Source: Terriglobales bacterium (lineage in GTDB: Bacteria; Acidobacteriota; Terriglobia; Terriglobales; Acidobacteriaceae). From it: a stretch of DNA of 64,000 bases. The translations under genes and the position numbers were made by a program. Below are positions 1-64,000 of this stretch, in pieces. Each line of letters begins with the position of its first letter. Within the stretch, counting starts at the first letter, position 1. The notes below the pieces were generated by a model. The model was not told the origin of the DNA. It saw nothing but the letters and a program-made list of their open reading frames with translations, and searched no databases. The DNA is taken from positions 1 through 64,000 of the forward strand of contig JAOAPE010000014.1 of NCBI GenBank assembly GCA_025462725.1. Direction: 5' to 3'.

Positions 1-65
1 ATAATTCTCTCCAAATTCCCCGCCAATCATACACATCCCGCTGCTTCCCATTTATCATTCCCCGC

Positions 66-659
66 ATGGCAAAACAGAAGGAGTCTCGCCGGGCCAATCC
101 CCGCACTACCGGAATTGAGCTCATTTCGTCAAAGAAGATTTACCAAGGCCCGGCATTCAGCGTTTTCAAAGACATCGTCCGGGAGGGCGCTCATACCGGA
201 CAGCGGGACGTGGTTCGCCACACCGGCTCGGTTGTCATCCTTGTTGTGGACGAGCCACTTACCAAGCGCTCAGACGCGCAGGTCTTGCTCATTCGCCAGT
301 ATCGCTACGCTGCCGGACAATATATGTGGGAGCTTCCCGCCGGACGCATCGACGCCGGCGAAAACAAACTTGCCGCCGCTAAACGCGAGCTACTCGAAGA
401 GACCGGCGTAATCGCGAAGAAGTGGACGCGCATCTTCCAGTTCTATGCCAGCCCTGGATTCCTCGACGAAACCATGGATGTATTTCTCGCTCGTGGACTT
501 ACCTTGGGTAAAGCTCAGCCTGAAGAAGACGAGCAGATATCGCTGCGGTTCTTCCCCTTACCCGAAGCCCTGGGCATGGTGGCGTCCAACAAGATTCGCG
601 ATGCCAAGACCATGACCGCTCTATTGTGGATGTACATGATGGTCAGCAACAAGAAATGA
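66..659 (+). CDS. Nudix hydrolase, ADP-ribose pyrophosphatase type
   Basis: This 197-residue protein carries a complete Nudix box around residues 98-120 (PAGRIDAGE followed by RELLEETGV), which fits the GX5EX7REUXEEXGU pattern that binds the metal-diphosphate. The flanking sequence, with LIRQYRYAAGQYMWELPAG before the box and FYASPGFLDE after it, is typical of the ADP-ribose pyrophosphatase (NudF) branch, which cleaves ADP-ribose to AMP and ribose 5-phosphate. The ATG at 66 is taken as the start because it gives the usual family length. The gene stands alone upstream of the antiporter gene, about 90 bases away. The exact nucleotide substrate cannot be fixed from sequence. Confidence 0.85.
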   Translation: MAKQKESRRANPRTTGIELISSKKIYQGPAFSVFKDIVREGAHTGQRDVVRHTGSVVILVVDEPLTKRSDAQVLLIRQYRYAAGQYMWELPAGRIDAGENKLAAAKRELLEETGVIAKKWTRIFQFYASPGFLDETMDVFLARGLTLGKAQPEEDEQISLRFFPLPEALGMVASNKIRDAKTMTALLWMYMMVSNKK

Positions 660-750
660 AGCCCTAAATTTCGGCGCCAGACAGCATGAACTCGGTTTTC
701 CTCATCTATAAGCAGGTCGCAAGTACATAGAAGAGGCGCCCGGGCCCTAG

Positions 751-2073
751 ATGTCCAATTCAGAATTTGGTTCGCTCAGCCTAGTACTTGTCGTTCTGCT
801 CGGGACCGCGCACTTTCTCGGATACCTCTTCGCGCGACTCCGCCAGCCACGTGTGATAGGCGAGATTCTCGCGGGAGTTCTTCTCGGGCCATCAGTTCTC
901 GCTCACATCGCACCGAACTCGACCGTTGCGGTCGCCCTTGCAGGAGCAAGTTCTAACATTAGCGACTCACATCAGGCGGCTCTGGGATTTCTTTACAACC
1001 TCGGATTGCTATTGCTGATGTTCGTCTCCGGGGCAGAAACGAAGAATCTGTTCAACAATGAAGACCGACGCGAACTGACATGGCTCGGACTTGTCGGTAC
1101 CGGACTTCCCTTTATCATCGCTCTCGCCGTCTCTCCGCTGATGCCACGGGCGTCGCTCATGGGACCGGCACATCAATCCACATCGCTGCTTCTGGTGATC
1201 GGAATCGCTGTTGCTGTTACGTCGATTCCGGTGATCTCGCGCATTCTTCGCGACCTCGGCATCTTGCACACTCGATTCGCAAGATTGATTCTCGGCGTAG
1301 CCGTATGTGAGGACATCTTCCTCTGGGCGGTTCTCGCTCTCGCCGTCTCGCTTGCAAAGGACGGCTCCGTCCCCGCGCACATGATCGCCATCCATACCGC
1401 GCAGACACTGGTCTATTTGGGATTGGGCTTGTTTGTGATGCCCAAGGTCCTCGCGGCAATCAATCGATCCAAATGGAATCCATTCATCGCCGGTTCTCCC
1501 ATCGCATACGTGTGCCTGATCCTGCTCGGGTACTCGGCTATTGCCGCTACGCTCGACGTCAGTCTCGTCTTCGCAGCTTTCCTCGCTGGATTCGCATTAG
1601 CGAAAAGCTCTGACGGATTTCAGAGCGCGTTTGAGACTGTCGGCAAAACGGCATTCGCGATTTTTATTCCCATTTACTTCGCGCTCGTGGGATCCAAGCT
1701 GGACTTGAGCCGCGCATTCTCATATCAAATGCTCCTGTGGTTTCTGACATTCGCCTGCGTTGTGAAATTGATCTCCGCTGGTCTAGGTTCGCGGTTCGCA
1801 GGATTCAGTTGGCGTGATTCACTCAACCTCTCCATCGCACTCAACGCACGCGGTGGTCCTGGCATCGTTCTTGCCAGCGTTGCGCTTGAAGCAGGAATCA
1901 TTAACCGGAATTTCTATACCACGCTGGTGATCGTTGCTTTGCTCACATCTCAACTCGCCGGCGCGTGGCTGGATTTTGTTCTGCGAAAGGGCTGGCCATT
2001 GCTATCAGCCGTCGATGCGGCCGAAGCAGAAATCAACCCGCACCGCGTTCCCGAATTGCAAAATGTCGCCTAA
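751..2073 (+). CDS. Cation/proton antiporter, CPA2 family
   Basis: A 440-residue integral membrane protein with about 12 hydrophobic segments. The opening helix is followed by a segment reading RQPRVIGEILAGVLLGPSVL, typical of monovalent cation:proton antiporter-2 (KefB/NapA-like) proteins. Later segments such as FARLILGVAVCEDIFLWAVLA hold the acidic residues expected in the ion-binding core, and LNARGGPGIVLASVALE matches the conserved late helix. There is no C-terminal TrkA-N or USP domain, so it is a minimal exchanger of Na+ or K+ against H+ in the inner membrane. The ion cannot be assigned. No SD-like sequence is obvious before the ATG. Confidence 0.85.
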   Translation: MSNSEFGSLSLVLVVLLGTAHFLGYLFARLRQPRVIGEILAGVLLGPSVLAHIAPNSTVAVALAGASSNISDSHQAALGFLYNLGLLLLMFVSGAETKNLFNNEDRRELTWLGLVGTGLPFIIALAVSPLMPRASLMGPAHQSTSLLLVIGIAVAVTSIPVISRILRDLGILHTRFARLILGVAVCEDIFLWAVLALAVSLAKDGSVPAHMIAIHTAQTLVYLGLGLFVMPKVLAAINRSKWNPFIAGSPIAYVCLILLGYSAIAATLDVSLVFAAFLAGFALAKSSDGFQSAFETVGKTAFAIFIPIYFALVGSKLDLSRAFSYQMLLWFLTFACVVKLISAGLGSRFAGFSWRDSLNLSIALNARGGPGIVLASVALEAGIINRNFYTTLVIVALLTSQLAGAWLDFVLRKGWPLLSAVDAAEAEINPHRVPELQNVA

Positions 2074-2090
2074 CACTGCTGTTTACTCTC

Positions 2091-2119
2091 TTGACAACAG
2101 CCAAGCTGATTGCAACAAT
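2091..2119 (+). promoter_or_regulatory. Candidate sigma-70 promoter of the cold-shock gene
   Basis: TTGACA at 2091-2096 and AACAAT at 2114-2119 are separated by 17 bases. Transcription would start near 2126, giving a leader of about 164 bases before the cold-shock ATG at 2290. Inferred from consensus match only. Confidence 0.5.
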
Positions 2120-2289
2120 GACATAACACCTTTACCATGTTCCCCTGACGTTGTTGTGACCTTCGGAATGGCCGTCTGGCTTCGCTGAATCTGCTTCAAT
2201 GTCAAATTTAATGGTCTGGGTTAAATCAGGGTACTGGAAGTGGTACGCACGTAAAGCCGCTCCTCCCAAAGTGTACGGAGGGACGCAAG

Positions 2290-2502
2290 ATGTCTCGTTT
2301 GAAAGGCAAAGTAAAGTGGTTTAATAACGCAAAAGGGTTTGGCTTCATCGGACGTGATGATGGACCGGACGTGTTTGTTCATTACAGTGCCATAGAATCG
2401 GAAGGCTACCGCAGTCTCCAAGAAGGAGACGATGTAGAGTTCGAGATCGCTCAGGGCCAGAAGGGCCCACAGGCAGAAAAGGTTACGCGAGCAGCCTCGT
2501 AA
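2290..2502 (+). CDS. Cold-shock protein, CspA family
   Basis: A 70-residue single cold-shock domain. The two RNA-binding motifs are intact: RNP1 as KGFGFI near residues 16-21 and RNP2 as VFVHY near 29-33, with the [11 protein letters not shown] opening typical of CspA. The protein binds single-stranded RNA and DNA and acts as an RNA chaperone. The ATG is preceded by a GGAGGG ribosome binding site. The long predicted leader resembles those that control cspA-type mRNAs by folding, although no specific cold-box was verified. The gene ends in a clear intrinsic terminator. Confidence 0.95.
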
Positions 2503-2539
2503 AATTCCCGCAGCACGGCACACTGCTACTCTTGAAAGA

Positions 2540-2568
2540 CCCAGCCCCAAAGCTGGGTTTTGTTTTTT
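2540..2568 (+). terminator. Intrinsic terminator after the cold-shock gene
   Basis: A CCCAGC/GCTGGG stem (2540-2545 and 2552-2557) with a six-base loop is followed by a T-rich run to 2568. It sits just before the glycosyltransferase start and shows that the upstream frame extension of that gene is not coding. Confidence 0.85.
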
Positions 2569-2612
2569 GCGGCACTCCTGCAAACTGTAGCCCGCCAGCT
2601 ACAATCATTCCA

Positions 2613-3629
2613 ATGCAACAAACCCCCAAGGTGTACGTTGTGCTCGTGAACTGGAACGCGTGGGGACACACCCTCGAGTGTCTCGAATCCATTTACCACA
2701 GCGACTACCCCAACTTCCAAGTCATCGTTGTTGATAACGCATCCTCGGACGACTCCGTGAGCAAGATCGAATCATGGGCTCGGGGTGAGCTATTAGTCCA
2801 AACGGATGTTCCCGACGAAATGAAGCCCTATTCGTCGCCGCCTGTGAGCAAGCCCATCCGCACCGCCGCACTCACATTGCAGGAATCACAATCAGTGGAA
2901 CAAATCACAGGCGAAGACTCCACATTTCTAAGACTCTCGGCGACCGGTCCGTATCCGCTGGTGTTGATCCAGTCCGGAGCGAATCTCGGATTCGGCGCGG
3001 GAAACAACGTCGCTATGTCTTTCATCTCGAAGCGCGGCGACGCTGACCAGATCTGGCTGCTGAACAATGACACAGTGATTGAGCCAACAACCCTTTCAGC
3101 CATGGTGGCGACGGCTAAATCTGCGCCGGGGATCATCGGCTCGGTTGTCCGATACTATTCGCAACCCATCAAAGTCCAAGCATACGGCGGCGGACATTTC
3201 TCTTCCTTGACGGGAAGCGCGCGTCTGATCAGCAAACCCGCGCGCAAATCGGTAAACTTCATCTTCGGCGCAAGCTTCATGCTTGACCGCTCCACCTTGG
3301 ATCAGATCGGCCTCTTCGACGAAAACATCTTTATGTACTTCGAGGAAGTTGAATACTGCATTCGAGCGAAAGAACGCGGGATATTGATGTCGTTCTCACA
3401 TGCGAACGTCTATCACAAAGTTCGCGCGTCCAGCGGCGACCAATACTTCCAGTGGAAAAGCATCTACAAAAATCGCGTGTACACCATGCGCAAGCACTTC
3501 GGTCGCGGCTGGTGGATCCTATTCATGGCGCTGAATTGGTTGACCAATGTCCTGAGTCCGTTCGTGCATCCGGATAAGAGGAAGGCGTCGAGAGAGGCGC
3601 TGGGAGAGCTCTTGAAAGGAAAGAGATAG
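2613..3629 (+). CDS. Glycosyltransferase family 2
   Basis: This 338-residue protein is a GT-A fold family 2 glycosyltransferase. It opens with VYVVLVNWNAWGHTLECLESI, followed by the VIVVDNASSDDSV nucleotide-sugar motif, and has LLNNDTVI near residue 150 in place of the DXD motif, as in rhamnosyltransferase-like members. The later FMYFEEVEYCIRAKERG contains the ED-type catalytic region. An insertion of about 65 residues after the first strand (near residues 50-115) is unusual. The start is placed at ATG 2613, because the longer frame from 2532 runs through the terminator of the preceding gene. The sugar and acceptor are unknown. It probably acts on cell-envelope polysaccharide. Confidence 0.85.
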   Translation: MQQTPKVYVVLVNWNAWGHTLECLESIYHSDYPNFQVIVVDNASSDDSVSKIESWARGELLVQTDVPDEMKPYSSPPVSKPIRTAALTLQESQSVEQITGEDSTFLRLSATGPYPLVLIQSGANLGFGAGNNVAMSFISKRGDADQIWLLNNDTVIEPTTLSAMVATAKSAPGIIGSVVRYYSQPIKVQAYGGGHFSSLTGSARLISKPARKSVNFIFGASFMLDRSTLDQIGLFDENIFMYFEEVEYCIRAKERGILMSFSHANVYHKVRASSGDQYFQWKSIYKNRVYTMRKHFGRGWWILFMALNWLTNVLSPFVHPDKRKASREALGELLKGKR

Positions 3630-3643
3630 AATCTTCCCAGCCC

Positions 3644-5398
3644 ATGGACAATAAATCCATAGCCAACATTCTCTATGAGACCGCAGACCTCATGGAGATT
3701 GCCAACGACGACCCCTTCCGCATCCGCTCGTATCGTCGGGCGGCCGAGGCCATCGAGGGCACTCCCGAGCGGATTGCTGACATCATCTCCGAAGACAAAA
3801 AAGTGCTCGCCATACCCGGCATCGGCAAAGGGATGCTCTTCAACCTGAAGGAGATTTTTACCGAAGGCAAGCTCCAACTCCACACTGACCTGCTGAAGAA
3901 ATATCACCCGTCGATGCTGGAGCTTTTGAAAATCCAGGGACTTGGCCCCAAGACCATTGCACTCATCTGGTCAACGTTTCAAGTCAGCGACGTCGCTGGG
4001 GTGGAGAAACTCGCGCGCGAAGGCAAGATTCAAACCCTTCCCCGCATGGGCGAGAAACAGGAACAGAAGATCCTCAAAGGCATTGAGGATTATCGCCGAA
4101 TTTCCGGGCGCTTCCATCTCGACGTTGCCGACCGCACTGCTCAGAAATTTATCGAACATTTATCGGGCACGCCCGGCATCGACAAGATCACGCCCGCGGG
4201 ATCACTCCGGCGCGGACGTGACACGATTGGTGACATAGACATCCTCGTTACCGGGAAAGGCTGGAGTGCACACCCCGGGACAAAGAACGGCGAAGCCGCA
4301 GCGGCCATCGAGAAGACACTCGCATTTCCCGGCATTCAGGAAGTTTTGGTAAAAGGCGATGACAAGGTCAGCTTCAAGCTCCGCAGCGGGATGCAAGTGG
4401 ACGTGCGGTTTCTTGCGCCTGAATCCTTCGGGGCCGCGATGCAGTACTTCACCGGGTCGAAGACGCACAACGTCAATCTTCGACAACGTGCGCTTAAGCA
4501 AGGCCTGACGCTTAATGAATACGGACTCGTCCGCATCGAAGATGAAAAGCGAGTCGCGGGCAAAACCGAGGAAGAGGTGTACAAAAAACTCGGGCTCGAC
4601 TACATCCCGCCTGAACTGCGCGAGAACTGCGGCGAGATCGAAGCTGCCGCCGCGCATACCCTTCCCGAACTCATCACGGAAAAGGACATTGAGGGCGACG
4701 TGCACATGCACACCGTCGAGACTGATGGTCGATGCACGATCGAGGAGATGGCCGCGGCTGCCATCGAGCGCGGATACAAATACATGGCCATCACTGACCA
4801 TTCGAAGAACCTCGCGTTCGCGAATGGTCTTGATGACGCCCGTGCGATCAAGCACATCGAAAAGATTCGCACAGCGGATAAAGCGACAAGCGAAATCAAA
4901 ATCTTTGCTGGCATCGAAGTGGACATCCTCATCGATGGCGACCTCGATCTCTCTGCCGACGTCCTTGCGCAGATGGACCTCGTAATTGCCAGTGTCCATT
5001 CGCATTTTCAACAAGAGCCGGCGAAAATGACAGAGCGCCTCATCCGAGCCATCGAGAGCAATAGCATTTCCATCATCGGACATCCCACGGGACGCATCCT
5101 TCTTCGCCGCGAGGCTTATCCCTATGACATGGACGCCGTACTGCGCGCCGCCGCAAAGAACAAAGTAGCGATGGAATTGAACGCCTATCCCGACCGTCTC
5201 GATTTATGCGACATGCATCTCCGTATGGCGAAAGAGCGTGGAGTAAAGATCGTCATCAACACTGACTCACACCACACTTCGCATATGGAGAAGTTGAAAT
5301 ATGGCATCCTTCAGGCGCGCCGGGCATGGCTCACGAAGGATGACGTGCTGAACACCCTACCTGTAACAGAGTTCTCCAAAGCCATGCGGCGCCGGTAG
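3644..5398 (+). CDS. polX: DNA polymerase/3'-5' exonuclease PolX
   Basis: A 584-residue bacterial family X polymerase. The N-terminal 8-kDa-type and helix-hairpin-helix region (about 1-140, with VLAIPGIGKGM and KIQGLGPKTIALIW) precedes the nucleotidyltransferase core with GSLRRGRDTIGDIDILV near residue 187. The C-terminal PHP domain starts near residue 350 and keeps its metal ligands, as DVHMHT, ITDHS, VHSHF and DSHH. Such enzymes fill short gaps in base-excision repair, and the PHP domain supplies 3'-5' exonuclease activity. Length and order match the family. It lies 14 bases after the glycosyltransferase, so co-transcription is likely. Confidence 0.95.
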   Translation: MDNKSIANILYETADLMEIANDDPFRIRSYRRAAEAIEGTPERIADIISEDKKVLAIPGIGKGMLFNLKEIFTEGKLQLHTDLLKKYHPSMLELLKIQGLGPKTIALIWSTFQVSDVAGVEKLAREGKIQTLPRMGEKQEQKILKGIEDYRRISGRFHLDVADRTAQKFIEHLSGTPGIDKITPAGSLRRGRDTIGDIDILVTGKGWSAHPGTKNGEAAAAIEKTLAFPGIQEVLVKGDDKVSFKLRSGMQVDVRFLAPESFGAAMQYFTGSKTHNVNLRQRALKQGLTLNEYGLVRIEDEKRVAGKTEEEVYKKLGLDYIPPELRENCGEIEAAAAHTLPELITEKDIEGDVHMHTVETDGRCTIEEMAAAAIERGYKYMAITDHSKNLAFANGLDDARAIKHIEKIRTADKATSEIKIFAGIEVDILIDGDLDLSADVLAQMDLVIASVHSHFQQEPAKMTERLIRAIESNSISIIGHPTGRILLRREAYPYDMDAVLRAAAKNKVAMELNAYPDRLDLCDMHLRMAKERGVKIVINTDSHHTSHMEKLKYGILQARRAWLTKDDVLNTLPVTEFSKAMRRR

Positions 5399-5451
5399 GC
5401 CGTGCACCTGCAACTGACATTCGGCATCTCACATTCCGTAAGGAGCGCGTT

Positions 5452-6009
5452 ATGACTGCACAGGCCGGGAAACCAGAGTTCGATGCCGGGCACGTGCCCA
5501 TGACTGAGGAATTCGACAGCCCCCGCCGATCATTGCCGCCAGCGGTGCCGGTGCTAGTGGCCGCGGTGGTGTTAGGTATTGCCGTGTTCACCATGGTTCG
5601 CGTGACCAATCCGGTAACACCCGCAAGTGGCGCCATCACGAAAATGTTTCACGTGGAACAATCTACGGGCGATCGCGTCCTAGTTGGGATTGAAGTCCAC
5701 CTGAAGAACATGGGACAAAAACCAGTGTGGGTCAAAGGAGTGGACGTGAAACTGACTACGCCGCAGGGTGAATTCACTGACCAACCGGCACCGGGCGTGG
5801 ACCATCCGCGGTACCTTCAAGCATTTCCGGGGCTTCGCCAGAGCAATGCTCAACCCCTGGGCATGGACACTAAGATCCAACCAGGCAACGAACGTGACGG
5901 ATTGCTGATTGTTGCCTTTCCGGTAAACGGTGACGGGTTCGATAAGAGGCAATCGGTGGAAGTGAAAGTCAATTTCTACGATCAAAAGCCGCTGATACTT
6001 AAACAGTAA
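5452..6009 (+). CDS. Membrane-anchored protein of unknown function
   Basis: A 185-residue protein with a cytoplasmic N-terminus of about 30 residues, one transmembrane helix (about 30-50, VLVAAVVLGIAVFTMV) and an extracytoplasmic domain. That domain looks like an immunoglobulin-like beta sandwich, with alternating hydrophobic stretches such as GIEVHLKNMGQKPVWVKGVDVKL. Such folds occur in secreted FxLYD-like and telluride-resistance-like proteins, but no specific family was recognised. An SD-like AAGGAG lies before the ATG. It lies 53 bases after polX, so it may share its transcript. Function unknown. Confidence 0.7.
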   Translation: MTAQAGKPEFDAGHVPMTEEFDSPRRSLPPAVPVLVAAVVLGIAVFTMVRVTNPVTPASGAITKMFHVEQSTGDRVLVGIEVHLKNMGQKPVWVKGVDVKLTTPQGEFTDQPAPGVDHPRYLQAFPGLRQSNAQPLGMDTKIQPGNERDGLLIVAFPVNGDGFDKRQSVEVKVNFYDQKPLILKQ

Positions 6010-6021
6010 TCAGCGGCCTTT
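5985..6021. terminator. Bidirectional terminator-like hairpin
   Basis: A perfect GCCGCTGAT/ATCAGCGGC stem (5988-5996 and 6009-6017) overlaps the stop codon of the rightward gene and lies between two convergent genes. The leftward transcript ends in TTTTG, and the rightward tail is CTTTG. The weak U-tracts limit certainty. Confidence 0.5.
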
Positions 6022-6038
6022 GTGAGCTGCGAAGTTGA

Positions 6039-6857
6039 CTAGCGGGAGACCGATGCAGGTGCGTTTTTGGGCGTGGAGATGTAGCCCGATACTTTGTCTT
6101 TATCGATGTTAAAGACCACTAGCTCGTAAAGCATTTTGTCGCGTCCGGTGTAGAACTGGAGAGGCTCGTTCTTGGTCTTATCTTTCTTAGGAATCGTCGA
6201 ATCGTCCGCGATCACATTCAACGTGAACACACCCTTCTTCTTGTCAGCTTTCTTGAGTTGCAAGCTGACGGTGGAGACCGGTGTAGGGTTCTTCGATTTG
6301 GTTAAAGTGAATTCGAAGTAATTGCGATCGCCCTTGTGTTTGAGCACTTCCAAGTCTTCGCGGGTGGTCGCGATCAATCCGCTTTGTTGCCCCAGGTCAC
6401 CGATTGTGCGTTCCAATTTCGATTTTGTGGCTTCGAGATCGGTGCGTGTGCTGGCAATGTCTGTTCTTGTGCCAGCCACTTCCGTCTTCACGCCGGCGAC
6501 ATCTCCGCTCACGGCGCCTAATGCAGCTTGTTGTTTCTGCTGTTCTTCAGTGAGGCGCGATTCAGACGCCTTCTGCTGGCGAGACAATTCCGCCGCACGG
6601 GAGGCGATCTCTTTTTTCGTCAGACCGACCTTTTCGCTCAAGTCCTGACTGCTGGCCTGAATCTCAGACTGGGTTGCGGCGATTTTCTTGCCCAGCTTGT
6701 CTTCCGAAGCGGTCTGCTTGGCCTCCAGCGAGTTCAGTCGCTCGTTCAGTTGGTATGAGAAGTAAAGCGAGAACGCGACGTAGAGGCCAAAAGTGGCGAG
6801 CAGGACATTGCGGAAAATATGGCTCTCGCCAGCGGATTGCTGCGTTTCTTCAAGCAT
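6039..6857 (-). CDS. Membrane-anchored coiled-coil protein of unknown function
   Basis: A 272-residue protein with an N-terminal transmembrane helix (about 17-35) followed by a long coiled coil (about 38-165). The coil is rich in Lys, Glu, Gln and Ser, with repeated TEVAGTRTDIASTRTDLE-like segments. The C-terminal 100 residues form a globular, beta-rich domain beginning near HKGDRNYFEFTLTKSK. It resembles acidobacterial proteins of no known role. An AAGG ribosome binding site precedes the ATG, and a good sigma-70 promoter lies upstream. A structural or envelope-spanning role is possible, but nothing catalytic is visible. Confidence 0.7.
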   Translation of the reverse strand: MLEETQQSAGESHIFRNVLLATFGLYVAFSLYFSYQLNERLNSLEAKQTASEDKLGKKIAATQSEIQASSQDLSEKVGLTKKEIASRAAELSRQQKASESRLTEEQQKQQAALGAVSGDVAGVKTEVAGTRTDIASTRTDLEATKSKLERTIGDLGQQSGLIATTREDLEVLKHKGDRNYFEFTLTKSKNPTPVSTVSLQLKKADKKKGVFTLNVIADDSTIPKKDKTKNEPLQFYTGRDKMLYELVVFNIDKDKVSGYISTPKNAPASVSR

Positions 6858-6892
6858 TGGGACTGCCTTATGTTGAGGATTGTGGAACTCTC

Positions 6893-6921
6893 ATTGTTGG
6901 ATATAACAGCGTGACTGTCAA
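6893..6921 (-). promoter_or_regulatory. Candidate sigma-70 promoter of the coiled-coil gene
   Basis: On the minus strand TTGACA (6921-6916) and AACAAT (6898-6893) are separated by 17 bases. This predicts a short leader before the ATG at 6857. Confidence 0.5.
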
Positions 6922-7025
6922 ATAGTTCTGCGAAGGGGACGGATATGCAAGAACTAGGCATTCCGATTGCAACGTAAATTGCAACTGCTCTGGCCTAAGT
7001 TGAGGATGGCGTGCTGTATTTTTTC

Positions 7026-7052
7026 CTAAGTTGAAGTCCTGCTTCGACTTAG
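7026..7052. repeat. Inverted repeat in the 311-base gap before the sortase substrate
   Basis: Two 11-base arms, CTAAGTTGAAG and CTTCGACTTAG, pair fully (one G-U) around a five-base loop. A further direct copy of CCTAAGTTGA lies near 6993. There is no U-tract, so an operator or RNA hairpin is more likely than a terminator. The rest of the gap 6858-7168 holds the leftward promoter above and no visible gene. Confidence 0.4.
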
Positions 7053-7168
7053 TTGCAGAGCAAGTTTTGGCTTTCATAACGAGCCAGCAAATCAGGTGTG
7101 GAACACAATTCCCTCTCTGAGTAGCTGAGTTCACATAACCAGAAGTGTAGTTACAGGGGAAAGTAGCA

Positions 7169-7414
7169 ATGGTTAGACGCTTTCATAGTTTCGCATTGGT
7201 TGTTGGCCTGTTATCGGCTGCTGTGCCTGGCTGGGGAAGCCAGTCACCTGAGAAAGAGGCGGCAAATCCTACAGAGTATCGGCAAGCGCGCCAACTGCCG
7301 GAGGGTGGCAGCGAGCTTCCATTACTTTTTGTCATCGGGATGGGAATACTCTCCGGGGGCGTGATCTCAGCAATGCGCACCCGCCCGAATCCAGTGAAAT
7401 CGAACATGAATTAG
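7169..7414 (+). CDS. Small secreted protein with sortase-type C-terminal signal
   Basis: An 81-residue protein with an N-terminal signal peptide (residues 1-24, cleavage likely after VPGWGS or nearby). A short polar linker of about 20 residues follows. The C-terminus has the layout of a sorting signal: LPEGGS near residues 43-48, a hydrophobic helix (LLFVIGMGILSGGVISAM) and a positively charged tail starting RTR. It differs from canonical LPXTG by having Gly-Gly after the acidic residue. The sortase gene starts 70 bases downstream in the same direction, making this its likely dedicated substrate. A strong AGGGGA site (7155-7160) precedes the ATG. The mature domain is too short to suggest another function. 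Confidence 0.7.
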   Translation: MVRRFHSFALVVGLLSAAVPGWGSQSPEKEAANPTEYRQARQLPEGGSELPLLFVIGMGILSGGVISAMRTRPNPVKSNMN

Positions 7415-7484
7415 GTACTGACGCTCGATTGCGGTGCTCTGGATTTCAGCATCTCAACCATGACACGAGGCCTGCGTCTTTCAT

Positions 7485-8159
7485 ATGCCAACACAGCCGT
7501 CCTATATTGAATTCCTGCGACGCAATCTGCTTCCTCGTATTAGCAGCAATGGGACCGGCTGGAAGCGATACATCTCCACAGTGCTCATCATTGTGGGCGG
7601 GTTGATGCTGAGCTACGTAGCTTCGCAGTACTACGGAATGTACAGCGAGCAAAAGCGACTTGCGCAAGAGTGGGAACAGCAGAATTCACACCCACAAAAC
7701 AGCGCAGCTACTCAGCAGCCGGTAAGACATGACGGACTGATTCGTGTTTCCATCCCGAAGATCAACTTAGATGCGATCGTTCTCGATGGCACCACCCGTA
7801 AGCAGTTGAAGAATGGCCCCGGCCGGGTGATTGGGACGGCGCTGCCCGGTGAGATCGGAAACTCCGTAATCACCGCGCATCGCGACACTTTCTTCCGCCA
7901 CATCTACGAACTTGCAAAGGGTGACAGCATACTAGTGCAGCGGAACGGCGAGACGCTCCGCTTTGAAGTGACTGGAAAAAAGATCGTCGAGCCCGATGAT
8001 GTATCGGTACTGAAGCAGAGTGACGACTCGCGGTTGACCCTGATTACTTGCTATCCCACCTATTACATTGGTCCTGCACCACAGCGGCTAGTGGTTAGTT
8101 CGAAGCTTTCAGAACGCGGAACCCAAGCCGCGGTTGCTGGAACCCAAGCTAATCGCTAG
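7485..8159 (+). CDS. Sortase, class D-like
   Basis: A 224-residue membrane transpeptidase with an N-terminal anchor helix (about 29-48) and a sortase beta barrel. The catalytic triad is visible: His132 in ITAHRDTFF, Cys189 in TLITCYP and Arg near 204 in APQRLVV. The GRVIGTALPGEIGNSVI segment is characteristic of class D enzymes. Sortases cleave a C-terminal sorting signal and join the protein to an amine nucleophile. In a diderm bacterium the acceptor is uncertain. The preceding gene encodes a small protein with a sorting-type tail, so the pair probably works as a unit. Confidence 0.88.
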   Translation: MPTQPSYIEFLRRNLLPRISSNGTGWKRYISTVLIIVGGLMLSYVASQYYGMYSEQKRLAQEWEQQNSHPQNSAATQQPVRHDGLIRVSIPKINLDAIVLDGTTRKQLKNGPGRVIGTALPGEIGNSVITAHRDTFFRHIYELAKGDSILVQRNGETLRFEVTGKKIVEPDDVSVLKQSDDSRLTLITCYPTYYIGPAPQRLVVSSKLSERGTQAAVAGTQANR

Positions 8160-8199
8160 CACCTAACCTTCACCAGATTTAATCTTTTACAATCTTTGT

Positions 8200-9273
8200 G
8201 TGAAGTCCTACGACGCAATCATCATTGGTGGCGGCATCATCGGCGTGTCACTGGCGCTTGAGCTGCGCCATTCGGGTATGACGGTGCTAATCGTCGAGCG
8301 GGGAGAACCCGGACGCGAGGCCTCCCACGCGGGTGCTGGGATGTTGGCTGCGCTAGATCCAGAGACGCCGGCATTCCTGAAACAGGTATGCATTGCGAGC
8401 GCGAAGCTCTATCCGGAATTTGTCGCGGAGATGGAAGCGGAGTCCGGCCTAAAGATCGACTTCCGGCGCGATGGAACGATCTACCTTGCCGAACGCCCAA
8501 TCGCGAGTCTTGGGAAGCTGCTGACCGCGACAGAACTCAAGATTCTGGAACCGGAGCTCGAGTCAAATTCAGCGTACTTACTCGAGGAAGACAGCGTTGA
8601 GCCGCGCGACCTTATGGCGGCAGCTCTGGAAGCCGCGAAGCATCGCGGAGTGGACATTGTAAGAGGCTCGCCGGTTGCCGAACTTTTGATTGACGGCACA
8701 CGCGTGGCGGGGGTGGTCACTGCTAGAAAACAATACTCCGCGCCAGTGGTGGTTAATTGTGCCGGCGCATGGGCAGCCGATGTCCCCGGATTTACAATTC
8801 CCTCCCGCCCAGTTAAAGGGCAACTGTTCTCGGTGGTTTTTCCGCATGAGCCCGGCAGACAATTGCTCCGACATGTCGTTCGCGCAGAATCGGTTTACAT
8901 TGTCCCTCGCAGCAATGGACGCATTCTGATCGGGGCGACTGTCGAAGAAGCGGGGTTCGACAAACGGGTTCAGCCCGATACCATCCAACGAATGCATCAA
9001 GCAGCCGCAAACATTGTGCCGCAACTCGGCGAGGCGCGAATCCATGAAGTCTGGGCGGGATTGCGCCCCGGCACTCCGGACGATCTGCCCATCATGGGAG
9101 CCACTTCCCTCGAGGGATACTTCGTCTCGACTGGACATTATCGCAACGGAATCCTGCTCGCGCCGATCAGCGCATTGTTAATGTCGCAACTCATCCGCGG
9201 GGACAATCCGCACGTTGATCTCTCCGAATTTTCTCCGCTCCGCTTTGCTGCAAAAGAAATTCGCTCAGCTTGA
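8200..9273 (+). CDS. thiO: Glycine oxidase-type FAD-dependent amine oxidase (ThiO-like)
   Basis: A 357-residue DAO-family flavoprotein. The FAD-binding GGGIIGVSLALEL glycine motif starts at residue 8, followed by an ERGEPGREASHAGAGML segment typical of ThiO. The C-terminal WAGLRPGTPDDLPIMG motif is the signature of glycine oxidases that make dehydroglycine for thiamine thiazole synthesis. The start is GTG at 8200; an ATG would cut into the FAD motif. No other thi gene is nearby, so a role as a general D-amino acid or sarcosine oxidase remains possible. It lies 40 bases after the sortase gene. Confidence 0.8.
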   Translation: MKSYDAIIIGGGIIGVSLALELRHSGMTVLIVERGEPGREASHAGAGMLAALDPETPAFLKQVCIASAKLYPEFVAEMEAESGLKIDFRRDGTIYLAERPIASLGKLLTATELKILEPELESNSAYLLEEDSVEPRDLMAAALEAAKHRGVDIVRGSPVAELLIDGTRVAGVVTARKQYSAPVVVNCAGAWAADVPGFTIPSRPVKGQLFSVVFPHEPGRQLLRHVVRAESVYIVPRSNGRILIGATVEEAGFDKRVQPDTIQRMHQAAANIVPQLGEARIHEVWAGLRPGTPDDLPIMGATSLEGYFVSTGHYRNGILLAPISALLMSQLIRGDNPHVDLSEFSPLRFAAKEIRSA

Positions 9274-9301
9274 GTGAGTTTCGTTCACTGACCGGCCAAG
9301 C

Positions 9302-9318
9302 TTGGCACGCGTGTTGCA
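9302..9318 (+). promoter_or_regulatory. Sigma-54 promoter of the M20 peptidase gene
   Basis: TTGGCACG at 9302-9309, four bases, then TTGCA at 9314-9318 matches the -24/-12 consensus completely, with the GG and GC ten bases apart. Transcription would start near 9330, and the gene starts at 9368. The longer TTG-initiated frame would begin inside this promoter. Confidence 0.75.
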
Positions 9319-9367
9319 ATGTATACTTGAGAGTTCTCATACCTCTCCCAGGAGCACACAGCAATAC

Positions 9368-10753
9368 ATGTCAACGGCTGCGGTCACGTTTGCACAGAAT
9401 AAGGACAACCAACAGCGATTCCTGAATGAGCTGAAAGACTTGCTGCGCATTCCCAGCGTCAGCACATTGCCGCAACATAAAGAGGATGTACGCCGTGCAG
9501 CTGAATTCATTGCCAACGAACTGAAACGGATCGGCATGGACAACGTGGAGATCATTGCCACCGCTGGACATCCGCTCGTCTATGCGGACTGGCTCAAAGC
9601 GCCGGGCAAGCCCACAGTCCTGAGTTATGGGCACTATGATGTGCAGCCGCCGGATCCACTGGATGAATGGAAGACTCCCCCTTTTGAACCAACCGAGCGA
9701 AACGGAAATATCTATGCGCGCGGTGCAGTCGACGACAAAGGTCAGATGTACATGCACGTGAAGGCATTGGAGTCGTTGCTGGTCGCCGGAAAAGGCACCC
9801 TTCCCATGAACGTGCGCGTGCTAGTGGAGGGCGAAGAAGAAGTTGGCGGCGAAGCTATTGCCAAATTCGTCGCTTCCCATCCCGAACGCCTGAAGGCCGA
9901 CTTCGCGCTTGTCTCTGACACTGAAATGTTTGCTCCTGATCTCCCGACTCTCAACGTAGGACTCCGCGGACTGATCTACACCGAACTGGAAGCTGTGGGA
10001 GCAAAAACTGACCTTCATTCAGGCATGTATGGCGGAGCGGCACCGAATCCATTTTTCGCGTTGACACAAATCATCTCGAAGTTGAAAGACGAGAACGGGA
10101 AAATCCTCATTCCTCATTTCTACGATCGCGTACAGAAGCCCAGCGATGAAGAACTCAAGGCGTGGAAATCGCTTCCCTTCAATGAAGAGCATTATCGGGA
10201 AACAGAAGTTGGCTCAAAAGAATTGACGGGCGAACCCGGATTCTCAGTGCAAGAGCGTACTTGGGCCAGACCGACGCTTGAAGTTCATGGCATGCCGGGT
10301 GGCTTCGTCGGCGCTGGCGCGAAGACTGTAATCCCCGCGAAGGCGACGGCGAAAGTATCCATGCGAATCGTGCCTAATATGAAACCGGAAGAGGCTTTCA
10401 AGCAATATAGCGATTACGTGATGAGCCTAGTCCCGAAGGGCATTCAGTTGAAGGTGAAGCTGCTCAGTATGGGCGATCCCATCATTATCCGGACGGACAA
10501 TAAGTTCGTGAAAGCCGCGACCGAAGCAATGAAGGAAGTCTTTGGCAAGGACACGGTTTTTATTCGGTCTGGCGGATCGATCCCTATCGTCGCCGAATTC
10601 GAAAAACATCTGAAGATTCCAAGCGTGATGATGGGCTTCGGGCTTCCGGACGACAATCTTCATGCTCCGAACGAAAAATTTCATATCGCGAATTTCTATC
10701 GCGGCATCGAATCTATTATCCGGTTCTTGCAAAAGGTCGGCGCGGAAGGCTAG
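9368..10753 (+). CDS. M20 family metallopeptidase (dipeptidase)
   Basis: A 461-residue zinc aminoacylase/dipeptidase. The metal ligands sit in YGHYDVQPPDP, RGAVDDKGQMYMH and EGEEEVGGEA. The dimerisation domain and the late HAPNE motif are present. Members hydrolyse dipeptides or N-acyl amino acids, and this subgroup is usually annotated as dipeptidase/ArgE/DapE-like. The start is ATG 9368 with AGGAG upstream, because the sequence before it carries a sigma-54 promoter. Sigma-54 control suggests a link to nitrogen or peptide scavenging, but no dedicated activator gene is adjacent. Confidence 0.88.
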   Translation: MSTAAVTFAQNKDNQQRFLNELKDLLRIPSVSTLPQHKEDVRRAAEFIANELKRIGMDNVEIIATAGHPLVYADWLKAPGKPTVLSYGHYDVQPPDPLDEWKTPPFEPTERNGNIYARGAVDDKGQMYMHVKALESLLVAGKGTLPMNVRVLVEGEEEVGGEAIAKFVASHPERLKADFALVSDTEMFAPDLPTLNVGLRGLIYTELEAVGAKTDLHSGMYGGAAPNPFFALTQIISKLKDENGKILIPHFYDRVQKPSDEELKAWKSLPFNEEHYRETEVGSKELTGEPGFSVQERTWARPTLEVHGMPGGFVGAGAKTVIPAKATAKVSMRIVPNMKPEEAFKQYSDYVMSLVPKGIQLKVKLLSMGDPIIIRTDNKFVKAATEAMKEVFGKDTVFIRSGGSIPIVAEFEKHLKIPSVMMGFGLPDDNLHAPNEKFHIANFYRGIESIIRFLQKVGAEG

Positions 10754-10815
10754 CGTCGTTTGAAAAACACAGTTTCGGGTGCTAACATCCCCAACTTACG
10801 TAACAGGAGGAAGTA

Positions 10816-11112
10816 ATGTCAGACGATCGCAACAATAATATTGGTTGGTTCCTGGCCGGTCTTGGTCTGGGTGCCGTGGTTGGAATCCTTTATGCGCCAA
10901 AATCGGGACGCGAGACCCGCGAGTCCCTCCTGCAGAATGCAGATGAAGGCCGTGATTACGTGGTGGCGCGCGGACGCGAAGCCCGCGAGCGAGTAAGCGA
11001 ATTCGTGGACCGCGGCAAGGAAACGGTCGGCAAGCAGCGCGAGCAGATCAATTCGGCGATTGAAGCGGGACGGCAGGCGTATCGCGAAGCCACAGCGGAA
11101 AAGAAGTCTTAG
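10816..11112 (+). CDS. YtxH domain protein
   Basis: A 98-residue protein with a single hydrophobic segment near the N-terminus (WFLAGLGLGAVVGILYAPKSG), the hallmark of the YtxH/gas-vesicle-like family. The remainder is a charged amphipathic helix with REAREEVSE-like repeats. Members are small stress-associated membrane proteins of unknown mechanism. A strong AGGAGG site precedes the ATG, and a good terminator follows the stop. Confidence 0.85.
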   Translation: MSDDRNNNIGWFLAGLGLGAVVGILYAPKSGRETRESLLQNADEGRDYVVARGREARERVSEFVDRGKETVGKQREQINSAIEAGRQAYREATAEKKS

Positions 11113-11119
11113 TTCCATT

Positions 11120-11152
11120 ACGGAGACAGCCCGGCTGTCTCCGTATTTTTCT
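11120..11152 (+). terminator. Intrinsic terminator after the YtxH gene
   Basis: An 11-base stem (ACGGAGACAGC with GCTGTCTCCGT) around a CCG loop is followed by ATTTTTCTC. Confidence 0.85.
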
Positions 11153-11213
11153 CTATTGCAAGTAGCACAAACTTCGGCCAGAATTCGCAAGTAGAATTTT
11201 CCACGCCCAACTT

Positions 11214-11729
11214 ATGAATGAGACTCTGCTCACCATCTTCATCATCGGCACGTGTGTAGCTGTGGTCATACAGGCCGGCATCCTGCTGGCGCTGTTCTTC
11301 AGCGTGAAGAAGACCAGTGAGCGCATGGAAGCGATCGCGAAGCGCGTGGAAGTCAGCGTGCTCCCAGTCTTGGAATCGACGAAAGTCATCCTTGAAGACG
11401 CAACGCCCAAGCTAAAAGAGATTACGGCGAATCTGGCGGAAACAACTACCGTTCTCAAGGCGCAAGTCGCCCGTATGGACGTCACCTTCAATGACGCAGT
11501 TGACCGCACACGGCTACAGGTCATCCGCGTAGATGAACTGGTCAGCCGCACGATAGACAGAGTGGAAGAGACAACCGAGATGGTGCAGCACACCGTGCTG
11601 ACGCCAATGAAACAGCTTGCGGGTGTTGTGCAGGGATTGTCTGTCGGAATCGGCTCGTTTTTGAACCGCCGGCGAAAAGCGGCGATGGAAGCCAGCGGCG
11701 CGACGGAAGATGAAGAGATGTTTATCTGA
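11214..11729 (+). CDS. Membrane protein with coiled coil, DUF948-like
   Basis: A 171-residue protein with an N-terminal transmembrane helix (about 5-28) and a long helical region. Repeated phrases such as VLPVLESTKVILEDATPKLKEITANLAETT and LVSRTIDRVEETTEMVQHTVLTPMKQ recall DUF948-type and YtxH-neighbour proteins. Such proteins are often paired with YtxH genes and thought to be envelope stress or general stress proteins. It follows the YtxH gene after that gene's terminator, so it may have its own promoter. Function unknown. Confidence 0.7.
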   Translation: MNETLLTIFIIGTCVAVVIQAGILLALFFSVKKTSERMEAIAKRVEVSVLPVLESTKVILEDATPKLKEITANLAETTTVLKAQVARMDVTFNDAVDRTRLQVIRVDELVSRTIDRVEETTEMVQHTVLTPMKQLAGVVQGLSVGIGSFLNRRRKAAMEASGATEDEEMFI

Positions 11730-11769
11730 CAACCTATTAGCCTTTAGCTCTTAGCTCAAGGTCGAAATA

Positions 11770-11800
11770 AAAGGCAGCCTCGATGGCTGCCTTTTTTATT
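11770..11800. terminator. Bidirectional intrinsic terminator
   Basis: An AAGGCAGCC/GGCTGCCTT stem with a TCGAT loop has a T-run on both strands. It separates the rightward coiled-coil gene from the leftward mnmA gene. Confidence 0.85.
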
Positions 11801-11832
11801 GTGCGGCTAAGTGCTAAATGCTAATGGCTGGG

Positions 11833-12948
11833 TTAAGCGATCCAACCACCGCCGACAACGTCATCACCGTCGTAGAAGACGGCCGCTTGTCCCGGAGTGA
11901 CTGCCCTTTGCGGCTCATCGAATGTGACGAGCACCGTGTCATCTGTTTCCATTTGAATTGTTGCCGCTGCAGGCTCGTGGCGATGTCGAATCTTCGCTTC
12001 GACGCGCATCGGCGCCTCTAGGCTCTCGATGGCAATCCAATTAAGGCGCTTCACTCGCATCGACTGCGTATAGAGCTCTTCCCCGCCACCAACGACGACC
12101 TGCTTCTTGTCGCCCTTGATCTCCAGCACGTAAAGTGGAGATCCGGTTGCGACGCCAAGTCCCTTGCGCTGTCCGACGGTGAAGTTGTGAATTCCGCCAT
12201 GCTGGCCCACGACTTCCCCAGATGTAGTGACCAGGTCGCCGGAGGTGTCCGGCAACTGCTCGCCTTGCTCGTGCAAATATGCGTCAATGAACTGCTTGTA
12301 GTTCCCACCGGGAACGAAGCAAATTTCCTGGGAGTCAGGCTTGTCGGCGAGGATGTTCAGTCCATGCTGACGAGCGCTTTCTCGGACATCCGGCTTGCGC
12401 ATCTCGCCCAATGGAAAACGCGTGCGGCTCAACTGCTCTTGTGTGAGTCCAAAGAGGAAATACGTTTGGTCCTTCGAGCGGTCAGCGGGACGCTTCAGTA
12501 TCCAGCGATTTCGCGCCGGGTCAAAGTGGTTGCGGGCGTAGTGTCCGGTGGCAATGAGGTCAGCGCCAATCTGTCTGGCCACAACAAGAAGCTGGTCAAA
12601 CTTCAAGTGATTGTTGCACAGGCTGCAAGGGATCGGTGTGCGTCCGGAAAGGTATTCGCTTACGAACGGACGCACGACATCCTTCTCGAATCGGTCCTGA
12701 TGATTGACGACGTAGTAGGGGATCTCCAGCGTTTCGGCGACGCGGCGCGCGTCATAGACGTCGTCCAGCGAACAGCAGCGGCCCTCGCGATTCTCGGCCA
12801 TTCCCGGCTGGTCAGCGAGACGACGCTGGTTCCAAAGCTGCATGGTGAGTCCAACGAGCTTGTGCCCTTCATCGCGCAGCATGGCCGCGACGGTCGAAGA
12901 ATCGACACCGCCCGACATGGCTACGGCAATGGTCTGTTGCTCAGACAT
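11833..12948 (-). CDS. mnmA: tRNA-specific 2-thiouridylase MnmA
   Basis: A 371-residue enzyme that forms 2-thiouridine at the wobble position of Lys, Glu and Gln tRNAs. The PP-loop AMSGGVDSSTVAAM at the N-terminus binds ATP. The catalytic cysteines appear in TPIPCSLCNNHLKF and DSQEICFVPGG, and the central GLGVATGSPLYV segment matches the family. Length is standard. The gene lies 17 bases downstream of a cysteine desulfurase gene in the same direction, which would supply the persulfide sulfur, so the pair is a tRNA-thiolation operon. Confidence 0.95.
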   Translation of the reverse strand: MSEQQTIAVAMSGGVDSSTVAAMLRDEGHKLVGLTMQLWNQRRLADQPGMAENREGRCCSLDDVYDARRVAETLEIPYYVVNHQDRFEKDVVRPFVSEYLSGRTPIPCSLCNNHLKFDQLLVVARQIGADLIATGHYARNHFDPARNRWILKRPADRSKDQTYFLFGLTQEQLSRTRFPLGEMRKPDVRESARQHGLNILADKPDSQEICFVPGGNYKQFIDAYLHEQGEQLPDTSGDLVTTSGEVVGQHGGIHNFTVGQRKGLGVATGSPLYVLEIKGDKKQVVVGGGEELYTQSMRVKRLNWIAIESLEAPMRVEAKIRHRHEPAAATIQMETDDTVLVTFDEPQRAVTPGQAAVFYDGDDVVGGGWIA

Positions 12949-12965
12949 ATTGATTTTGCTGGCGA

Positions 12966-14135
12966 TTACTGGAGGACAGCCGCTTTCTTATTATAGACGG
13001 GGCTCAGCTCGCGCAGCCGTGCGACCGTTTCCGGCAGGATAGAGAGCGCGAAATCGATATCCGCTTCAGTGTTGTGCTTGCCGAGGCTGAATCGGATGCT
13101 TGAGCGCGCTTGGTCGGCGGGGAGTCCCATGGCGGTGAGCACGTGCGACGGTTCAATCGCTCCGGATGAGCATGCAGCGCCGGTCGAGACGGCGAGTCCC
13201 TTCAGGTCGAGAGCAATGATCAGCGCCTCACCTTCTATGTGGTCGATGTGAATGTTAGTGGTATTGGGAACACGAGGAGCGTTGTCGCCGTTTACACCGG
13301 CGTCATCAATCGCGACGAGAATTCCTGTTTGAAGTCGGTTGCGCATGGCCGAGATCTTCTCGACTGTTCCGTTCGCGAACGAATCCATGGCGAGTTCCGC
13401 GGCCTTACCCAATCCAACAATGCCGGGCAGATTCTCCGTTCCCGCGCGACGCTGTCTCTCATGATTTCCGCCGAAGAGCATCGGTTGGAGCAGAGTTCCC
13501 TTGCGCACGTATAGAGCGCCAGTCCCCTGCGGTGCATGCATCTTGTGTCCGGAGATGGAGAGCAAGTCACAGCCGATCTTCTGGACGTCGATTGCGACCT
13601 TGCCTGCCGCCTGAACCGCGTCAGTGTGGAAGTAGATCGCTGCTTCGTGCGCGATGCGTCCGATCTCTTCGACCGGTTGCAGAACTCCGATCTCATTGTT
13701 CGCCATCATGATGCTGATGAGCTTCGTGTTCGGGCGAATTGCGGAACGGATCAACTCGGGATCGACAATCCCGCGGGAATCAACATCGACGTATGTCACT
13801 TCAGATCCGCGCTCTTCGAGAACCTTGCACGCGTTTAATACTGCATGATGCTCGATCGTCGAAGTGATGACGTGGTCGCCGGGGTTTACGATTCCGAAGA
13901 CGCCTAGATTGTCACTCTCTGTACCGCCACTGGTGAAGACAACCTCAGCCGCGCGGCATCCGAGCAATTTCGCAACGGACTCGCGAGCATGCTCAACTGC
14001 AGAACGGGCTTGCTGTCCATAATGGTGAATGGAAGAAGCGTTCCCGAAATGCTCCAGAAAAAACGGACGCATCGCCTCCAGTACTTCCGGGAGTACCGGT
14101 GTGGTGGCGTTGCTGTCCATGTAAACCCGCTGCAT
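12966..14135 (-). CDS. Cysteine desulfurase, NifS/IscS class
   Basis: A 389-residue PLP enzyme that removes sulfur from cysteine as a persulfide. The N-terminal VYMDSNATTPVLPEV is typical. The PLP lysine lies in SISGHKMHAPQGTGALY near residue 206, and the persulfide cysteine in STGAACSSGAIEPSHVL. The histidine motif TSTIEHHAVLN is also present. No IscU or other iron-sulfur scaffold gene is adjacent. The downstream mnmA suggests delivery of sulfur to tRNA. It is transcribed divergently from the phhA leader region. Confidence 0.93.
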   Translation of the reverse strand: MQRVYMDSNATTPVLPEVLEAMRPFFLEHFGNASSIHHYGQQARSAVEHARESVAKLLGCRAAEVVFTSGGTESDNLGVFGIVNPGDHVITSTIEHHAVLNACKVLEERGSEVTYVDVDSRGIVDPELIRSAIRPNTKLISIMMANNEIGVLQPVEEIGRIAHEAAIYFHTDAVQAAGKVAIDVQKIGCDLLSISGHKMHAPQGTGALYVRKGTLLQPMLFGGNHERQRRAGTENLPGIVGLGKAAELAMDSFANGTVEKISAMRNRLQTGILVAIDDAGVNGDNAPRVPNTTNIHIDHIEGEALIIALDLKGLAVSTGAACSSGAIEPSHVLTAMGLPADQARSSIRFSLGKHNTEADIDFALSILPETVARLRELSPVYNKKAAVLQ

Positions 14136-14179
14136 GGCTCTATTTTACGCTGTTTGACTGAAATCCCGGCTTTTCAAGA

Positions 14180-14209
14180 TTGACATTGGCAGGCGACTTC
14201 GCGGATACT
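14180..14209 (+). promoter_or_regulatory. Candidate sigma-70 promoter of the phhA leader
   Basis: TTGACA (14180-14185) and GATACT (14204-14209) are separated by 18 bases. The predicted start is about 14216, at the A of the leader peptide ATG, so the leader mRNA may be leaderless. No SD-like sequence precedes that ATG, which fits. Confidence 0.6.
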
Positions 14210-14215
14210 CCCTTC

Positions 14216-14293
14216 ATGCGCTTCACCGCAACCTACGCCTATTATTACTACGCGACCCGAGACACGGGACGTGTGTGGAGGCGTATGCGCTAG
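14216..14293 (+). CDS. Tyrosine-rich leader peptide of phhA
   Basis: A 25-codon reading frame starting ATG CGC TTC and ending TAG. It contains five Tyr codons, four of them consecutive (TAT TAT TAC TAC, 14240-14251), plus one Phe and one Trp. Such a run of the codon for the product of the downstream enzyme is the mark of an attenuation leader peptide. The stop codon is 24 bases before the terminator stem. The predicted promoter would start transcription at the ATG itself. The peptide is too short to be found by ordinary gene calling. Its translation is inferred from codon content and RNA layout, not shown. Confidence 0.7.
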   Translation: MRFTATYAYYYYATRDTGRVWRRMR

Positions 14294-14328
14294 GCGCGCA
14301 GACAAATCAAATCACAAACGGCCCGTGA
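14251..14328 (+). promoter_or_regulatory. Attenuator: alternative 1:2 and 2:3 pairings upstream of phhA
   Basis: Segment 1 (14251-14259) can pair with segment 2 (14265-14273) just after the Tyr codons. Segment 2 (14263-14272) can instead pair with the 5' arm of the terminator (14318-14327): CACGGGACGT against ACGGCCCGTG, nine of ten positions. A ribosome stalled on the Tyr codons would cover segment 1, free segment 2 and block terminator formation. A ribosome reaching the stop codon would cover segment 2 and allow termination. Inferred by hand pairing. Confidence 0.65.
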
Positions 14329-14351
14329 GAAATCACGGGCCGTTTTCTTTT
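14317..14351 (+). terminator. Intrinsic terminator of the phhA attenuator
   Basis: A perfect 12-base stem, AACGGCCCGTGA with TCACGGGCCGTT, closes on a GAAA loop and runs into TTTTCTTTT. The phhA ribosome binding site GGAG and ATG follow at once, so the terminator can only act on phhA. Confidence 0.85.
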
Positions 14352-14361
14352 GGAGCCAACA

Positions 14362-15114
14362 ATGATTGAAGCAGTCACGAACGAATCCGAAGCATTTATT
14401 GAGCAGCGATGGGACGACTACCTGCCCGAGCAACACCAGATATGGAGCCTGCTCTTCTCGCGTCGCATGGCACAGCTGCGGGAAACTGGGAGCAACGTTT
14501 TTTGCGAAGGCATTGAGCGAATCGGCCTGGTCGCGGACCGTGTGCCGGATCTCGAGCTGGTCAACGCCCGACTGGAAGCATTGACCGGATGGCGCGCCGT
14601 CCCAGTCAGTGGATTTCTTGATCCTAAGCTGTTCTTCAAGTGCCTATCGCAGCGTCGATTCCCTACCACGGTAATCGTGCGCACCCGTGAGCAGTTGGAC
14701 TACCTGCCCGAACCGGACATCTTTCACGATGTCTTCGGCCACGTGCCGTTACACAGTGACCCTATATTCGCAGATTTTCTGCAGCGATTCGGCGTAGTGG
14801 CTGCATCAGCCGAGACAGAAGAAGAGGTGTCGCTCCTCACGCGTCTGTTCTGGTTCACAGTGGAATTCGGACTAATCGAGGAAAATGGCATCACAAAAGT
14901 CTATGGCAGCGGGCTGATCTCTTCGGCAGCGGATTGCGCCAAGGCCCTGGGTCCGAATTGCGAGCGGCGTCCGTTCTCGCTGGATGCCGTTTTCAAGCAG
15001 GATTTTGAAGTGGACAAGCTTCAGCCGGTGCTCTTCGTGGTGAAGTCATTCAACCAGCTGTTTGAGGCTGTAGAGGAGGCACAAAGTACGTTTCGCAAAG
15101 CTGCCCTACGATGA
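14362..15114 (+). CDS. phhA: Phenylalanine-4-hydroxylase
   Basis: A 250-residue monomeric-type aromatic amino acid hydroxylase that converts phenylalanine to tyrosine using iron and tetrahydropterin. The iron ligands are in IFHDVFGHVPLHSDP, with a third carboxylate expected in FWFTVEFGLIEENG. The N-terminal WRAVPVSGFLDPKLFF and LPEPDIFHD match the bacterial family, and no regulatory ACT domain is present, as usual. The start is ATG 14362 with GGAG six bases upstream, rather than the TTG inside the terminator. Tyrosine-linked attenuation is predicted from the leader. No pterin recycling gene is adjacent. Confidence 0.95.
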   Translation: MIEAVTNESEAFIEQRWDDYLPEQHQIWSLLFSRRMAQLRETGSNVFCEGIERIGLVADRVPDLELVNARLEALTGWRAVPVSGFLDPKLFFKCLSQRRFPTTVIVRTREQLDYLPEPDIFHDVFGHVPLHSDPIFADFLQRFGVVAASAETEEEVSLLTRLFWFTVEFGLIEENGITKVYGSGLISSAADCAKALGPNCERRPFSLDAVFKQDFEVDKLQPVLFVVKSFNQLFEAVEEAQSTFRKAALR

Positions 15115-15151
15115 TGTATTCAGGGAGCGGCCTCTGCAATATACTTCGGGG

Positions 15152-15343
15152 ATGGCAAATCCAAAAGATCCCTGGGGCGGAACTGGCGCGCGTGAAGCTT
15201 ACGTGGAACCGCAACGTGCAAAAGCCGTAAAACCGAAATCCAGCGTTGATTTTGTAGGAGTGATCAAGACGCTTGTCCTTATTGGGGTGCTGTTGTTCGC
15301 GGCGAAGTACGCGTACACCAATTACTATCTGCCGTCACACTAG
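15152..15343 (+). CDS. Small single-pass membrane protein
   Basis: A 63-residue protein with a polar N-terminal half (MANPKDPWGGTGAREAYVEP) and one transmembrane helix (about 34-52, VGVIKTLVLIGVLLFAAKYAY). It lies 37 bases after phhA in the same direction. No family was recognised; similar small helices occur in Acidobacteriota. Codon use and the anchored layout favour a real gene. Confidence 0.6.
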   Translation: MANPKDPWGGTGAREAYVEPQRAKAVKPKSSVDFVGVIKTLVLIGVLLFAAKYAYTNYYLPSH

Positions 15344-15357
15344 ATATAGTTCCTGAT

Positions 15358-15762
15358 CTATGACGATGCCGCTTGCACTCCAGTACCGAATGACTGGATG
15401 GCATCGGCATCGGTCGTGTGGACCTCAAAAATCTTGAGCAGTCCCACGAGCGTCAGCGTCTGCACTACCAGCTTGCTGGGATTCACCAGCTTTATCGCTC
15501 CGCCCTTTTGCTTGGCGGCTGTCTGGGACCTGACCAGCGCGCCGATTCCGCTCGAATCCATGCTGTTAACCTCAGTGAGATTCACCACGATCTGCGGCTC
15601 ACTCTCGCTGAGAATCTCGTCGACCGAACCGCGGAAGACCTCCACCGCTGGCCCTAAGCGAAAGGCGCCGCGCAATTTCACAACGTGTACCTGAGCATGT
15701 TTGTGGACGTCGATATCCAAAGGGCCTCCAAGCGGCTGATTCCGAACGGGATTCGTTGACAC
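15358..15762 (-). CDS. STAS domain protein, anti-sigma factor antagonist type
   Basis: A 134-residue STAS domain. The core motif VVNLTEVNSMDSSGIGALV contains the phosphorylatable Ser of SpoIIAA-like antagonists. These proteins bind or release an anti-sigma factor kinase in partner-switching control of stress or sporulation sigma factors. No kinase or sigma factor gene is adjacent. It diverges from the GAF-HlyD gene with about 100 bases between, so the two may share a control region. Confidence 0.88.
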   Translation of the reverse strand: MSTNPVRNQPLGGPLDIDVHKHAQVHVVKLRGAFRLGPAVEVFRGSVDEILSESEPQIVVNLTEVNSMDSSGIGALVRSQTAAKQKGGAIKLVNPSKLVVQTLTLVGLLKIFEVHTTDADAIQSFGTGVQAASS

Positions 15763-15869
15763 CCGTAATGTGGTTTGTTACAGTCCCGACACCTTAAGTT
15801 AACGTCGTCAAATTTTCAAGTGCCACATTTCAGTTCCGTAGAGATTGCGGACCCTCAGGAGTCGCTCGC

Positions 15870-18275
15870 ATGGCGACGCAAGCAGCGGCGATTTCAGACT
15901 TCATTGCGGATTTCGCCGCAAAATTACTCACCGAACGCGAAGTGATTCCACGCGCGAAGATCATCGTGTCGCAACTGTCGGAGTTCTTTCCCGAAGCTGG
16001 CGTGGTGCTTTACCTTCTCGAAAACGCTGACGGGCATTCAGTTTGGAGACACAAAGCCATTCGCGGAAACGTCTCCCATCCGCAGAATGCGACTCCTCGC
16101 GACACTGGCACTCTCGGACAGGCTTACAGAAAGCGTGAAGCAGTCGTTTTCAGCGGCGCATCAACCGCCCGTGAAGATTACTCCCACATTGATGTTCGCC
16201 GGACAGTCACTTCCCTTGCGTATTTGCCAGTGGGAGTAGATAACGCATTTCTTGGGCTTATCGAAATTGTCGGTTTTGACCGGCCGATTGAAATCACTGA
16301 CTTGAAGCGGGCGGAGAATTGCGCCAATTTTGGCGCACTGGCGATTTCCGCAGCTCTCGCATATGAGGACGAGCGCAACACGCAATACCAGTCCATCAAC
16401 AGAATGACGCAGCTCTATGACTTGGAGCGTTCGTTCAATTCAACACTCCAGATGGACCGGCTACTGCCGATCATCACCTCCAAGATCCGTGAAGTCATTG
16501 AAGTCGAGGCCGTGAACCTGTGGATGATCGAACAGGACTCTCTGGTCCTTATCAGTCGTGCCGGCGAAGACCACACTATTGAAGTAGGAGCATTCCAGAA
16601 AACCGGTGACGGAATCGCCGCCGAGGTTTCTGATAGCGGCAAGGGTGTAGTCATTCAGCAAGCGAACGATGCGCGGCTGCAGAAGCGCAACGAAGCATCG
16701 CCGGACAAACCCATACGCTCGATCATCGCCGTTCCAATCGTTTCGATGAATTACGAAGTCGGTGTTCTCGAAGTCATTAATCGCGTGGACGGAAAGCATT
16801 TCACTGAGGATGACGTTTTCTTCGTCAACACCATTCTCATCACCGTTGGCAGCGCGCTGCATAATGCCAGCCTGCTCGATGCAGAACAAAAGATAGAGAT
16901 CTTGCAAACACTGGTTGAAGTCAGCCGCGAGATCACTTCCAGCCTCAACACAGATCGCATCATTCAGTTAGTAGTCAATGGCCCGCAGAAGATCATGACC
17001 TATGATCGCGCCACTGTCGCTCTTGAGCATCATGGGAAACTACAGGTCAAAGCCATCTCCGGGAAAACAGAAATAAATTCTGCCGAGCGAAGCGTGAAGG
17101 TGCTTAAAGGCGTATTGGAGTGGGCGATCCATTCCGAAAACGAAGTCTATGTAGTGCAGCATGGAAAGGATGTCGACGCCGATCGCGAAGAGACGCGATT
17201 GAAATTCCAGGAATATTTCTCTCAAACCGGGATGCGCGCTTTTTATTCTGTCCCTCTCGCAGACGAGCAAGGACGACTAGGCGTTCTTTCCTTTGAAAGC
17301 CGCAATCCCGATTTTCTCAGCGACACTCATTTTGAACTGATCAAAGTTCTTGCTAGCCAAACTACTGTCGCGTTACGCAATGCCTCCTTATATAAGGAGG
17401 TCCCTTTCATAGGAATACTTGAACCACTCTTCCATAAAAAACACGAGTTCATGGAGATGGACACGCGGAGACGCTCAGCCTACGTCGTGCTCACCATCGC
17501 CACTCTGCTCTTCCTGTTTCTTTGTCCATTGCCCCTGCGCGTTGTAGGCGATGCAACTGTCACACCGGAGACGACTGCAAAAATCCAGACACCGGTAGAC
17601 GGTGTCATCTTGAAGGTGTATGTCCGTGAAGGACAGTGGGTGAAAGCGGGAACAGTGCTCGCCGACCTCGAAGATTGGGACTACCGCAGTGCACTCGCGT
17701 CCGCACAAGCGAAGTACGCCACCGCAACTGCGGATATGAATCGCGCATTGTCATCCAAGGACGGCTCCGAGGCGGGAATCCAGAAATTGCAGGTTGAGTA
17801 TTGGGGATCAGAAGTGGCGCGCGCGCGGGAGCGTTTGGAAAGAACCCATTTGCGCAGCACTCAGGACGGCCTGATTGCCACGCCGCACATGGAAGAGTTG
17901 GTCGGCAAGAAACTTGATCTCGGCGACACCGTAGCTACCGTTGTGAACACTGCCCGTGCTCAAGTGGATATTGCCATCGATGAAGACGATGTGCCGCTGG
18001 TGCAAGATGGACAAAGCGCAGCCATCAAGCTTGAGAGCTTTCCTACTCGCAAATTCTCAGGAGCAGTAAATGTCGTGAGCCCGGTGAGCACGGCAGAATT
18101 GGACAAGCGTGTTTTTTACGCGCGCGTCTCTGTGCCGAATGACGAAGCGCTGATGCGTCCCGGCATGCAAGGTCGCGCGAAGATCTCCGCAGGATGGCAC
18201 CCGGCCGGATTCGTTCTGCTTCGCGGAGTTGGAATGTGGGCGTGGGCAAAAGTTTGGACGTGGTTTGGATGGTGA
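15870..18275 (+). CDS. GAF sensor fused to HlyD-type membrane fusion protein
   Basis: An 801-residue protein with three GAF-like domains (about 25-160, 200-335 and 355-495), a transmembrane helix (about 535-555, YVVLTIATLLFLFL) and a periplasmic HlyD/biotinyl-lipoyl adaptor part (about 565-770). The adaptor part has TPVDGVILKVYVREGQWVKAG and the matching second half-motif TQDGLIATPHMEEL. The layout places sensory domains in the cytoplasm and an adaptor in the periplasm, which is unusual. The next two genes also encode adaptor-type proteins and overlap or abut closely, so they form one operon. No histidine kinase, ATPase or RND pump is fused or adjacent. A role as a ligand-gated export adaptor is an inference. 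Confidence 0.8.
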   Translation: MATQAAAISDFIADFAAKLLTEREVIPRAKIIVSQLSEFFPEAGVVLYLLENADGHSVWRHKAIRGNVSHPQNATPRDTGTLGQAYRKREAVVFSGASTAREDYSHIDVRRTVTSLAYLPVGVDNAFLGLIEIVGFDRPIEITDLKRAENCANFGALAISAALAYEDERNTQYQSINRMTQLYDLERSFNSTLQMDRLLPIITSKIREVIEVEAVNLWMIEQDSLVLISRAGEDHTIEVGAFQKTGDGIAAEVSDSGKGVVIQQANDARLQKRNEASPDKPIRSIIAVPIVSMNYEVGVLEVINRVDGKHFTEDDVFFVNTILITVGSALHNASLLDAEQKIEILQTLVEVSREITSSLNTDRIIQLVVNGPQKIMTYDRATVALEHHGKLQVKAISGKTEINSAERSVKVLKGVLEWAIHSENEVYVVQHGKDVDADREETRLKFQEYFSQTGMRAFYSVPLADEQGRLGVLSFESRNPDFLSDTHFELIKVLASQTTVALRNASLYKEVPFIGILEPLFHKKHEFMEMDTRRRSAYVVLTIATLLFLFLCPLPLRVVGDATVTPETTAKIQTPVDGVILKVYVREGQWVKAGTVLADLEDWDYRSALASAQAKYATATADMNRALSSKDGSEAGIQKLQVEYWGSEVARARERLERTHLRSTQDGLIATPHMEELVGKKLDLGDTVATVVNTARAQVDIAIDEDDVPLVQDGQSAAIKLESFPTRKFSGAVNVVSPVSTAELDKRVFYARVSVPNDEALMRPGMQGRAKISAGWHPAGFVLLRGVGMWAWAKVWTWFGW

Positions 18276-18300
18276 GCATTGCGATCATGCAGGAGGCCTT

Positions 18301-19200
18301 GTGAGCTACAAGAATCTGACATTTGCGGTCGCTGGATTAGGCGTAGCGATATTGTGCGGATGCAACAGCGAAAATCCCGCAACCGTTTCCACTGCTTCGG
18401 CGGCAGCGCCGCCTGTCACAAGCGCGCCCGCTGCTGTTGCTCCTGCCACCTACTATGAGACTTCGGGCGTGCTGGTCGTGGAAAACCAGGTTGATATCCA
18501 AACACAACGCGACGGCATTCTCGCTGAGATTCTGGTGGACACTGGAACGCGTGTGCAAAAAGGCCAACTACTTGCACGTATCGACGATCGCCAATTGCAG
18601 TCTGACCGTGAAGCCGCAGACGCCAAGATCCGCAGCATCGAAGCCGATCTTAAGACATGGGAAGCAGACGCAAAAGTCCTGCAAAGTGATTACGAGCGTG
18701 ACCTGGAGATGTTTAAGGCGCAGTTAATCACGGAGAAGCAGCTCGATCATTCCCGCTACAAGATGATCGGCTCAGGATTTCAACTCGAACGCGAACGGCA
18801 GAATGTCCGCAATGCACGTGCGATATTGCAATCGCTTGATTTCGAGATTGAGAAGACTCGCATCACTGCCCCGTTCGCCGGCGTCGTAGCCCGGCGTTAT
18901 GTCCGCTCAGGACAAAAGGTCGCAGTGAATGATCGCCTGTTCTGGGTTACAGCTACTGAACCAGTGAGCGTGCAGTTCACATTGCCGGGCTCTTTCCAAG
19001 GAAAGATCGCGAAAGCCCAGGAGATCCAAGTAATGTCGCCGCTTGCCCCAAAAGAATCACACCTGGCACGAGTGCGCGTGGTCAGTCCCGTGGTTGATCC
19101 CGCAAGCGGAACTATCGAAGTGCAAGCCGAGTTGGTGAACAACTCCGATCAGATGATGCCTGGCAGCAGCGCGCTGGTGCGCGTGGCTAAGCCGAAATGA
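18301..19200 (+). CDS. Periplasmic adaptor lipoprotein, HlyD/RND type
   Basis: A 299-residue lipoprotein. GTG 18301 is chosen as the start because an AGGAGG site lies at 18291-18296 and it gives a clean signal peptide ending in the lipobox-like ILCGC. The mature part opens with a Ala/Pro/Val-rich linker, then the adaptor lipoyl half-motif (VDIQTQRDGILAEILVDTGTRVQKG), a helical hairpin (about 100-160) and the second half-motif (RITAPFAGVVARRYVRSGQKV). A beta-barrel segment with VQFTLPGSFQGKI follows. It overlaps the next gene by four bases (ATGA), so translation is coupled. Its partner pump is not encoded here. Confidence 0.85.
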   Translation: MSYKNLTFAVAGLGVAILCGCNSENPATVSTASAAAPPVTSAPAAVAPATYYETSGVLVVENQVDIQTQRDGILAEILVDTGTRVQKGQLLARIDDRQLQSDREAADAKIRSIEADLKTWEADAKVLQSDYERDLEMFKAQLITEKQLDHSRYKMIGSGFQLERERQNVRNARAILQSLDFEIEKTRITAPFAGVVARRYVRSGQKVAVNDRLFWVTATEPVSVQFTLPGSFQGKIAKAQEIQVMSPLAPKESHLARVRVVSPVVDPASGTIEVQAELVNNSDQMMPGSSALVRVAKPK

Positions 19201-21353
19201 ATCTCACCCAAGTCCTGAATGTGACGATGCCCGAGCCGCCCGCGGCGCGGATGCATGAGAGTTATCCATGCGCGCATCCGAACATGATCGCCCGTGACCA
19301 CCACGAGCGTGAAGGACACATGATCCACGTGATCATCCCCGATGGGCCGTCCCACTTCTTTCGCTTCAGCAAACAACAGTACGAGCTCATCAAGCTCTTC
19401 GACGGCAAGAGGTCATACGCGGAGATTGCGCGGCTGTTTACCCGAACGCAGGGCATCGGCATCAATGCGGAATTTGTGCAGACCTTTGCCGACAACATGG
19501 AGAAGAAGGAGTTCTGGTACAGGACTCCGCAGGAAGAGAGCATCACGCTCTTCAACAAGCTTGCGCATGATCGGCACAAAGCGCTGCAAAAGAAACATGG
19601 CAAGAGTGCAAACGACCTTGCCATCATCGAACTGATCTATTTCGATCCCGACAAATACCTGACTTGGATCCACGGCAAACTGAAGTTCGTCTACACCAAC
19701 TGGTTCACAGCATTCGCGTTGGCTATGTGCGTGGTAATGTGCGTGATCCTGGGCGCTCGGTGGGACGAGGTCTGGGCGGACAGCGTGAAGTTCTACAACT
19801 TCACACAAAAGGGCTTGCTTGATCTGGTGGAATTCTTCCTGGTCTTCGCGCTGCTGGGCGCTGTGCATGAGACCGCTCATGGAATGACGTGCAAACATTT
19901 TGGCGGAGAATCGCACAAAATGGGCGCCTTCCTCATGTACCTCATGCCCGGAGTCTTCTGCGATGTCACACAGATTTACGTTTATGGCGGACGCTGGCAA
20001 CGTGTAGCCACGCTGCTCGCTGGGGTATGGTCAGAGATCATCATCTGCACATGGGTGACGATTCTCTGGTGGCTGACTCCGCAAGGTACGTTTGTTCATG
20101 ACATCGCTTACAAGTTCATCCTCAGCGGCGGGATATTCGTCATCATCATCAACCTGAATCCGTTGGCGCGGATGGACGGCTATTACATCTTCTGCGAACT
20201 GACCCGGTTCTTCGATCTTAAGGGAAACTCCACTGCCCTGCTGTCAAACTCTGTCCGGAAATACATCTTCCGCATGCCGGCGACCGTTCCCATCATGCCG
20301 TGGCGGCGAAAATTGTTCTTCCTGAGTTATGGCGCTGTCGCCGGAATGTACAGCTATCTGCTGCTGTTGTTTTTTGTGCGCATCAGCTACCGCATTTTTT
20401 ACAACTATTCTCCGGAGTGGGCGTTTGTCCCTGCCGGTTGCATGGCGTACATGATCTTCAAGTCCAGGATCAAAAAGCTTATGGCATTTCTTAAAGCGTT
20501 GTATCTCGACAAGCGCGAACTCGCAGTCACTTACTGGAAGCAGATTGGACTGGGCTTCGCGGTTGCTGCAATGCTCGCCAGCATTCCTGTCTGGCGGGAG
20601 TCGATCGAAGAACGGTTTGTTCTTGAGCCTGCGCAACATTCGGTTCTGCGCGCCTCAGTGCCGGGGATGGTCGTCGCCATTGGCGCGACTGAGGGTGAAC
20701 GCGTCACAGCCGGACAGCCAATCGTGGTCCTGCGCGATCTGCAACTGGATACCGACACTGCCAAAGCCGATGCGGATTACAGCATGGCTGCGGCTCGCAA
20801 TGTGCGGGCGCAATTGCGATATGCGTCCTTCTCCGCGGCCGACCAGGAGCAGCAGCGTCTGGCAGATTTAAAGAGACAAATGTCTGAGCGGCAACAGCAG
20901 CTTTCAATCGCCAGCCCGATATCCGGCACTGTGACAACGCCGCACATGCGTGACTTGCTCGGCTCCTATTTGACTGCGGGATCGCCGGTCGCGGAAGTAG
21001 CAGATACTTCAACCATGCGCGCGCATATCTATGTGCAGGAAGATGAATTGCAAAAAATCCAGAGGATCAACAAGGCAATCTTGCGAATGGACGCAAACTG
21101 GATTCCGGTCAGGGCAACTTTCACTTCTTTTAGTCCGGTGTCGCAGGAACTCGCTCAGGGGCTGATGCCACCTGCGAAATACAAGGGGATGCACCCGCCC
21201 GTCTACTACGTGATGGAAATGAGTGTGGAGAATCCCCAGGACAAGTTGCGATCAGGCATGACCGGGACGGCACGAGTCTATGGCGAACGACGAAGCACAG
21301 CGGCAATCGTATTTCGTCCGGTGGTAGAGGCTGTTGTTCGACGACTTTGGTAG
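19197..21353 (+). CDS. PqqD-like / M50 site-2 protease-like / HlyD membrane protein
   Basis: A 718-residue multi-domain protein. Residues about 35-110 resemble a PqqD-type peptide-binding domain (FSKQQYELIKLFDGKRSYAEIARLF). A polytopic region from about 165 to 430 holds the zinc motif HETAH near residue 224 and NLNPLARMDGYY near 320, the two hallmarks of M50 metalloproteases. The C-terminal part (about 485-700) is an HlyD-like adaptor with lipoyl half-motifs around GMVVAIGATEGERV and ISGTVTTPHMRDLL. Related M50-adaptor proteins accompany ribosomal peptide or bacteriocin export systems. It is the last gene of a three-gene operon, followed by a terminator. Processing or secretion of a small peptide is an inference. 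Confidence 0.8.
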   Translation: MNLTQVLNVTMPEPPAARMHESYPCAHPNMIARDHHEREGHMIHVIIPDGPSHFFRFSKQQYELIKLFDGKRSYAEIARLFTRTQGIGINAEFVQTFADNMEKKEFWYRTPQEESITLFNKLAHDRHKALQKKHGKSANDLAIIELIYFDPDKYLTWIHGKLKFVYTNWFTAFALAMCVVMCVILGARWDEVWADSVKFYNFTQKGLLDLVEFFLVFALLGAVHETAHGMTCKHFGGESHKMGAFLMYLMPGVFCDVTQIYVYGGRWQRVATLLAGVWSEIIICTWVTILWWLTPQGTFVHDIAYKFILSGGIFVIIINLNPLARMDGYYIFCELTRFFDLKGNSTALLSNSVRKYIFRMPATVPIMPWRRKLFFLSYGAVAGMYSYLLLLFFVRISYRIFYNYSPEWAFVPAGCMAYMIFKSRIKKLMAFLKALYLDKRELAVTYWKQIGLGFAVAAMLASIPVWRESIEERFVLEPAQHSVLRASVPGMVVAIGATEGERVTAGQPIVVLRDLQLDTDTAKADADYSMAAARNVRAQLRYASFSAADQEQQRLADLKRQMSERQQQLSIASPISGTVTTPHMRDLLGSYLTAGSPVAEVADTSTMRAHIYVQEDELQKIQRINKAILRMDANWIPVRATFTSFSPVSQELAQGLMPPAKYKGMHPPVYYVMEMSVENPQDKLRSGMTGTARVYGERRSTAAIVFRPVVEAVVRRLW

Positions 21354-21395
21354 CGCTGGAGTTCTTAGGCAGGTCGAGTTCTTATCCAAATGAAA

Positions 21396-21429
21396 AGGGC
21401 TGAGCAGATTGCTCAGCCCTAATCTTTTG
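21396..21429. terminator. Bidirectional terminator between M50-adaptor and repeat-protein genes
   Basis: A perfect ten-base stem, AGGGCTGAGC with GCTCAGCCCT, closes on AGATT. CTTTT follows rightward and TTTTCATTT leftward, so it can serve both convergent genes. Confidence 0.85.
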
Positions 21430-21441
21430 TGACCGAAGCGA

Positions 21442-21906
21442 CTAGACGTCAGAGGCGACGGAACCCGCATCAGCTGCCATAGAGCCAGCGTCAGCAGCCA
21501 TGGAACCAGCATCGGCGGCCATAGAACCAGCGTCAGCGGCCATTGAACCCGCATCGGCTGCCATCGAACCAGCGTCGGCAGCCATGGAACCAGCATCGGC
21601 GGCCATAGAACCAGCGTCAGCGGCCATAGAGCCAGCATCAGCGGCCATCGAACCAGCGTCTGCTGCCATGGAACCAGCATCAGCTGCCATAGAGCCCGCA
21701 TCGGCTGCCATGGAACCAGCGTCCGCTGCCATGGAACCGGCATCAGCAGCCATTGAGCCAGCGTCGGCAGCCATAGAGCCTGCATCAGCGGCAAGGGACC
21801 CGGCATCGGCCGTCATGGAACCGGCGTCAGCAGAGATTCCGGAGCGCGAAGCGATCAAAGCTTTCTTCGCTGCTGCACGGGTGGTGATCAAACTTTTCTT
21901 TTCCAT
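21442..21906 (-). CDS. Heptapeptide-repeat protein, 18 copies of ADAGSMA
   Basis: A 154-residue protein. The first 25 residues are basic and helical (MEKKSLITTRAAAKKALIAS then RSGIS), and the rest is 18 tandem copies of ADAGS[MLV][AT] ending in SDV. There is no signal peptide and no membrane segment. The start is ATG 21906 with GAGGA upstream, not the TTG at 21927. The minus frame is preferred over the other open frames in the repeat because it alone has an SD, a sigma-54 promoter and a sensible non-repeat N-terminus. A leader-plus-repeated-core layout recalls ribosomal peptide precursors or secreted repeat proteins. No known family was recognised. Confidence 0.65.
   Translation of the reverse strand: MEKKSLITTRAAAKKALIASRSGISADAGSMTADAGSLAADAGSMAADAGSMAADAGSMAADAGSMAADAGSMAADAGSMAADAGSMAADAGSMAADAGSMAADAGSMAADAGSMAADAGSMAADAGSMAADAGSMAADAGSMAADAGSVASDV
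21454..21831. repeat. 18-copy tandem repeat, 21-base unit
   Basis: The 378-base block is an uninterrupted in-frame array of 21-base units encoding ADAGSMA on the minus strand. Synonymous changes at third positions show that the amino acids, not only the DNA, are being kept. Several shadow frames stay open because the unit has no stop codon in them. Confidence 0.95.
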
Positions 21907-21968
21907 CTCTTTATCCTCACTCTTCAATTTTTTGTCTTGGGGGCCTATTACCGCTATGCCTTTACTAA

Positions 21969-21985
21969 TGCACCCCTCGTGCCAA
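21969..21985 (-). promoter_or_regulatory. Sigma-54 promoter of the repeat-protein gene
   Basis: Reading leftward, TTGGCACG, AGGG, GTGCA matches the -24/-12 consensus at all but one of the conserved positions, with GG and GC ten bases apart. The start of transcription would be near 21958, about 50 bases before the ATG at 21906. Confidence 0.75.
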
Positions 21986-22085
21986 TCGAGGCGCGCATCG
22001 CCGGATTATTTACCTTCTATTAGTTTCAACAACTTACAATTATTGTTGGAGTTTAGCTCTTCGAATCAATAGAAAAGACGGTCAT

Positions 22086-22109
22086 TTTTTAACCGCTAAG
22101 GGTTAAAAA
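22086..22109. promoter_or_regulatory. Candidate activator binding site for the sigma-54 promoter
   Basis: A perfect inverted repeat, TTTTTAACC and GGTTAAAAA around six bases, lies about 140 bases upstream of the predicted repeat-protein transcription start. That is the usual distance for an enhancer-binding protein site. It also abuts the stop codon of the activator gene, so a terminator role cannot be excluded. Confidence 0.45.
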
Positions 22110-23237
22110 TTAACTGTTTTCTTTGTCTATTTTGTATTTACGTGCAAGGTATTTCATCCGCTGGTCGTTAATACGCAGCAATGCGGCGGCACCGGTCTTC
22201 TTACCGCCGGCGCGGAGAAGCGCAGCGCGGAGGTACGCGGCTTCGATCCGTTCCATCTCTTTATCGAAATCAATGCCGTCCGGCGGAATGAGCAAGGACT
22301 CATGTCTTCGGGCGCTGGTGTAGAGAATCTGCTCCGGGAGGTGATAGGCACAAATGGTCTTGTCCTCGACCATAAGCACCATCCGCTGGATCAAGTTTTC
22401 CAACTCTCTGATGTTGCCTTGCCAATTCCCTTCTTCGAGGACTTCCAGCGTTTCCAGATCAAGTCGCTTCGTAGGGACGTTGTTCGCCGCGCAATAGACC
22501 CGAATGAAGTGGTCGGCCAAGACTGCGATGTCCCCGGTGCGCTCGCGGAGTGGAGGCACCGAGATTGGAACCACATGGATGCGGTAGTAGAGGTCTTCGC
22601 GGAAGCGTCCGGTGCGGACCATGTCTTCCAGGTTCTCGTTTGTCGCCGTAAGCAAGCGGAAGTCAATCTTCTTGGTGCCGCTGCCGCCTAAGCGTTGGAC
22701 TGCGCGATCTTCAAGCACTCGCAGAAGTTTTGTCTGGAGAGCCAACGGAAGCGTTGCAATCTCGTCCAGAAACAGCGTTCCGCCATGCGCCATTTCGATG
22801 TGTCCGGGACGGGAGACTACTGCCCCAGTGAAGGCTCCCTTCTCGTGTCCGAAGAGTTCTGACTCAATCAGCGCCTCGGGAAGCGCAGCGCAATTCAATC
22901 CGATGAAAGGTTTGCTCGCGCGCGGACCGGCAGCCACGATCGCCCGTGCCACAAGTTCTTTGCCGGTGCCACTCTCGCCTCGAATCATTACAGTGGTGTT
23001 GCTATCAGCGACGCGGAGTATGGCGTCATACAGCCGCTGCATGGGCTCGCTGCTCCCAATCAAGTCGAAGAGCGAGTTGCGGGATGCAACAGGGCTGTGC
23101 CCTTCGCGAGTTGGTGCCACAGCTTTGCCAGCGATCAAAAGGTGTTCTCCGGGGAGGGCGAGAATTATGGCGCATTTTGGCGAAACTGGGTAGAAATACT
23201 TCAATCGCGAGCCGAATGTCTTCTGGCCACCAAACAC
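22110..23237 (-). CDS. Sigma-54 dependent enhancer-binding transcriptional activator
   Basis: An AAA+ activator of sigma-54 RNA polymerase. Visible motifs are Walker A GESGTGKE, the sigma-54 contact loop GAFTGA in GHEKGAFTGAVV, Walker B GGTLFLDEI and the arginine-finger region FREDLYYRI. The C-terminal Fis-like helix-turn-helix is AAALLRINDQRMKYLARKY. No receiver, GAF or PAS sensor domain is visible at the N-terminus. The start is uncertain: the frame is open to 23465, but that part is antisense to the glutaredoxin-like gene, so GTG 23237 is given tentatively. It lies upstream of the sigma-54-promoted repeat-protein gene and is its likely activator. Confidence 0.85.
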   Translation of the reverse strand: MFGGQKTFGSRLKYFYPVSPKCAIILALPGEHLLIAGKAVAPTREGHSPVASRNSLFDLIGSSEPMQRLYDAILRVADSNTTVMIRGESGTGKELVARAIVAAGPRASKPFIGLNCAALPEALIESELFGHEKGAFTGAVVSRPGHIEMAHGGTLFLDEIATLPLALQTKLLRVLEDRAVQRLGGSGTKKIDFRLLTATNENLEDMVRTGRFREDLYYRIHVVPISVPPLRERTGDIAVLADHFIRVYCAANNVPTKRLDLETLEVLEEGNWQGNIRELENLIQRMVLMVEDKTICAYHLPEQILYTSARRHESLLIPPDGIDFDKEMERIEAAYLRAALLRAGGKKTGAAALLRINDQRMKYLARKYKIDKENS

Positions 23238-23279
23238 GGACTGCTCGCGTCCAATCCCGTTGACTTCCGGAGGTGCAAC

Positions 23280-23549
23280 ATGGCAAACGTAACAGTTTAT
23301 GGAGCCGATTGGTGCGGCGACACGCGACGTGTCCGGGAATTGCTCGATCAACAAGGCGTAAATTACGACTTCGTCAACGTAGATGAAGACAAAGCTGCGG
23401 AAGAGCAGGTCATCCGATGGAACGGCGGCGAGAAGCGCAAGATCCCGGTTTTGGTAATGACGCATAACGGGACGGAGAGCATGGTGATCGCGCCTTCGAG
23501 GTCAGAATTGCAATCTGAATTGGATCGATTAGACCTGAATGCTGCCTAA
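23280..23549 (+). CDS. Glutaredoxin-like (mycoredoxin-like) protein
   Basis: An 89-residue thioredoxin-fold protein. The active-site loop reads YGADWCGDTRRVRELL, so the second cysteine of the CxxC is replaced by Thr, giving a monothiol site. The cis-Pro loop KRKIPVLV is present. The start is ATG 23280 with GGAGG upstream; the longer frame from 23097 would run into the divergent activator gene. Such proteins reduce mixed disulfides with a small thiol, or act as monothiol carriers. It is transcribed away from the activator gene and is followed by a tRNA gene on the other strand. Confidence 0.85.
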   Translation: MANVTVYGADWCGDTRRVRELLDQQGVNYDFVNVDEDKAAEEQVIRWNGGEKRKIPVLVMTHNGTESMVIAPSRSELQSELDRLDLNAA

Positions 23550-23557
23550 GAAGATGT

Positions 23558-23631
23558 TGGTTGCCCCCCAGGGATTCGAACCCCGATATGATGCTCCAGA
23601 GGCATCTGTCCTACCATTGAACGAGGGGGCA
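23558..23631 (-). tRNA. tRNA-Gln (anticodon CTG)
   Basis: A complete cloverleaf reads leftward, starting TGCCCCC and closing with GGGGGCA, a discriminator A and an encoded CCA. The anticodon arm is GATGC/GCATC around CTCTGGA, giving CTG for CAG codons. The TTCGAATC T-loop is canonical. Confidence 0.95.
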
Positions 23632-23716
23632 ATCAGACTTGGACTGATTCCTTGCAGAAGACCACGTGATTCGCGGCCGTGAACTGATTGTATTGTGAGA
23701 CCAGAATAACGGTCAA

Positions 23717-23881
23717 CTATGCGGCGTCAGAACGCGCATAGATGTTCGTCTGTTCATCGCGCAGTTCCCGTTCCCGTCTCGCCGCCTCCTCCTCGGCCCG
23801 CGCAGAAACGACCAGCATCGAATAAAGCAATAAGAGAGCAAACACTACAACGATAAGGAGAGCGACCCCGATCCACCACAT
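23717..23881 (-). CDS. Small membrane protein with charged cytoplasmic tail
   Basis: A 54-residue reading frame with one N-terminal hydrophobic helix (residues 2-26, WWIGVALLIVVVFALLLLY) and a highly charged tail (AEEEAARRERELRDEQ) predicted to be helical. Only a weak TTAGG lies before the ATG. The hydrophobic/charged alternation and uninterrupted frame suggest a real small protein rather than chance. No family was recognised. It lies between the tRNA-Gln gene and the kinase-like gene, all on the minus strand. Confidence 0.5.
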   Translation of the reverse strand: MWWIGVALLIVVVFALLLLYSMLVVSARAEEEAARRERELRDEQTNIYARSDAA

Positions 23882-23932
23882 ACCTAAGTAGATGTGACCG
23901 GTTGATTGTAAGTTGGACTGCTCTCGCCGGAA

Positions 23933-24721
23933 TTACTCTTCGCCTTCGGACTTCTTTACGCGAACCAGGACAATCTTTGAGAAGCCTTCCTTGAAGGTAG
24001 GCGGCTTCAGTTTTGAAGCCATCTGGCGCATCACGTCTTCCTGCACCTGCCGCTCGCGTTTGCTATTACGCTCCAGGCAGAGCTCAAGGGGGACATCAAA
24101 GAAAACCGCCTGCACCTCGTACCCGAAACCGCGCGCCATTTTGATCCATTGGCGACGTTCATGTGGTGAGAGGTTCGTAGCATCCACGTAGTTCCACGGC
24201 ATCTTCGCTATGAGCCGCGCGCGCAGAAGTGAACGTAACGTGGAAAACACAAGACCCTGGTATCGCTGCTCAGTGATGCTGTCAAAAAGAATGCTGCGCA
24301 GCATGTCGCTGGATAACGGAGTGACGCCGCGGCGCTTAAACCATGTGGTCTTTCCCGAACCCGGCAGTCCTATCGCGAGGACAACTACGCCCTTCGGCTC
24401 GCGCTTGCTCGGTTGCGCTTTGCGAGTGGCTGCATCCGCAGCAGCTGGTGGTTCATTAGGAGATTCCGGTTGCGTCTCTACTTCAAACTTCCCGCGGCCT
24501 GCCGGTGCTTCTTCAAGATCGGCTCCGGAGCCTTCAGCTGCCGAGTCGGATTCGACTTCGTCGTCGTCCTGTTCGTCAGCCGGTTCGCTGGAGTCGTACG
24601 AAGGCCTGAGCGGGGCGGGCATCGTTGGATCGATAGCCTGTCCGATCTTGCCGGTGGACTCAGATGTATTTTCCGATGATTTTTTACGGCGCTTCATGCG
24701 CTCGCGCATCCATTTGCGCAT
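23933..24721 (-). CDS. P-loop kinase of the polynucleotide-kinase type
   Basis: A 262-residue protein. Residues 1-120 are basic then acidic low-complexity sequence (KRRKKSSE, then EPADEQDDDEVESDSAAEG), predicted disordered. The C-terminal 150 residues are a P-loop kinase: Walker A GLPGSGKTTWFK, LSSDMLR, VDATNLSPHERR and the FDVPLELCLERN segment, matching the Pnkp/T4 polynucleotide kinase-like branch. The target (RNA 5' end or a small metabolite) cannot be told from sequence. ATG 24721 is chosen over the upstream TTG. It diverges from gapA. Confidence 0.75.
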   Translation of the reverse strand: MRKWMRERMKRRKKSSENTSESTGKIGQAIDPTMPAPLRPSYDSSEPADEQDDDEVESDSAAEGSGADLEEAPAGRGKFEVETQPESPNEPPAAADAATRKAQPSKREPKGVVVLAIGLPGSGKTTWFKRRGVTPLSSDMLRSILFDSITEQRYQGLVFSTLRSLLRARLIAKMPWNYVDATNLSPHERRQWIKMARGFGYEVQAVFFDVPLELCLERNSKRERQVQEDVMRQMASKLKPPTFKEGFSKIVLVRVKKSEGEE

Positions 24722-24807
24722 GTGAGGATTTTTAACACACGATTCAGTTTTCAGCAAACGAGCTTCTCTGAACTATTTGGATTTCCCGCAAAAGTGTTAG
24801 CATTTAG

Positions 24808-25914
<1,107 letters not shown>

Positions 25915-25925
25915 GAGGAACGGCG

Positions 25926-27137
25926 ATGGCCAAACTTTCGATCAAAGACCTGCAACTTAAGGGCAAGCGCGTTTTCATGCGCGTGGATTTCAACGTTCCA
26001 TTGGACGACGCTGGTCATGTTACTGATGACACTCGTATCCGCGAAACTCTTCCGACGATCGAGTATGCATTGCGGCAAGGCGCACGTCTGATACTTGCGT
26101 CGCACCTCGGACGTCCGAAGGGGAAATTTAATGCGGCGATGAGTCTGAAACCAGTTGCTGAGCGGCTGCGAATCCTTCTTGACCAGCAACTTGACTCCGC
26201 ATGCAACGTTGGCTTCGCCACAGATTGCATCGGAGTTCAAGCGGAAGAGATGGCTAACAATCTGGAAGCTGGCCAAACTCTTTTGCTCGAGAACCTGCGT
26301 TTCCATCCTGAAGAAGAGCGGAACGATCCGGAGTTTGCCAAGAAGCTCGCTTCGCTTGCTGAGCTTTATGTGAATGACGCATTCGGCAGTGCGCATCGGG
26401 CGCACGCGTCAACAGAAGGCATCACGCATTTCATTCCGAAAGCCGCCGCGGGACTGCTCATGGAAAAAGAGCTGCAGTACTTGGGCAAGGCGCTTGAAGA
26501 TCCGCACCATCCCTTCGTCGCTATCATCGGCGGCGCAAAGGTCTCAGACAAGATCGAGGTCATCCGAAATCTTCTGAACAAGGTTGATGCCATCTTGATC
26601 GGCGGCGCCATGGCCTACACTTTTCTGAAATCGCAAGGCGCTCAAATAGGTAAATCGCTTGTGGAAGATGACAGGTTGGATCTTGCAAAACAATTGCTCG
26701 CGGAGGCAAAGCAGAAGAAAGTCCGCTTCCTCCTCCCGGTGGATCACGTCCTGGCCGATAAGATGGACGCACGCGCGGAAGCAAAAGTCATAAGCACTAG
26801 CGAGCCCGTCCCCGCAGATCAGATGGGCTTGGATATAGGGCCCGCAACTGTCGAGGCATTTGCTTCCGAGATCAAGAATGCCCGCACAATCGTTTGGAAT
26901 GGCCCTATGGGAGTTTTTGAAATGGCACCTTTCGCGCAAGGCACCATGAAGATCGCACAAGCCGTTGCCGGCAATTGCGATGCCATTTCCATTGTGGGCG
27001 GGGGTGATTCCGTTGCTGCAGTGCATGCTGCCGGAGTCGCAGACAAGATCACGCATATCTCTACCGGTGGCGGGGCTTCACTGGAATTTCTCGAAGGCAA
27101 GAAGCTGCCGGGCGTTGAAGCGCTGACGAACAAATAA
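25926..27137 (+). CDS. pgk: Phosphoglycerate kinase
   Basis: A 403-residue monomeric kinase that transfers phosphate from 1,3-bisphosphoglycerate to ADP. The substrate-binding N-domain shows [13 protein letters not shown] and [10 protein letters not shown]. The nucleotide domain holds [24 protein letters not shown] and the glycine-rich [13 protein letters not shown]. Length is standard. It starts 12 bases after gapA with AGAGGA as the ribosome site. Confidence 0.97.
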
Positions 27138-27143
27138 GAATCC

Positions 27144-27905
27144 ATGAGAACAAACCTGCTCGTCGCAAACTGGAAGATGTACAAGACCCCTGCCCAATCG
27201 GCAGAGTTCGTTGAAGCATTTCTCCCCTTGATATCAAATAAGAATGACGAGATTGTCATCTGTCCGCCGGCGGTTTGTATTCCGACAATGGTGGATGCGA
27301 CCCGAACCTCCTCTGTATTCGTTGGCGCACAGAACCTGCATTGGGAAAAAGAAGGCGCTTTCACCGGAGAGGTTTCTGCGCAGATGATCGTCGCCGCAGG
27401 ATGCACACACGTGATTATTGGGCACTCTGAGCGTCGGCAGTATTTTGGCGAAACAGATTCCACAGTAAATAAAAGGTTGGAAGCAGCGCTTGAAGCGGGA
27501 CTCACTCCGGTCGTTTGCATAGGAGAAGTCTTGGAGGAGCGTGAAGCCGGACTGACTGAAGATGTTTTGCGTCGGCAATGCGCTGTGGCCTTTCGCGGGA
27601 TCTCAGGCGCAAAAGCGGCGAAGCTGACAATTGCATATGAACCTGTATGGGCGATTGGCACAGGAAGAACCGCGACGCCTAAGATGGCTGCCGATGCGCA
27701 CGCGGTCATCCGGGCCGAAGTGGCGAAAGCTATGGGCGACGAACTCGCCCGGAAGCTCCGCATGCTTTACGGCGGCAGCGTGAAACCGGAGAACATCGCT
27801 TCTTTGATGGCGGAGCCGGAAATCGACGGCGCGCTAGTCGGTGGCGCCAGCCTTGACCCTAAGTCCTTCGCCGCAATCGTCAATTACGGCGCGGCCAGAG
27901 GCTGA
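27144..27905 (+). CDS. tpiA: Triosephosphate isomerase
   Basis: A 253-residue TIM-barrel enzyme that interconverts the triose phosphates. Catalytic residues are visible: Lys in VANWKMYKTP, His in IIGHSERRQYFGE and Glu in IAYEPVWAIGTGRTATP. The phosphate-binding YGGSVKPENIASL and ALVGGASLDPKSF follow. It begins six bases after pgk, completing the glycolytic operon. The next elements are a promoter-like site, a tRNA-Leu gene and secG. Confidence 0.97.
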   Translation: MRTNLLVANWKMYKTPAQSAEFVEAFLPLISNKNDEIVICPPAVCIPTMVDATRTSSVFVGAQNLHWEKEGAFTGEVSAQMIVAAGCTHVIIGHSERRQYFGETDSTVNKRLEAALEAGLTPVVCIGEVLEEREAGLTEDVLRRQCAVAFRGISGAKAAKLTIAYEPVWAIGTGRTATPKMAADAHAVIRAEVAKAMGDELARKLRMLYGGSVKPENIASLMAEPEIDGALVGGASLDPKSFAAIVNYGAARG

Positions 27906-27913
27906 TTTCAATC

Positions 27914-27922
27914 TGATATAAT
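27914..27922 (+). promoter_or_regulatory. Extended -10 promoter for tRNA-Leu and secG
   Basis: TGATATAAT is an extended -10 with a perfect TATAAT and the upstream TG. No -35 box is evident. Transcription would start near 27929, before the tRNA at 27958. Confidence 0.5.
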
Positions 27923-27957
27923 TTAGCTTCCCTCAGCATCTTGCAATACAGAATCGT

Positions 27958-28042
27958 GCGGAAGTGGTGAAATTGGCAGACACACCATCTTGAGGGGGTG
28001 GCGCCGAGAGGCATAGGGGTTCAAGTCCCCTCTTCCGCACCA
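27958..28042 (+). tRNA. tRNA-Leu (anticodon GAG)
   Basis: An 85-base class II tRNA with a long variable arm. The acceptor GCGGAAG pairs with CTTCCGC, and ACCA is encoded. The anticodon stem CCATC/GGTGG encloses TTGAGGG, giving GAG for CUC and CUU codons. Confidence 0.95.
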
Positions 28043-28097
28043 AGAAACCTATTGGAAAGCTGGCAGTCCGTTCGCAAGAGACTGACCCACCCACAAA

Positions 28098-28451
28098 ATG
28101 ATCTACGTTCTCACTGCAATTCATGTAATCGTCTGCATTTTTCTCATCATCGTAGTGCTTTTGCAAAGCGGCAAGAGCGCGGACCTGGCCGGAGCGTTCG
28201 GCGGAACTGGTAGCCAGAGCACCTTCGGACCTCGGGGCGCAGCGTCGGCGCTTTCTAGGGCCACGACTGGCGCGGTCATCATCTTCATGCTGACTTCACT
28301 CACGCTTTCTATCATGTCGGCAAGGAACACGAGCGGCGTTGGCGGGACATCGGTTTTTCAGGGCACGCCGAGCAAGCCGGCCACTCCGGCCACCACTCCT
28401 CAGCAGGGTGCGCCTGCACAACCCGCGACACCTCCACCTACTTCGAAATAG
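28098..28451 (+). CDS. secG: Preprotein translocase subunit SecG
   Basis: A 117-residue protein with two transmembrane helices (about 4-22 and 52-73) around the conserved loop [17 protein letters not shown] Pro/Ala/Thr-rich tail follows. SecG associates with SecYE and stimulates protein export. The tpiA-tRNA-secG order is widespread in bacteria. A clear terminator follows the stop. Confidence 0.95.
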
Positions 28452-28470
28452 CTTTTGTACTACTCTGACG

Positions 28471-28499
28471 ACCCCTGCCCTGCGCAGGGGTTTTCATTT
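28471..28499 (+). terminator. Intrinsic terminator after secG
   Basis: A CCCCTGC/GCAGGGG stem with a five-base loop is followed by TTTTCATTTC. Confidence 0.85.
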
Positions 28500-28519
28500 C
28501 TCCGCGTTAAACTAATCAC

Positions 28520-29179
28520 ATGATCCACGAAATCATTCCGGTCGGTCCCCTGCAATGCAACTGCTCCATCATCGGAGACGAGAAATCGCGCGAAGCAATT
28601 GTCGTGGATCCGGGCGATGACATCGACCAGATACTCGCACTGATCCTGAAACACGGTCTTAAGGTGAAGCAGATCGTGATCACCCATGGACACATCGATC
28701 ACATTGGTGGAGCAATGAAACTGAAGGCCTCCACCGGAGCGCCCATAGCCATGAATGAAGGCGATCAGATGCAAGTGAAACTGCTTCCTGTGCAGGCTGC
28801 GTGGGTTGGGATGCAGTTGCCGGGAAAAGTTGTGATTGATCTGCACACAAAAGACCAGGACAGCATCGTGGCCGGGGATCTGCGCGCCACGATTCTTCAC
28901 ACGCCCGGACATACGGAAGGGAGTTCCTGCCTCTACTTCGCCGACGAGAAAAAGCTCATTGCCGGGGACACACTTTTTGCAGGAAGCATTGGGCGCACCG
29001 ATTTGCCCGGGGGATCGATGGACAAGATCATGTCATCGCTTCACGGACAGTTGATGCAGCTACCGGACGATGTCGTGGTGGTGCCGGGGCACGGTGCTCT
29101 GACCACAATCGGCGAAGAGCGTGAGACGAATCCATTCATCACCGATAGGAAATACAAGCCCAGAGTGCAAGAGAAGTAG
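28520..29179 (+). CDS. MBL-fold metallohydrolase (glyoxalase II-like)
   Basis: A 219-residue metallo-beta-lactamase fold hydrolase. Zinc ligands lie in THGHIDHIGG near residues 55-60, HTPGHTEGS near 130 and VPGHG near 192. The short length and opening IHEIIPVGPLQCNCSII match the glyoxalase II-like/YcbL group, which hydrolyses thioesters such as lactoylglutathione or related compounds. The natural substrate is unknown. The reading frame ends immediately next to the convergent aminotransferase gene. Confidence 0.85.
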   Translation: MIHEIIPVGPLQCNCSIIGDEKSREAIVVDPGDDIDQILALILKHGLKVKQIVITHGHIDHIGGAMKLKASTGAPIAMNEGDQMQVKLLPVQAAWVGMQLPGKVVIDLHTKDQDSIVAGDLRATILHTPGHTEGSSCLYFADEKKLIAGDTLFAGSIGRTDLPGGSMDKIMSSLHGQLMQLPDDVVVVPGHGALTTIGEERETNPFITDRKYKPRVQEK

Positions 29180-30349
29180 TTAAGAATTCGTGCTCTGCAA
29201 GAGTCGTTGAACGCCTTCTCTGAACACATTTTGCGGCGTCATCAGACTGAGAATCAAGTGTCCCTCCTGCTCGAAATCAAAGAAATGCCCAGGATGCACC
29301 AACACGCCTTGGCGTTCAATAAGGCTGATGGCGAGTTCTTCATCTGGCTGTGTAACGGGAACACGCAATGTGGCGTACCATCCCGCATTAACGCCGAGAC
29401 GAGTGCAATGCTTCTGCGTCACAAGTTGCGAATCCAGTTCGACAAGGTTGGCGCGGATGCGGGTGGCGAGCTTACCTTGGAAATCTGTCCGACTCGCTAA
29501 CAGAATTGGTGTGGCAAGCTGGATAGGCGCGTTCATGGAGAGATAGGTGTCAGCGATAATCTCCAGCCGTGAGAGTGCATCCGATGCGCGCTGTTCTGGT
29601 CCGCTCACCGCCATCCAAGCCACTTTCATTTGCGGCAATCCTGAAACTTTGGAGAGACCACTCAAGGTGAAAGTCAGAGCGGACTCATTTGCAGCAAAAC
29701 TCTTGGGCGCAATGCCCTTGTGCGGAAAATCCAGGAACACTTCATCCGCAACGATCGCAACATCATTCGCTGCACAAATCTCATTAAGCTCCCGCAATTC
29801 TTCTTCCTTGACGAACGAACCCGTTGGATTATTCGGATTCACAACAATCACCGCCTTCGTTCGCGAAGTGATTGCCGACCTTAAGGAATGGAAATCGATG
29901 TGCCAGCCGTGATCGTAGATCAGTGAGAACGGAACCAGCCGAACGTCTTGGATCGTCGCCAGCAGATCGAACAACGGATAACTCGGCCTCGCAATCAAGA
30001 CCTCATCACCCGGTTCGCACAAAAGACGGAAGATGAATGAATACGCTTCGCTGGTGCTCGTCGTCAGAATGATGTTGTCGGGCGAGATTTCGACCGGCAT
30101 AGCTTGCGAGGCGTAGTACTCCGCAACTGCTTCACGCGCTACCAGCAATCCTTTTGGCTCCGGTTCATAGACCATTGCCGCAGCATTCGTCAGCGAAGAC
30201 AAAACTCGATGAGCGTCATACTCCAAGCCGCACGTTGTGGGATTTGAAACGGTGAGATCGAGGAGTGGCGCTCCCGACTTCCTCTTTTGTTCGAGTGCCG
30301 CTGTGAAAGGATTCGGAGAAAGGTTCCAGCCCGTTCGCGATGAGAACAT
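29180..30349 (-). CDS. PLP-dependent aminotransferase, class I/II
   Basis: A 389-residue fold-type I aminotransferase. The conserved VVNPNNPTGSFV loop, the VADEVFLDF aspartate that binds the pyridoxal ring and the Schiff-base Lys in SGLSKVSGLPQMKVAW are visible. The substrate amino acid cannot be inferred from the sequence. ATG 30349 gives a normal length. It lies nine bases downstream of the large receiver-GGDEF gene in the same direction, which may only be chance co-transcription. Confidence 0.85.
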   Translation of the reverse strand: MFSSRTGWNLSPNPFTAALEQKRKSGAPLLDLTVSNPTTCGLEYDAHRVLSSLTNAAAMVYEPEPKGLLVAREAVAEYYASQAMPVEISPDNIILTTSTSEAYSFIFRLLCEPGDEVLIARPSYPLFDLLATIQDVRLVPFSLIYDHGWHIDFHSLRSAITSRTKAVIVVNPNNPTGSFVKEEELRELNEICAANDVAIVADEVFLDFPHKGIAPKSFAANESALTFTLSGLSKVSGLPQMKVAWMAVSGPEQRASDALSRLEIIADTYLSMNAPIQLATPILLASRTDFQGKLATRIRANLVELDSQLVTQKHCTRLGVNAGWYATLRVPVTQPDEELAISLIERQGVLVHPGHFFDFEQEGHLILSLMTPQNVFREGVQRLLQSTNS

Positions 30350-30358
30350 TCTCTCGGG

Positions 30359-32776
30359 CTAGCTTTCCAGCGCCCGCTTGATGCGGTGCATGAGGATAGG
30401 AACGCTGAAGGGCTTGGAGATGTGATCGTAAGCGCCGGCTTCCAGCGCCGCCATGACTTGGTCGTCGCGCGAATGCATGCTCATCATGATCACGCGCGAG
30501 CGAAGGCCGTCGCGCGCCATCTTGCGTAGGATCGAGTACCCATCTATTCCTTTGAGATCCGTGTCCAACAAGATCACTTTGGCTTTCAGCACTGATTTTT
30601 CGCCGCTGAGAGCCTTCGCTTCCGCGCTGCCACTCTTTATCCAGTGGGCTTTGTGTCCGCGGGATTCGAGCGCATGAAGAAGGTTCCCTGCAAGCGCGGC
30701 GTCATCTTCCACGAGGACGACATCCCAATCGCCATGCTCCTGCGGCGCTTTGGACTTCCTCGCTGCAGAATGTACCTGGCTCTTCCCTGCGGCCTTCGCA
30801 GCATAAAGTGCGCGGTCAGCCACCAAATACAGAGCATGAGCAGTCAGGCCATCATCCGGATACTGCGCAATTCCCGCACTGAACGTGATTTCTATCCTTG
30901 GCCCGTCAGGCACTTGGAATCTCTCGCGCTTAAGCGCATCGAGTAGCGTTTGTAGCCTCTGCGCGGCATCTTCGCGCCGCATGCCATACATGCCGATGAC
31001 GAATTCATCGCCGCCCCATCGCGCGACAACGTCTTCCGAACGGAAAGTGTTCACCATAGTCGCGCCCAGCCGTCGCAGCGCAGCGTCGCCGATGGCGTGA
31101 CCATGCGCATCATTGATCTGCTTCAGGCGGTCAAGGTCGAGGATGGCAAGTGACAGCGGTTGCTTGTTGCGCTCAGCCAGATGGATGTAATGATTCATCA
31201 CCTGGTTATATTTGCGTCGGTTCCCTGCTCCGGTGAGCGGATCTTTCTCGGCCATCTGTCGCTGCAAGCGCGTACGCTCCAGCCGATTGAACACGCGAGC
31301 AACAAGTTCAGGACCGAGTAAGGGTTTGGTGATGTAGTCGTCCGCGCCGGCGGCAAAAATGCGTTGCACGGTGGCGGAATCTGTGTTCGATGTGAGGAAC
31401 AGGATCGGCAACTGGCTCCATCGCGGCTCGCTGCGCACCACGCGACATAACTCGATCCCGGTCAGATGTGGCATGTTGAGATCAAGGATGATCAAATCCG
31501 GAAGACTCGATTCCAGCGCATCCCAAAATGCCAGTGGATCGTTCACCGTCGTTAAACGGACGCCCTTGTTCTCGAGCAGATCACGCAACCCCGAAAGAAT
31601 GTCAGGGTCGTCATCCACGCAAATGACTTTGTAATCATCTTGCCGCAATCGCTGCAAGAGCTCATGCACGGCCTGAACGACTTCAGACGTCGTCATTGGT
31701 TTTTTCAGAAAGCCTCGGGCTCCAAGTCGTGTAGCTTGCACGCGGTCTTCAAACTTGTCCTGCTTGGTATATATGAGGACCGGGATTTCTCGCACTGCCA
31801 ATTCCGCCAGCAAAGTCGGTCCATGTTCTTTCATTCCGTTTGAAAGCTCAGGATCGAGTATCACCACGTCGGGCATTCGGCGCGCCATCGTTTCCTGGAT
31901 CGCACTTTCCGTTACGGCGACCGTCGCCTGGATACCGCGAGCGGCGCACTCAAGCAACAACGGCTGCGCCACATTGTCATCGCTATCCACGATCATCAGG
32001 AAGGGCTGTTTGTGCCCGGGAACGTTTGCACCTGAGCTTGATAGCGGTCGCTGTAATCTCTCTCGCAATGAAACGACGCTTCTCGATATGCGCAATAGAT
32101 CTAGTTGATCGATCGCGTTATCACCCTGGAGCAACAGCTCAAGCTGACGCGCAATTCGCGAAGCCTCCATATATCCAAAGCTTCCCGCGGAACCTGCCAG
32201 CTTGTGCGCTTCGCTTTCAGCCTGCGCGCGCAGGTCAGGATTCAGGTTTCCCTTGAGCAGGGCCGCAGCAGCATCTTCCAGCACTTGCAGCCGCGCCATG
32301 TTGACGGGACGAAACTTCTCCCAAAGCGCCGCGATGTCGGCTTCCATGCTTTGCTCTTTTTCGCTGACTACACCGGCTTCAGGCCCATCAGGAAGGCTCA
32401 ACAAGGTGGCGGCTTCCGCAGAGAATTCTTCCCAATCCACCGGGTGAAAAAACAACTGCTTCACGCCAAGATGCCGGACAAGCTTTTGTTGCGTCTGCCT
32501 AGTGGTCGAAGAAAGCAGACAACAGAAAACCGGCATCTCTGAATACTTTGGATTGTTCCTAAGTTGGCTGAGCAGGTTAATGAGGTCGGGAACTTTTTCA
32601 CCGTCCAGCACCAACAAAGCGGGATGCGACTGCTCCAGTCGGGCCAAGAGATTCCCATTGGCCGCGCTGTCTACGGAAGCGCCGGGGAATCGCGCTTGCA
32701 GCCACTTGGCCGCTTCATGAGACAAACCTGCCGTGACTATCGAAACGGGCACGGTACGTGGTGACAATTTTTCCAA
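30359..32776 (-). CDS. Multi-receiver Hpt-GGDEF signalling protein
   Basis: An 805-residue protein. A degenerate receiver (about 10-125) lacks an obvious acidic pocket. An Hpt domain follows (about 150-240, HKLAGSAGSFG). Two receivers come next (about 257-372 with VVILDPEL, and 380-495 with CVDDDPD and LIILDLNMP). A GGDEF domain (about 505-670) has an intact RWGGDEFVIGM active site, and a final receiver spans about 685-803 (LVEDDAAL, LLDTDLKG). The GGDEF domain should make cyclic di-GMP. The stacked receivers and Hpt suggest integration of several phosphorelay inputs. The start is TTG 32776, with GGAG upstream. No cognate kinase is adjacent. Confidence 0.88.
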   Translation of the reverse strand: MEKLSPRTVPVSIVTAGLSHEAAKWLQARFPGASVDSAANGNLLARLEQSHPALLVLDGEKVPDLINLLSQLRNNPKYSEMPVFCCLLSSTTRQTQQKLVRHLGVKQLFFHPVDWEEFSAEAATLLSLPDGPEAGVVSEKEQSMEADIAALWEKFRPVNMARLQVLEDAAAALLKGNLNPDLRAQAESEAHKLAGSAGSFGYMEASRIARQLELLLQGDNAIDQLDLLRISRSVVSLRERLQRPLSSSGANVPGHKQPFLMIVDSDDNVAQPLLLECAARGIQATVAVTESAIQETMARRMPDVVILDPELSNGMKEHGPTLLAELAVREIPVLIYTKQDKFEDRVQATRLGARGFLKKPMTTSEVVQAVHELLQRLRQDDYKVICVDDDPDILSGLRDLLENKGVRLTTVNDPLAFWDALESSLPDLIILDLNMPHLTGIELCRVVRSEPRWSQLPILFLTSNTDSATVQRIFAAGADDYITKPLLGPELVARVFNRLERTRLQRQMAEKDPLTGAGNRRKYNQVMNHYIHLAERNKQPLSLAILDLDRLKQINDAHGHAIGDAALRRLGATMVNTFRSEDVVARWGGDEFVIGMYGMRREDAAQRLQTLLDALKRERFQVPDGPRIEITFSAGIAQYPDDGLTAHALYLVADRALYAAKAAGKSQVHSAARKSKAPQEHGDWDVVLVEDDAALAGNLLHALESRGHKAHWIKSGSAEAKALSGEKSVLKAKVILLDTDLKGIDGYSILRKMARDGLRSRVIMMSMHSRDDQVMAALEAGAYDHISKPFSVPILMHRIKRALES

Positions 32777-32966
32777 GAAGTCTTGATCTCCAGGCGAACC
32801 GACTGATCTCGCCGAGTCAGGTAGAAGCAGGAACGTTGAATCGTTGCGATGATTCTAAACCGCAACCGCGCCGATTCCTATTCATCTTTCTGCGGGACCG
32901 ACACTTCATCTCGCTGAACCGGAAAAGTTACTTTCGAGTGCACGCTAAAATCAGTAACCTCCAAGC

Positions 32967-33221
32967 ATGGCAATCCGGATCAAGTTCCCGTGTCCCACAT
33001 GCAACGGCACAGATTTGCGCGCCTCCCGATCAGGCAGCACAGCCGAGAAAGCGATTGCGGCATTTTTCTTCTTGAAGGCGGTCAGATGCCGCGAATGCGG
33101 TGCTCGCCATTATTTCCCTAGCTGGCTGCCGGAGAGAAGTTCTAGCCAAGAACAATCATGGGAGCCGGCGCAGAGCGGGCTCCCACAAATGCAATCTGAG
33201 TTGTTCGGCTTGGAATCTTAG
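32967..33221 (+). CDS. Small zinc-ribbon protein
   Basis: An 84-residue protein with two Cys pairs, CPTC near residue 9 and CREC near 41, forming a likely zinc ribbon, followed by a Ser/Gln-rich tail. The reading frame overlaps the end of the convergent cheR-like gene by four bases. No family beyond the zinc-ribbon fold was recognised. It may be a nucleic-acid- or protein-binding accessory. Confidence 0.55.
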   Translation: MAIRIKFPCPTCNGTDLRASRSGSTAEKAIAAFFFLKAVRCRECGARHYFPSWLPERSSSQEQSWEPAQSGLPQMQSELFGLES

Positions 33222-35230
33222 CGTTTACGTTTTGAAGCGGCAGAACCCTTGCTCTTGCCTTTTGAAGCTCCCATTTTCAGCAACCCGCTACTCTTTCGAG
33301 TCCCATTCTTGGATTTAGCCTTTGCGTTCGATCCGGACGAGATCGACCTCACATTCCCGTTCGTACCGCTGCGCTTTGTCTTTTCGTGTTCGAAACGTAA
33401 AGGACCAAACATGATGAGAACGCTCTGCGGAGTACCCGCACGACTGACGGGCATGAAATGAATATCAAATGCATCCCCGAAGCGACTTCCCTTGAAGGCT
33501 TGGCCTCTGATGCTAACGGGCTTAAGTTTTTCCACGACTGAGGCATGTTTCTTCACGAGCGATTTGCGAAGCCCGTTCTCAATTGGAAGTCGCGCGAGGT
33601 TGAGTCCGATCACTGAAGTTCCGGCGAGTCCGAAAAGTTCTTGCGCCGCCGAATTCCAAAACAGGATTCTTTCGCTGTTGTCCACCAGCGTTACCGGCCA
33701 GGGCATTTGCTCCAAAGTGGCAGCATAGCGACTATTCAATGAATCGAGCTCCCGGGTGCGGTGCTCGAGTTCCTCGTTCATGTTCTCAAGCTCTTCATTG
33801 AGCGACTGCAACTCTTCATTCGTCGTTTCTAACTCTTCGTTAGTGGACTGCAACTCTTCGTTAGTGGTTTCCAGTTCCTCGTTCGTAGACTGGAGTTCCT
33901 CGTTCGTCGTCTCCAGTTCTTCGTTGGCGGACTGCAGTTCTTCACCGGTGGATTCCAACTGCTCCACTGTCGACTGCAACTCTTCTTTATGGCTGACGTC
34001 TTCTGTGTACAGAATGCTGCCGGCCCGTACGCCTGATTCCTCGAGAATCGGACGAATGGTCACTCGCAGATTTCTGGTCTTGCCATCGATCTGAGGAGTG
34101 CAGTCGAAATGGACAGTACTGTTTTGCTTCTTGCTTGCTTCGACGTGTTTTGGCAGGTCAGGGCAACGCGTCGTAAGTGCCGTATCCTGAATGGCCTTGC
34201 CGGAGAGTTTTGAACCGGACAATCCCCAGAGCTTTAGGGCCGAATCGTTATCGGTAACAATCACATCGTCTTCGTTGAGAACCACCACGCCTGGATCCAA
34301 AGTGTCCAGAAGTGACCGGTGGTACAGGCGCAACAACGCTAATTCGTTCTCGGGCTCAGCCGGAATTTCAGGCGATCCATGTGTTCTAGTCTTCATAGAT
34401 TTCGTGTCCTGTGTTGTCACTTTTCTGAATATACGCCAGCGTGGATTAACTGACTCAAATAAAGCAGATTCACTCAGTTTAGATTCGGCTTTTCCTAGGA
34501 ATAATATGCCATTTTCTTCCAATGCATAATGAAGCCTTTGAAAAATCTTCCGCTGCATACCCGCATCTAGATAGATTAAGACGTTTCTGCATAGGATAAG
34601 GTCAACATGAGAAATAGGCGCATCATGTATAAGGTCGCTTCGCCCGAAAATGGCCATCCTGCGCAGTTCGCGGGAAACCCTGATCGTGGAATCGCCTCGA
34701 AAATACTTCTCCCGAAGCTCCGGCGTGAGCCCTCTGACTGAAGAAAGCGCATATTCCCCTCTTCGGGCAACATCCAAGGCCTCATCATCGATGTCAGTTG
34801 CATAGATTTTTATGGGATACTCAGGGGCCCGGTCGCCGTAATACTCGGCCAACATGATCGCCAGCGTGTAGACTTCTTCGCCGCTCGAACAACCGGCCAC
34901 CCACGCTCTTAAAGGTTGTCGCGGGTCCCTGGCCTTTAACATTGGATGCAAAGCATCGCGCCCGAGTGCTTCCCAGGCAGAGTTATCCCGGAAGAACTCA
35001 GTCACGTTTATAAGCACTGTGTTAAGTAACAGACTTCGTTCCGAGCGATCTTGCTTAAACCTTTGTAAATAAGCCTCATACGTATCAATGTTCAACTGCC
35101 CCATTCTCTTTCGCAGGCGCCGGGTGAGCGTGGATGTCTTGTAGCCGCGGAGGTCGAACTCGTGCTCTTCGGCCAGAGCTTCCAGCAATTGCTGCAACGA
35201 GATGTCTGCGACGGTTTCTGGCGAAGTCAT
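33218..35230 (-). CDS. CheR methyltransferase with PAS domains
   Basis: A 670-residue protein. The CheR N-terminal helical domain (1-60) and SAM-dependent methyltransferase domain (about 65-270, AWVAGCSSGEEVYTLAIML) are intact. PAS domains lie at about 295-420 and 510-615. They are joined by a coiled coil made of repeated TNEELQSTNEELE heptads (about 425-500). The tail is basic and Ser/Lys-rich. Such CheR-PAS proteins are typical of alternative chemosensory or stress-sensing systems rather than flagellar chemotaxis. The start overlaps the end of the upstream cheB-type gene, so both are translated from one mRNA. Confidence 0.9.
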   Translation of the reverse strand: MTSPETVADISLQQLLEALAEEHEFDLRGYKTSTLTRRLRKRMGQLNIDTYEAYLQRFKQDRSERSLLLNTVLINVTEFFRDNSAWEALGRDALHPMLKARDPRQPLRAWVAGCSSGEEVYTLAIMLAEYYGDRAPEYPIKIYATDIDDEALDVARRGEYALSSVRGLTPELREKYFRGDSTIRVSRELRRMAIFGRSDLIHDAPISHVDLILCRNVLIYLDAGMQRKIFQRLHYALEENGILFLGKAESKLSESALFESVNPRWRIFRKVTTQDTKSMKTRTHGSPEIPAEPENELALLRLYHRSLLDTLDPGVVVLNEDDVIVTDNDSALKLWGLSGSKLSGKAIQDTALTTRCPDLPKHVEASKKQNSTVHFDCTPQIDGKTRNLRVTIRPILEESGVRAGSILYTEDVSHKEELQSTVEQLESTGEELQSANEELETTNEELQSTNEELETTNEELQSTNEELETTNEELQSLNEELENMNEELEHRTRELDSLNSRYAATLEQMPWPVTLVDNSERILFWNSAAQELFGLAGTSVIGLNLARLPIENGLRKSLVKKHASVVEKLKPVSIRGQAFKGSRFGDAFDIHFMPVSRAGTPQSVLIMFGPLRFEHEKTKRSGTNGNVRSISSGSNAKAKSKNGTRKSSGLLKMGASKGKSKGSAASKRKR

Positions 35231-35844
35231 TATGAACAGAGCGATTCTATAACTGGACCAATCTCAGCCAACCGCAATACCTTGTCAACACACCCGGTTG
35301 CAATGGCGGATTTTGGCATTGAGGGAAATTCAGCTTCGCTAGGATCCTGGGCGATAGTCGTTCCCCCAGCTCTCTTGACCGCGGCGATACCTATCGAGCC
35401 ATCGCTGCCAGAGCCGGTTAAAACCACGGCGATCACTTTGTTTCCAAAGCTGTTGGCGATTGATTCAAAAGTGGTGTCAATGGACGGACGATGGAAATTA
35501 AGCGCAACGGAATGATTCAATCGCAGGCGCTTCTTGGAAAAGACGACATGCGCGTCAGGAGGCGCAACGTAAACGGTTCCCGGCTCTAGAACTGCCTTGT
35601 CGACCGCTTCTTTTACCTGCATTTGTGTGATTCTGGCTAATAGAGGCACCAACGAACTCTTGTGGGTCGGACTCAAATGCTGCACCACCACCACGCTGCT
35701 GCTCAATGCGCTGGGTAGCCTCTTCAACACTTCGCTCAGAGCAAACAGACCTCCCGCAGAAGTCCCAATCGCAACAACTTGGAAGTGAGTCTTCTCACTA
35801 CTTTGTTGCTCTTTGCTGAGCACCGGGATTTTTGCGCTGCCCAT
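35230..35844 (-). CDS. CheB-type methylesterase domain protein
   Basis: A 204-residue protein equal to the CheB catalytic domain without a receiver. Catalytic residues are visible: Ser in GTSAGG near residue 29, His in VQHLSP near 55, and Asp in GSGSDGS near 151. It removes methyl groups from, or deamidates, receptor-type proteins. It overlaps the following CheR-PAS gene. No chemoreceptor, CheA or CheW gene is in the window, which points to an orphan modification pair. Confidence 0.9.
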   Translation of the reverse strand: MGSAKIPVLSKEQQSSEKTHFQVVAIGTSAGGLFALSEVLKRLPSALSSSVVVVQHLSPTHKSSLVPLLARITQMQVKEAVDKAVLEPGTVYVAPPDAHVVFSKKRLRLNHSVALNFHRPSIDTTFESIANSFGNKVIAVVLTGSGSDGSIGIAAVKRAGGTTIAQDPSEAEFPSMPKSAIATGCVDKVLRLAEIGPVIESLCS

Positions 35845-36026
35845 TGCGATATACCCGGTGGAAGCCTATCACCAATCCAGAGGTTTGAAACAGATTGCTG
35901 TGGTCGTGACAATTGCTCCAGAAACTCAGAGCGTTCGTTGCCAAAAGACATCACGACATCCGTTCACACAATCTAACTTTGATACCGTCGCCAAGTACCA
36001 GACTCTTGGAGACGAGGAGACTTGGC

Positions 36027-37088
36027 TTGCATGACATCATCGTAATAGGGGCATCAGCCGGGGGGGTCGATGCTCTGATGCGCGTAGTAAAGGCGCTCCC
36101 TCTTCAACTTTCCGCCAGCATTTTCATCGTCCTGCACACCTCCCCAACCTCGCCCGGTAGTTTGGATAAGGTCTTGAACCGCGTGGACGGCAACCGCGCT
36201 CTTTATGCGCGGGATGGCATGAAGTTCGAATCAAACAAGTTTTATATCGCCCCCCCGGATCGGCACATGTCGCTGGAGGCCGATAGGGTTCGCGTAACAC
36301 TTGGCCCCAAACAAAATCGAGTTCGTCCTTCTGTCGATCAGCTATTCCGCTCTGCTGCAGCTGCTTTCGGCGAGAGGGTGATCGGCGTGGTTCTCACCGG
36401 GTATCTGGATGACGGCGCATCCGGGCTGGCGGCTATAAAAGAGGCCGGCGGGGTCGCCATTGTTCAAGATCCGATTGACGCCGAGGTTCCGGGAATGCCG
36501 GCCGAAGCTCTGTCCAGAGCGAACCCTGACTACTGCTTGCGTTTGGAAGAGGTGCCCAAAATCCTGACATCACTGGTAAATGGATCACTGCACGGAAATC
36601 GAGGCGAAATGAAGAATAAGAGAAATGGCAAACCCAAAAGGCAGTCAGCCACTGGCGCCCGATCTCGACTTCGACAAGAACCTGGCCCGACGAGAGATTT
36701 AACGGCATTGACTTGTCCCGATTGTCACGGGGCGATCTGGGAAGTCCGCGATGGGGAGGTCGTGCAGTTCGAATGCCGAGTGGCTCACACTTATTCCCCT
36801 GAAAGTATGTATGACGCCCAGGCCGATAGTGTAGAGCGGGCTCTTTGGGCTGCGCTGAAGAACCTGGAGGAGAGCGTTGCTTTGTCACGAAGACTCGCAC
36901 AATACTCTCGAGAGCGAGACCGCGGAAAAGCGGCGGACGTTTATGAAAGACAGGTCAAGGACAAAGAACAACACGCCATTGTTTTGCGGGCTCTTCTGGA
37001 TGGCAAGAGCAGCGAAATGATCAAGGGCCTTGATTCGGCGGAACGGGAACGTGCTACTAGAATAGTGAAGGACGAGGCAGCAGCCTAG
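36027..37088 (+). CDS. Second CheB-type methylesterase with C-terminal extension
   Basis: A 353-residue protein. Residues 1-190 form a CheB catalytic domain with GASAGG, LHTSP and YLDDGA. The C-terminal 150 residues hold a CPDC...C zinc-ribbon-like segment (TCPDCHGAIWEVRDGEVVQ), a His (RVAHTYSPESM) and a helical end. The start is TTG 36027 with AGGAG seven bases upstream; the frame extending to 35913 is antisense to the divergent gene. A receiver domain is absent. It diverges from the CheB/CheR pair and is convergent with a broken receiver gene. Confidence 0.82.
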   Translation: MHDIIVIGASAGGVDALMRVVKALPLQLSASIFIVLHTSPTSPGSLDKVLNRVDGNRALYARDGMKFESNKFYIAPPDRHMSLEADRVRVTLGPKQNRVRPSVDQLFRSAAAAFGERVIGVVLTGYLDDGASGLAAIKEAGGVAIVQDPIDAEVPGMPAEALSRANPDYCLRLEEVPKILTSLVNGSLHGNRGEMKNKRNGKPKRQSATGARSRLRQEPGPTRDLTALTCPDCHGAIWEVRDGEVVQFECRVAHTYSPESMYDAQADSVERALWAALKNLEESVALSRRLAQYSRERDRGKAADVYERQVKDKEQHAIVLRALLDGKSSEMIKGLDSAERERATRIVKDEAAA

Positions 37089-37489
37089 CTGGTGCGTTTT
37101 TGTTGCGCCTCTGAACGTTCGCTGCTCTGCAGTAGTACCGGTTATTTCGTCAAGAGATGCAAGCAGTTCCGCCGGCGGATCACCTTTCATTAAATGACAA
37201 CTGACCATCTTCTTTAACTCGATCGGGATTTCGCGGCCGAACCCCGACAGCAACAAGATCGGCACGCTTCCAGATTCCTCCCTTATGCGCAACGCGACTC
37301 ATGCCCGTTCATCTCCGGCATGCGATAGTCTAAGATCACAACATCGATGTGATTTTCCTTCAACAGCCGCAGGCCTTCCAGCCCATTTGGTGCGATCAGC
37401 ACCTGGTATCCAAATTGTTCAAGAAAAGCTTTTCTGGTTTCCAGACCTGGCCTGAAGTCGTCAATACATAACACCCGTGGAGGATGCAT
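36885..37489 (-). pseudogene. Frameshifted response-regulator receiver gene
   Basis: Two adjacent leftward frames together encode a receiver domain. The first (37489-37283) has LCIDDFRPG and the phospho-acceptor VILDYRMPEMNGHE. The second resumes with RIREESGSVPILLLSGF and the conserved Lys in CHLMKGD. Adding one G near 37298 joins them as NGHEVALRIREE, so a one-base deletion or sequencing error broke the frame. Receiver similarity ends near 37140; the frame then runs to 36885 across the CheB-type gene, which is unlikely to be meaningful. Confidence 0.75.
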
Positions 37490-37566
37490 AGCTAAGCCTC
37501 TCCGTGAACGGCGTCTTGCACGTTCTCAGAATCTAGATTTGCCATTAATCTTACAAGCAACACCGC

Positions 37567-38061
37567 TCAGGCCGCCATGATGTGACGCACGGGAACCGCT
37601 TCGGCGCGACCCTTGACCAGGCGTACTGTCATATGGCGAGAGCATCCGTCACAAAGCCAGTACCAAGCTTCTCTTTCATCAGGACCGGGCTGTCGGACAG
37701 GCGATGGGCGATCGTTGTGCGAGTGAACTTGCTTGGAACCATTGAACTTAAAGAGCTTTCCTTGGTTCGGGGAAATGAAAATGGCCGAACAGGCCGAGTT
37801 GGCACAATCGATGAGCACTTCTTGGTCTCCATTTCGTTCATGTAACGAGGGGTCGTGTAGCGGTGAAAAGCTGGCGTTGACTGGAGCTACGGGATGTAGC
37901 TCCTCTACCATAAAGTCGTCTACGCAGTTGTCGCAGAGCCATTGAAGATCCGGAGCGGCACTTGTCCCCGTACCGACTGGGGTCTTTGCCATGAAAAGCT
38001 GTCCGGATCCGAAGTACCTGAAGGAGGCACGACACTTGGGGTTCGCGCAATTGCTGACCAT
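37567..38061 (-). CDS. Protein with duplicated zinc-ribbon domain
   Basis: A 164-residue protein with two copies of a domain of about 80 residues. Each copy has a CxNxxC pair near its start (CANPKC and CANSAC), a FYFGSGQLF-like strand segment, and a WLCDxC pair near its end (WLCDNC and WLCDGC). This layout is known in small acidobacterial proteins of unknown role; the cysteines should bind zinc. ATG 38061 is preferred to the GTG at 38118, which lies in a hairpin. Function unknown. Confidence 0.7.
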   Translation of the reverse strand: MVSNCANPKCRASFRYFGSGQLFMAKTPVGTGTSAAPDLQWLCDNCVDDFMVEELHPVAPVNASFSPLHDPSLHERNGDQEVLIDCANSACSAIFISPNQGKLFKFNGSKQVHSHNDRPSPVRQPGPDEREAWYWLCDGCSRHMTVRLVKGRAEAVPVRHIMAA

Positions 38062-38110
38062 AAGGGTAGTTCTCTTGTCGAGTCTTGGAGCAAGCTTAAG
38101 GGGTTGAAAG

Positions 38111-38147
38111 AAGGGCACGAATACGGGAACGGAATCGTGCCCTTTTT
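38111..38147 (+). terminator. Intrinsic terminator with no obvious rightward gene
   Basis: A perfect ten-base stem, AAGGGCACGA with TCGTGCCCTT, around a 14-base loop, is followed by five T. The nearest upstream rightward gene ends about 1 kb away, and the leftward strand has only a weak T-run, so it could end an unannotated small RNA. Confidence 0.6.
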
Positions 38148-38325
38148 AACGCTCACCAGCGTTTTGGTGGGCGAAAGAAGCTATGTCTTGGATCAAGAAG
38201 CGGAGGTGCAAAATGATTCAGCACATAGCCTTATGCTGCGTATTACAATAGTCTCGTTCTGATTCCATGGTTAACGCCGACTTGCGTCATGCAACGTCTG
38301 GTTGCGACCTACAATCGGAGGATGA

Positions 38326-38706
38326 ATGAGCGTCAGCAATAGGGCAATCCTCAACTCTTGGAAAGAAATCGCGCAATACGTTGGCCGGGGTATCCGCACC
38401 TTACAAAGATGGGAGCGTGACCACGGGTTTCCCGTGCATCGTCCCAGCGGAAAAAACAGAAGTGCGGTCTTCGCCGTGGCCACGGAAGTTGATACTTGGC
38501 TGAAGACGCGTCCACTCCTGATCGAGAACGGCGCTGCCGCCACCATCCCCAACAATCTGGGTCCCCGATGGACTAAAGTGCGCTCCAACACCAGTGAGTT
38601 GGTGTCCGCCACCAAGCGCCTCGTCGCCAGCACCGGACAACTTCAGATCGAGATGAAGCACGCGATGGAGTTGGGCGCGAAGTATCGAAAAGCAAAAGTT
38701 AGTTAG
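38326..38706 (+). CDS. Helix-turn-helix protein of an acidobacterial type
   Basis: A 126-residue protein with a MerR/excisionase-like helix-turn-helix at the N-terminus (SWKEIAQYVGRGIRTLQRWE, followed by RDHGFPVHRP). Such modules often occur fused to response domains in Acidobacteriota, but here the rest is a short helix-rich tail. It is likely a DNA-binding protein; targets unknown. A 9-base hairpin follows the stop. Confidence 0.7.
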   Translation: MSVSNRAILNSWKEIAQYVGRGIRTLQRWERDHGFPVHRPSGKNRSAVFAVATEVDTWLKTRPLLIENGAAATIPNNLGPRWTKVRSNTSELVSATKRLVASTGQLQIEMKHAMELGAKYRKAKVS

Positions 38707-38714
38707 TGTCCGAT

Positions 38715-38736
38715 CCGGCCGCATTCCTGCGGCCGG
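38715..38736. terminator. Hairpin after the HTH gene
   Basis: A perfect nine-base stem, CCGGCCGCA with TGCGGCCGG, closes on TTCC. The following AACATTTCC is a poor U-tract, so termination is uncertain. Confidence 0.4.
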
Positions 38737-38811
38737 AACATTTCCTAAATCTAAGGTCAACTCCCGACCCTCCCTGCGGGAACTAATGAATTCATCCCAT
38801 TGAAGGCAGCA

Positions 38812-40641
38812 ATGCATGGGCTTACTCTCGCATTGCGCATGAACCCCGGAATCAGATCAGCCCCCCGAACCACCCCTGGAACCAATCCCGAAATCGCTTC
38901 CAGGCCCAGTTGGTCTGTATACAAGCGAGTGATCGCGCAATCGCGGTCTTGCTGGCCACATCTGTTCGGCATCGCGTTACTCAGTCTTGTATCCATGCCG
39001 TTGGCGCTGCTTTCGCCGTTACCGCTGAAGGTCGCGGTCGATAGCGTGATCGGACACCAACCTGTTCCGCAGACGCTGCAAAAACTGGTTCCGTCCTTCT
39101 CGCCGATGATGGCAGGCCTCGCCGTTGCGATCTGCCTTTTGCTTTTCATCGCCGTGCTCTCAAACATGCAGGGACTCTTTACCTGGTGGCTGCAGAGTTA
39201 CACCGGCGAAAAACTTGTATGGGATTTTCGCTCTGACCTCCTCAGCTACGTGCAGCGCCTTTCGATGACTTATCACGACACCAAAGGCGCCATTGATACC
39301 GCATACCGCATCCAGCACGACGCCCCGTCATTGCAGTACATCGCCATCCAAGGCCTGATTCCACTTGTAACGGCCAGCTTTACATTGATCGGAATGCTGG
39401 TTGTATGTGCGCGGCTCGATCGTTCGCTTGCATTGATAGCCTTGTGCATCACGCCGGTTCTCTTCGCTCTTACCCGAAGCTGCGGGAAATTGGTCCGCAG
39501 CCGCTCGGTGAAGGTTCGTGAACTCGACAGCTCCGCCATGTCAGTGATCTACGAGGTCTTAGGATCCATCCGCGTGATAAAAGCATTTGGGCAGGAATCG
39601 CGCGAACACAATCGCTTCCTGAACCATTCCGCTTCGCGCATCTCCGGCCAGATGCAGCTGTCAATCCTGCAAGCCACATTCAACGTGCTCATCGGACTGA
39701 CAATCTCTGTTGGAACCGCCGCGGTGATGTACACCGGCGTGCACCACGTGCAATCCGGAGTGCTCACGACCGGTGAATTATTGATGGTGATGGCGTACAT
39801 CGCGCAGATGTATGAGCCTTTGCGGTTGCTCAGCACCAAGACCACCGATCTGCAAAGTTGGCTGACGAGCGTAGATCGGGCTTTCGTTCTGCTCGATGAA
39901 GCTCCGGAGGTCGAGGAGCCACGAGGCGCAAAACTCATATTGCGCGCACATGGCGAGATTGAATTTCGCAATGTCTCTTTTTGTTACGGCGGACGTTCTC
40001 ACGGACTCAACAACATTTCCTTTCATGTGCCGAGCGGATCCCGGGTTGGGATTGTTGGCGCAACGGGCGCAGGTAAATCTACCCTGCTTGCCTTGCTGAA
40101 CAGGTTTTACGATCCGGATTCCGGATCCGTTTTGCTCGATGGACAGGACGTCCGCGGATACCGCATCGCCGACCTGCGACGGCAATATTCCATCGTGCTC
40201 CAAGAGTCCCTGCTTTTCGCTACGACCATCACTGAAAATATCGCTTACGCGAAGCCAGACGCCACTCAAGCTGAGATCTATGCCGCTGCAAAAGCGGCCA
40301 ACGCACATGAGTTCATTCTCGCCCTGCCTGAAGGATACGAAACAAAAGTGGGCGAGCGCGGCTGCCGACTCTCCGGCGGTGAGCGTCAACGCATCTCTCT
40401 TGCGCGCGCATTTCTGCGTGACAGCCCCATCCTAATTCTCGATGAACCTACTTCTTCGGTAGATGTCGCCACAGAAGCCGCAATCATGGACGCGACCGAA
40501 TCGCTCATGACCGGACGCACCACCTTTCTCATCGCCCATCGCTTGAGCACCCTGAAGAATTGCGACATCATCCTGCGTCTATGTGATGGCGAACTGCTGC
40601 GATTGGAAGAACAGCCGGCAGAGATCCTGGTGGGACATTAA
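38812..40641 (+). CDS. ABC transporter, fused permease and ATPase
   Basis: A 609-residue exporter half-transporter. Six membrane helices fill about residues 45-330 and the nucleotide-binding domain about 365-600. Walker A GATGAGKSTLL, signature LSGGERQRISLARAF, Walker B ILILDEPTSSVD and the switch His in LIAHRLSTL are intact. It should act as a homodimer or with a partner, pumping lipids, peptides or drugs. ATG 38812, with AAGG upstream, is preferred to the TTG 12 bases earlier. Confidence 0.92.
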   Translation: MHGLTLALRMNPGIRSAPRTTPGTNPEIASRPSWSVYKRVIAQSRSCWPHLFGIALLSLVSMPLALLSPLPLKVAVDSVIGHQPVPQTLQKLVPSFSPMMAGLAVAICLLLFIAVLSNMQGLFTWWLQSYTGEKLVWDFRSDLLSYVQRLSMTYHDTKGAIDTAYRIQHDAPSLQYIAIQGLIPLVTASFTLIGMLVVCARLDRSLALIALCITPVLFALTRSCGKLVRSRSVKVRELDSSAMSVIYEVLGSIRVIKAFGQESREHNRFLNHSASRISGQMQLSILQATFNVLIGLTISVGTAAVMYTGVHHVQSGVLTTGELLMVMAYIAQMYEPLRLLSTKTTDLQSWLTSVDRAFVLLDEAPEVEEPRGAKLILRAHGEIEFRNVSFCYGGRSHGLNNISFHVPSGSRVGIVGATGAGKSTLLALLNRFYDPDSGSVLLDGQDVRGYRIADLRRQYSIVLQESLLFATTITENIAYAKPDATQAEIYAAAKAANAHEFILALPEGYETKVGERGCRLSGGERQRISLARAFLRDSPILILDEPTSSVDVATEAAIMDATESLMTGRTTFLIAHRLSTLKNCDIILRLCDGELLRLEEQPAEILVGH

Positions 40642-40680
40642 CGCCGGGCATTAACCTCTTTTGTTAGGCGAACCCAGTCT

Positions 40681-41481
40681 ATGTACCCTGCCATCGTACA
40701 AACAATGGCGGACTCTGAAAGAAAAACAGCACAACAAATCTTCGACGCTGCAGCTTCGGCAGCAAAAGACGAGCTTTCCCGCACTTCATCTGCCCTCGCC
40801 ATCTCCGGTCTTGCCGGAGGGGTCACAATGGGGCTCACAGGATTGGGCGTCGCCGTCGCACGCGCGCATCTCGGATCAGGTGAGTGGCAGCAGTTCGCCT
40901 CGATGCTTCTCTACCCGATCGGCTTCATCTCGGTCATCATCGGCCGCGCCCAGCTATTCACAGAGAACACGTTGTATCCCGTCATACTGGTACTAGAGAG
41001 CCCCCGACATCTCGCGAACATGCTCCGGCTGTGGGGATTGGTGTTCTCTTCGAACATCGTAGGTGCCCTTCTATTCGCATTGATCGCCGCAAAGACAGCT
41101 GCGCTCGAACCAAGCATTCGGCAAAGTCTTTTTGACCTTGGTACGACAGCAGCACATGCAACGACTTCTCACATTTTCTGGAGCGGAGTCATTGGCGGCT
41201 GGATCATCGCCCTCGTCGCTTGGATAGTGACCGCCAGCCACTGGACCATCGGGCAAGTGGTAGTGATCTATCTACTGACGTTCCTCGTGGGTGCTGGACA
41301 CTTCGCTCATTGCATCGCTGGCAGTGGAGAAATCATCGCCGCCGTCTTCGGCGGGCAAGTCAGCCTTAGCAACTACTTGTCATGGCTGTCACTGGCGACC
41401 GTGGGAAACATCGCCGGCGGAGTGTTCATTGTCAGTCTATTGAACTGGGGACAGGTGCGCTCTGGAGACTCGGCGGAGTAG
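40681..41481 (+). CDS. Formate/nitrite transporter family protein
   Basis: A 266-residue membrane protein with six hydrophobic segments and the FNT signature regions (SGLAGGVTMGLTGLGVAVA near residue 45 and a central GHFAHCIAGSGE). The family forms pentameric channels for formate, nitrite or other small monovalent anions. The family-typical His lies in the GHFAHC segment. The substrate cannot be fixed from sequence. ATG 40681 is used; an in-frame ATG eight codons later is possible. It follows the ABC gene by 39 bases. Confidence 0.85.
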   Translation: MYPAIVQTMADSERKTAQQIFDAAASAAKDELSRTSSALAISGLAGGVTMGLTGLGVAVARAHLGSGEWQQFASMLLYPIGFISVIIGRAQLFTENTLYPVILVLESPRHLANMLRLWGLVFSSNIVGALLFALIAAKTAALEPSIRQSLFDLGTTAAHATTSHIFWSGVIGGWIIALVAWIVTASHWTIGQVVVIYLLTFLVGAGHFAHCIAGSGEIIAAVFGGQVSLSNYLSWLSLATVGNIAGGVFIVSLLNWGQVRSGDSAE

Positions 41482-41530
41482 CTGGAGTGGTATTCGGGAA
41501 CAAGAAAGGCGAAACGAGAACCGGTTTCTT

Positions 41531-41606
41531 TGGTGGAGCTGAGCGGGATCGAACCGCTGGCCTCGCCGTTGCGAACGGCGCGCTCTCCCAGCTGAGCTAC
41601 AGCCCC
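41531..41606 (-). tRNA. tRNA-Ala (anticodon CGC)
   Basis: A 76-base cloverleaf reads leftward, starting GGGGCTG and ending in encoded CCA. The anticodon stem CGCCG/CGGCG encloses TTCGCAA, giving CGC for GCG codons. The GGTTCGATCC T-loop is canonical. Confidence 0.95.
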
Positions 41607-41682
41607 ACTTTAAGGATTGGAAGAACTTCTATATTTTACCAGCGATACTCAGAACGGTAAAACCGCGAGCCGAAGTTAAACA

Positions 41683-42906
41683 TTAGTAGGGCCCGATTAT
41701 CCCGCCAATGTTTCTCGTCGCCGGTTTCGCTCTTGGCGGCTCGGCTTTGGTTTCGAGGCCCATCGCTTGCGCAATAACATCAACATACTTCAATCCCAGC
41801 CCGGTGTTGAACAATACAACTTTGTCTTTATCCGACAAGAATCCGCTCGCCAGCAACTTCTTGTAGGCCGCGAGCGATGCCGCACCCTCTGGTGACGCGA
41901 ACAATGCTTCGTCGCGCGCCCATTCGAGGATCGCATCCATCATTTCAGCGTCAGTGACCGCGATTGCAGTGCCTCCACTCTTCTTCACATAATCGAGCAC
42001 GATGTAATCGCCATAGGCTTTCGGCACTCGCAGCCCTGAAGCAAACGTACTCGCGTTCGGCCACATCTCTGACGTAGGCTTCCCTTCTTCAAACGCCTTT
42101 GGTATTGGCGCGCATCCAGTCGCTTGCACTGCGATCATCTTCGGACGCTTCGATCCGATCCATCCCAGCTGTTCCATCTCATCGAACGCCTTCCACATGC
42201 CGATTAGTCCCACGCCGCCGCCCGTTGGATAGAACACTGCATCGGGCAATTCCCAGTTGAGTTGTTCGGCGATCTCGTATCCCATCGTCTTCTTGCCTTC
42301 CACGCGGAACGGTTCCTTCAGCGTGGAAATCTCGAACCATCCCTCTGCGGCTTTGCGCTCGCCAACCATCCGGCCGCAATCGCTGATCAAGCCATCCACC
42401 AATGTCACGTTCGCGCCATAAGCTTTGCACTCCACCAAATTTGCCATAGGCACATCTATGGGCATGAAGATAAAAGCTTCCATCTTCGCCGCAGCAGCGT
42501 ATGCCGCCAAGGCGCTCGCAGCATTTCCCGCTGACGGGATCGCCAGCTTTTGAAACCCATAATGCTTCGCCATCGTCACAGCCACGCATAGCCCGCGTGC
42601 CTTGAATGAGCCTGTTGGATTCACTCCTTCATCCTTGATCCAAACATTTTTTGATTTTCGACTGGGTATCATCGGCGTGAAGCCTTCGCCGAGCGAATAC
42701 TCGGGAGTTCCCGGCAGCACGTCCGCGTATCGCCACATCGAGTTCACGCGATCGCGCAACGACTCGCGCGTGAATGTCTTCTTGATCGCAGCAAGATCGT
42801 AACGGACATACAAAACGCCCGCATCCTTCGGACACAAGCTCTGAGACACATCTCCGGGAAGCTGATGTCCGCACTTAGAACATTCGAGGTACGCAATTTT
42901 TGCCAT
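41683..42906 (-). CDS. thrC: Threonine synthase
   Basis: A 407-residue PLP enzyme that forms threonine from O-phosphohomoserine. The N-terminal Cys pairs (ECSKCGHQLPG and SLCPKDAG) form a zinc-ribbon-like start common to this branch. The PLP Lys lies in VNPTGSFKARG near residue 95, and the phosphate loop in PTGGGVGLIG. ATG 42906 is chosen over the upstream GTG because MAKIAYLECSKCG is the normal opening. No other threonine genes are adjacent. It diverges from the sdh operon. Confidence 0.92.
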   Translation of the reverse strand: MAKIAYLECSKCGHQLPGDVSQSLCPKDAGVLYVRYDLAAIKKTFTRESLRDRVNSMWRYADVLPGTPEYSLGEGFTPMIPSRKSKNVWIKDEGVNPTGSFKARGLCVAVTMAKHYGFQKLAIPSAGNAASALAAYAAAAKMEAFIFMPIDVPMANLVECKAYGANVTLVDGLISDCGRMVGERKAAEGWFEISTLKEPFRVEGKKTMGYEIAEQLNWELPDAVFYPTGGGVGLIGMWKAFDEMEQLGWIGSKRPKMIAVQATGCAPIPKAFEEGKPTSEMWPNASTFASGLRVPKAYGDYIVLDYVKKSGGTAIAVTDAEMMDAILEWARDEALFASPEGAASLAAYKKLLASGFLSDKDKVVLFNTGLGLKYVDVIAQAMGLETKAEPPRAKPATRNIGGIIGPY

Positions 42907-43004
42907 TGAGTAAAAAAGTGTAACAGAGCAGTTCAGCCCTCGAAGCACCTGAACGTCACTCCCTTAAATGCTATGTGCTAATGCTAACTGCTGCTCCTCT
43001 CTCC

Positions 43005-43033
43005 TTGACTAAAAAACTCGCGACAGAAATAAT
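43005..43033 (+). promoter_or_regulatory. Candidate sigma-70 promoter of sdhCAB
   Basis: TTGACT (43005-43010), 17 bases and AATAAT (43028-43033) form a strong consensus match. The predicted leader to the sdhC ATG at 43097 is about 57 bases. Confidence 0.6.
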
Positions 43034-43096
43034 GAAGAGTTCTGCACAGCATAGAAATCTGATTAGTAGCTCAGCTCACGAGGAGCTCCCGAATAA

Positions 43097-43846
43097 ATGG
43101 CGACCGCGGTCAGCCCCAACCTTAAAAAAGAAAAAGAACGATACGGCGTTGCCCCATTGCGCGCCGGACAAGGCCACGAATTCTTTTGGCGACGCCTTCA
43201 TTCACTTAGCGGCATTATTCCTGTTGGCGCATTTCTCCTCGAACACATCCTGGTCTCCAACGCCACTGCTATCAACGGGGCTACGGCTTACGCGCATCAA
43301 GTCCGCTTTCTCGGCAGTCTTCCCTTCGTTCTCGGACTAGAACTCTTCGGCATCTGGCTCCCGATTCTCTTCCACGCCGGGTACGGCTTCTACATCTGGT
43401 ATCGCGGACAGCAGAACCTCATCAACTATCCCTGGCTCGGCAACTGGATGTACACGCTCCAGCGATGGACCGGCGGCATCGCGTTCGCATACATCATCTG
43501 GCACACATACACGATGCGATTCACCGGTGTCGACCTGCACGACCATCCCGGCGCGTCGTTTGGAAAAGTGCAGTTGGAATTGATGAACCCAGGGTTCTTC
43601 GCGTTCTATGTCATCGGACTCGTCAGCGCCTCATGGCATTTCGCCTACGGCATCTGGCTTTTCGCGGCGAAATGGGGCATCACCATCGGCGAGCGTGCCC
43701 GACAGCGCTTCCTTTATATATGTCTCGCTCTGTTCCTTTTGCTTAGCGGAGTAGGACTGGCGAGCATCACGAAATTTCGCTCCACGCCGCAGCAGCCGAC
43801 TGATGCTGCCGGAGCAGCACAGATAGAGCAGGCGCAACCTAAATAA
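43097..43846 (+). CDS. sdhC: Succinate dehydrogenase cytochrome b558 subunit
   Basis: A 249-residue membrane protein with about six helices, one of them holding the LHSLSGIIPVGAFLLEHI heme-ligand segment near residues 34-51. Other His sites are in LFHAGYGFYIWY, IIWHTYTMRF and ASWHFAYGIW. This is the di-heme type B (Bacillus-like) anchor that carries electrons from SdhB to menaquinone. A GAGGAG site precedes the ATG. It is first in the sdhCAB operon. Confidence 0.92.
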   Translation: MATAVSPNLKKEKERYGVAPLRAGQGHEFFWRRLHSLSGIIPVGAFLLEHILVSNATAINGATAYAHQVRFLGSLPFVLGLELFGIWLPILFHAGYGFYIWYRGQQNLINYPWLGNWMYTLQRWTGGIAFAYIIWHTYTMRFTGVDLHDHPGASFGKVQLELMNPGFFAFYVIGLVSASWHFAYGIWLFAAKWGITIGERARQRFLYICLALFLLLSGVGLASITKFRSTPQQPTDAAGAAQIEQAQPK

Positions 43847-43848
43847 CT

Positions 43849-45633
43849 ATGGCGAATCCCAAAATCATTGTCGTTGGCGGCGGACTGGCAGGACTCTCGG
43901 CCGTTATCAAGATTGCAGAAGCCGGCGGCAACGTTGACCTGTTTTCAATAGTTCCGGTAAAGCGCTCACACTCAGTGTGCGCCCAGGGCGGCATCAACGC
44001 GGCAAAGAATCTCAAAGGTGAAGGCGACACCACCGCCCAGCATCTTGACGACACTGTTTACGGCGGCGACTTCCTCGGCAATCAGCCACCTATCAAAGAA
44101 ATGTGTGACGCCGCTCCGGCCATCATCGATCTGCTCGATCGCATGGGAGTTCCCTTCAATCGCACTCCCGAAGGCCTGCTGGATTTTCGCCGATTCGGCG
44201 GCACTCTTTATCACCGAACCGCTTTCGCCGGAGCCACTACCGGACAACAACTTCTTTATGCGCTCGACGAACAGGTCCGCCGATATGAGTCCGAAGGACG
44301 CGTTACCAAGTACGAACACTGGGAATTTCTAAGCTCGGTTCTCGATGGCAATCGAGTCTGCCGCGGGATCTGTGCGATGAACCTGCGCACCATGGAAGTC
44401 CGCACCTTCCCTTGCGACGCATTGATCGTCGCCACTGGCGGCATCGGCGCGATATTTGGGAAATCAACAAATTCCGTAGTTTGCACTGGCTCGGCACAAT
44501 CCGCGCTTTATCAGCAAGGTGCGTACTACGCTAATGGCGAATTCATTCAAGTTCACCCCACGTCGATTCCCGGCGAAGACAAACTCCGCTTGATGTCTGA
44601 ATCCGCACGCGGAGAAGGCGGACGCGTTTGGGTTCCGAAGCAGAAAAATGACAAGCGCGACCCGCGCACCATTCCTGATAGTGATCGCTTCTACTTCCTC
44701 GAAGAGTGGTATCCGAAGTACGGCAACCTCGTTCCGCGAGATGTCGCCACTCGCGCCATTCACAAGATTGTTTATGAGAATGATCTCGGCATTGACGGAC
44801 AGCCGATGGTCTACCTCGATCTCACGCACATTGACCGGCACACGCTAGACCGTAAGCTCGAAGGCATCCTTGAGATTTACGAGAAGTTCGTTGGCGATGA
44901 TCCGCGCGAACATCCCATGAAGATCTTCCCAGGCATGCACTACACCATGGGCGGGCTCTGGGTCGATTTCAAGCAGGCCACCAGCATCCCCGGCGTTTTC
45001 GCCGCGGGCGAATGCGAATACCAGTATCACGGCGCCAATCGTCTCGGCGCGAATTCGCTTGTCTCCTGCATCTTCGGCGGATTCATGGCTGGTCCCGAAG
45101 CCGTGCGTTATGCAAAGGGTCTGCAAAAAGCCGCGCCCGAGAACAACGGATATTTCGAAGCCGAGCGCAAGCGACAGGAAGAGATCAACTCGCGGCTCAT
45201 GACATCCAGCGGCAGTGAGAACCCCTTCCGCCTCTGGCGCGAACTCGGCGACATCATGACCCGCAACGTCACCGTCATTCGTTACAACAAGAATCTGGAA
45301 GACACGGACAAGAAGATCGTCGAATTGCTTGACCGCTTCCGCAACATCAACCTGAGCGATAAAGGGGCATGGGCAAACACTTCATTCATCTTCTCGCGAC
45401 AGCTTTACAACATGTTGCAACTCGCGCGTGTGATCACGCAGGGGGCTGCGCGACGCGATGAATCCCGCGGAGCACATTACAAGCCCGACTTCCCCGAACG
45501 CGATGACGCGAAGTTCCTGAAAACGACGAAAGCGTATTTCGCTCCTGATGCTGACGAGCCTCGCTTTGAATGGGAATCAGTGGACACCAGCATCATCAAG
45601 CCGCGTCCGCGACGTTACGACATGGCCAAATAA
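43849..45633 (+). CDS. sdhA: Succinate dehydrogenase flavoprotein subunit
   Basis: A 594-residue flavoprotein that oxidises succinate to fumarate. FAD-binding is shown by VVGGGLAGLSAVIKI near residue 6. HSVCAQGGINAAK holds the FAD-linking His. Active-site motifs include HPTSIPGEDKLR and the ARGEGGRV segment. The conserved HRLGAN-type motif appears as HGANRLGANSLVSCIFGG. It starts two bases after sdhC, so the operon is tightly coupled. Confidence 0.96.
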   Translation: MANPKIIVVGGGLAGLSAVIKIAEAGGNVDLFSIVPVKRSHSVCAQGGINAAKNLKGEGDTTAQHLDDTVYGGDFLGNQPPIKEMCDAAPAIIDLLDRMGVPFNRTPEGLLDFRRFGGTLYHRTAFAGATTGQQLLYALDEQVRRYESEGRVTKYEHWEFLSSVLDGNRVCRGICAMNLRTMEVRTFPCDALIVATGGIGAIFGKSTNSVVCTGSAQSALYQQGAYYANGEFIQVHPTSIPGEDKLRLMSESARGEGGRVWVPKQKNDKRDPRTIPDSDRFYFLEEWYPKYGNLVPRDVATRAIHKIVYENDLGIDGQPMVYLDLTHIDRHTLDRKLEGILEIYEKFVGDDPREHPMKIFPGMHYTMGGLWVDFKQATSIPGVFAAGECEYQYHGANRLGANSLVSCIFGGFMAGPEAVRYAKGLQKAAPENNGYFEAERKRQEEINSRLMTSSGSENPFRLWRELGDIMTRNVTVIRYNKNLEDTDKKIVELLDRFRNINLSDKGAWANTSFIFSRQLYNMLQLARVITQGAARRDESRGAHYKPDFPERDDAKFLKTTKAYFAPDADEPRFEWESVDTSIIKPRPRRYDMAK

Positions 45634-45641
45634 AAGGATTT

Positions 45642-46391
45642 ATGCCAGAGAAAACCGTAAAGCTGAAGATCAAGCGCCAAGCCAGCCCCAACGTCGAACC
45701 TCACTGGGACGAATTCGAGATTCCATGGAAGTCCGGGATGAACGTGATCTCCGCCATGATGGACATCGCCACCAATCCCGTAACCAAAGACGGCCAGCAG
45801 ACCACGCCCATCGCTTACGATTCCAATTGCCTTGAAGAGATCTGCGGTTCCTGCGCCATGCTCATCAACGGAAAAGCGCGCATGGCTTGCTCTGCACTCG
45901 TTGACCGCTTCGAGCAGCCCATCACCGTCGAGCCACTTTCAAAGTTTCCTCTTGTCCGCGACCTTTCAGTAGACCGCAGCGTTTTGTTTGAGAACCTGAA
46001 AGCAGTGAAGGCTTGGGTTCCGGTCGACGGCACTTACGATCTCGGCTCAGGCCCGCGCATGACTCCGCAGCAGCAGGAGCAGAATTACCCGTTATCGAAT
46101 TGCATCTCCTGCACCATTTGCATGGAGGTCTGCCCCCAGTTCAATGAAGAAACAAATTTCGTTGGCGCTGCCACCATCTCTCAAGTCGCGCTTTTCAATG
46201 ACCATCCCACTGGAGCCGTCCTCAAGGAAGAACGACTGCACGCATTAATGGGAGACGGCGGCATTCACGAATGTGGATACGCCCAAAACTGCGTCGAATC
46301 CTGCCCCAAAGAGATCCCGTTGACCCGCTCGATCTCCCGCGTGGCGGGCCAAGTCATGGTGCAGTCCATAAAGGACATTTTCTCCAGCTAG
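45642..46391 (+). CDS. sdhB: Succinate dehydrogenase iron-sulfur subunit
   Basis: A 249-residue protein carrying three iron-sulfur clusters. The [2Fe-2S] cluster ligands are in CLEEICGSCAMLING; the cluster-binding cysteines CISCTICMEVCPQ and CGYAQNCVESCPKE serve the [4Fe-4S] and [3Fe-4S] centres. ATG 45642 with AAAGGA upstream is the start; the longer frame overlaps sdhA. It completes sdhCAB. Confidence 0.95.
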   Translation: MPEKTVKLKIKRQASPNVEPHWDEFEIPWKSGMNVISAMMDIATNPVTKDGQQTTPIAYDSNCLEEICGSCAMLINGKARMACSALVDRFEQPITVEPLSKFPLVRDLSVDRSVLFENLKAVKAWVPVDGTYDLGSGPRMTPQQQEQNYPLSNCISCTICMEVCPQFNEETNFVGAATISQVALFNDHPTGAVLKEERLHALMGDGGIHECGYAQNCVESCPKEIPLTRSISRVAGQVMVQSIKDIFSS

Positions 46392-46521
46392 AATCGTAAG
46401 TTGTTGAATCCTTATTACCCTCGCTGATTACTCTGGTTCCTGTCCCTTTTTCCTATTGCGTTTGTACAACTCTGGATTAGAATCTCCTCTCCAAATCCAG
46501 AGTACCTGTTAGGGCCGAACC

Positions 46522-47205
46522 TTGAGAACCGGAAAAACCGCCGCACTCATAGTCATCATTCTTATCGCCTCAACCAGCGCTTTCGGCGTTAGCAAACGTT
46601 CCCGCGCAACCAAGTCCAGACATCATCGTTTAGTTCGTCACATCAATTGGAATCCGCTGATTCGGGGTTCGCACGAATCCATGCTGCGCCAGAACGAAGA
46701 GATCGATCGCCTGGGACTTCCCCGCATTGAAGACGAAAACCAGCTCGAAGAACTCAAGACAAATTTGGAACTCGTGGAATTGAATGACACTAGGACTTTC
46801 CGTGTCGATCCCCGCCTCGATCCTTCTTTACGCTTTTGCAAATCCTGGACGCGCGATTTCGTCGAAGACATCAGCTCCGCATATTACGAACAGTTCAAGA
46901 CCAAGATTCAGGTGAACTCCGCCGTCCGCACCGTGGAGCATCAGAAACAACTCCGCCGACACAACAAGAATGCCGCTCCTGAAATGGGTGAGACTGCTTC
47001 TTCGCACCTGGCTGGCCTCACCGTCGATATCTCGAAGCGCGGCATGACCAAGAAGCAGCACAAGTGGTTTGAGACTTATCTTGCGAACCTTCGCGACCAC
47101 AACCTGATTGAAGCCGCCGAAGAACGTCGTCAGGCCGTGTTCCATATTATGGTCTCTGAGCGATACGCTGACTGGCGCACCGAACAGGCTCTGGCAAAAG
47201 AGTAA
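46522..47205 (+). CDS. Secreted M15-like (DUF5715-type) protein
   Basis: A 227-residue protein with a signal peptide (about 1-22, TAALIVIILIASTSAFG). Residues about 115-215 contain SAVRTVEHQKQLRR, TASSHLAGLTVDISKRG and AVFHIMVSERY. The SSHLxGxTxDI and later H are the zinc-ligand layout of M15/VanY-type D,D-carboxypeptidases. It may therefore trim peptidoglycan peptides, although activity is not certain. The start is TTG 46522, with AGGG upstream. Confidence 0.75.
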   Translation: MRTGKTAALIVIILIASTSAFGVSKRSRATKSRHHRLVRHINWNPLIRGSHESMLRQNEEIDRLGLPRIEDENQLEELKTNLELVELNDTRTFRVDPRLDPSLRFCKSWTRDFVEDISSAYYEQFKTKIQVNSAVRTVEHQKQLRRHNKNAAPEMGETASSHLAGLTVDISKRGMTKKQHKWFETYLANLRDHNLIEAAEERRQAVFHIMVSERYADWRTEQALAKE

Positions 47206-47290
47206 GCCGATCCCTCCAAACACCTCGTATTGCCCCACAGCGCCTCTGCCGTTGTAGAATTACCATTCATCTGCAACGCTGCTATTCCCT

Positions 47291-48595
47291 ATGCTGAAAA
47301 TTAGACTTGCGTTCATTGCAACGCTGCTGCTTGCCACATTGAGCTTCGCCCAAACAGCGAAGCCGGCATCCAAGACTCCGCAAAAACCCATGTCACCAAA
47401 ATCCATTCATCAGTCCGCCCTCATCATTGACACTCACGCTGACACCACGCAACGCCTGCTCGATGAAGATTTCGATATGGCCAATGTGCCGCCGGGCGAT
47501 CCCGGACATCTCGACCTCGCCAAAGCAAAGGCCGGCAATCTTGCCGCAGAGTTCTTTTCCATCTGGGTGGATCCCGCGAAGTACAAGGGACAATACGCGC
47601 GGCGCACCATGGAACTCATCGACTCCGTCTATCAACAGGCCGCAAAACATCCTGACAAGATGGCCATGGCGTACAGCACCGCCGACATCCTCGCTGCGCA
47701 CAAGAAGAAGAAATTTGCTGCGCTCATGGGCATCGAGGGCGGACACTCCATCGAGAACAGCATGCCTCTGTTGCGCGACTACTATCGCCTTGGCGTGCGC
47801 TACATGACGCTCACGTGGTCGAACACGAATGAATGGGCTGACTCTTCGGGCGACGTTGACGATACGTCCGTCCAACACCATGACGGACTCACACAGTTCG
47901 GCCGCGAGATCATTCGCGAGATGAACCGACTGGGCATGATGGTGGACATCTCCCACGTCTCCGACAAAACTTTCTTTCAGACTCTCACCATCAGTCGCGC
48001 ACCCGTGATCGCGTCGCATTCTTCTTCCCGCGTTCTTACCAACGTTCCACGCAACATGACTGACGACATGCTTCGCGCCGTCAAGGAAAACAACGGCGTG
48101 GTAATGGTCAATTTCTACTCGGGCTTTATCGATGAGAAATTCAGCGCCGCGAACAAAGCCAACCGTGCGGAGCGCGAGCGGAAGCAGGCAGAGCTCGATG
48201 AAAAACTAAAGGACGCAGATTCCAGGACCAAAGCGTTAGCCCAGCAGAAACTTGACCTCGAGATCGCAGCCAGCATCCCGCGCCCGCCATTCAAAGCGCT
48301 TATTGATCATATTGATCACATTGCCAAAGTCGCCGGCATTGACCACGTAGGTCTGGGTTCCGATTTCGACGGCATCTCTTTCATGTTGCCCGAAGGGATC
48401 GATTCCGCCGCCGACCTGCCCAAGATCACTGCAGAACTCGTGAAGCGCGGATACTCCGCAAAGGACATCCACAAGATTCTCGGCGGCAACCTGATGCGCG
48501 TCTTCCGTGACGTGGAAAAAATCAGCAAACAGATTGCTGCCGAAGGCGCTCAGGCTCCCTTGCTTACGAAACAGAACGCAGCAACTAAGAAATAA
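47291..48595 (+). CDS. Membrane dipeptidase, M19 family
   Basis: A 434-residue secreted dipeptidase. A signal peptide (1-21) is followed by a Lys/Pro linker and the M19 core. Zinc ligands are in LIIDTHADTTQRLLD, GIEGGHSIEN, VDISHVSDKTF, VIASHSSSR and HVGLGSDFDGI. Related renal-type dipeptidases cleave dipeptides, including L-D forms, in the periplasm. The insertion near residues 285-320 is rich in charged residues. It probably has its own promoter. Confidence 0.9.
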   Translation: MLKIRLAFIATLLLATLSFAQTAKPASKTPQKPMSPKSIHQSALIIDTHADTTQRLLDEDFDMANVPPGDPGHLDLAKAKAGNLAAEFFSIWVDPAKYKGQYARRTMELIDSVYQQAAKHPDKMAMAYSTADILAAHKKKKFAALMGIEGGHSIENSMPLLRDYYRLGVRYMTLTWSNTNEWADSSGDVDDTSVQHHDGLTQFGREIIREMNRLGMMVDISHVSDKTFFQTLTISRAPVIASHSSSRVLTNVPRNMTDDMLRAVKENNGVVMVNFYSGFIDEKFSAANKANRAERERKQAELDEKLKDADSRTKALAQQKLDLEIAASIPRPPFKALIDHIDHIAKVAGIDHVGLGSDFDGISFMLPEGIDSAADLPKITAELVKRGYSAKDIHKILGGNLMRVFRDVEKISKQIAAEGAQAPLLTKQNAATKK

Positions 48596-48612
48596 CTATT
48601 CGGAGACGATTC

Positions 48613-49509
48613 ATGTTCAAGAAACACATCGCAGTTGGATTTTTGTTGGCAACTTCAATCAGCGCTCTCGGACAGACCGGCGAGACGACTACAAAACCCA
48701 AGCCGGCCACTACGCCAAAGAAAGCCGCAACTGCGCAAAAATCCACGGTTACGAAAGCTAAACCCGCCACCACCGGTGCGGTCGAAAAGCCAGCAACGGC
48801 CGCTACGGCGGTTCAACCTGAGGCCATCTTTGACACCTCGTTGGGAAAATTAAAGTGCACGCTCTTCCCCAAACAAGCTCCGAAGACGGTGGCCAACTTC
48901 ATCGGCCTTGCAACGGGCACTAAGGACTGGACCAATCCCGCGACCGGGAAAATGACCAAAGGTGTCCCGCTCTATGACAACACTATCTTCCATCGCGTGA
49001 TCCCCAATTTCATGATCCAAGGTGGCGACCCGATTGGTAACGGGACCGGCGACCCCGGATATCGATTCGAGGATGAATTCTCACCCGGATTGGAGTTTGA
49101 CCGCCCTGGCAGATTAGCAATGGCGAACTCCGGACCGGGAACGAATGGGTCGCAGTTCTTCATCACTGAGGTGCCCACTCCACATCTCAACGGATGCCTT
49201 GATCCCGCGGGATGTGATCGCGGGGGTCGTCATGTTGAAAAGGGCTTCGGACACACCATCTTCGGACAATGCGATGATGCATCTGTCGAACTCGTGAAGC
49301 AGATTGCTCGTGTTGCTGCCGATCCCCGCAACAACATGCCGGATATGCCAGTGAAGCTCAATCACATCACGATCATCGGCGGCCCGGCCAAAGCAGCAGG
49401 CGCAAAGAAACCTGTTGTGAAGAAACCCGCAACCAAACCAGCCACCACTGGAACCAAGCCAGCTACAACGAAGGCACCGGCCAAGCCGAAAACAGGAACG
49501 CCGCAGTAG
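48613..49509 (+). CDS. Secreted peptidyl-prolyl isomerase, cyclophilin type
   Basis: A 298-residue protein with a signal peptide (about 1-20), a Lys/Thr/Pro-rich linker and a cyclophilin domain (about 70-250). The catalytic segment is FHRVIPNFMIQGGDP, with GTNGSQFFIT and the GHTIFGQ loop. The C-terminus is a Lys/Pro/Ala/Thr-rich tail. It probably assists folding in the periplasm. It starts 18 bases after the M19 gene. A second, cytoplasmic cyclophilin follows. Confidence 0.92.
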   Translation: MFKKHIAVGFLLATSISALGQTGETTTKPKPATTPKKAATAQKSTVTKAKPATTGAVEKPATAATAVQPEAIFDTSLGKLKCTLFPKQAPKTVANFIGLATGTKDWTNPATGKMTKGVPLYDNTIFHRVIPNFMIQGGDPIGNGTGDPGYRFEDEFSPGLEFDRPGRLAMANSGPGTNGSQFFITEVPTPHLNGCLDPAGCDRGGRHVEKGFGHTIFGQCDDASVELVKQIARVAADPRNNMPDMPVKLNHITIIGGPAKAAGAKKPVVKKPATKPATTGTKPATTKAPAKPKTGTPQ

Positions 49510-49555
49510 CTAGACTCAAGAGCTTGACAGGGCGCGGCTTTACTTCTTGAGGCCT

Positions 49556-49577
49556 GCCCTGAGCGGAGCCGAAGGGC
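49556..49577. repeat. Short palindromic repeat, REP-like
   Basis: GCCCT at 49556-49560 and AGGGC at 49573-49577 flank GAGCGGAGCCGA. Similar elements recur in non-coding DNA of Acidobacteriota genomes from general knowledge; copy number here is not known. It lies between the two cyclophilin genes. Confidence 0.4.
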
Positions 49578-49626
49578 GCCGCAACGCAACTTAAATTCCG
49601 GGCTTTAGCCCCTGAGGTCACAAACC

Positions 49627-50154
49627 ATGGCAAGACAACCAGGCACTTACGCAATCTTTGACACTTCTGAAGGACAGATCGTCTGCAAACTTTTCGAGAA
49701 GGACGCACCTAAGACCGTCGCCAACTTCATCGAACTCGCCGAAGGCAAGCGCGAGTGGACACACCCAAGCACGGGCAAGAAATCCAATGACCGCCTATAC
49801 GACGGCACAGTTTTTCATCGCGTCATTCCCAAGTTCATGATTCAGGGCGGCGATCCGCAAGGAACCGGCATGGGCGGCCCCGGCTACAAATTCGCCGACG
49901 AGACCAAGGGCTCTCCGCACAGCTTCGACAAAGCCGGCAAACTCGCCATGGCCAACTCCGGACCCAATACCAACGGCTCGCAGATTTTCATCACAGTCGC
50001 GCCTACGACCTGGCTCACCGGTAATCACACCATCTTCGGAGAAGTCGTCGAAGGCCAGGACATCGCCAACAAGATCAGCGAAGTCCCACAGGACCGCCAG
50101 AATCGGCCCTTGAAGGAAGTTACATTGAAGAGTGTGACGATCGAAAGGTTGTAA
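49627..50154 (+). CDS. Peptidyl-prolyl isomerase, cytoplasmic cyclophilin
   Basis: A 175-residue cyclophilin without a signal peptide. The active-site region is FHRVIPKFMIQGGDP, with GPNTNGSQIFIT and NHTIFGEVVEG. It is a paralogue of the secreted cyclophilin just upstream, differing by loss of leader and tail. It is followed by two terminators, so the transcript should end here. Confidence 0.95.
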   Translation: MARQPGTYAIFDTSEGQIVCKLFEKDAPKTVANFIELAEGKREWTHPSTGKKSNDRLYDGTVFHRVIPKFMIQGGDPQGTGMGGPGYKFADETKGSPHSFDKAGKLAMANSGPNTNGSQIFITVAPTTWLTGNHTIFGEVVEGQDIANKISEVPQDRQNRPLKEVTLKSVTIERL

Positions 50155-50178
50155 TCGCAGGAAACAACTATGCGGGTG

Positions 50179-50209
50179 CCCCACGTTCGCGAAGCTAACG
50201 TGGGGTTTT
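50179..50209 (+). terminator. Intrinsic terminator after the cyclophilin gene
   Basis: A nine-base stem, CCCCACGTT with AACGTGGGG, around a nine-base loop is followed by TTTTC. Confidence 0.8.
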
Positions 50210-50213
50210 CTGC

Positions 50214-50240
50214 AAAAGCCCGCCATCAAGGCGGGCTTTT
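50214..50240. terminator. Bidirectional terminator between cyclophilin and mdh
   Basis: An 11-base stem, AAAAGCCCGCC with GGCGGGCTTTT, closes on ATCAA and has T-runs on both strands, matching its position between convergent genes. Confidence 0.85.
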
Positions 50241-50276
50241 ATCTGACTACTGACTACCAGCTACTGACTACTGCTA

Positions 50277-51335
<1,059 letters not shown>

Positions 51336-51349
51336 AAATGCTTTTGATC

Positions 51350-52777
51350 TTATTTTCCCGCCGACGCCACCAGTCCATCCATGTTCTTGATCATCTGGTC
51401 GGCAAACTCGCTGGTCTTCACTTTCGTTGCGCCCGGCATCTGCCGTTCGAAGTCATAAGTGACGGTCTTTTTCCGGATGGTCGTCTCCATGGCGTTCTCG
51501 ATCAGCCGTGCCGCTTCATTCCAGCCGAGAATCTCCAGCAGCATTACCCCGGACAAGATCACCGAACCCGGATTGACCATATCTTTGTCTGCATACTTCG
51601 GCGCGGTGCCATGCGTAGCTTCGAAAACAGCAAATCCGTCGCCGATATTTCCGCCCGGAGCGATACCCAACCCGCCTACCTGCGCTGCACAAGCGTCAGA
51701 GATGTAATCGCCGTTCAAGTTCGGAGTCGCGAGCACATCGTAATCTTCGGGACGAATGATCACCTGCTGGAAGATCGAATCCGCGATTCGATCGTTCACG
51801 AGTATTTTCTTCTTCCAGACGCCACTGCCATGGGACTTCCCAAGCGTCTCCAGCACGCTCTTCACTTCCGCGAACAACTTCTTCTTGTAATCTTCTGGTG
51901 CGATATCGAGGCCCGGTTCGATCATCGCGCCGTTCTCTTCCACCGTCAGGTTAGGATTCGCATCCTTGTTCCCAAGTATCCAGCTCTCGCGCTCCGTGAC
52001 GATCTTGTCGCGGAATTCATCCCGCGCCACTTCGTAACCCCACTCTTGGAAAGCGCCTTCGGTGAATTTCATAATGTTGCCCTTGTGGACAAGAGTCACC
52101 GTCTTCCGCCCGTTATCGATTGCAAACTGAATTGCTTTCCGCACCAGGCGCTTCGTTCCGAAGATCGATATCGGCTTGATTCCGATCCCCGAATCCGCCC
52201 GCACCTGCTTCTTCGTTCCTTTCAACATTTCGTTGTTGAGGAAATCAATGATCTTCTTCGCGCCGTCGCTTCCCTCTTTCCACTCAATGCCCGCATACAC
52301 GTCTTCGGTATTCTCGCGAAAGATCACCACGTTCAGCTTTTCCGGATGCTTCATCGCCGATGGCACACCTTCGTAGTAGCGCACAGGACGCAAACACGCA
52401 TACAGGTCAAGCGTCTGACGAAGTGTCACATTGAGTGAGCGGATTCCCCCGCCGATCGGAGTAGTCAGCGGTCCTTTGATAGAAACGCGGAAGGCGCGAA
52501 ACGCATCTACTGTTTCGTCCGGCAACCATGTATTGAGTTGCTTGAACGCCTTCTCTCCGGCGAGGACTTCGTACCACACGATGCGCCGCCTCCCGCCGTA
52601 TGCCTTTTCTACTCCCGCATTCAGGACGCGGCTCGAAGCCTTCCAAATGTCCCTGCCTGTCCCATCACCTTCAATGAACGGGATGATGGGATTTTCCGGA
52701 ACAATGAACTTGCCATTCTCAAACTTGATCTTCGCGCCGTCCTTAGGAACGGGCACACCGTTGTAGGAATCCGCCAT
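51350..52777 (-). CDS. icd: Isocitrate dehydrogenase, NADP type
   Basis: A 475-residue TCA-cycle enzyme that decarboxylates isocitrate to 2-oxoglutarate. The phospho-acceptor/substrate Ser is in [13 protein letters not shown]. Metal-binding Asp appear in [13 protein letters not shown], and [14 protein letters not shown] and [19 protein letters not shown] complete the core. It is longer than the E. coli enzyme by about 60 residues. It is transcribed in the same direction as mdh. Confidence 0.93.
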
Positions 52778-52889
52778 GTCGTATGTAGTCCTGAGTGATG
52801 TAATGACAAACGTTTAAGTTAACATCTGCTACATCGCCGAGTCCAACCGTCTCTTTCGCATAGCATCTAACTTCCCAGGACACAAGAAT

Positions 52890-53180
52890 ATGGAAGAGAG
52901 AAGAAAGCACCGGCGCGAGATTCGCATTCCTATTCCCGGCACACCAGCGGTGCTCATCGAATACTCTGACCACCCTGACACTGCCGTCCAGCCAGAGGAA
53001 CTGGAGCACAAATGGCAGAATCAATTGGACGTCGATCTAGCCGACACTTTTCCGGCCAGCGATCCACCTTCTAGCGTACAGCCAGATCCCACGCGCTGTG
53101 AAAGCGATCCAAATTGTCACGCTCACATGAGTGACCCCGACAACAAGTCAGCCGAAGACGACACATCACAAGCCGCCTGA
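52890..53180 (+). CDS. Small acidic protein of unknown function
   Basis: A 96-residue hydrophilic protein. A basic N-terminal third (MEERRKHRREIRIP) is followed by an acidic part containing DVDLADTFPASDPPSS, a short motif that occurs in small proteins of unknown role across proteobacteria and acidobacteria. No membrane segment or enzyme motif is visible. It is convergent with the YihY-like gene. The motif supports a real gene. Confidence 0.6.
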   Translation: MEERRKHRREIRIPIPGTPAVLIEYSDHPDTAVQPEELEHKWQNQLDVDLADTFPASDPPSSVQPDPTRCESDPNCHAHMSDPDNKSAEDDTSQAA

Positions 53181-53184
53181 CTAA

Positions 53185-54123
53185 TCAGGCAGCTTCCGCG
53201 GGCGGCTCGAATTTCTGCTCTATCTCGGCTACCGCCTTTGCCTTCTGTTCGGCTTTAGCTTCCGCAATCGGATCAGGCTTCTTCACCGGAAGTTTTTTCC
53301 CCGCAGCTTTGAGCAATTCAGAATTGATCTCTCCGCCGATCAAGATCGCAACAGCGGAGGTATAGAACCAAAGCATCAATCCGATGACGCCGCCCAGAGT
53401 TCCGTAAGTCGCGTTGTAATTTGCGAAGTCGCGCAAGTAAATTCCCAATCCCAGTGACGCTGCCACCCACACTGTCACTCCCAACACCGCGCCCGGAAGC
53501 GTACAGATGAATCCCTGCTTCACGTTCGGAGCGAGAAAATACAGCAACTCCACGGCGAGCACGATCGAGACGATCACAACTCCCCAACGCATGATCGGCC
53601 ACAGCGTAACGAACAACGGTCCCACACTTCCGTGTCGCGCCAACCAGTCACCGAACCTCGGTCCCAACAGCGTAGTTGCCAGCCCAATCACAACCAGTCC
53701 ACCCACTAAGAATGTCAGCCCAACCGCCAGGGGACGCGTCCTCCAGTAGGGTCGAGTCTCCGGAACGTCATAGGCCATATTCAATGCGTCTATCATCGCG
53801 GCAAATCCCCCAGAAGCTGCCCAAATGGTCGCTATGATTCCAAACGAGAGCAGCCCGCTTCTCGGCGGATGCAATACACCGTCAACGATTCTCCTGACCA
53901 CTCCCATCGCATCCAGGGGAACTACTCTGGCCATGAGGTTTAGGATCTCATTGAACAGATTCGGGATTGGGACATAAGAAAGCGCTGCTGCCATGAAGAT
54001 CAACAACGGAAACAGGGATAGCAAGAAGTAGTACGCCAAGCCGGCGGCAATCGAGAATGTCCGATTGCAATACAAGTCTTTAACAGCGGAGACGGTCGCA
54101 TCTTTGATCGCTCTAAGGTTCAT
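53185..54123 (-). CDS. YihY/virulence factor BrkB family membrane protein
   Basis: A 312-residue inner-membrane protein with six predicted helices. YYFLLSLFPLLIFMAAAL near residues 30-48 and the FANYNATYGTLGGVIGLMLWFY motif near 230 are family hallmarks. The C-terminal tail is Lys/Ala/Glu-rich. The family was once called RNase BN, but its role is not settled; transport or envelope functions are likely. ATG 54123 is chosen over the upstream GTG, whose extra 42 residues are Cys/Arg-rich and unlike the family. Confidence 0.85.
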   Translation of the reverse strand: MNLRAIKDATVSAVKDLYCNRTFSIAAGLAYYFLLSLFPLLIFMAAALSYVPIPNLFNEILNLMARVVPLDAMGVVRRIVDGVLHPPRSGLLSFGIIATIWAASGGFAAMIDALNMAYDVPETRPYWRTRPLAVGLTFLVGGLVVIGLATTLLGPRFGDWLARHGSVGPLFVTLWPIMRWGVVIVSIVLAVELLYFLAPNVKQGFICTLPGAVLGVTVWVAASLGLGIYLRDFANYNATYGTLGGVIGLMLWFYTSAVAILIGGEINSELLKAAGKKLPVKKPDPIAEAKAEQKAKAVAEIEQKFEPPAEAA

Positions 54124-54327
54124 ATATTGGTCGAAGCAACTCGGATACCTCTGTTGGATGAGAAGAATGCGTAAGAGGGTAGCGCGACAGCATCTTTGTT
54201 CAGCATCGAACCAGCGACACCGGCATCTAAAAAGGCAAATACACGACACAGTAAATTTAGGTGGGATTCGACCGGAGTCATATATACTTAATTCCTTCCC
54301 CCTAGAACCCCTTTAAGAATCAAGGAT

Positions 54328-55557
54328 ATGAGCTGGTTTCAGAAAAATCGCGTTTTAGTCATTTTGGTGCTTGTGGCCGCAGTTATCTCAGTCGCTGCCT
54401 CCTTCTCCACTAAGGCGGAGATTCCTGTGCGCGCGGGCAAAGTCGAACGCGAAACCATCGTCAACACCATTTCTACGAATGGCAAGATTGAGCCAGCGGT
54501 TAACTTCCAAGCTCGCGCCGCTGGACCGAGCCTCGTCCGCAAAGTTCTCGTAAAAGAAGGCGACAACGTCGCCGCCGGACAGCTCCTCGTTCAACTCGAC
54601 GAATCTGAAGCTCGCGCCCAAGCTGCTCGCGCCAAGGCCCAGCTTCGGGCCGCTGAAGCCGATCTTGCGTCCATGCACAAGGGCGGAAGCCAGGACGAGG
54701 TCATCACTGCACAGTCGAATCTCGCAAAAGCGCGCACCGAAGTTGACGCCGCTCAGCGCAATCTTTCAGCATTCAAGAGACTCAAAGAAACCGGAGCAGC
54801 ATCTGCTGGAGAAGTCGACGAAGCTCAAAACCGGCTTACCCGCGCACAGGCTGAGGTATCTCTGCTGCAACAGAAACTCACAGGACGATTCTCCAGCCCC
54901 GAGATCGCCAAGGTTCAGGCCCAAGTCACTGAAGCTCGCGCCGCAAATGATGCAGCGGAAGAGATGTTGAAGAACGCCAACATAACCGCGCCGCGAGCTG
55001 GAACTGTTTACTCTGTCCCTGTTCGCACCGGCACATTCGTCAACGCTGGTGACTTGCTCGTCCAAGTGGCTGACCTAAGCAAGATGCAGGTTCATGCATT
55101 CGTTGATGAGCCAGAGATTGGCAAGCTCCAAACTGGACAAAAAGTCACGCTTACTTGGGACGCCATCCCGGGCAGAACCTGGGTCGGAGTCGTCGCCCAT
55201 GTTCCCACAACAGTGATCACGCGTGGCACGCGGAGCGTCGGAGAAGTCGTCCTAAACGTCGACAATGCCGATCTAAAACTCCTTCCCAACGTAAACGTGA
55301 ACGTTGCTATCACCACTGCGGCCCAGGAATCCGCTGTTACTGTCTCTCGCGAAGCTGTCGTCCAGGAATCTGGAAAGCATTTCGTTTATGTCATTCAGAA
55401 TGGGCATCTAAAGAGGACAGAGATCCAGACGGGCATTGCGAGCCTTACCCGGATCCAGATAGTGAAAGGACTGCAGGACAATCAGGAAGTCGCCTTGGGT
55501 TCAGTGAATTCCCAACCATTGGTTGATGGCGCTCCTGTGAAGATTGTCCAGCAATAA
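54328..55557 (+). CDS. Periplasmic adaptor of an efflux system (HlyD/MacA-like)
   Basis: A 409-residue membrane fusion protein. An N-terminal membrane anchor (about 8-24) is followed by the lipoyl half-motifs VRKVLVKEGDNVAAG and ITAPRAGTVYSVPVRTG. Between them lies a helical hairpin rich in Ala, Lys and Glu (about 90-200). A beta-barrel domain (VTLTWDAIPGRTW) and a membrane-proximal domain follow. It should join an inner-membrane pump to an outer-membrane TolC-like channel. The last gene of the set encodes such a channel, but no pump gene is present. Confidence 0.88.
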   Translation: MSWFQKNRVLVILVLVAAVISVAASFSTKAEIPVRAGKVERETIVNTISTNGKIEPAVNFQARAAGPSLVRKVLVKEGDNVAAGQLLVQLDESEARAQAARAKAQLRAAEADLASMHKGGSQDEVITAQSNLAKARTEVDAAQRNLSAFKRLKETGAASAGEVDEAQNRLTRAQAEVSLLQQKLTGRFSSPEIAKVQAQVTEARAANDAAEEMLKNANITAPRAGTVYSVPVRTGTFVNAGDLLVQVADLSKMQVHAFVDEPEIGKLQTGQKVTLTWDAIPGRTWVGVVAHVPTTVITRGTRSVGEVVLNVDNADLKLLPNVNVNVAITTAAQESAVTVSREAVVQESGKHFVYVIQNGHLKRTEIQTGIASLTRIQIVKGLQDNQEVALGSVNSQPLVDGAPVKIVQQ

Positions 55558-56587
55558 CGTGCTTACGATTCGATCGTTGACCCTTAGGACGCTCACGCTA
55601 ACCTGCTTCCTGTGCTGCGCGACATCTTCGTTACCCGCACAAACTAAATCCAAGCCTAGTAAAATTGAGCCCGAAGCCCGTTCTAATCCCGCACAAGCTC
55701 TGCTTGCTTCGGGACATCTCGACGAAGCTTTCACGCTCCTTCAGAAACAGATCGCTGCTAGTCCCAACGATGCAGCCGCCTTCAACTATCTCGCTCGCGC
55801 TCACTACGCCGAAGACAACACTGATCCTGCTATCAAAGCCGGGGAACACTCAGTAGAACTGGCGCCCAACAATAGTCTGTTCCATCTCTGGCTAGGACGC
55901 ATTTACGGCCAAAAAGCTGAAAAGGTAAACGCTTTCCGGGCAGCCGGATTCGCCGGCAAGTGTCGCGATCAATTCGAGCGCGCAGTACAACTAGATCCTA
56001 ATAACTTGGACGCGCGTGCTGATCTGGCTGAGTTCTATACAGAAGCGCCTGGCATCATGGGCGGCGGAAAAGACAAAGCCCGCGCTCAAGCGGAAGCTGT
56101 TGCTTCAACCGCTCCTGCTGTCGCACATTTGATCCGCGCCAAGATCGCGGAGAAAGATAAAGACTTCGCTCAAGCAGAGAAAGAGTACAAAGCTGCCATT
56201 GACGCAAGCGGCGGAAAAGCCGAACAGTGGCTGAGTCTCGCCAATTTCTATCAGGGGCAACATCGCAAGGAGGACATGCTGTCCGCCGTGAACAAGGCTG
56301 CAATTGCGCCGCAGCCTAAATCCGCTGCCGTCTTGTTTGACGCAGCCAGCCTGCTCTTCCAAGCCAATCAGAACATTGCTCTCGCAGCCAAGCTCGACAA
56401 CGAATATCTCACCGCGAAGGATAAATCTGAAGAAGCTCCTGCATTCAAAGCGCATTTCCTGATGGGACAGATCCTGCAACGCCAAGGCGATTCATCAGGC
56501 GCAGTGAAACAGTACGAAGCTGCGCTCGCCCTCGCCCGTGACTTTGCTCCCGCCCGCGATGCGCTCAGCAGCAAGCTGCAGAAATAA
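55544..56587 (+). CDS. Secreted tetratricopeptide-repeat protein
   Basis: A 347-residue protein with a signal peptide-like N-terminus (LTLTCFLCCATSSLPAQ) and several TPR motifs, seen as repeated ALLASGHLDEAFTLLQKQI- and FNYLARAHYAEDN-like helix pairs. It overlaps the adaptor gene, with a possible GTG start at 55559 just past that gene's stop; TTG 55544 is the first candidate. TPR proteins mediate protein contacts, so it may help assemble the efflux complex with the adjacent adaptor and TolC-like channel. No ligand is known. Confidence 0.75.
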   Translation: MSSNNVLTIRSLTLRTLTLTCFLCCATSSLPAQTKSKPSKIEPEARSNPAQALLASGHLDEAFTLLQKQIAASPNDAAAFNYLARAHYAEDNTDPAIKAGEHSVELAPNNSLFHLWLGRIYGQKAEKVNAFRAAGFAGKCRDQFERAVQLDPNNLDARADLAEFYTEAPGIMGGGKDKARAQAEAVASTAPAVAHLIRAKIAEKDKDFAQAEKEYKAAIDASGGKAEQWLSLANFYQGQHRKEDMLSAVNKAAIAPQPKSAAVLFDAASLLFQANQNIALAAKLDNEYLTAKDKSEEAPAFKAHFLMGQILQRQGDSSGAVKQYEAALALARDFAPARDALSSKLQK

Positions 56588-56650
56588 ACTTACCGATACT
56601 TAATTTCCCTCCGGCAGTTTACAATTTTTCCAAATCCAAATAGGTGACAA

Positions 56651-57967
56651 ATGTTGATGAACCGTCTCCGCACTGCGCTCTGTGCTGTGGCAACAATTCT
56701 TGCAATCACAAGCTTGTCGAACAAAGCTTCTGCCGAGCCGCTCACCTTGAAACGCGCCGTAGATCTGGCCGTTCAGCACAGTACCGGAGTCGCCATTGCT
56801 GACGCTGACGCCAAGCGCTCCGAACAGAATCGGCTTGAGATTCGCAATACCTTTATTCCCCAAGTCACGGTTGGCGCAGGTCTCGGGTACAACAACGGAT
56901 TCCCGCTCAGCCTTGAAAACCTTGCGCCTTCGCTGCTCAACGTGACCACACAGGCCTATGTCTTCAACATGGCGCAGCGGGAATTCCTTAAGGCCGCCCG
57001 CCGAGACACTTCAATGTTCGCCAAACTCGCGGAAGACCGCCGCGCGCAAGTCGTCTTCGACACCGCTCTCGTTTACGCCGAGCTGAACAAACTCGAAGCT
57101 TCCCTCACGATCCTGGAAAAGCAACAATCTGCCGCTGCCCGCGTTCAAACCGTCTCGCAAGAGCGCTTGCAGGCCGGAGTCGATAGCCAAGTGGAAGTCA
57201 CGCGCGCGCAACTCAATGCTGCTCGCGTGCGGCTCTCGATGGAACAATCCCGTGGACAGCGTGACCTGCTCCGCGCACGACTCGCGCAAATGACTGGATT
57301 GCCCGCGACATCGATTGAGACCGTTGCGGATTCCATTCCGCCTCTACCAGCGCCTATATCTGAAACCCAATTCGTCTCCAAAGCTGTTAGCGTGAATACA
57401 AACATCCAAGTAGCGAATGAGCAAGCAGTGGCAAAGGAGATACGCGCCAAGGGAGAGCACTATCAACTTCTTCCCGCAGTAGACAGTGCAATGCAATACG
57501 CCATGCTCGCGCACTATAACAACTACGACGTGTTCTTCCGTCGTGACACCTTTCAGCGCCACAACCTAACCGTCGGCGTGGTCATTCGCTTCCCTGTTTT
57601 CAACGCCTCCCAGAAAGCTCACGCGCAAGCTGCCGATTACGAAGCCTTAAAAGCCAAAAAGGAAGCCGAAGAGGTTAAGAACCAGGTCGAGACCGAAGCC
57701 ATGAAGTTGCAGCAAGCTGTCCGTCAACTTGCAGCCGCCCGCGATGTTGCGCAACTGGAATATCAACTTGCCGGCAGCGACGTCAAGACCGTGCAGGTGC
57801 GTATGGAATCGGGCGGAGCAACCGTGCGTGACCAGGAAAATGCGCGCCTCGCCGAAGATCAGAAATATGGTGCCTATCTCGACACTACTTTCGAACTCGA
57901 CAAGGCGCTGATGCAGTTACTTCGCGCAACCGGCGAGATCGAAGCTTGGGCAAGCAGCGGTAAGTAA
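56651..57967 (+). CDS. TolC-family outer-membrane efflux protein
   Basis: A 438-residue outer-membrane channel protein with a signal peptide (about 1-28, ending SNKASA). The two-fold repeated helical layout is visible: long Ala/Gln/Glu-rich coiled helices in each half, as in LKRAVDLAVQHSTGVAIADADAKRSEQ and QVETEAMKLQQAVRQLAAARD. It is the outer-membrane exit for type I or tripartite efflux. Together with the adaptor and TPR genes it forms an efflux-like operon. Confidence 0.9.
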   Translation: MLMNRLRTALCAVATILAITSLSNKASAEPLTLKRAVDLAVQHSTGVAIADADAKRSEQNRLEIRNTFIPQVTVGAGLGYNNGFPLSLENLAPSLLNVTTQAYVFNMAQREFLKAARRDTSMFAKLAEDRRAQVVFDTALVYAELNKLEASLTILEKQQSAAARVQTVSQERLQAGVDSQVEVTRAQLNAARVRLSMEQSRGQRDLLRARLAQMTGLPATSIETVADSIPPLPAPISETQFVSKAVSVNTNIQVANEQAVAKEIRAKGEHYQLLPAVDSAMQYAMLAHYNNYDVFFRRDTFQRHNLTVGVVIRFPVFNASQKAHAQAADYEALKAKKEAEEVKNQVETEAMKLQQAVRQLAAARDVAQLEYQLAGSDVKTVQVRMESGGATVRDQENARLAEDQKYGAYLDTTFELDKALMQLLRATGEIEAWASSGK

Positions 57968-58098
57968 CTCACGTTGTCTGATCCTCTCTACGAATACCTG
58001 CGCTGTCTTCAAAGAGCGGTTACAACGGAGGACAGTCACAACCGCTCTGCTCTCCGTACTAATCTGGTTTTCTTTTAGCTAATTAACACTTTTTGTCA

Positions 58099-58127
58099 TT
58101 GACAATCCGACAACACTGAATTAGATT
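58099..58127 (+). promoter_or_regulatory. Candidate sigma-70 promoter of hpnJ
   Basis: TTGACA (58099-58104), 17 bases and TAGATT (58122-58127) match the consensus. The leader to hpnJ would be about 113 bases and include the G-rich tract. Upstream of it, 57968-58098 holds only an imperfect hairpin near 58013-58048. Confidence 0.5.
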
Positions 58128-58175
58128 CATTCCTGCCTTCGGACTCCCCGCAAGTTCGTCATTCTGGCTATCTTA

Positions 58176-58193
58176 GGGGAGGGGGGAGGGGGG
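58176..58193 (+). promoter_or_regulatory. G-rich tract, possible G-quadruplex in the hpnJ leader
   Basis: Runs of four, six and six G separated by single A lie on the coding strand about 55 bases before the hpnJ ATG. The runs can supply four G-triplets with very short loops. A regulatory role is inference only. Confidence 0.45.
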
Positions 58194-58246
58194 TATGGAT
58201 AGAGTCCAAAGGAACCAGCAATCCTCTGCTAAAATAGCTACATACC

Positions 58247-59743
58247 ATGCCATTAAAAACACTGTTCCTTCAGCCGCCTTCGTTCGACAAATTCGATGGC
58301 GGAGCCAGTTCTCGCTGGCCGGCTACACGCGAGATCGAGTCCTATTGGTACCCCGTTTGGCTTGCGTATCCCGCGGGCATGCTGGAAGGCTCGCGCCTGT
58401 TGGACGCGCCTCCGCACCACATCAGCTTTGAAGAAACAGTTGAGATCGGCAAAGGTTACGAATTCCTTGTGTTGGCCACCAGCACCGTCGGCTTTGAAGT
58501 AGACAAGAAGCTCGCTGTAGCAATGAAGGCCGCGAATCCGAAGATGAAGATTTGCTTCGTCGGGCCGCCGGTCACTATCCATCCTGAGCGCGCTCTGAAC
58601 GAATGTGAAGTGATCGACTTCACAGTGCGCCGTGAGTTCGACTACGCGACCGTTGAATTCGCCAATGGCAAGCCGCTGGATGAGATCCTTGGCATTTCCT
58701 ATCGCAAAGATGGAAAGATCGTGCACACTCCCGATCGCCCGCAAGTGCAGGACCTCGATGCCCTTCCTGACGTCACTGCCGTTTACAAGCACGACTTGGA
58801 CGTCACTAAATACAATGTGCCCTTTTTGCTGCATCCTTATGTCGCTCTATACACAACGCGTGGGTGTCCGGCGCTTTGCACATTCTGCTTGTGGCCGCAG
58901 ACGCTAAGCGGACACGCTTGGCGCAAGCGCTCTACTGACCGCGTAGCCGCCGAAATGGCCAAGGCAAAAGAGTATTGGCCGAATGTAAAAGAATTCTTTT
59001 TTGATGATGACACTTTCAACATTCAGAAAGCCCGCACCATAGAGCTTTGCGAGAAGTTGAAGCCGCTAGGCATCACTTGGTCTTGCACGTCACGCGTCAC
59101 TACCGACTATGAAACGCTCAAAGCCATGAAAGAGGCCGGATGCCGGCTCATGATCGTGGGCTTTGAATCCGGTGATCCGCAGATCCTGAAAAATATTAAG
59201 AAGGGCGCGACAGTGGAACGCGCGCGCGACTTCGCCCGCGACGCCCATAAACTTGGACTGATCATCCACGGTGACTTTATTCTCGGTCTCCCAGGCGAAA
59301 CGAAGGAGAGCATCGAGCGCACAATCCAGTTCGCGAAGGACCTCGATTGCGAAACTATCCAGGTCTCTCTGGCCCACGCGTATCCGGGAACAGAGCTTTA
59401 CGATTTCGCCAAAGCTAATGGCTACATTCTCCACGAGAAGAACATGGCCGATGATGGTGGACATCAATTGGCCATGATCGAGTATCCGAACCTGCCTCGC
59501 GATTACGCGCTGGATGCGGTGCATCGCTTCTACGATGAGTACTACTTCCGTCCCAAGGCGGTTTGGCGCATCGTGAGGAAGGCTCTGAAGGATTCAAACG
59601 ATCGGAAACGCTTGTATCGCGAGGCCAAGGAGTTCATGAGCCTGCGCTCGAAGCGCGCGAAGGTCGCGAAAGAGATCCGCGCAGAAGTGGCCGTGATGAG
59701 AGCGAAAACCAAAGCAGAAGCGGCCAGCGCCTCCGGAGATTAG
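58247..59743 (+). CDS. hpnJ: Hopanoid-associated radical SAM protein HpnJ
   Basis: A 498-residue B12-binding-domain-type radical SAM protein. The N-terminal Rossmann-like region (about 1-180) precedes the radical SAM cluster motif CPALCTFC near residues 208-215, within TTRGCPALCTFCLWPQ. The GFESGDPQILKNIKKG and HGDFILGLPGETKESIE motifs complete the barrel. HpnJ acts on bacteriohopanetetrol-type lipids in forming the cyclitol ether head group. The start ATG 58247 gives the opening PLKTLFLQPPSF typical of HpnJ. Two EamA-type transporters follow, and the squalene genes run in from the right. Confidence 0.9.
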   Translation: MPLKTLFLQPPSFDKFDGGASSRWPATREIESYWYPVWLAYPAGMLEGSRLLDAPPHHISFEETVEIGKGYEFLVLATSTVGFEVDKKLAVAMKAANPKMKICFVGPPVTIHPERALNECEVIDFTVRREFDYATVEFANGKPLDEILGISYRKDGKIVHTPDRPQVQDLDALPDVTAVYKHDLDVTKYNVPFLLHPYVALYTTRGCPALCTFCLWPQTLSGHAWRKRSTDRVAAEMAKAKEYWPNVKEFFFDDDTFNIQKARTIELCEKLKPLGITWSCTSRVTTDYETLKAMKEAGCRLMIVGFESGDPQILKNIKKGATVERARDFARDAHKLGLIIHGDFILGLPGETKESIERTIQFAKDLDCETIQVSLAHAYPGTELYDFAKANGYILHEKNMADDGGHQLAMIEYPNLPRDYALDAVHRFYDEYYFRPKAVWRIVRKALKDSNDRKRLYREAKEFMSLRSKRAKVAKEIRAEVAVMRAKTKAEAASASGD

Positions 59744-59759
59744 TTTCCGAAACAGCTTC

Positions 59760-59791
59760 AAAAGGGCGGCTTCATGTCGCCCTTTTCTTTT
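59760..59791 (+). terminator. Intrinsic terminator after hpnJ
   Basis: An AAAAGGGCG/CGCCCTTTT stem with a nine-base loop is followed by CTTTTG. It lies before the first EamA gene and rules out the upstream start of that gene. Confidence 0.8.
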
Positions 59792-59812
59792 GAGCAGTAC
59801 AATCGATTTTCT

Positions 59813-60235
59813 ATGAATCCGCGAAGATACTTGATTCTACTGGCTGTCTCCATCGGCGCCGCCATCGGCGACTTCTTTCTGAAGATGGGGATGAATCAAG
59901 CTGAGCCTATCTCAATGCAGCACCTCGATCGCGCAGTCGCCGCTGTGTTCAATCCGTCGGTTGCAATCGGGATTTTGTTCCTCATCGGATTCTTTGCCGC
60001 GTATCTCACCGCTTTGAGTTGGGCCGACCTCACCTTCGTTCTTCCCGCGACTGGAATCGGCTATGTCATCACTGCGTTAATGTCAGTCTTCTTCCTGCAC
60101 GAACATGTAAGCACCGCAAGATGGATCGGAATCCTGCTGATCACTTGCGGCGTGGGATTCGTCGCTCACGGTCCATCACGGACTGAGCGCGAGATCATTG
60201 CAGTCGAACACAAGTTGGAAGCGGCGAAGCAATGA
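59813..60235 (+). CDS. EamA/SMR-type four-helix transporter, subunit 1
   Basis: A 140-residue membrane protein with four predicted helices (about 5-23, 50-72, 78-100 and 106-126). The AYLTALSWADLTFVLPATGIGYVI motif is typical of EamA-type half-transporters. ATG 59813 is the start; the extension overlaps the hpnJ terminator. Its stop overlaps the start of the next gene in a four-base ATGA, so translation is coupled. The two proteins probably form a heterodimer, like ArnE/ArnF, which flip lipid-linked sugars. Confidence 0.8.
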   Translation: MNPRRYLILLAVSIGAAIGDFFLKMGMNQAEPISMQHLDRAVAAVFNPSVAIGILFLIGFFAAYLTALSWADLTFVLPATGIGYVITALMSVFFLHEHVSTARWIGILLITCGVGFVAHGPSRTEREIIAVEHKLEAAKQ

Positions 60236-60618
60236 CGACGCACACACTTTACTCTTGGGGATTCATTCTCGCTGTCGTCGTATTCTCTTCCGCAGGCGAC
60301 GTTCTGCTGGCAAAAGCCATGACGAGCATCGGCGATCTCGACGACATCATGGCCGAAAACGGATTCCTCGGCGCTGTAAAAGCGGTGTTAACGAGCGCGT
60401 GGTTTATCGGCGGAATTTGCGCAATGGCTTTAGCATTCTTCAGCTTGCTGACCGCGTTAAGTTGGGCAGACCTGAGTCTTGTCGCACCAGCATCGGCATC
60501 GTTGACGTTCGTTGTCAGCGCAATCGCGGCGAAGTACTTCTTGAAGGAAGCCGTAGACACGCGACGCTGGATCGCAATCGCCTTCGTCTGCGTTGGAGTT
60601 TTGCTGCTAACGCGATAG
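60232..60618 (+). CDS. EamA/SMR-type four-helix transporter, subunit 2
   Basis: A 128-residue four-helix protein (about 9-27, 54-75, 78-100 and 106-125). It shares the LLTALSWADLSLVAPASASLTFVV motif with the previous protein, showing the two are paralogues. They overlap by four bases. The paired layout resembles heterodimeric flippases of polyprenyl- or lipid-linked compounds. Placement after hpnJ suggests a hopanoid or related lipid as cargo, but this is inference. It is convergent with hpnE and ends one base before it. Confidence 0.8.
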   Translation: MTTHTLYSWGFILAVVVFSSAGDVLLAKAMTSIGDLDDIMAENGFLGAVKAVLTSAWFIGGICAMALAFFSLLTALSWADLSLVAPASASLTFVVSAIAAKYFLKEAVDTRRWIAIAFVCVGVLLLTR

Positions 60619-62058
60619 TTATTTGAACAGCCGCATGAAGCCAGAGGCGGCAAGATCGGGCACGATGAACTTGTCCGGCAACTGCAAGGATTGCGTCAGC
60701 GCTTCGGCAGCTCTGTAGCCGCTGCGAACCGCGCCTTCCATCGTCGCCGGCCATCCAGTTGCGGTCCAATCGCCCGCGAGGAAGATCCGCGGCCAGGCGG
60801 TCACAGAGTTGGGACGATATAGATCCGATTGAGGCAGCGCAGAATATGTCGCGAAGATTTCCTTGATCACTGCGGACTTCACCAGCTTCGCTTGCTTTAC
60901 TGCTGGAAAGAATTCCGCGAGTTCTTTCAGGGAAAGTTCAATAATCTCTTGACGCGGAGTATCGACCAGCGTTTTGCTGGAGCTGACAACAAGCTCAACG
61001 TAACTTCCCTGCTCCGCTTTTAGATTGTTGCCGTTTTCACGATGCTTACTGAGCAGTTTGGATTTGTGGAACATCCATTGAATAGTGCGATCGAGAAGTA
61101 CCGCATGTTCAAGTTCCGTGATCTGACGATCGAACCAAAGGTGGATTCCGGTGATCGGCGAGCTTTCAAACTTGTTTAACTGTTGCGCTAACGGCTGTGA
61201 TATTTCTCCTGCGGGCAGTATTTTCCCCAGCGTGTGATACGGAACAGCAAGCACGACGTAATCGCTGAGGAACGTTTCTGTTCCGGAAACCACCTTCACG
61301 CGGTCCGCTTGTATCTCAATGTAATCAACTGACGCGCGCAGCCGCACCGAGCCGCCACGCTCAGTGATGTATTCAGTACCAGCGCTATAGAGATCAGTGA
61401 GCGGAACTGTTGGAACTCCCATGCGTCCAGCGGCAGCAGACTTCATGAATGACTCGCGGAAGACTTGTGCCGCGTATCTCACGGATGTCCTGTCGAGTTC
61501 CTCGTTCAACGCGCTCACCAGAACGACTTTCCAGAAACGATCGATCGCCCGCTCCGTTTGTCCATGCCGCTTCAGCCATGAAAGAAAATCCTCTGTAGTG
61601 TCTTCCGGCAGTCCAGCCATCAACGCCAACATCGCGCGCGAGATAGCGAACTTATCAACAAGCTCAAGTGACGATGCGGCGAGAAACGACGGCGCAGTGT
61701 GAAACGGCGCAGGCAATCCCGAAGGGCGAATCACCGATTGTCGTCCGCCGGGTTCGACAAAGGTGAGGCTATCGAACCAGCGAATCTTGTCCGCCGCGCC
61801 AAATCTGTCATACAAGTTGAGCAGATTGGTACAGCAGCCGAGCAGCACGTGCTGACAGTTGTCGACGACTTCGCCCGTCCCAGGATGCTGATACGAAGAA
61901 GCGCGGCCGCCAATGTAAGGACGTCGCTCGAGCAGAGTGACTTCGAAACCAGCTTCCGCAAGCGCACAACCCGCGGAAAGGCCAGCCAATCCGCCACCGA
62001 CAACGGTGACTTTGTATTTTTCCCGCTCGCGGCTTGACTGCTGCTCTGGGGCGCTCAG
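60619..62058 (-). CDS. hpnE: Hydroxysqualene dehydroxylase HpnE
   Basis: A 479-residue FAD-dependent enzyme that turns hydroxysqualene into squalene. The FAD motif VTVVGGGLAGLSAGCALAE is upstream of the first canonical start codon: TTG 61989 would delete GGG from this motif. The frame is open through the overlap with hpnD, and CTG 62058 with AAGGTGA just before it, overlapping the hpnD TGA, is the best candidate start. Family motifs ERRPYIGGRASSYQHPGT and QHVLLGCCTN follow. It is last of the hpnC-hpnD-hpnE operon. Confidence 0.88.
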   Translation of the reverse strand: MSAPEQQSSREREKYKVTVVGGGLAGLSAGCALAEAGFEVTLLERRPYIGGRASSYQHPGTGEVVDNCQHVLLGCCTNLLNLYDRFGAADKIRWFDSLTFVEPGGRQSVIRPSGLPAPFHTAPSFLAASSLELVDKFAISRAMLALMAGLPEDTTEDFLSWLKRHGQTERAIDRFWKVVLVSALNEELDRTSVRYAAQVFRESFMKSAAAGRMGVPTVPLTDLYSAGTEYITERGGSVRLRASVDYIEIQADRVKVVSGTETFLSDYVVLAVPYHTLGKILPAGEISQPLAQQLNKFESSPITGIHLWFDRQITELEHAVLLDRTIQWMFHKSKLLSKHRENGNNLKAEQGSYVELVVSSSKTLVDTPRQEIIELSLKELAEFFPAVKQAKLVKSAVIKEIFATYSALPQSDLYRPNSVTAWPRIFLAGDWTATGWPATMEGAVRSGYRAAEALTQSLQLPDKFIVPDLAASGFMRLFK

Positions 62059-62975
62059 AAGATCACCTTCAGCAGCCCTTGCGAAAGCACGCTGAGTTTT
62101 TCTGGAACCGTAAGCCGAACCTTTTCCTGGAAGACGTTGTAATTTCGTGCGGCGATCTTATCGAGCAGTCGGCGATAGATTTCGACGAGCGCCCAAAGGC
62201 ACGGACGGCTGTCGTCTTCGATTAGCGGGATCAATTGCTCGGCAGCTTTGTAGAATTCACGCGCACGTTGGGATTCAAACTCGAGCAGCGGAGTAAATGC
62301 TGATGATTGAAATCCGTTCGACAGCTTTTCCGGAGTCAGTTCCGCCGGCGATCGCTGAAATCGGACAAGGTCTTCTTCAGGTATGTACACGCGCCCCATC
62401 TGCGCGTCCTCTTTGACGTCGCGAATGATGTTGGTAAGTTGAAAGGCAACGCCGGTTTGCTCCGCTAGTGCTTCGGCTGCCGCATCTTTGTATCCGAAGA
62501 TGTGAATGCAAACTAATCCGACGACCGATGCCACGTGATAGCAATAGCGATAGAGTTCATCAAACGTCCGGTACGGGACAACAGGCCCAGTGGCGCTAGA
62601 CCCAGCTGCGGCGGAGGCAGCGAACTGCAAGTCCATCGCAGTGCCCGCAACGAGTTGCTCGAAAAGTCGCAGTGGGATCTTGAAGCGGGATTGCGTGTCT
62701 GCAAGGGCAAGGATCACCGGATCATCGCTACGTTCACCTTCGACCGCGCGACGCAGAGAATATGCCCAAGCCTGAAGCTGCGAACGGCGCTGGTCGAGGG
62801 TCAAGCCGGGATCGTCAGAGATATCGTCCGCATGGCGCATGAATGCATAAACAGCGCACAGGGAATTACGCTTGTGTCGAGGCAGCGCAAGAAAAGCGTA
62901 GTAGAAGTTCTTCGCCTGCGAGCGGGCCACTCCCCGACAGACAACATAAGCCATCGAAAGCTGCCGGTCGCTCAT
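62055..62975 (-). CDS. hpnD: Presqualene diphosphate synthase HpnD
   Basis: A 306-residue squalene/phytoene synthase family enzyme that condenses two farnesyl diphosphates to presqualene diphosphate. The first Asp-rich motif AFMRHADDISDD and the second in LTNIIRDVKEDAQMGRVYIPEED are intact. The YRYCYHVASVVGLVC segment also fits. ATG 62975 overlaps the end of hpnC by four bases. It overlaps the putative hpnE start. Confidence 0.93.
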   Translation of the reverse strand: MSDRQLSMAYVVCRGVARSQAKNFYYAFLALPRHKRNSLCAVYAFMRHADDISDDPGLTLDQRRSQLQAWAYSLRRAVEGERSDDPVILALADTQSRFKIPLRLFEQLVAGTAMDLQFAASAAAGSSATGPVVPYRTFDELYRYCYHVASVVGLVCIHIFGYKDAAAEALAEQTGVAFQLTNIIRDVKEDAQMGRVYIPEEDLVRFQRSPAELTPEKLSNGFQSSAFTPLLEFESQRAREFYKAAEQLIPLIEDDSRPCLWALVEIYRRLLDKIAARNYNVFQEKVRLTVPEKLSVLSQGLLKVIF

Positions 62976-63988
62976 AGCAACTTCCCTTTACGCAATCCGG
63001 CGCGCAATACCATCCAAAGTTTTCGCGGCTTGGAAATCACCGGGCGCGATACGAGAACATCGAAACCCTGCTTCTCAATGGCGTTCAAAATCTCCTGTCC
63101 ACCTCGGCTGAACAGTTCGATATCTACGGCGAGTTCGGGAGAGATCTTCTGAATCAACGGCAGACCGCGCTCAAACCATTCCCGGGCGCGTTCGACCAGG
63201 AACTTCATCAGCGCGATGAATTCCGGAGTAGCGCGGCGCTGCGCTATATCGGATTCGGAAACGCCAAAGCGCTGCATGTCTTCCAGCGGAAGATAGATTC
63301 GCCCTTTGGCGTAATCCACATTCACGTCCTGCCAGAAGTTACCGAGTTGGAGGGCGGTGCATGTGTAGTCCGAAAGCTGCTGACGCTCCTCATCACGGTA
63401 TCCGCCCAGATAAAGCACCAGATGCCCAACAGGATTCGCTGAGTAGTGGCAATACTCGAGGACGTCGTCAAACGTGGGGAATCGCGTGATCGTCTGATCA
63501 CGACGAAATGCCGTGAGCAGATCGGCAAAGGTCTGCTGCGGGATATCGAATTCACGGACGGTCTGCGCTAATGCGACGAACACTGCATGTCGTGGCGAAC
63601 CTGCGTAGCAAGCTCGCAATTCCGCTTCCCATTCGTCAAGCAGGGCAAGCGATTGCTGAACGTCACCGACCTCGTCGCCAAGATCGTCGGAGATTCGGCA
63701 ATACGAATAGACGTTGTAGAAATGTTGCTTCAGGTGCACTGGTAAGAACCAAGTCGCCACAGAGAAATTTTCGTAATGACTTTTCGCCAGCCGCTCGCAG
63801 TAGGCAAATGCCTCACTTAGAGTGGGTGCATGCGCAGGGATCCGGTACTCCGGAGGCAAAGCATTCCATCCCGCTTCGGACAAAGCAGACGCGTTAGCGT
63901 TAGAACGCTGGAGGTTTGAACTTGGCATGGCTGCGGGCGACAGGATTCCCTGTTTCGGTTCTTCTAAGTCTCCGTCGTATTGATTCAC
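62972..63988 (-). CDS. hpnC: Hydroxysqualene synthase HpnC
   Basis: A 338-residue squalene/phytoene synthase family enzyme that converts presqualene diphosphate to hydroxysqualene. Asp-rich motifs YCRISDDLGDEVGD and QLGNFWQDVNVDYAKGRIYLPLED are present, and YCHYSANPVGHLVLYL matches HpnC. The listed start is GTG 63988; ATG 63928 is a real alternative, as the first 20 residues are not family-typical. The gene begins 12 bases from the window edge, so genes further upstream in the operon may lie outside. Confidence 0.9.
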   Translation of the reverse strand: MNQYDGDLEEPKQGILSPAAMPSSNLQRSNANASALSEAGWNALPPEYRIPAHAPTLSEAFAYCERLAKSHYENFSVATWFLPVHLKQHFYNVYSYCRISDDLGDEVGDVQQSLALLDEWEAELRACYAGSPRHAVFVALAQTVREFDIPQQTFADLLTAFRRDQTITRFPTFDDVLEYCHYSANPVGHLVLYLGGYRDEERQQLSDYTCTALQLGNFWQDVNVDYAKGRIYLPLEDMQRFGVSESDIAQRRATPEFIALMKFLVERAREWFERGLPLIQKISPELAVDIELFSRGGQEILNAIEKQGFDVLVSRPVISKPRKLWMVLRAGLRKGKLL

Positions 63989-64000
63989 ACTGCCCGTCAG

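Follow-up and report, generated by a model that had tools for sequence, protein, structure and literature searches.

The phhA gene of a Terriglobales genome is preceded by a short Tyr-rich reading frame and an intrinsic terminator, which together very probably form a classical ribosome-mediated attenuator of a tyrosine-making hydroxylase that would sense charged tRNA-Tyr. The frame with its codons, three competing pairings and their partial conservation, and the gene content of the leader-bearing genomes are observed in the sequence and its folding. The mechanism is the known one of trpL and pheL, and a biosynthetic role of phenylalanine hydroxylase (PAH) is also known; the case is of interest for its target, for recurring in two phyla and for its association with a missing TyrA. 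A preliminary description of the region had read it as tyrosine attenuation, and this reading is supported by the conserved Tyr run and competing pairings and by the recurrence in Bacteroidota.

Organization of the phhA leader

The window, by which we mean the whole 64,000-nucleotide stretch of DNA that was analysed, holds at 14180–14365 a promoter-like site, a frame of 25 codons, the pairings 1:2, 2:3 and 3:4, a terminator and phhA. The elements, with the basis of each assignment, are as follows.

14180–14209, + strand: sigma-70-like promoter, TTGACA from 14180, spacer of 18, GATACT up to 14209 (10 of 12 consensus matches; boxes present in relatives)
14216–14293, + strand: leader ORF MRFTATYAYYYYATRDTGRVWRRMR*, no Shine–Dalgarno (SD) sequence seen (frame reading; homologues in relatives)
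14234–14251, + strand: regulatory codons Tyr-Ala-Tyr-Tyr-Tyr-Tyr, TAC GCC TAT TAT TAC TAC (frame reading)
14218–14297, + strand: hairpin 1:2, core 14250–14259 with 14265–14274 (folding)
14263–14277, + strand: segment 2, antiterminator 5′ arm, partner 14313–14327 (complementarity and folding)
14313–14328, + strand: segment 3, antiterminator 3′ arm and terminator 5′ arm (helix comparison and folding)
14316–14351, + strand: intrinsic terminator 3:4, 13-pair stem, GAAA loop, T tract 14343–14351 (folding and terminator scan)
14352–14355, + strand: phhA ribosome site GGAG, abutting the T tract (sequence)
14362–15114, + strand: phhA, phenylalanine 4-monooxygenase, 250 aa, with HDVFGH (NCBIfam NF008877)

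The order of promoter-like site, leader, terminator and phhA given in the preliminary description is right at base level, as is its 25-codon peptide with four consecutive Tyr codons, which lie at 14240–14251. Its perfect 12-base terminator does stand directly before the phhA ribosome site, but the stem has 13 pairs (14316–14328 with 14333–14345). The leader frame contains five Tyr in all and has its stop codon at 14291. Its ATG at 14216 lies 6 nt past the –10 box, with no SD sequence upstream. Start sites generally lie some seven bases downstream of a –10 box. Because a start at that distance coincides with the A of the ATG, the frame is probably leaderless, that is, translated from the first transcribed base of a start site predicted from the –10 box.

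The promoter score alone is at chance level (one site found, 0.8 expected from shuffles), and terminator-like sites are also common in shuffled sequence (three found, 1.7 expected). TTGAC-type and ATACT-type boxes are retained in close relatives, and the spacer between them has diverged. The phhA product, read from the ATG at 14362, scores 303 bits against NCBIfam NF008877 (cut-off 247). The upstream neighbour of the leader, a cysteine desulfurase gene at 12966–14135, points the opposite way to phhA, so a terminator of the neighbouring gene was rejected; among the window ORFs upstream, no likely + strand gene ends at the terminator. A T-box or other catalogued RNA was rejected after a search of Rfam 15 at the gathering score, in which the window leader and 20 phhA loci gave no match and the only matches in the window were two tRNAs. 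The divergent cysteine desulfurase and mnmA (tRNA 2-thiouridylation) genes that adjoin phhA span 11833–14135, and a 63-aa ORF that includes a hydrophobic stretch and matches no NCBIfam family lies behind phhA at 15152–15343.

Alternative structures and the proposed switch

The RNA from 14216 to 14356 folds at –64.3 kcal/mol (z –6.26), and none of 200 shuffles folds equally well. Folding of shorter stretches recovers a different structure for each translational state. The stretch 14216–14313, for untranslated RNA, folds as hairpin 1:2 (–38.0 kcal/mol); 14262–14330, for a ribosome on the Tyr codons, folds as 2:3 (14263–14277 with 14313–14327, 13 pairs, –27.4 kcal/mol); and 14306–14352, for a ribosome at the stop codon, folds as the terminator (–24.9 kcal/mol). 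The hairpin, the alternative pairing and the terminator postulated in the preliminary description were thus each obtained, and by folding and complementarity the three are mutually exclusive, with thin covariation. The 2:3 complementarity of the window leader has a p of 0.003, the minimum attainable with 300 shuffles. With all RNA from 14262 free the lowest fold retains the terminator, and antitermination must therefore be kinetic, taking place during transcription.

In the proposed switch, transcription would start at or beside the leader ATG, with a ribosome trailing the polymerase. When tyrosine is plentiful, the ribosome would translate past the Tyr codons, reach the stop at 14291 and cover segment 2, so that 3:4 would form and terminate transcription before phhA. 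When tyrosine is short, the ribosome would stall at the Tyr codons and mask segment 1, segment 2 would pair with segment 3 and phhA would be transcribed; PhhA would then convert phenylalanine into tyrosine. With no translation, 1:2 would form and the terminator would persist. Segment 2 begins 13 nt downstream of the final Tyr codon's first base, a position at which a stalled ribosome, given the usual size of its footprint, would mask segment 1 and leave segment 2 free. We infer stalling, termination and the direction of the response from this arrangement.

Conservation in related genomes

PhhA relatives with at least 60% identity among the loci are L002 and L011 (one genome), L003, L004, L005, L012 and L040, all of which have both a leader with Tyr codons and a terminator before phhA. 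In five related genomes this leader is homologous to that of the window, and in a sixth (L005) it has diverged. PhhA identity of the leader-bearing relatives is 85% for L002 and L003, 69% for L004, 68% for L005, 65% for L012 and 60% for L040. In the window, L002, L003 and L004, the sequence from the leader ATG to the T tract is nearly identical and the promoter spacers are different; the Tyr-Ala-Tyr-Tyr-Tyr-Tyr codon block is common to all four, and the peptide hardly varies among four close Acidobacteriota genomes. The L012 leader, MNLMHSYYAYYYASDAGRGWRPMR, has five Tyr, and that of L040, from another family of the phylum, has two (MRFDLRTYAYTVTHPGRVSVRPSS). The leader of L005, a record titled Gemmatimonadetes MAG, reads ...SSYYRSYRIL... 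and is not alignable to the others; in it CGGGAGC is segment 2 and GCTCCCG is segment 3 (pairing p 0.003).

Over the related leaders all 60 cells of the terminator stem are paired, with two pairs altered on both sides, in L012 and L040. The 2:3 helix of the six Acidobacteriota leaders has one doubly changed pair and one broken cell (L040), and 27 of 500 shuffles reach its score. Hairpin 1:2 keeps its core in the relatives, but L012 and L040 have lost its outer pairs, which gives the consensus fold of all six leaders an unfavourable covariation term of +2.39. The alignment that the preliminary description had suggested as a check therefore finds the Tyr codon run and the competing pairings kept, and the covariation of segments 1–3 that it had named as support is thin over six sequences, with the outer part of 1:2 broken in L012 and L040.

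Recurrence of Tyr leaders before phhA

We defined a Tyr leader as a frame of 10–45 codons in which some stretch of six codons includes three Tyr, with a terminator no more than 110 bases away. Forty-six of 265 phhA upstreams fit this rule (45 without one false case, L061, which was dropped), 39 of them in Bacteroidota; these are not population rates, because the genomes were drawn around two starting species. By set, the rule found 44 of 128 upstreams in the first and 2 of 137 in the further one, compared with 0.2 per set in shuffles of the first. Two leaders, L040 (two Tyr) and L057 (bulged stem), were counted by eye only, and in L046 and L052 the script picked a frame other than the evident leader. 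An equal rule for other residues found Leu next commonest in the 128 upstreams (20), followed by Ser (14). Shuffling also destroys terminators, so the upstreams of ORFs are the better control. Among 454 upstreams of ORFs of at least 120 aa in the loci, 28 fit the rule, all before phhA (27 labelled by the script, L125 by eye) and none before another long ORF; among 69 window upstreams of ORFs of at least 150 aa, the single case was the phhA leader.

The antiterminator was assessed in 44 leaders (43 rule-based plus L040) by pairing the stretch after the Tyr codons with the terminator 5′ arm, against 300 dinucleotide shuffles each. The 2:3 pairing had p < 0.05 in 28 of the 44 (median 0.03), related leaders not being independent. 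In the other 16 it was no better than in shuffles, including L012 (p 0.45), L040 (0.28), L044, L045, L073, L137 and L138. Counted from the first base of the final Tyr codon, segment 2 begins 12–19 nt downstream in 37 of the 44; smaller spacings were unobservable because the search began at 9 nt.

In Bacteroidota the arrangement appeared among the first nine loci, in L008 (Crocinitomicaceae), where MMKTNTYCTYSYFQMETN and a terminator precede phhA. In the order of L008, phhA occurs in 62 of 249 genomes at 63 places, and 24 of the 63 upstreams fit the rule, with L057 added by eye. In its class, phhA occurs in 46 of 295 genomes; two of the 46 places had already been covered, and 15 of the remaining 44 fit. 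The Bacteroidota leaders are unrelated in sequence to those of Acidobacteriota. A box resembling TAnnTTTG, which we take to be the Bacteroidota promoter motif, lies at most 14 bases before the frame start codon in 28 of 37 Bacteroidota leaders and exactly four bases before it in 13, in a search that allowed variants, used no shuffles and counts a few matches placed before an internal or different start codon. L101 (G982:C17), a phhA match interrupted by three stop codons, retains MLLKTSTSYYYSSH and a terminator upstream, and is perhaps a decaying gene or a product of assembly errors.

In its own order, the leader is rare. phhA is present in 151 of 397 genomes, and the upstreams of all 150 listed places were taken (30 loci and 120 more): three carry the leader (G000, G287 and G212), 145 have none by the rule, and two (L155 and L197) end at a contig edge, too short for judgement. 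A covariance model built from six leaders gave five matches of 87–165 bits in 348 genomes of the family, the next being 41.9 bits; it would miss diverged forms such as L005. Matches above 80 bits occur at one place each in G000, G287 (equal in its places to G397), G212, G1015 (the genome of L004) and G1017 (the genome of L003). A leader before other genes was rejected for matches above 80 bits in the 348 family genomes, all of which stand before phhA; of the weaker matches, 15 were fetched, and these hold no phhA. The upstreams of L007 and L009, from genomes without TyrA, were examined and have no convincing leader.

In a PhhA tree of 96 rows, 37 of them with a leader, the leader trait requires at least eight changes, compared with 29.7 when labels are shuffled; starred branches force four of these changes, and 40 of 92 inner branches are open. 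Leaders of Acidobacteriota and Bacteroidota occupy separate parts of this tree. Together with their unrelated sequences, this fits separate origins in the two phyla; the leader may instead have been lost from an old common state.

Gene content of leader-bearing genomes

There are seven distinct leader-bearing genomes of Acidobacteriota type (G000, G287, G398, G399, G400, G212 and G466). TyrA (PF02153 alone) is over the cut-off in none of them, whereas 39 of the 41 others tested from the order have it over the cut-off (22 of the 23 that carry phhA, each read upstream and leaderless, and all 17 that lack it, G374 being counted apart); Fisher tests on gene content ignore kinship. G398 has one TyrA match under the cut-off. 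In G000, which is rated 100% complete, PF02153 gave no match, and the same search matched 14 of 14 control genomes; the control of a later TyrA search was 13 of 14, with Sulfolobus missed. G374, of the window's genus and 71% complete, has no match for TyrA, prephenate dehydratase or phhA. Homogentisate dioxygenase, hmgA (TIGR01015), is over the cut-off in none of the seven leader genomes, in 9 of 11 with leaderless phhA and in none of five without phhA; G400 has a broken 46-bit match. At two places, G062:C7 and G044:C28, leaderless phhA has hmgA as its immediate neighbour on the same strand, an arrangement like that of a catabolic operon.

In the leader lineage, PhhA therefore stands where TyrA was not found and no homogentisate route was seen. 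Because no TyrA-type enzyme (prephenate/arogenate dehydrogenase) was found in the window genome, its gene content suggests that PhhA is probably the main source of tyrosine there, and the flux to tyrosine would then run through phenylalanine. The absence of TyrA and hmgA matches also supports the tyrosine-making role that the preliminary description had given the enzyme. Prephenate dehydratase (PF00800) was found in two of the seven (G287 and G398) and in all 16 other tested genomes of the order, G374 apart. A PF00800 search of G000 gave no match, and chorismate synthase is present there, as in all 43 genomes; pterin dehydratase was found in 35 of 37. Some leader genomes, G000 included, may need outside phenylalanine because neither TyrA nor prephenate dehydratase was found in them; for G000 a need for phenylalanine, or another dehydratase, is possible.

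Of 79 Flavobacteriales genomes, 62 carrying phhA and 17 lacking it, 6 have TyrA over the cut-off, five of them weakly; because TyrA is rare there either way, it is uninformative on the leader. Loss of TyrA as a general correlate of the leader thus holds in the Acidobacteriota set and is not discriminating in Flavobacteriales. The one strong TyrA case, G779, also has MILSPTYYYSPLPIGFMQ and a terminator before phhA (L076), and either has two tyrosine routes or an attenuator older than TyrA loss. Most tested Flavobacteriales have no TyrA or prephenate dehydratase match yet have chorismate synthase, even those lacking phhA. In all eight leader-bearing Flavobacteriales tested, a pterin dehydratase gene of the same strand is found no more than 800 nt from phhA, and in six no more than about 110 nt from it.

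Discussion

Could the region be a plain intrinsic terminator beside a frame that is Tyr-rich by chance, which ends another transcript or lowers phhA expression with no sensing? The ordinary promoter score and the frequency of terminator-like sites in shuffles would fit, but the upstream gene runs the other way, no likely + strand gene ends here and the hairpin sits between the leader and the phhA ribosome site. In two phyla phhA is repeatedly preceded by a Tyr run together with the hairpin and segment 2, and among the 454 and 69 upstreams none of the cases that fit the rule lies before a different gene. We regard this explanation as highly improbable. In a different scheme, the nascent Tyr-rich peptide itself would arrest the ribosome with tyrosine or phenylalanine as ligand, as the TnaC peptide does with tryptophan, and phhA would answer excess and not shortage. 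Arrest would need identical parts, and the near-invariance of the peptide in the four close genomes agrees with it. Across all leaders, however, only the Tyr run is common; the flanking residues differ, which fits codon sensing, the peptides are unrelated across phyla, and most leaders keep a similar distance between the last Tyr codon and segment 2. We consider peptide arrest very unlikely.

The leader might also work as described here while PhhA serves phenylalanine catabolism, the attenuator merely tuning it to tyrosine. Weak hmgA-like matches (56–77 bits, under the cut-off) do occur in 13 of 13 tested Flavobacteriales, regardless of leader or phhA. Against a catabolic role, hmgA and TyrA are not over the cut-off in the Acidobacteriota-type leader genomes, where the only hmgA trace is the broken one of G400, and a response to product shortage suits a biosynthetic enzyme. 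A catabolic PhhA under such control is unlikely, and attenuation of a tyrosine-making enzyme is the reading that we carry forward.

Like the enteric trpL and pheL leaders of the Yanofsky type, the phhA leader combines a short frame rich in codons for the end product with exclusive pairings and a terminator before the gene; it differs in having Tyr-only regulatory codons, a hydroxylase as target and a seemingly leaderless frame. Attenuation has reportedly been surveyed comparatively by Seliverstov, Lopatovskaya and Vitreschak. In the parts of the open literature searched, attenuation of phenylalanine hydroxylase, or an attenuator with Tyr codons only, was not found, and earlier reports are possible. 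The nearest to the latter among the passages available is the AroR leader of Corynebacterium glutamicum aroF, whose peptide is likewise aromatic and includes a Tyr codon (Phe-Tyr-Phe) ahead of a gene of the aromatic pathway; it answers limitation of phenylalanine and not tyrosine, and its target is DAHP synthase (PMC11802643). Mostly leaderless frames followed by hairpins are likewise described in Streptomyces lividans, where the eight cases in the available part of the report concern Leu (two), Trp (two), Ala, Ile, Met and Thr, with none for Tyr (PMC8079986). Putative attenuators have also been predicted in tyrosine synthesis, but before tyrA operons and not phhA, which the accessible passages discuss as catabolic and under PhhR (PMC1173090).

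The gene for a bacterial PAH gives little indication of whether the enzyme serves tyrosine synthesis or phenylalanine breakdown. According to the passages available, a biosynthetic PAH has been established by genetics in a few species, Dyella japonica, Legionella pneumophila and Echinicola vietnamensis, two of which are without TyrA; tyrosine is made there through phenylalanine hydroxylase as proposed here, and those passages mention no attenuator (PMC7311316). We give about even chances to the broader proposal that Tyr attenuation through leaderless frames is a hallmark of biosynthetic PAH in lineages of at least two phyla that form tyrosine from phenylalanine as animals do, with several independent origins, that catabolic phhA is without it, and that some of these organisms may need outside phenylalanine. 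If the attenuator operates as proposed, Tyr-only codons and a hydroxylase would join the list of attenuated systems, and tyrosine supply by hydroxylation would be under product control through tRNA-Tyr. A short upstream sequence signature could then separate biosynthetic from catabolic PAH in many genomes.
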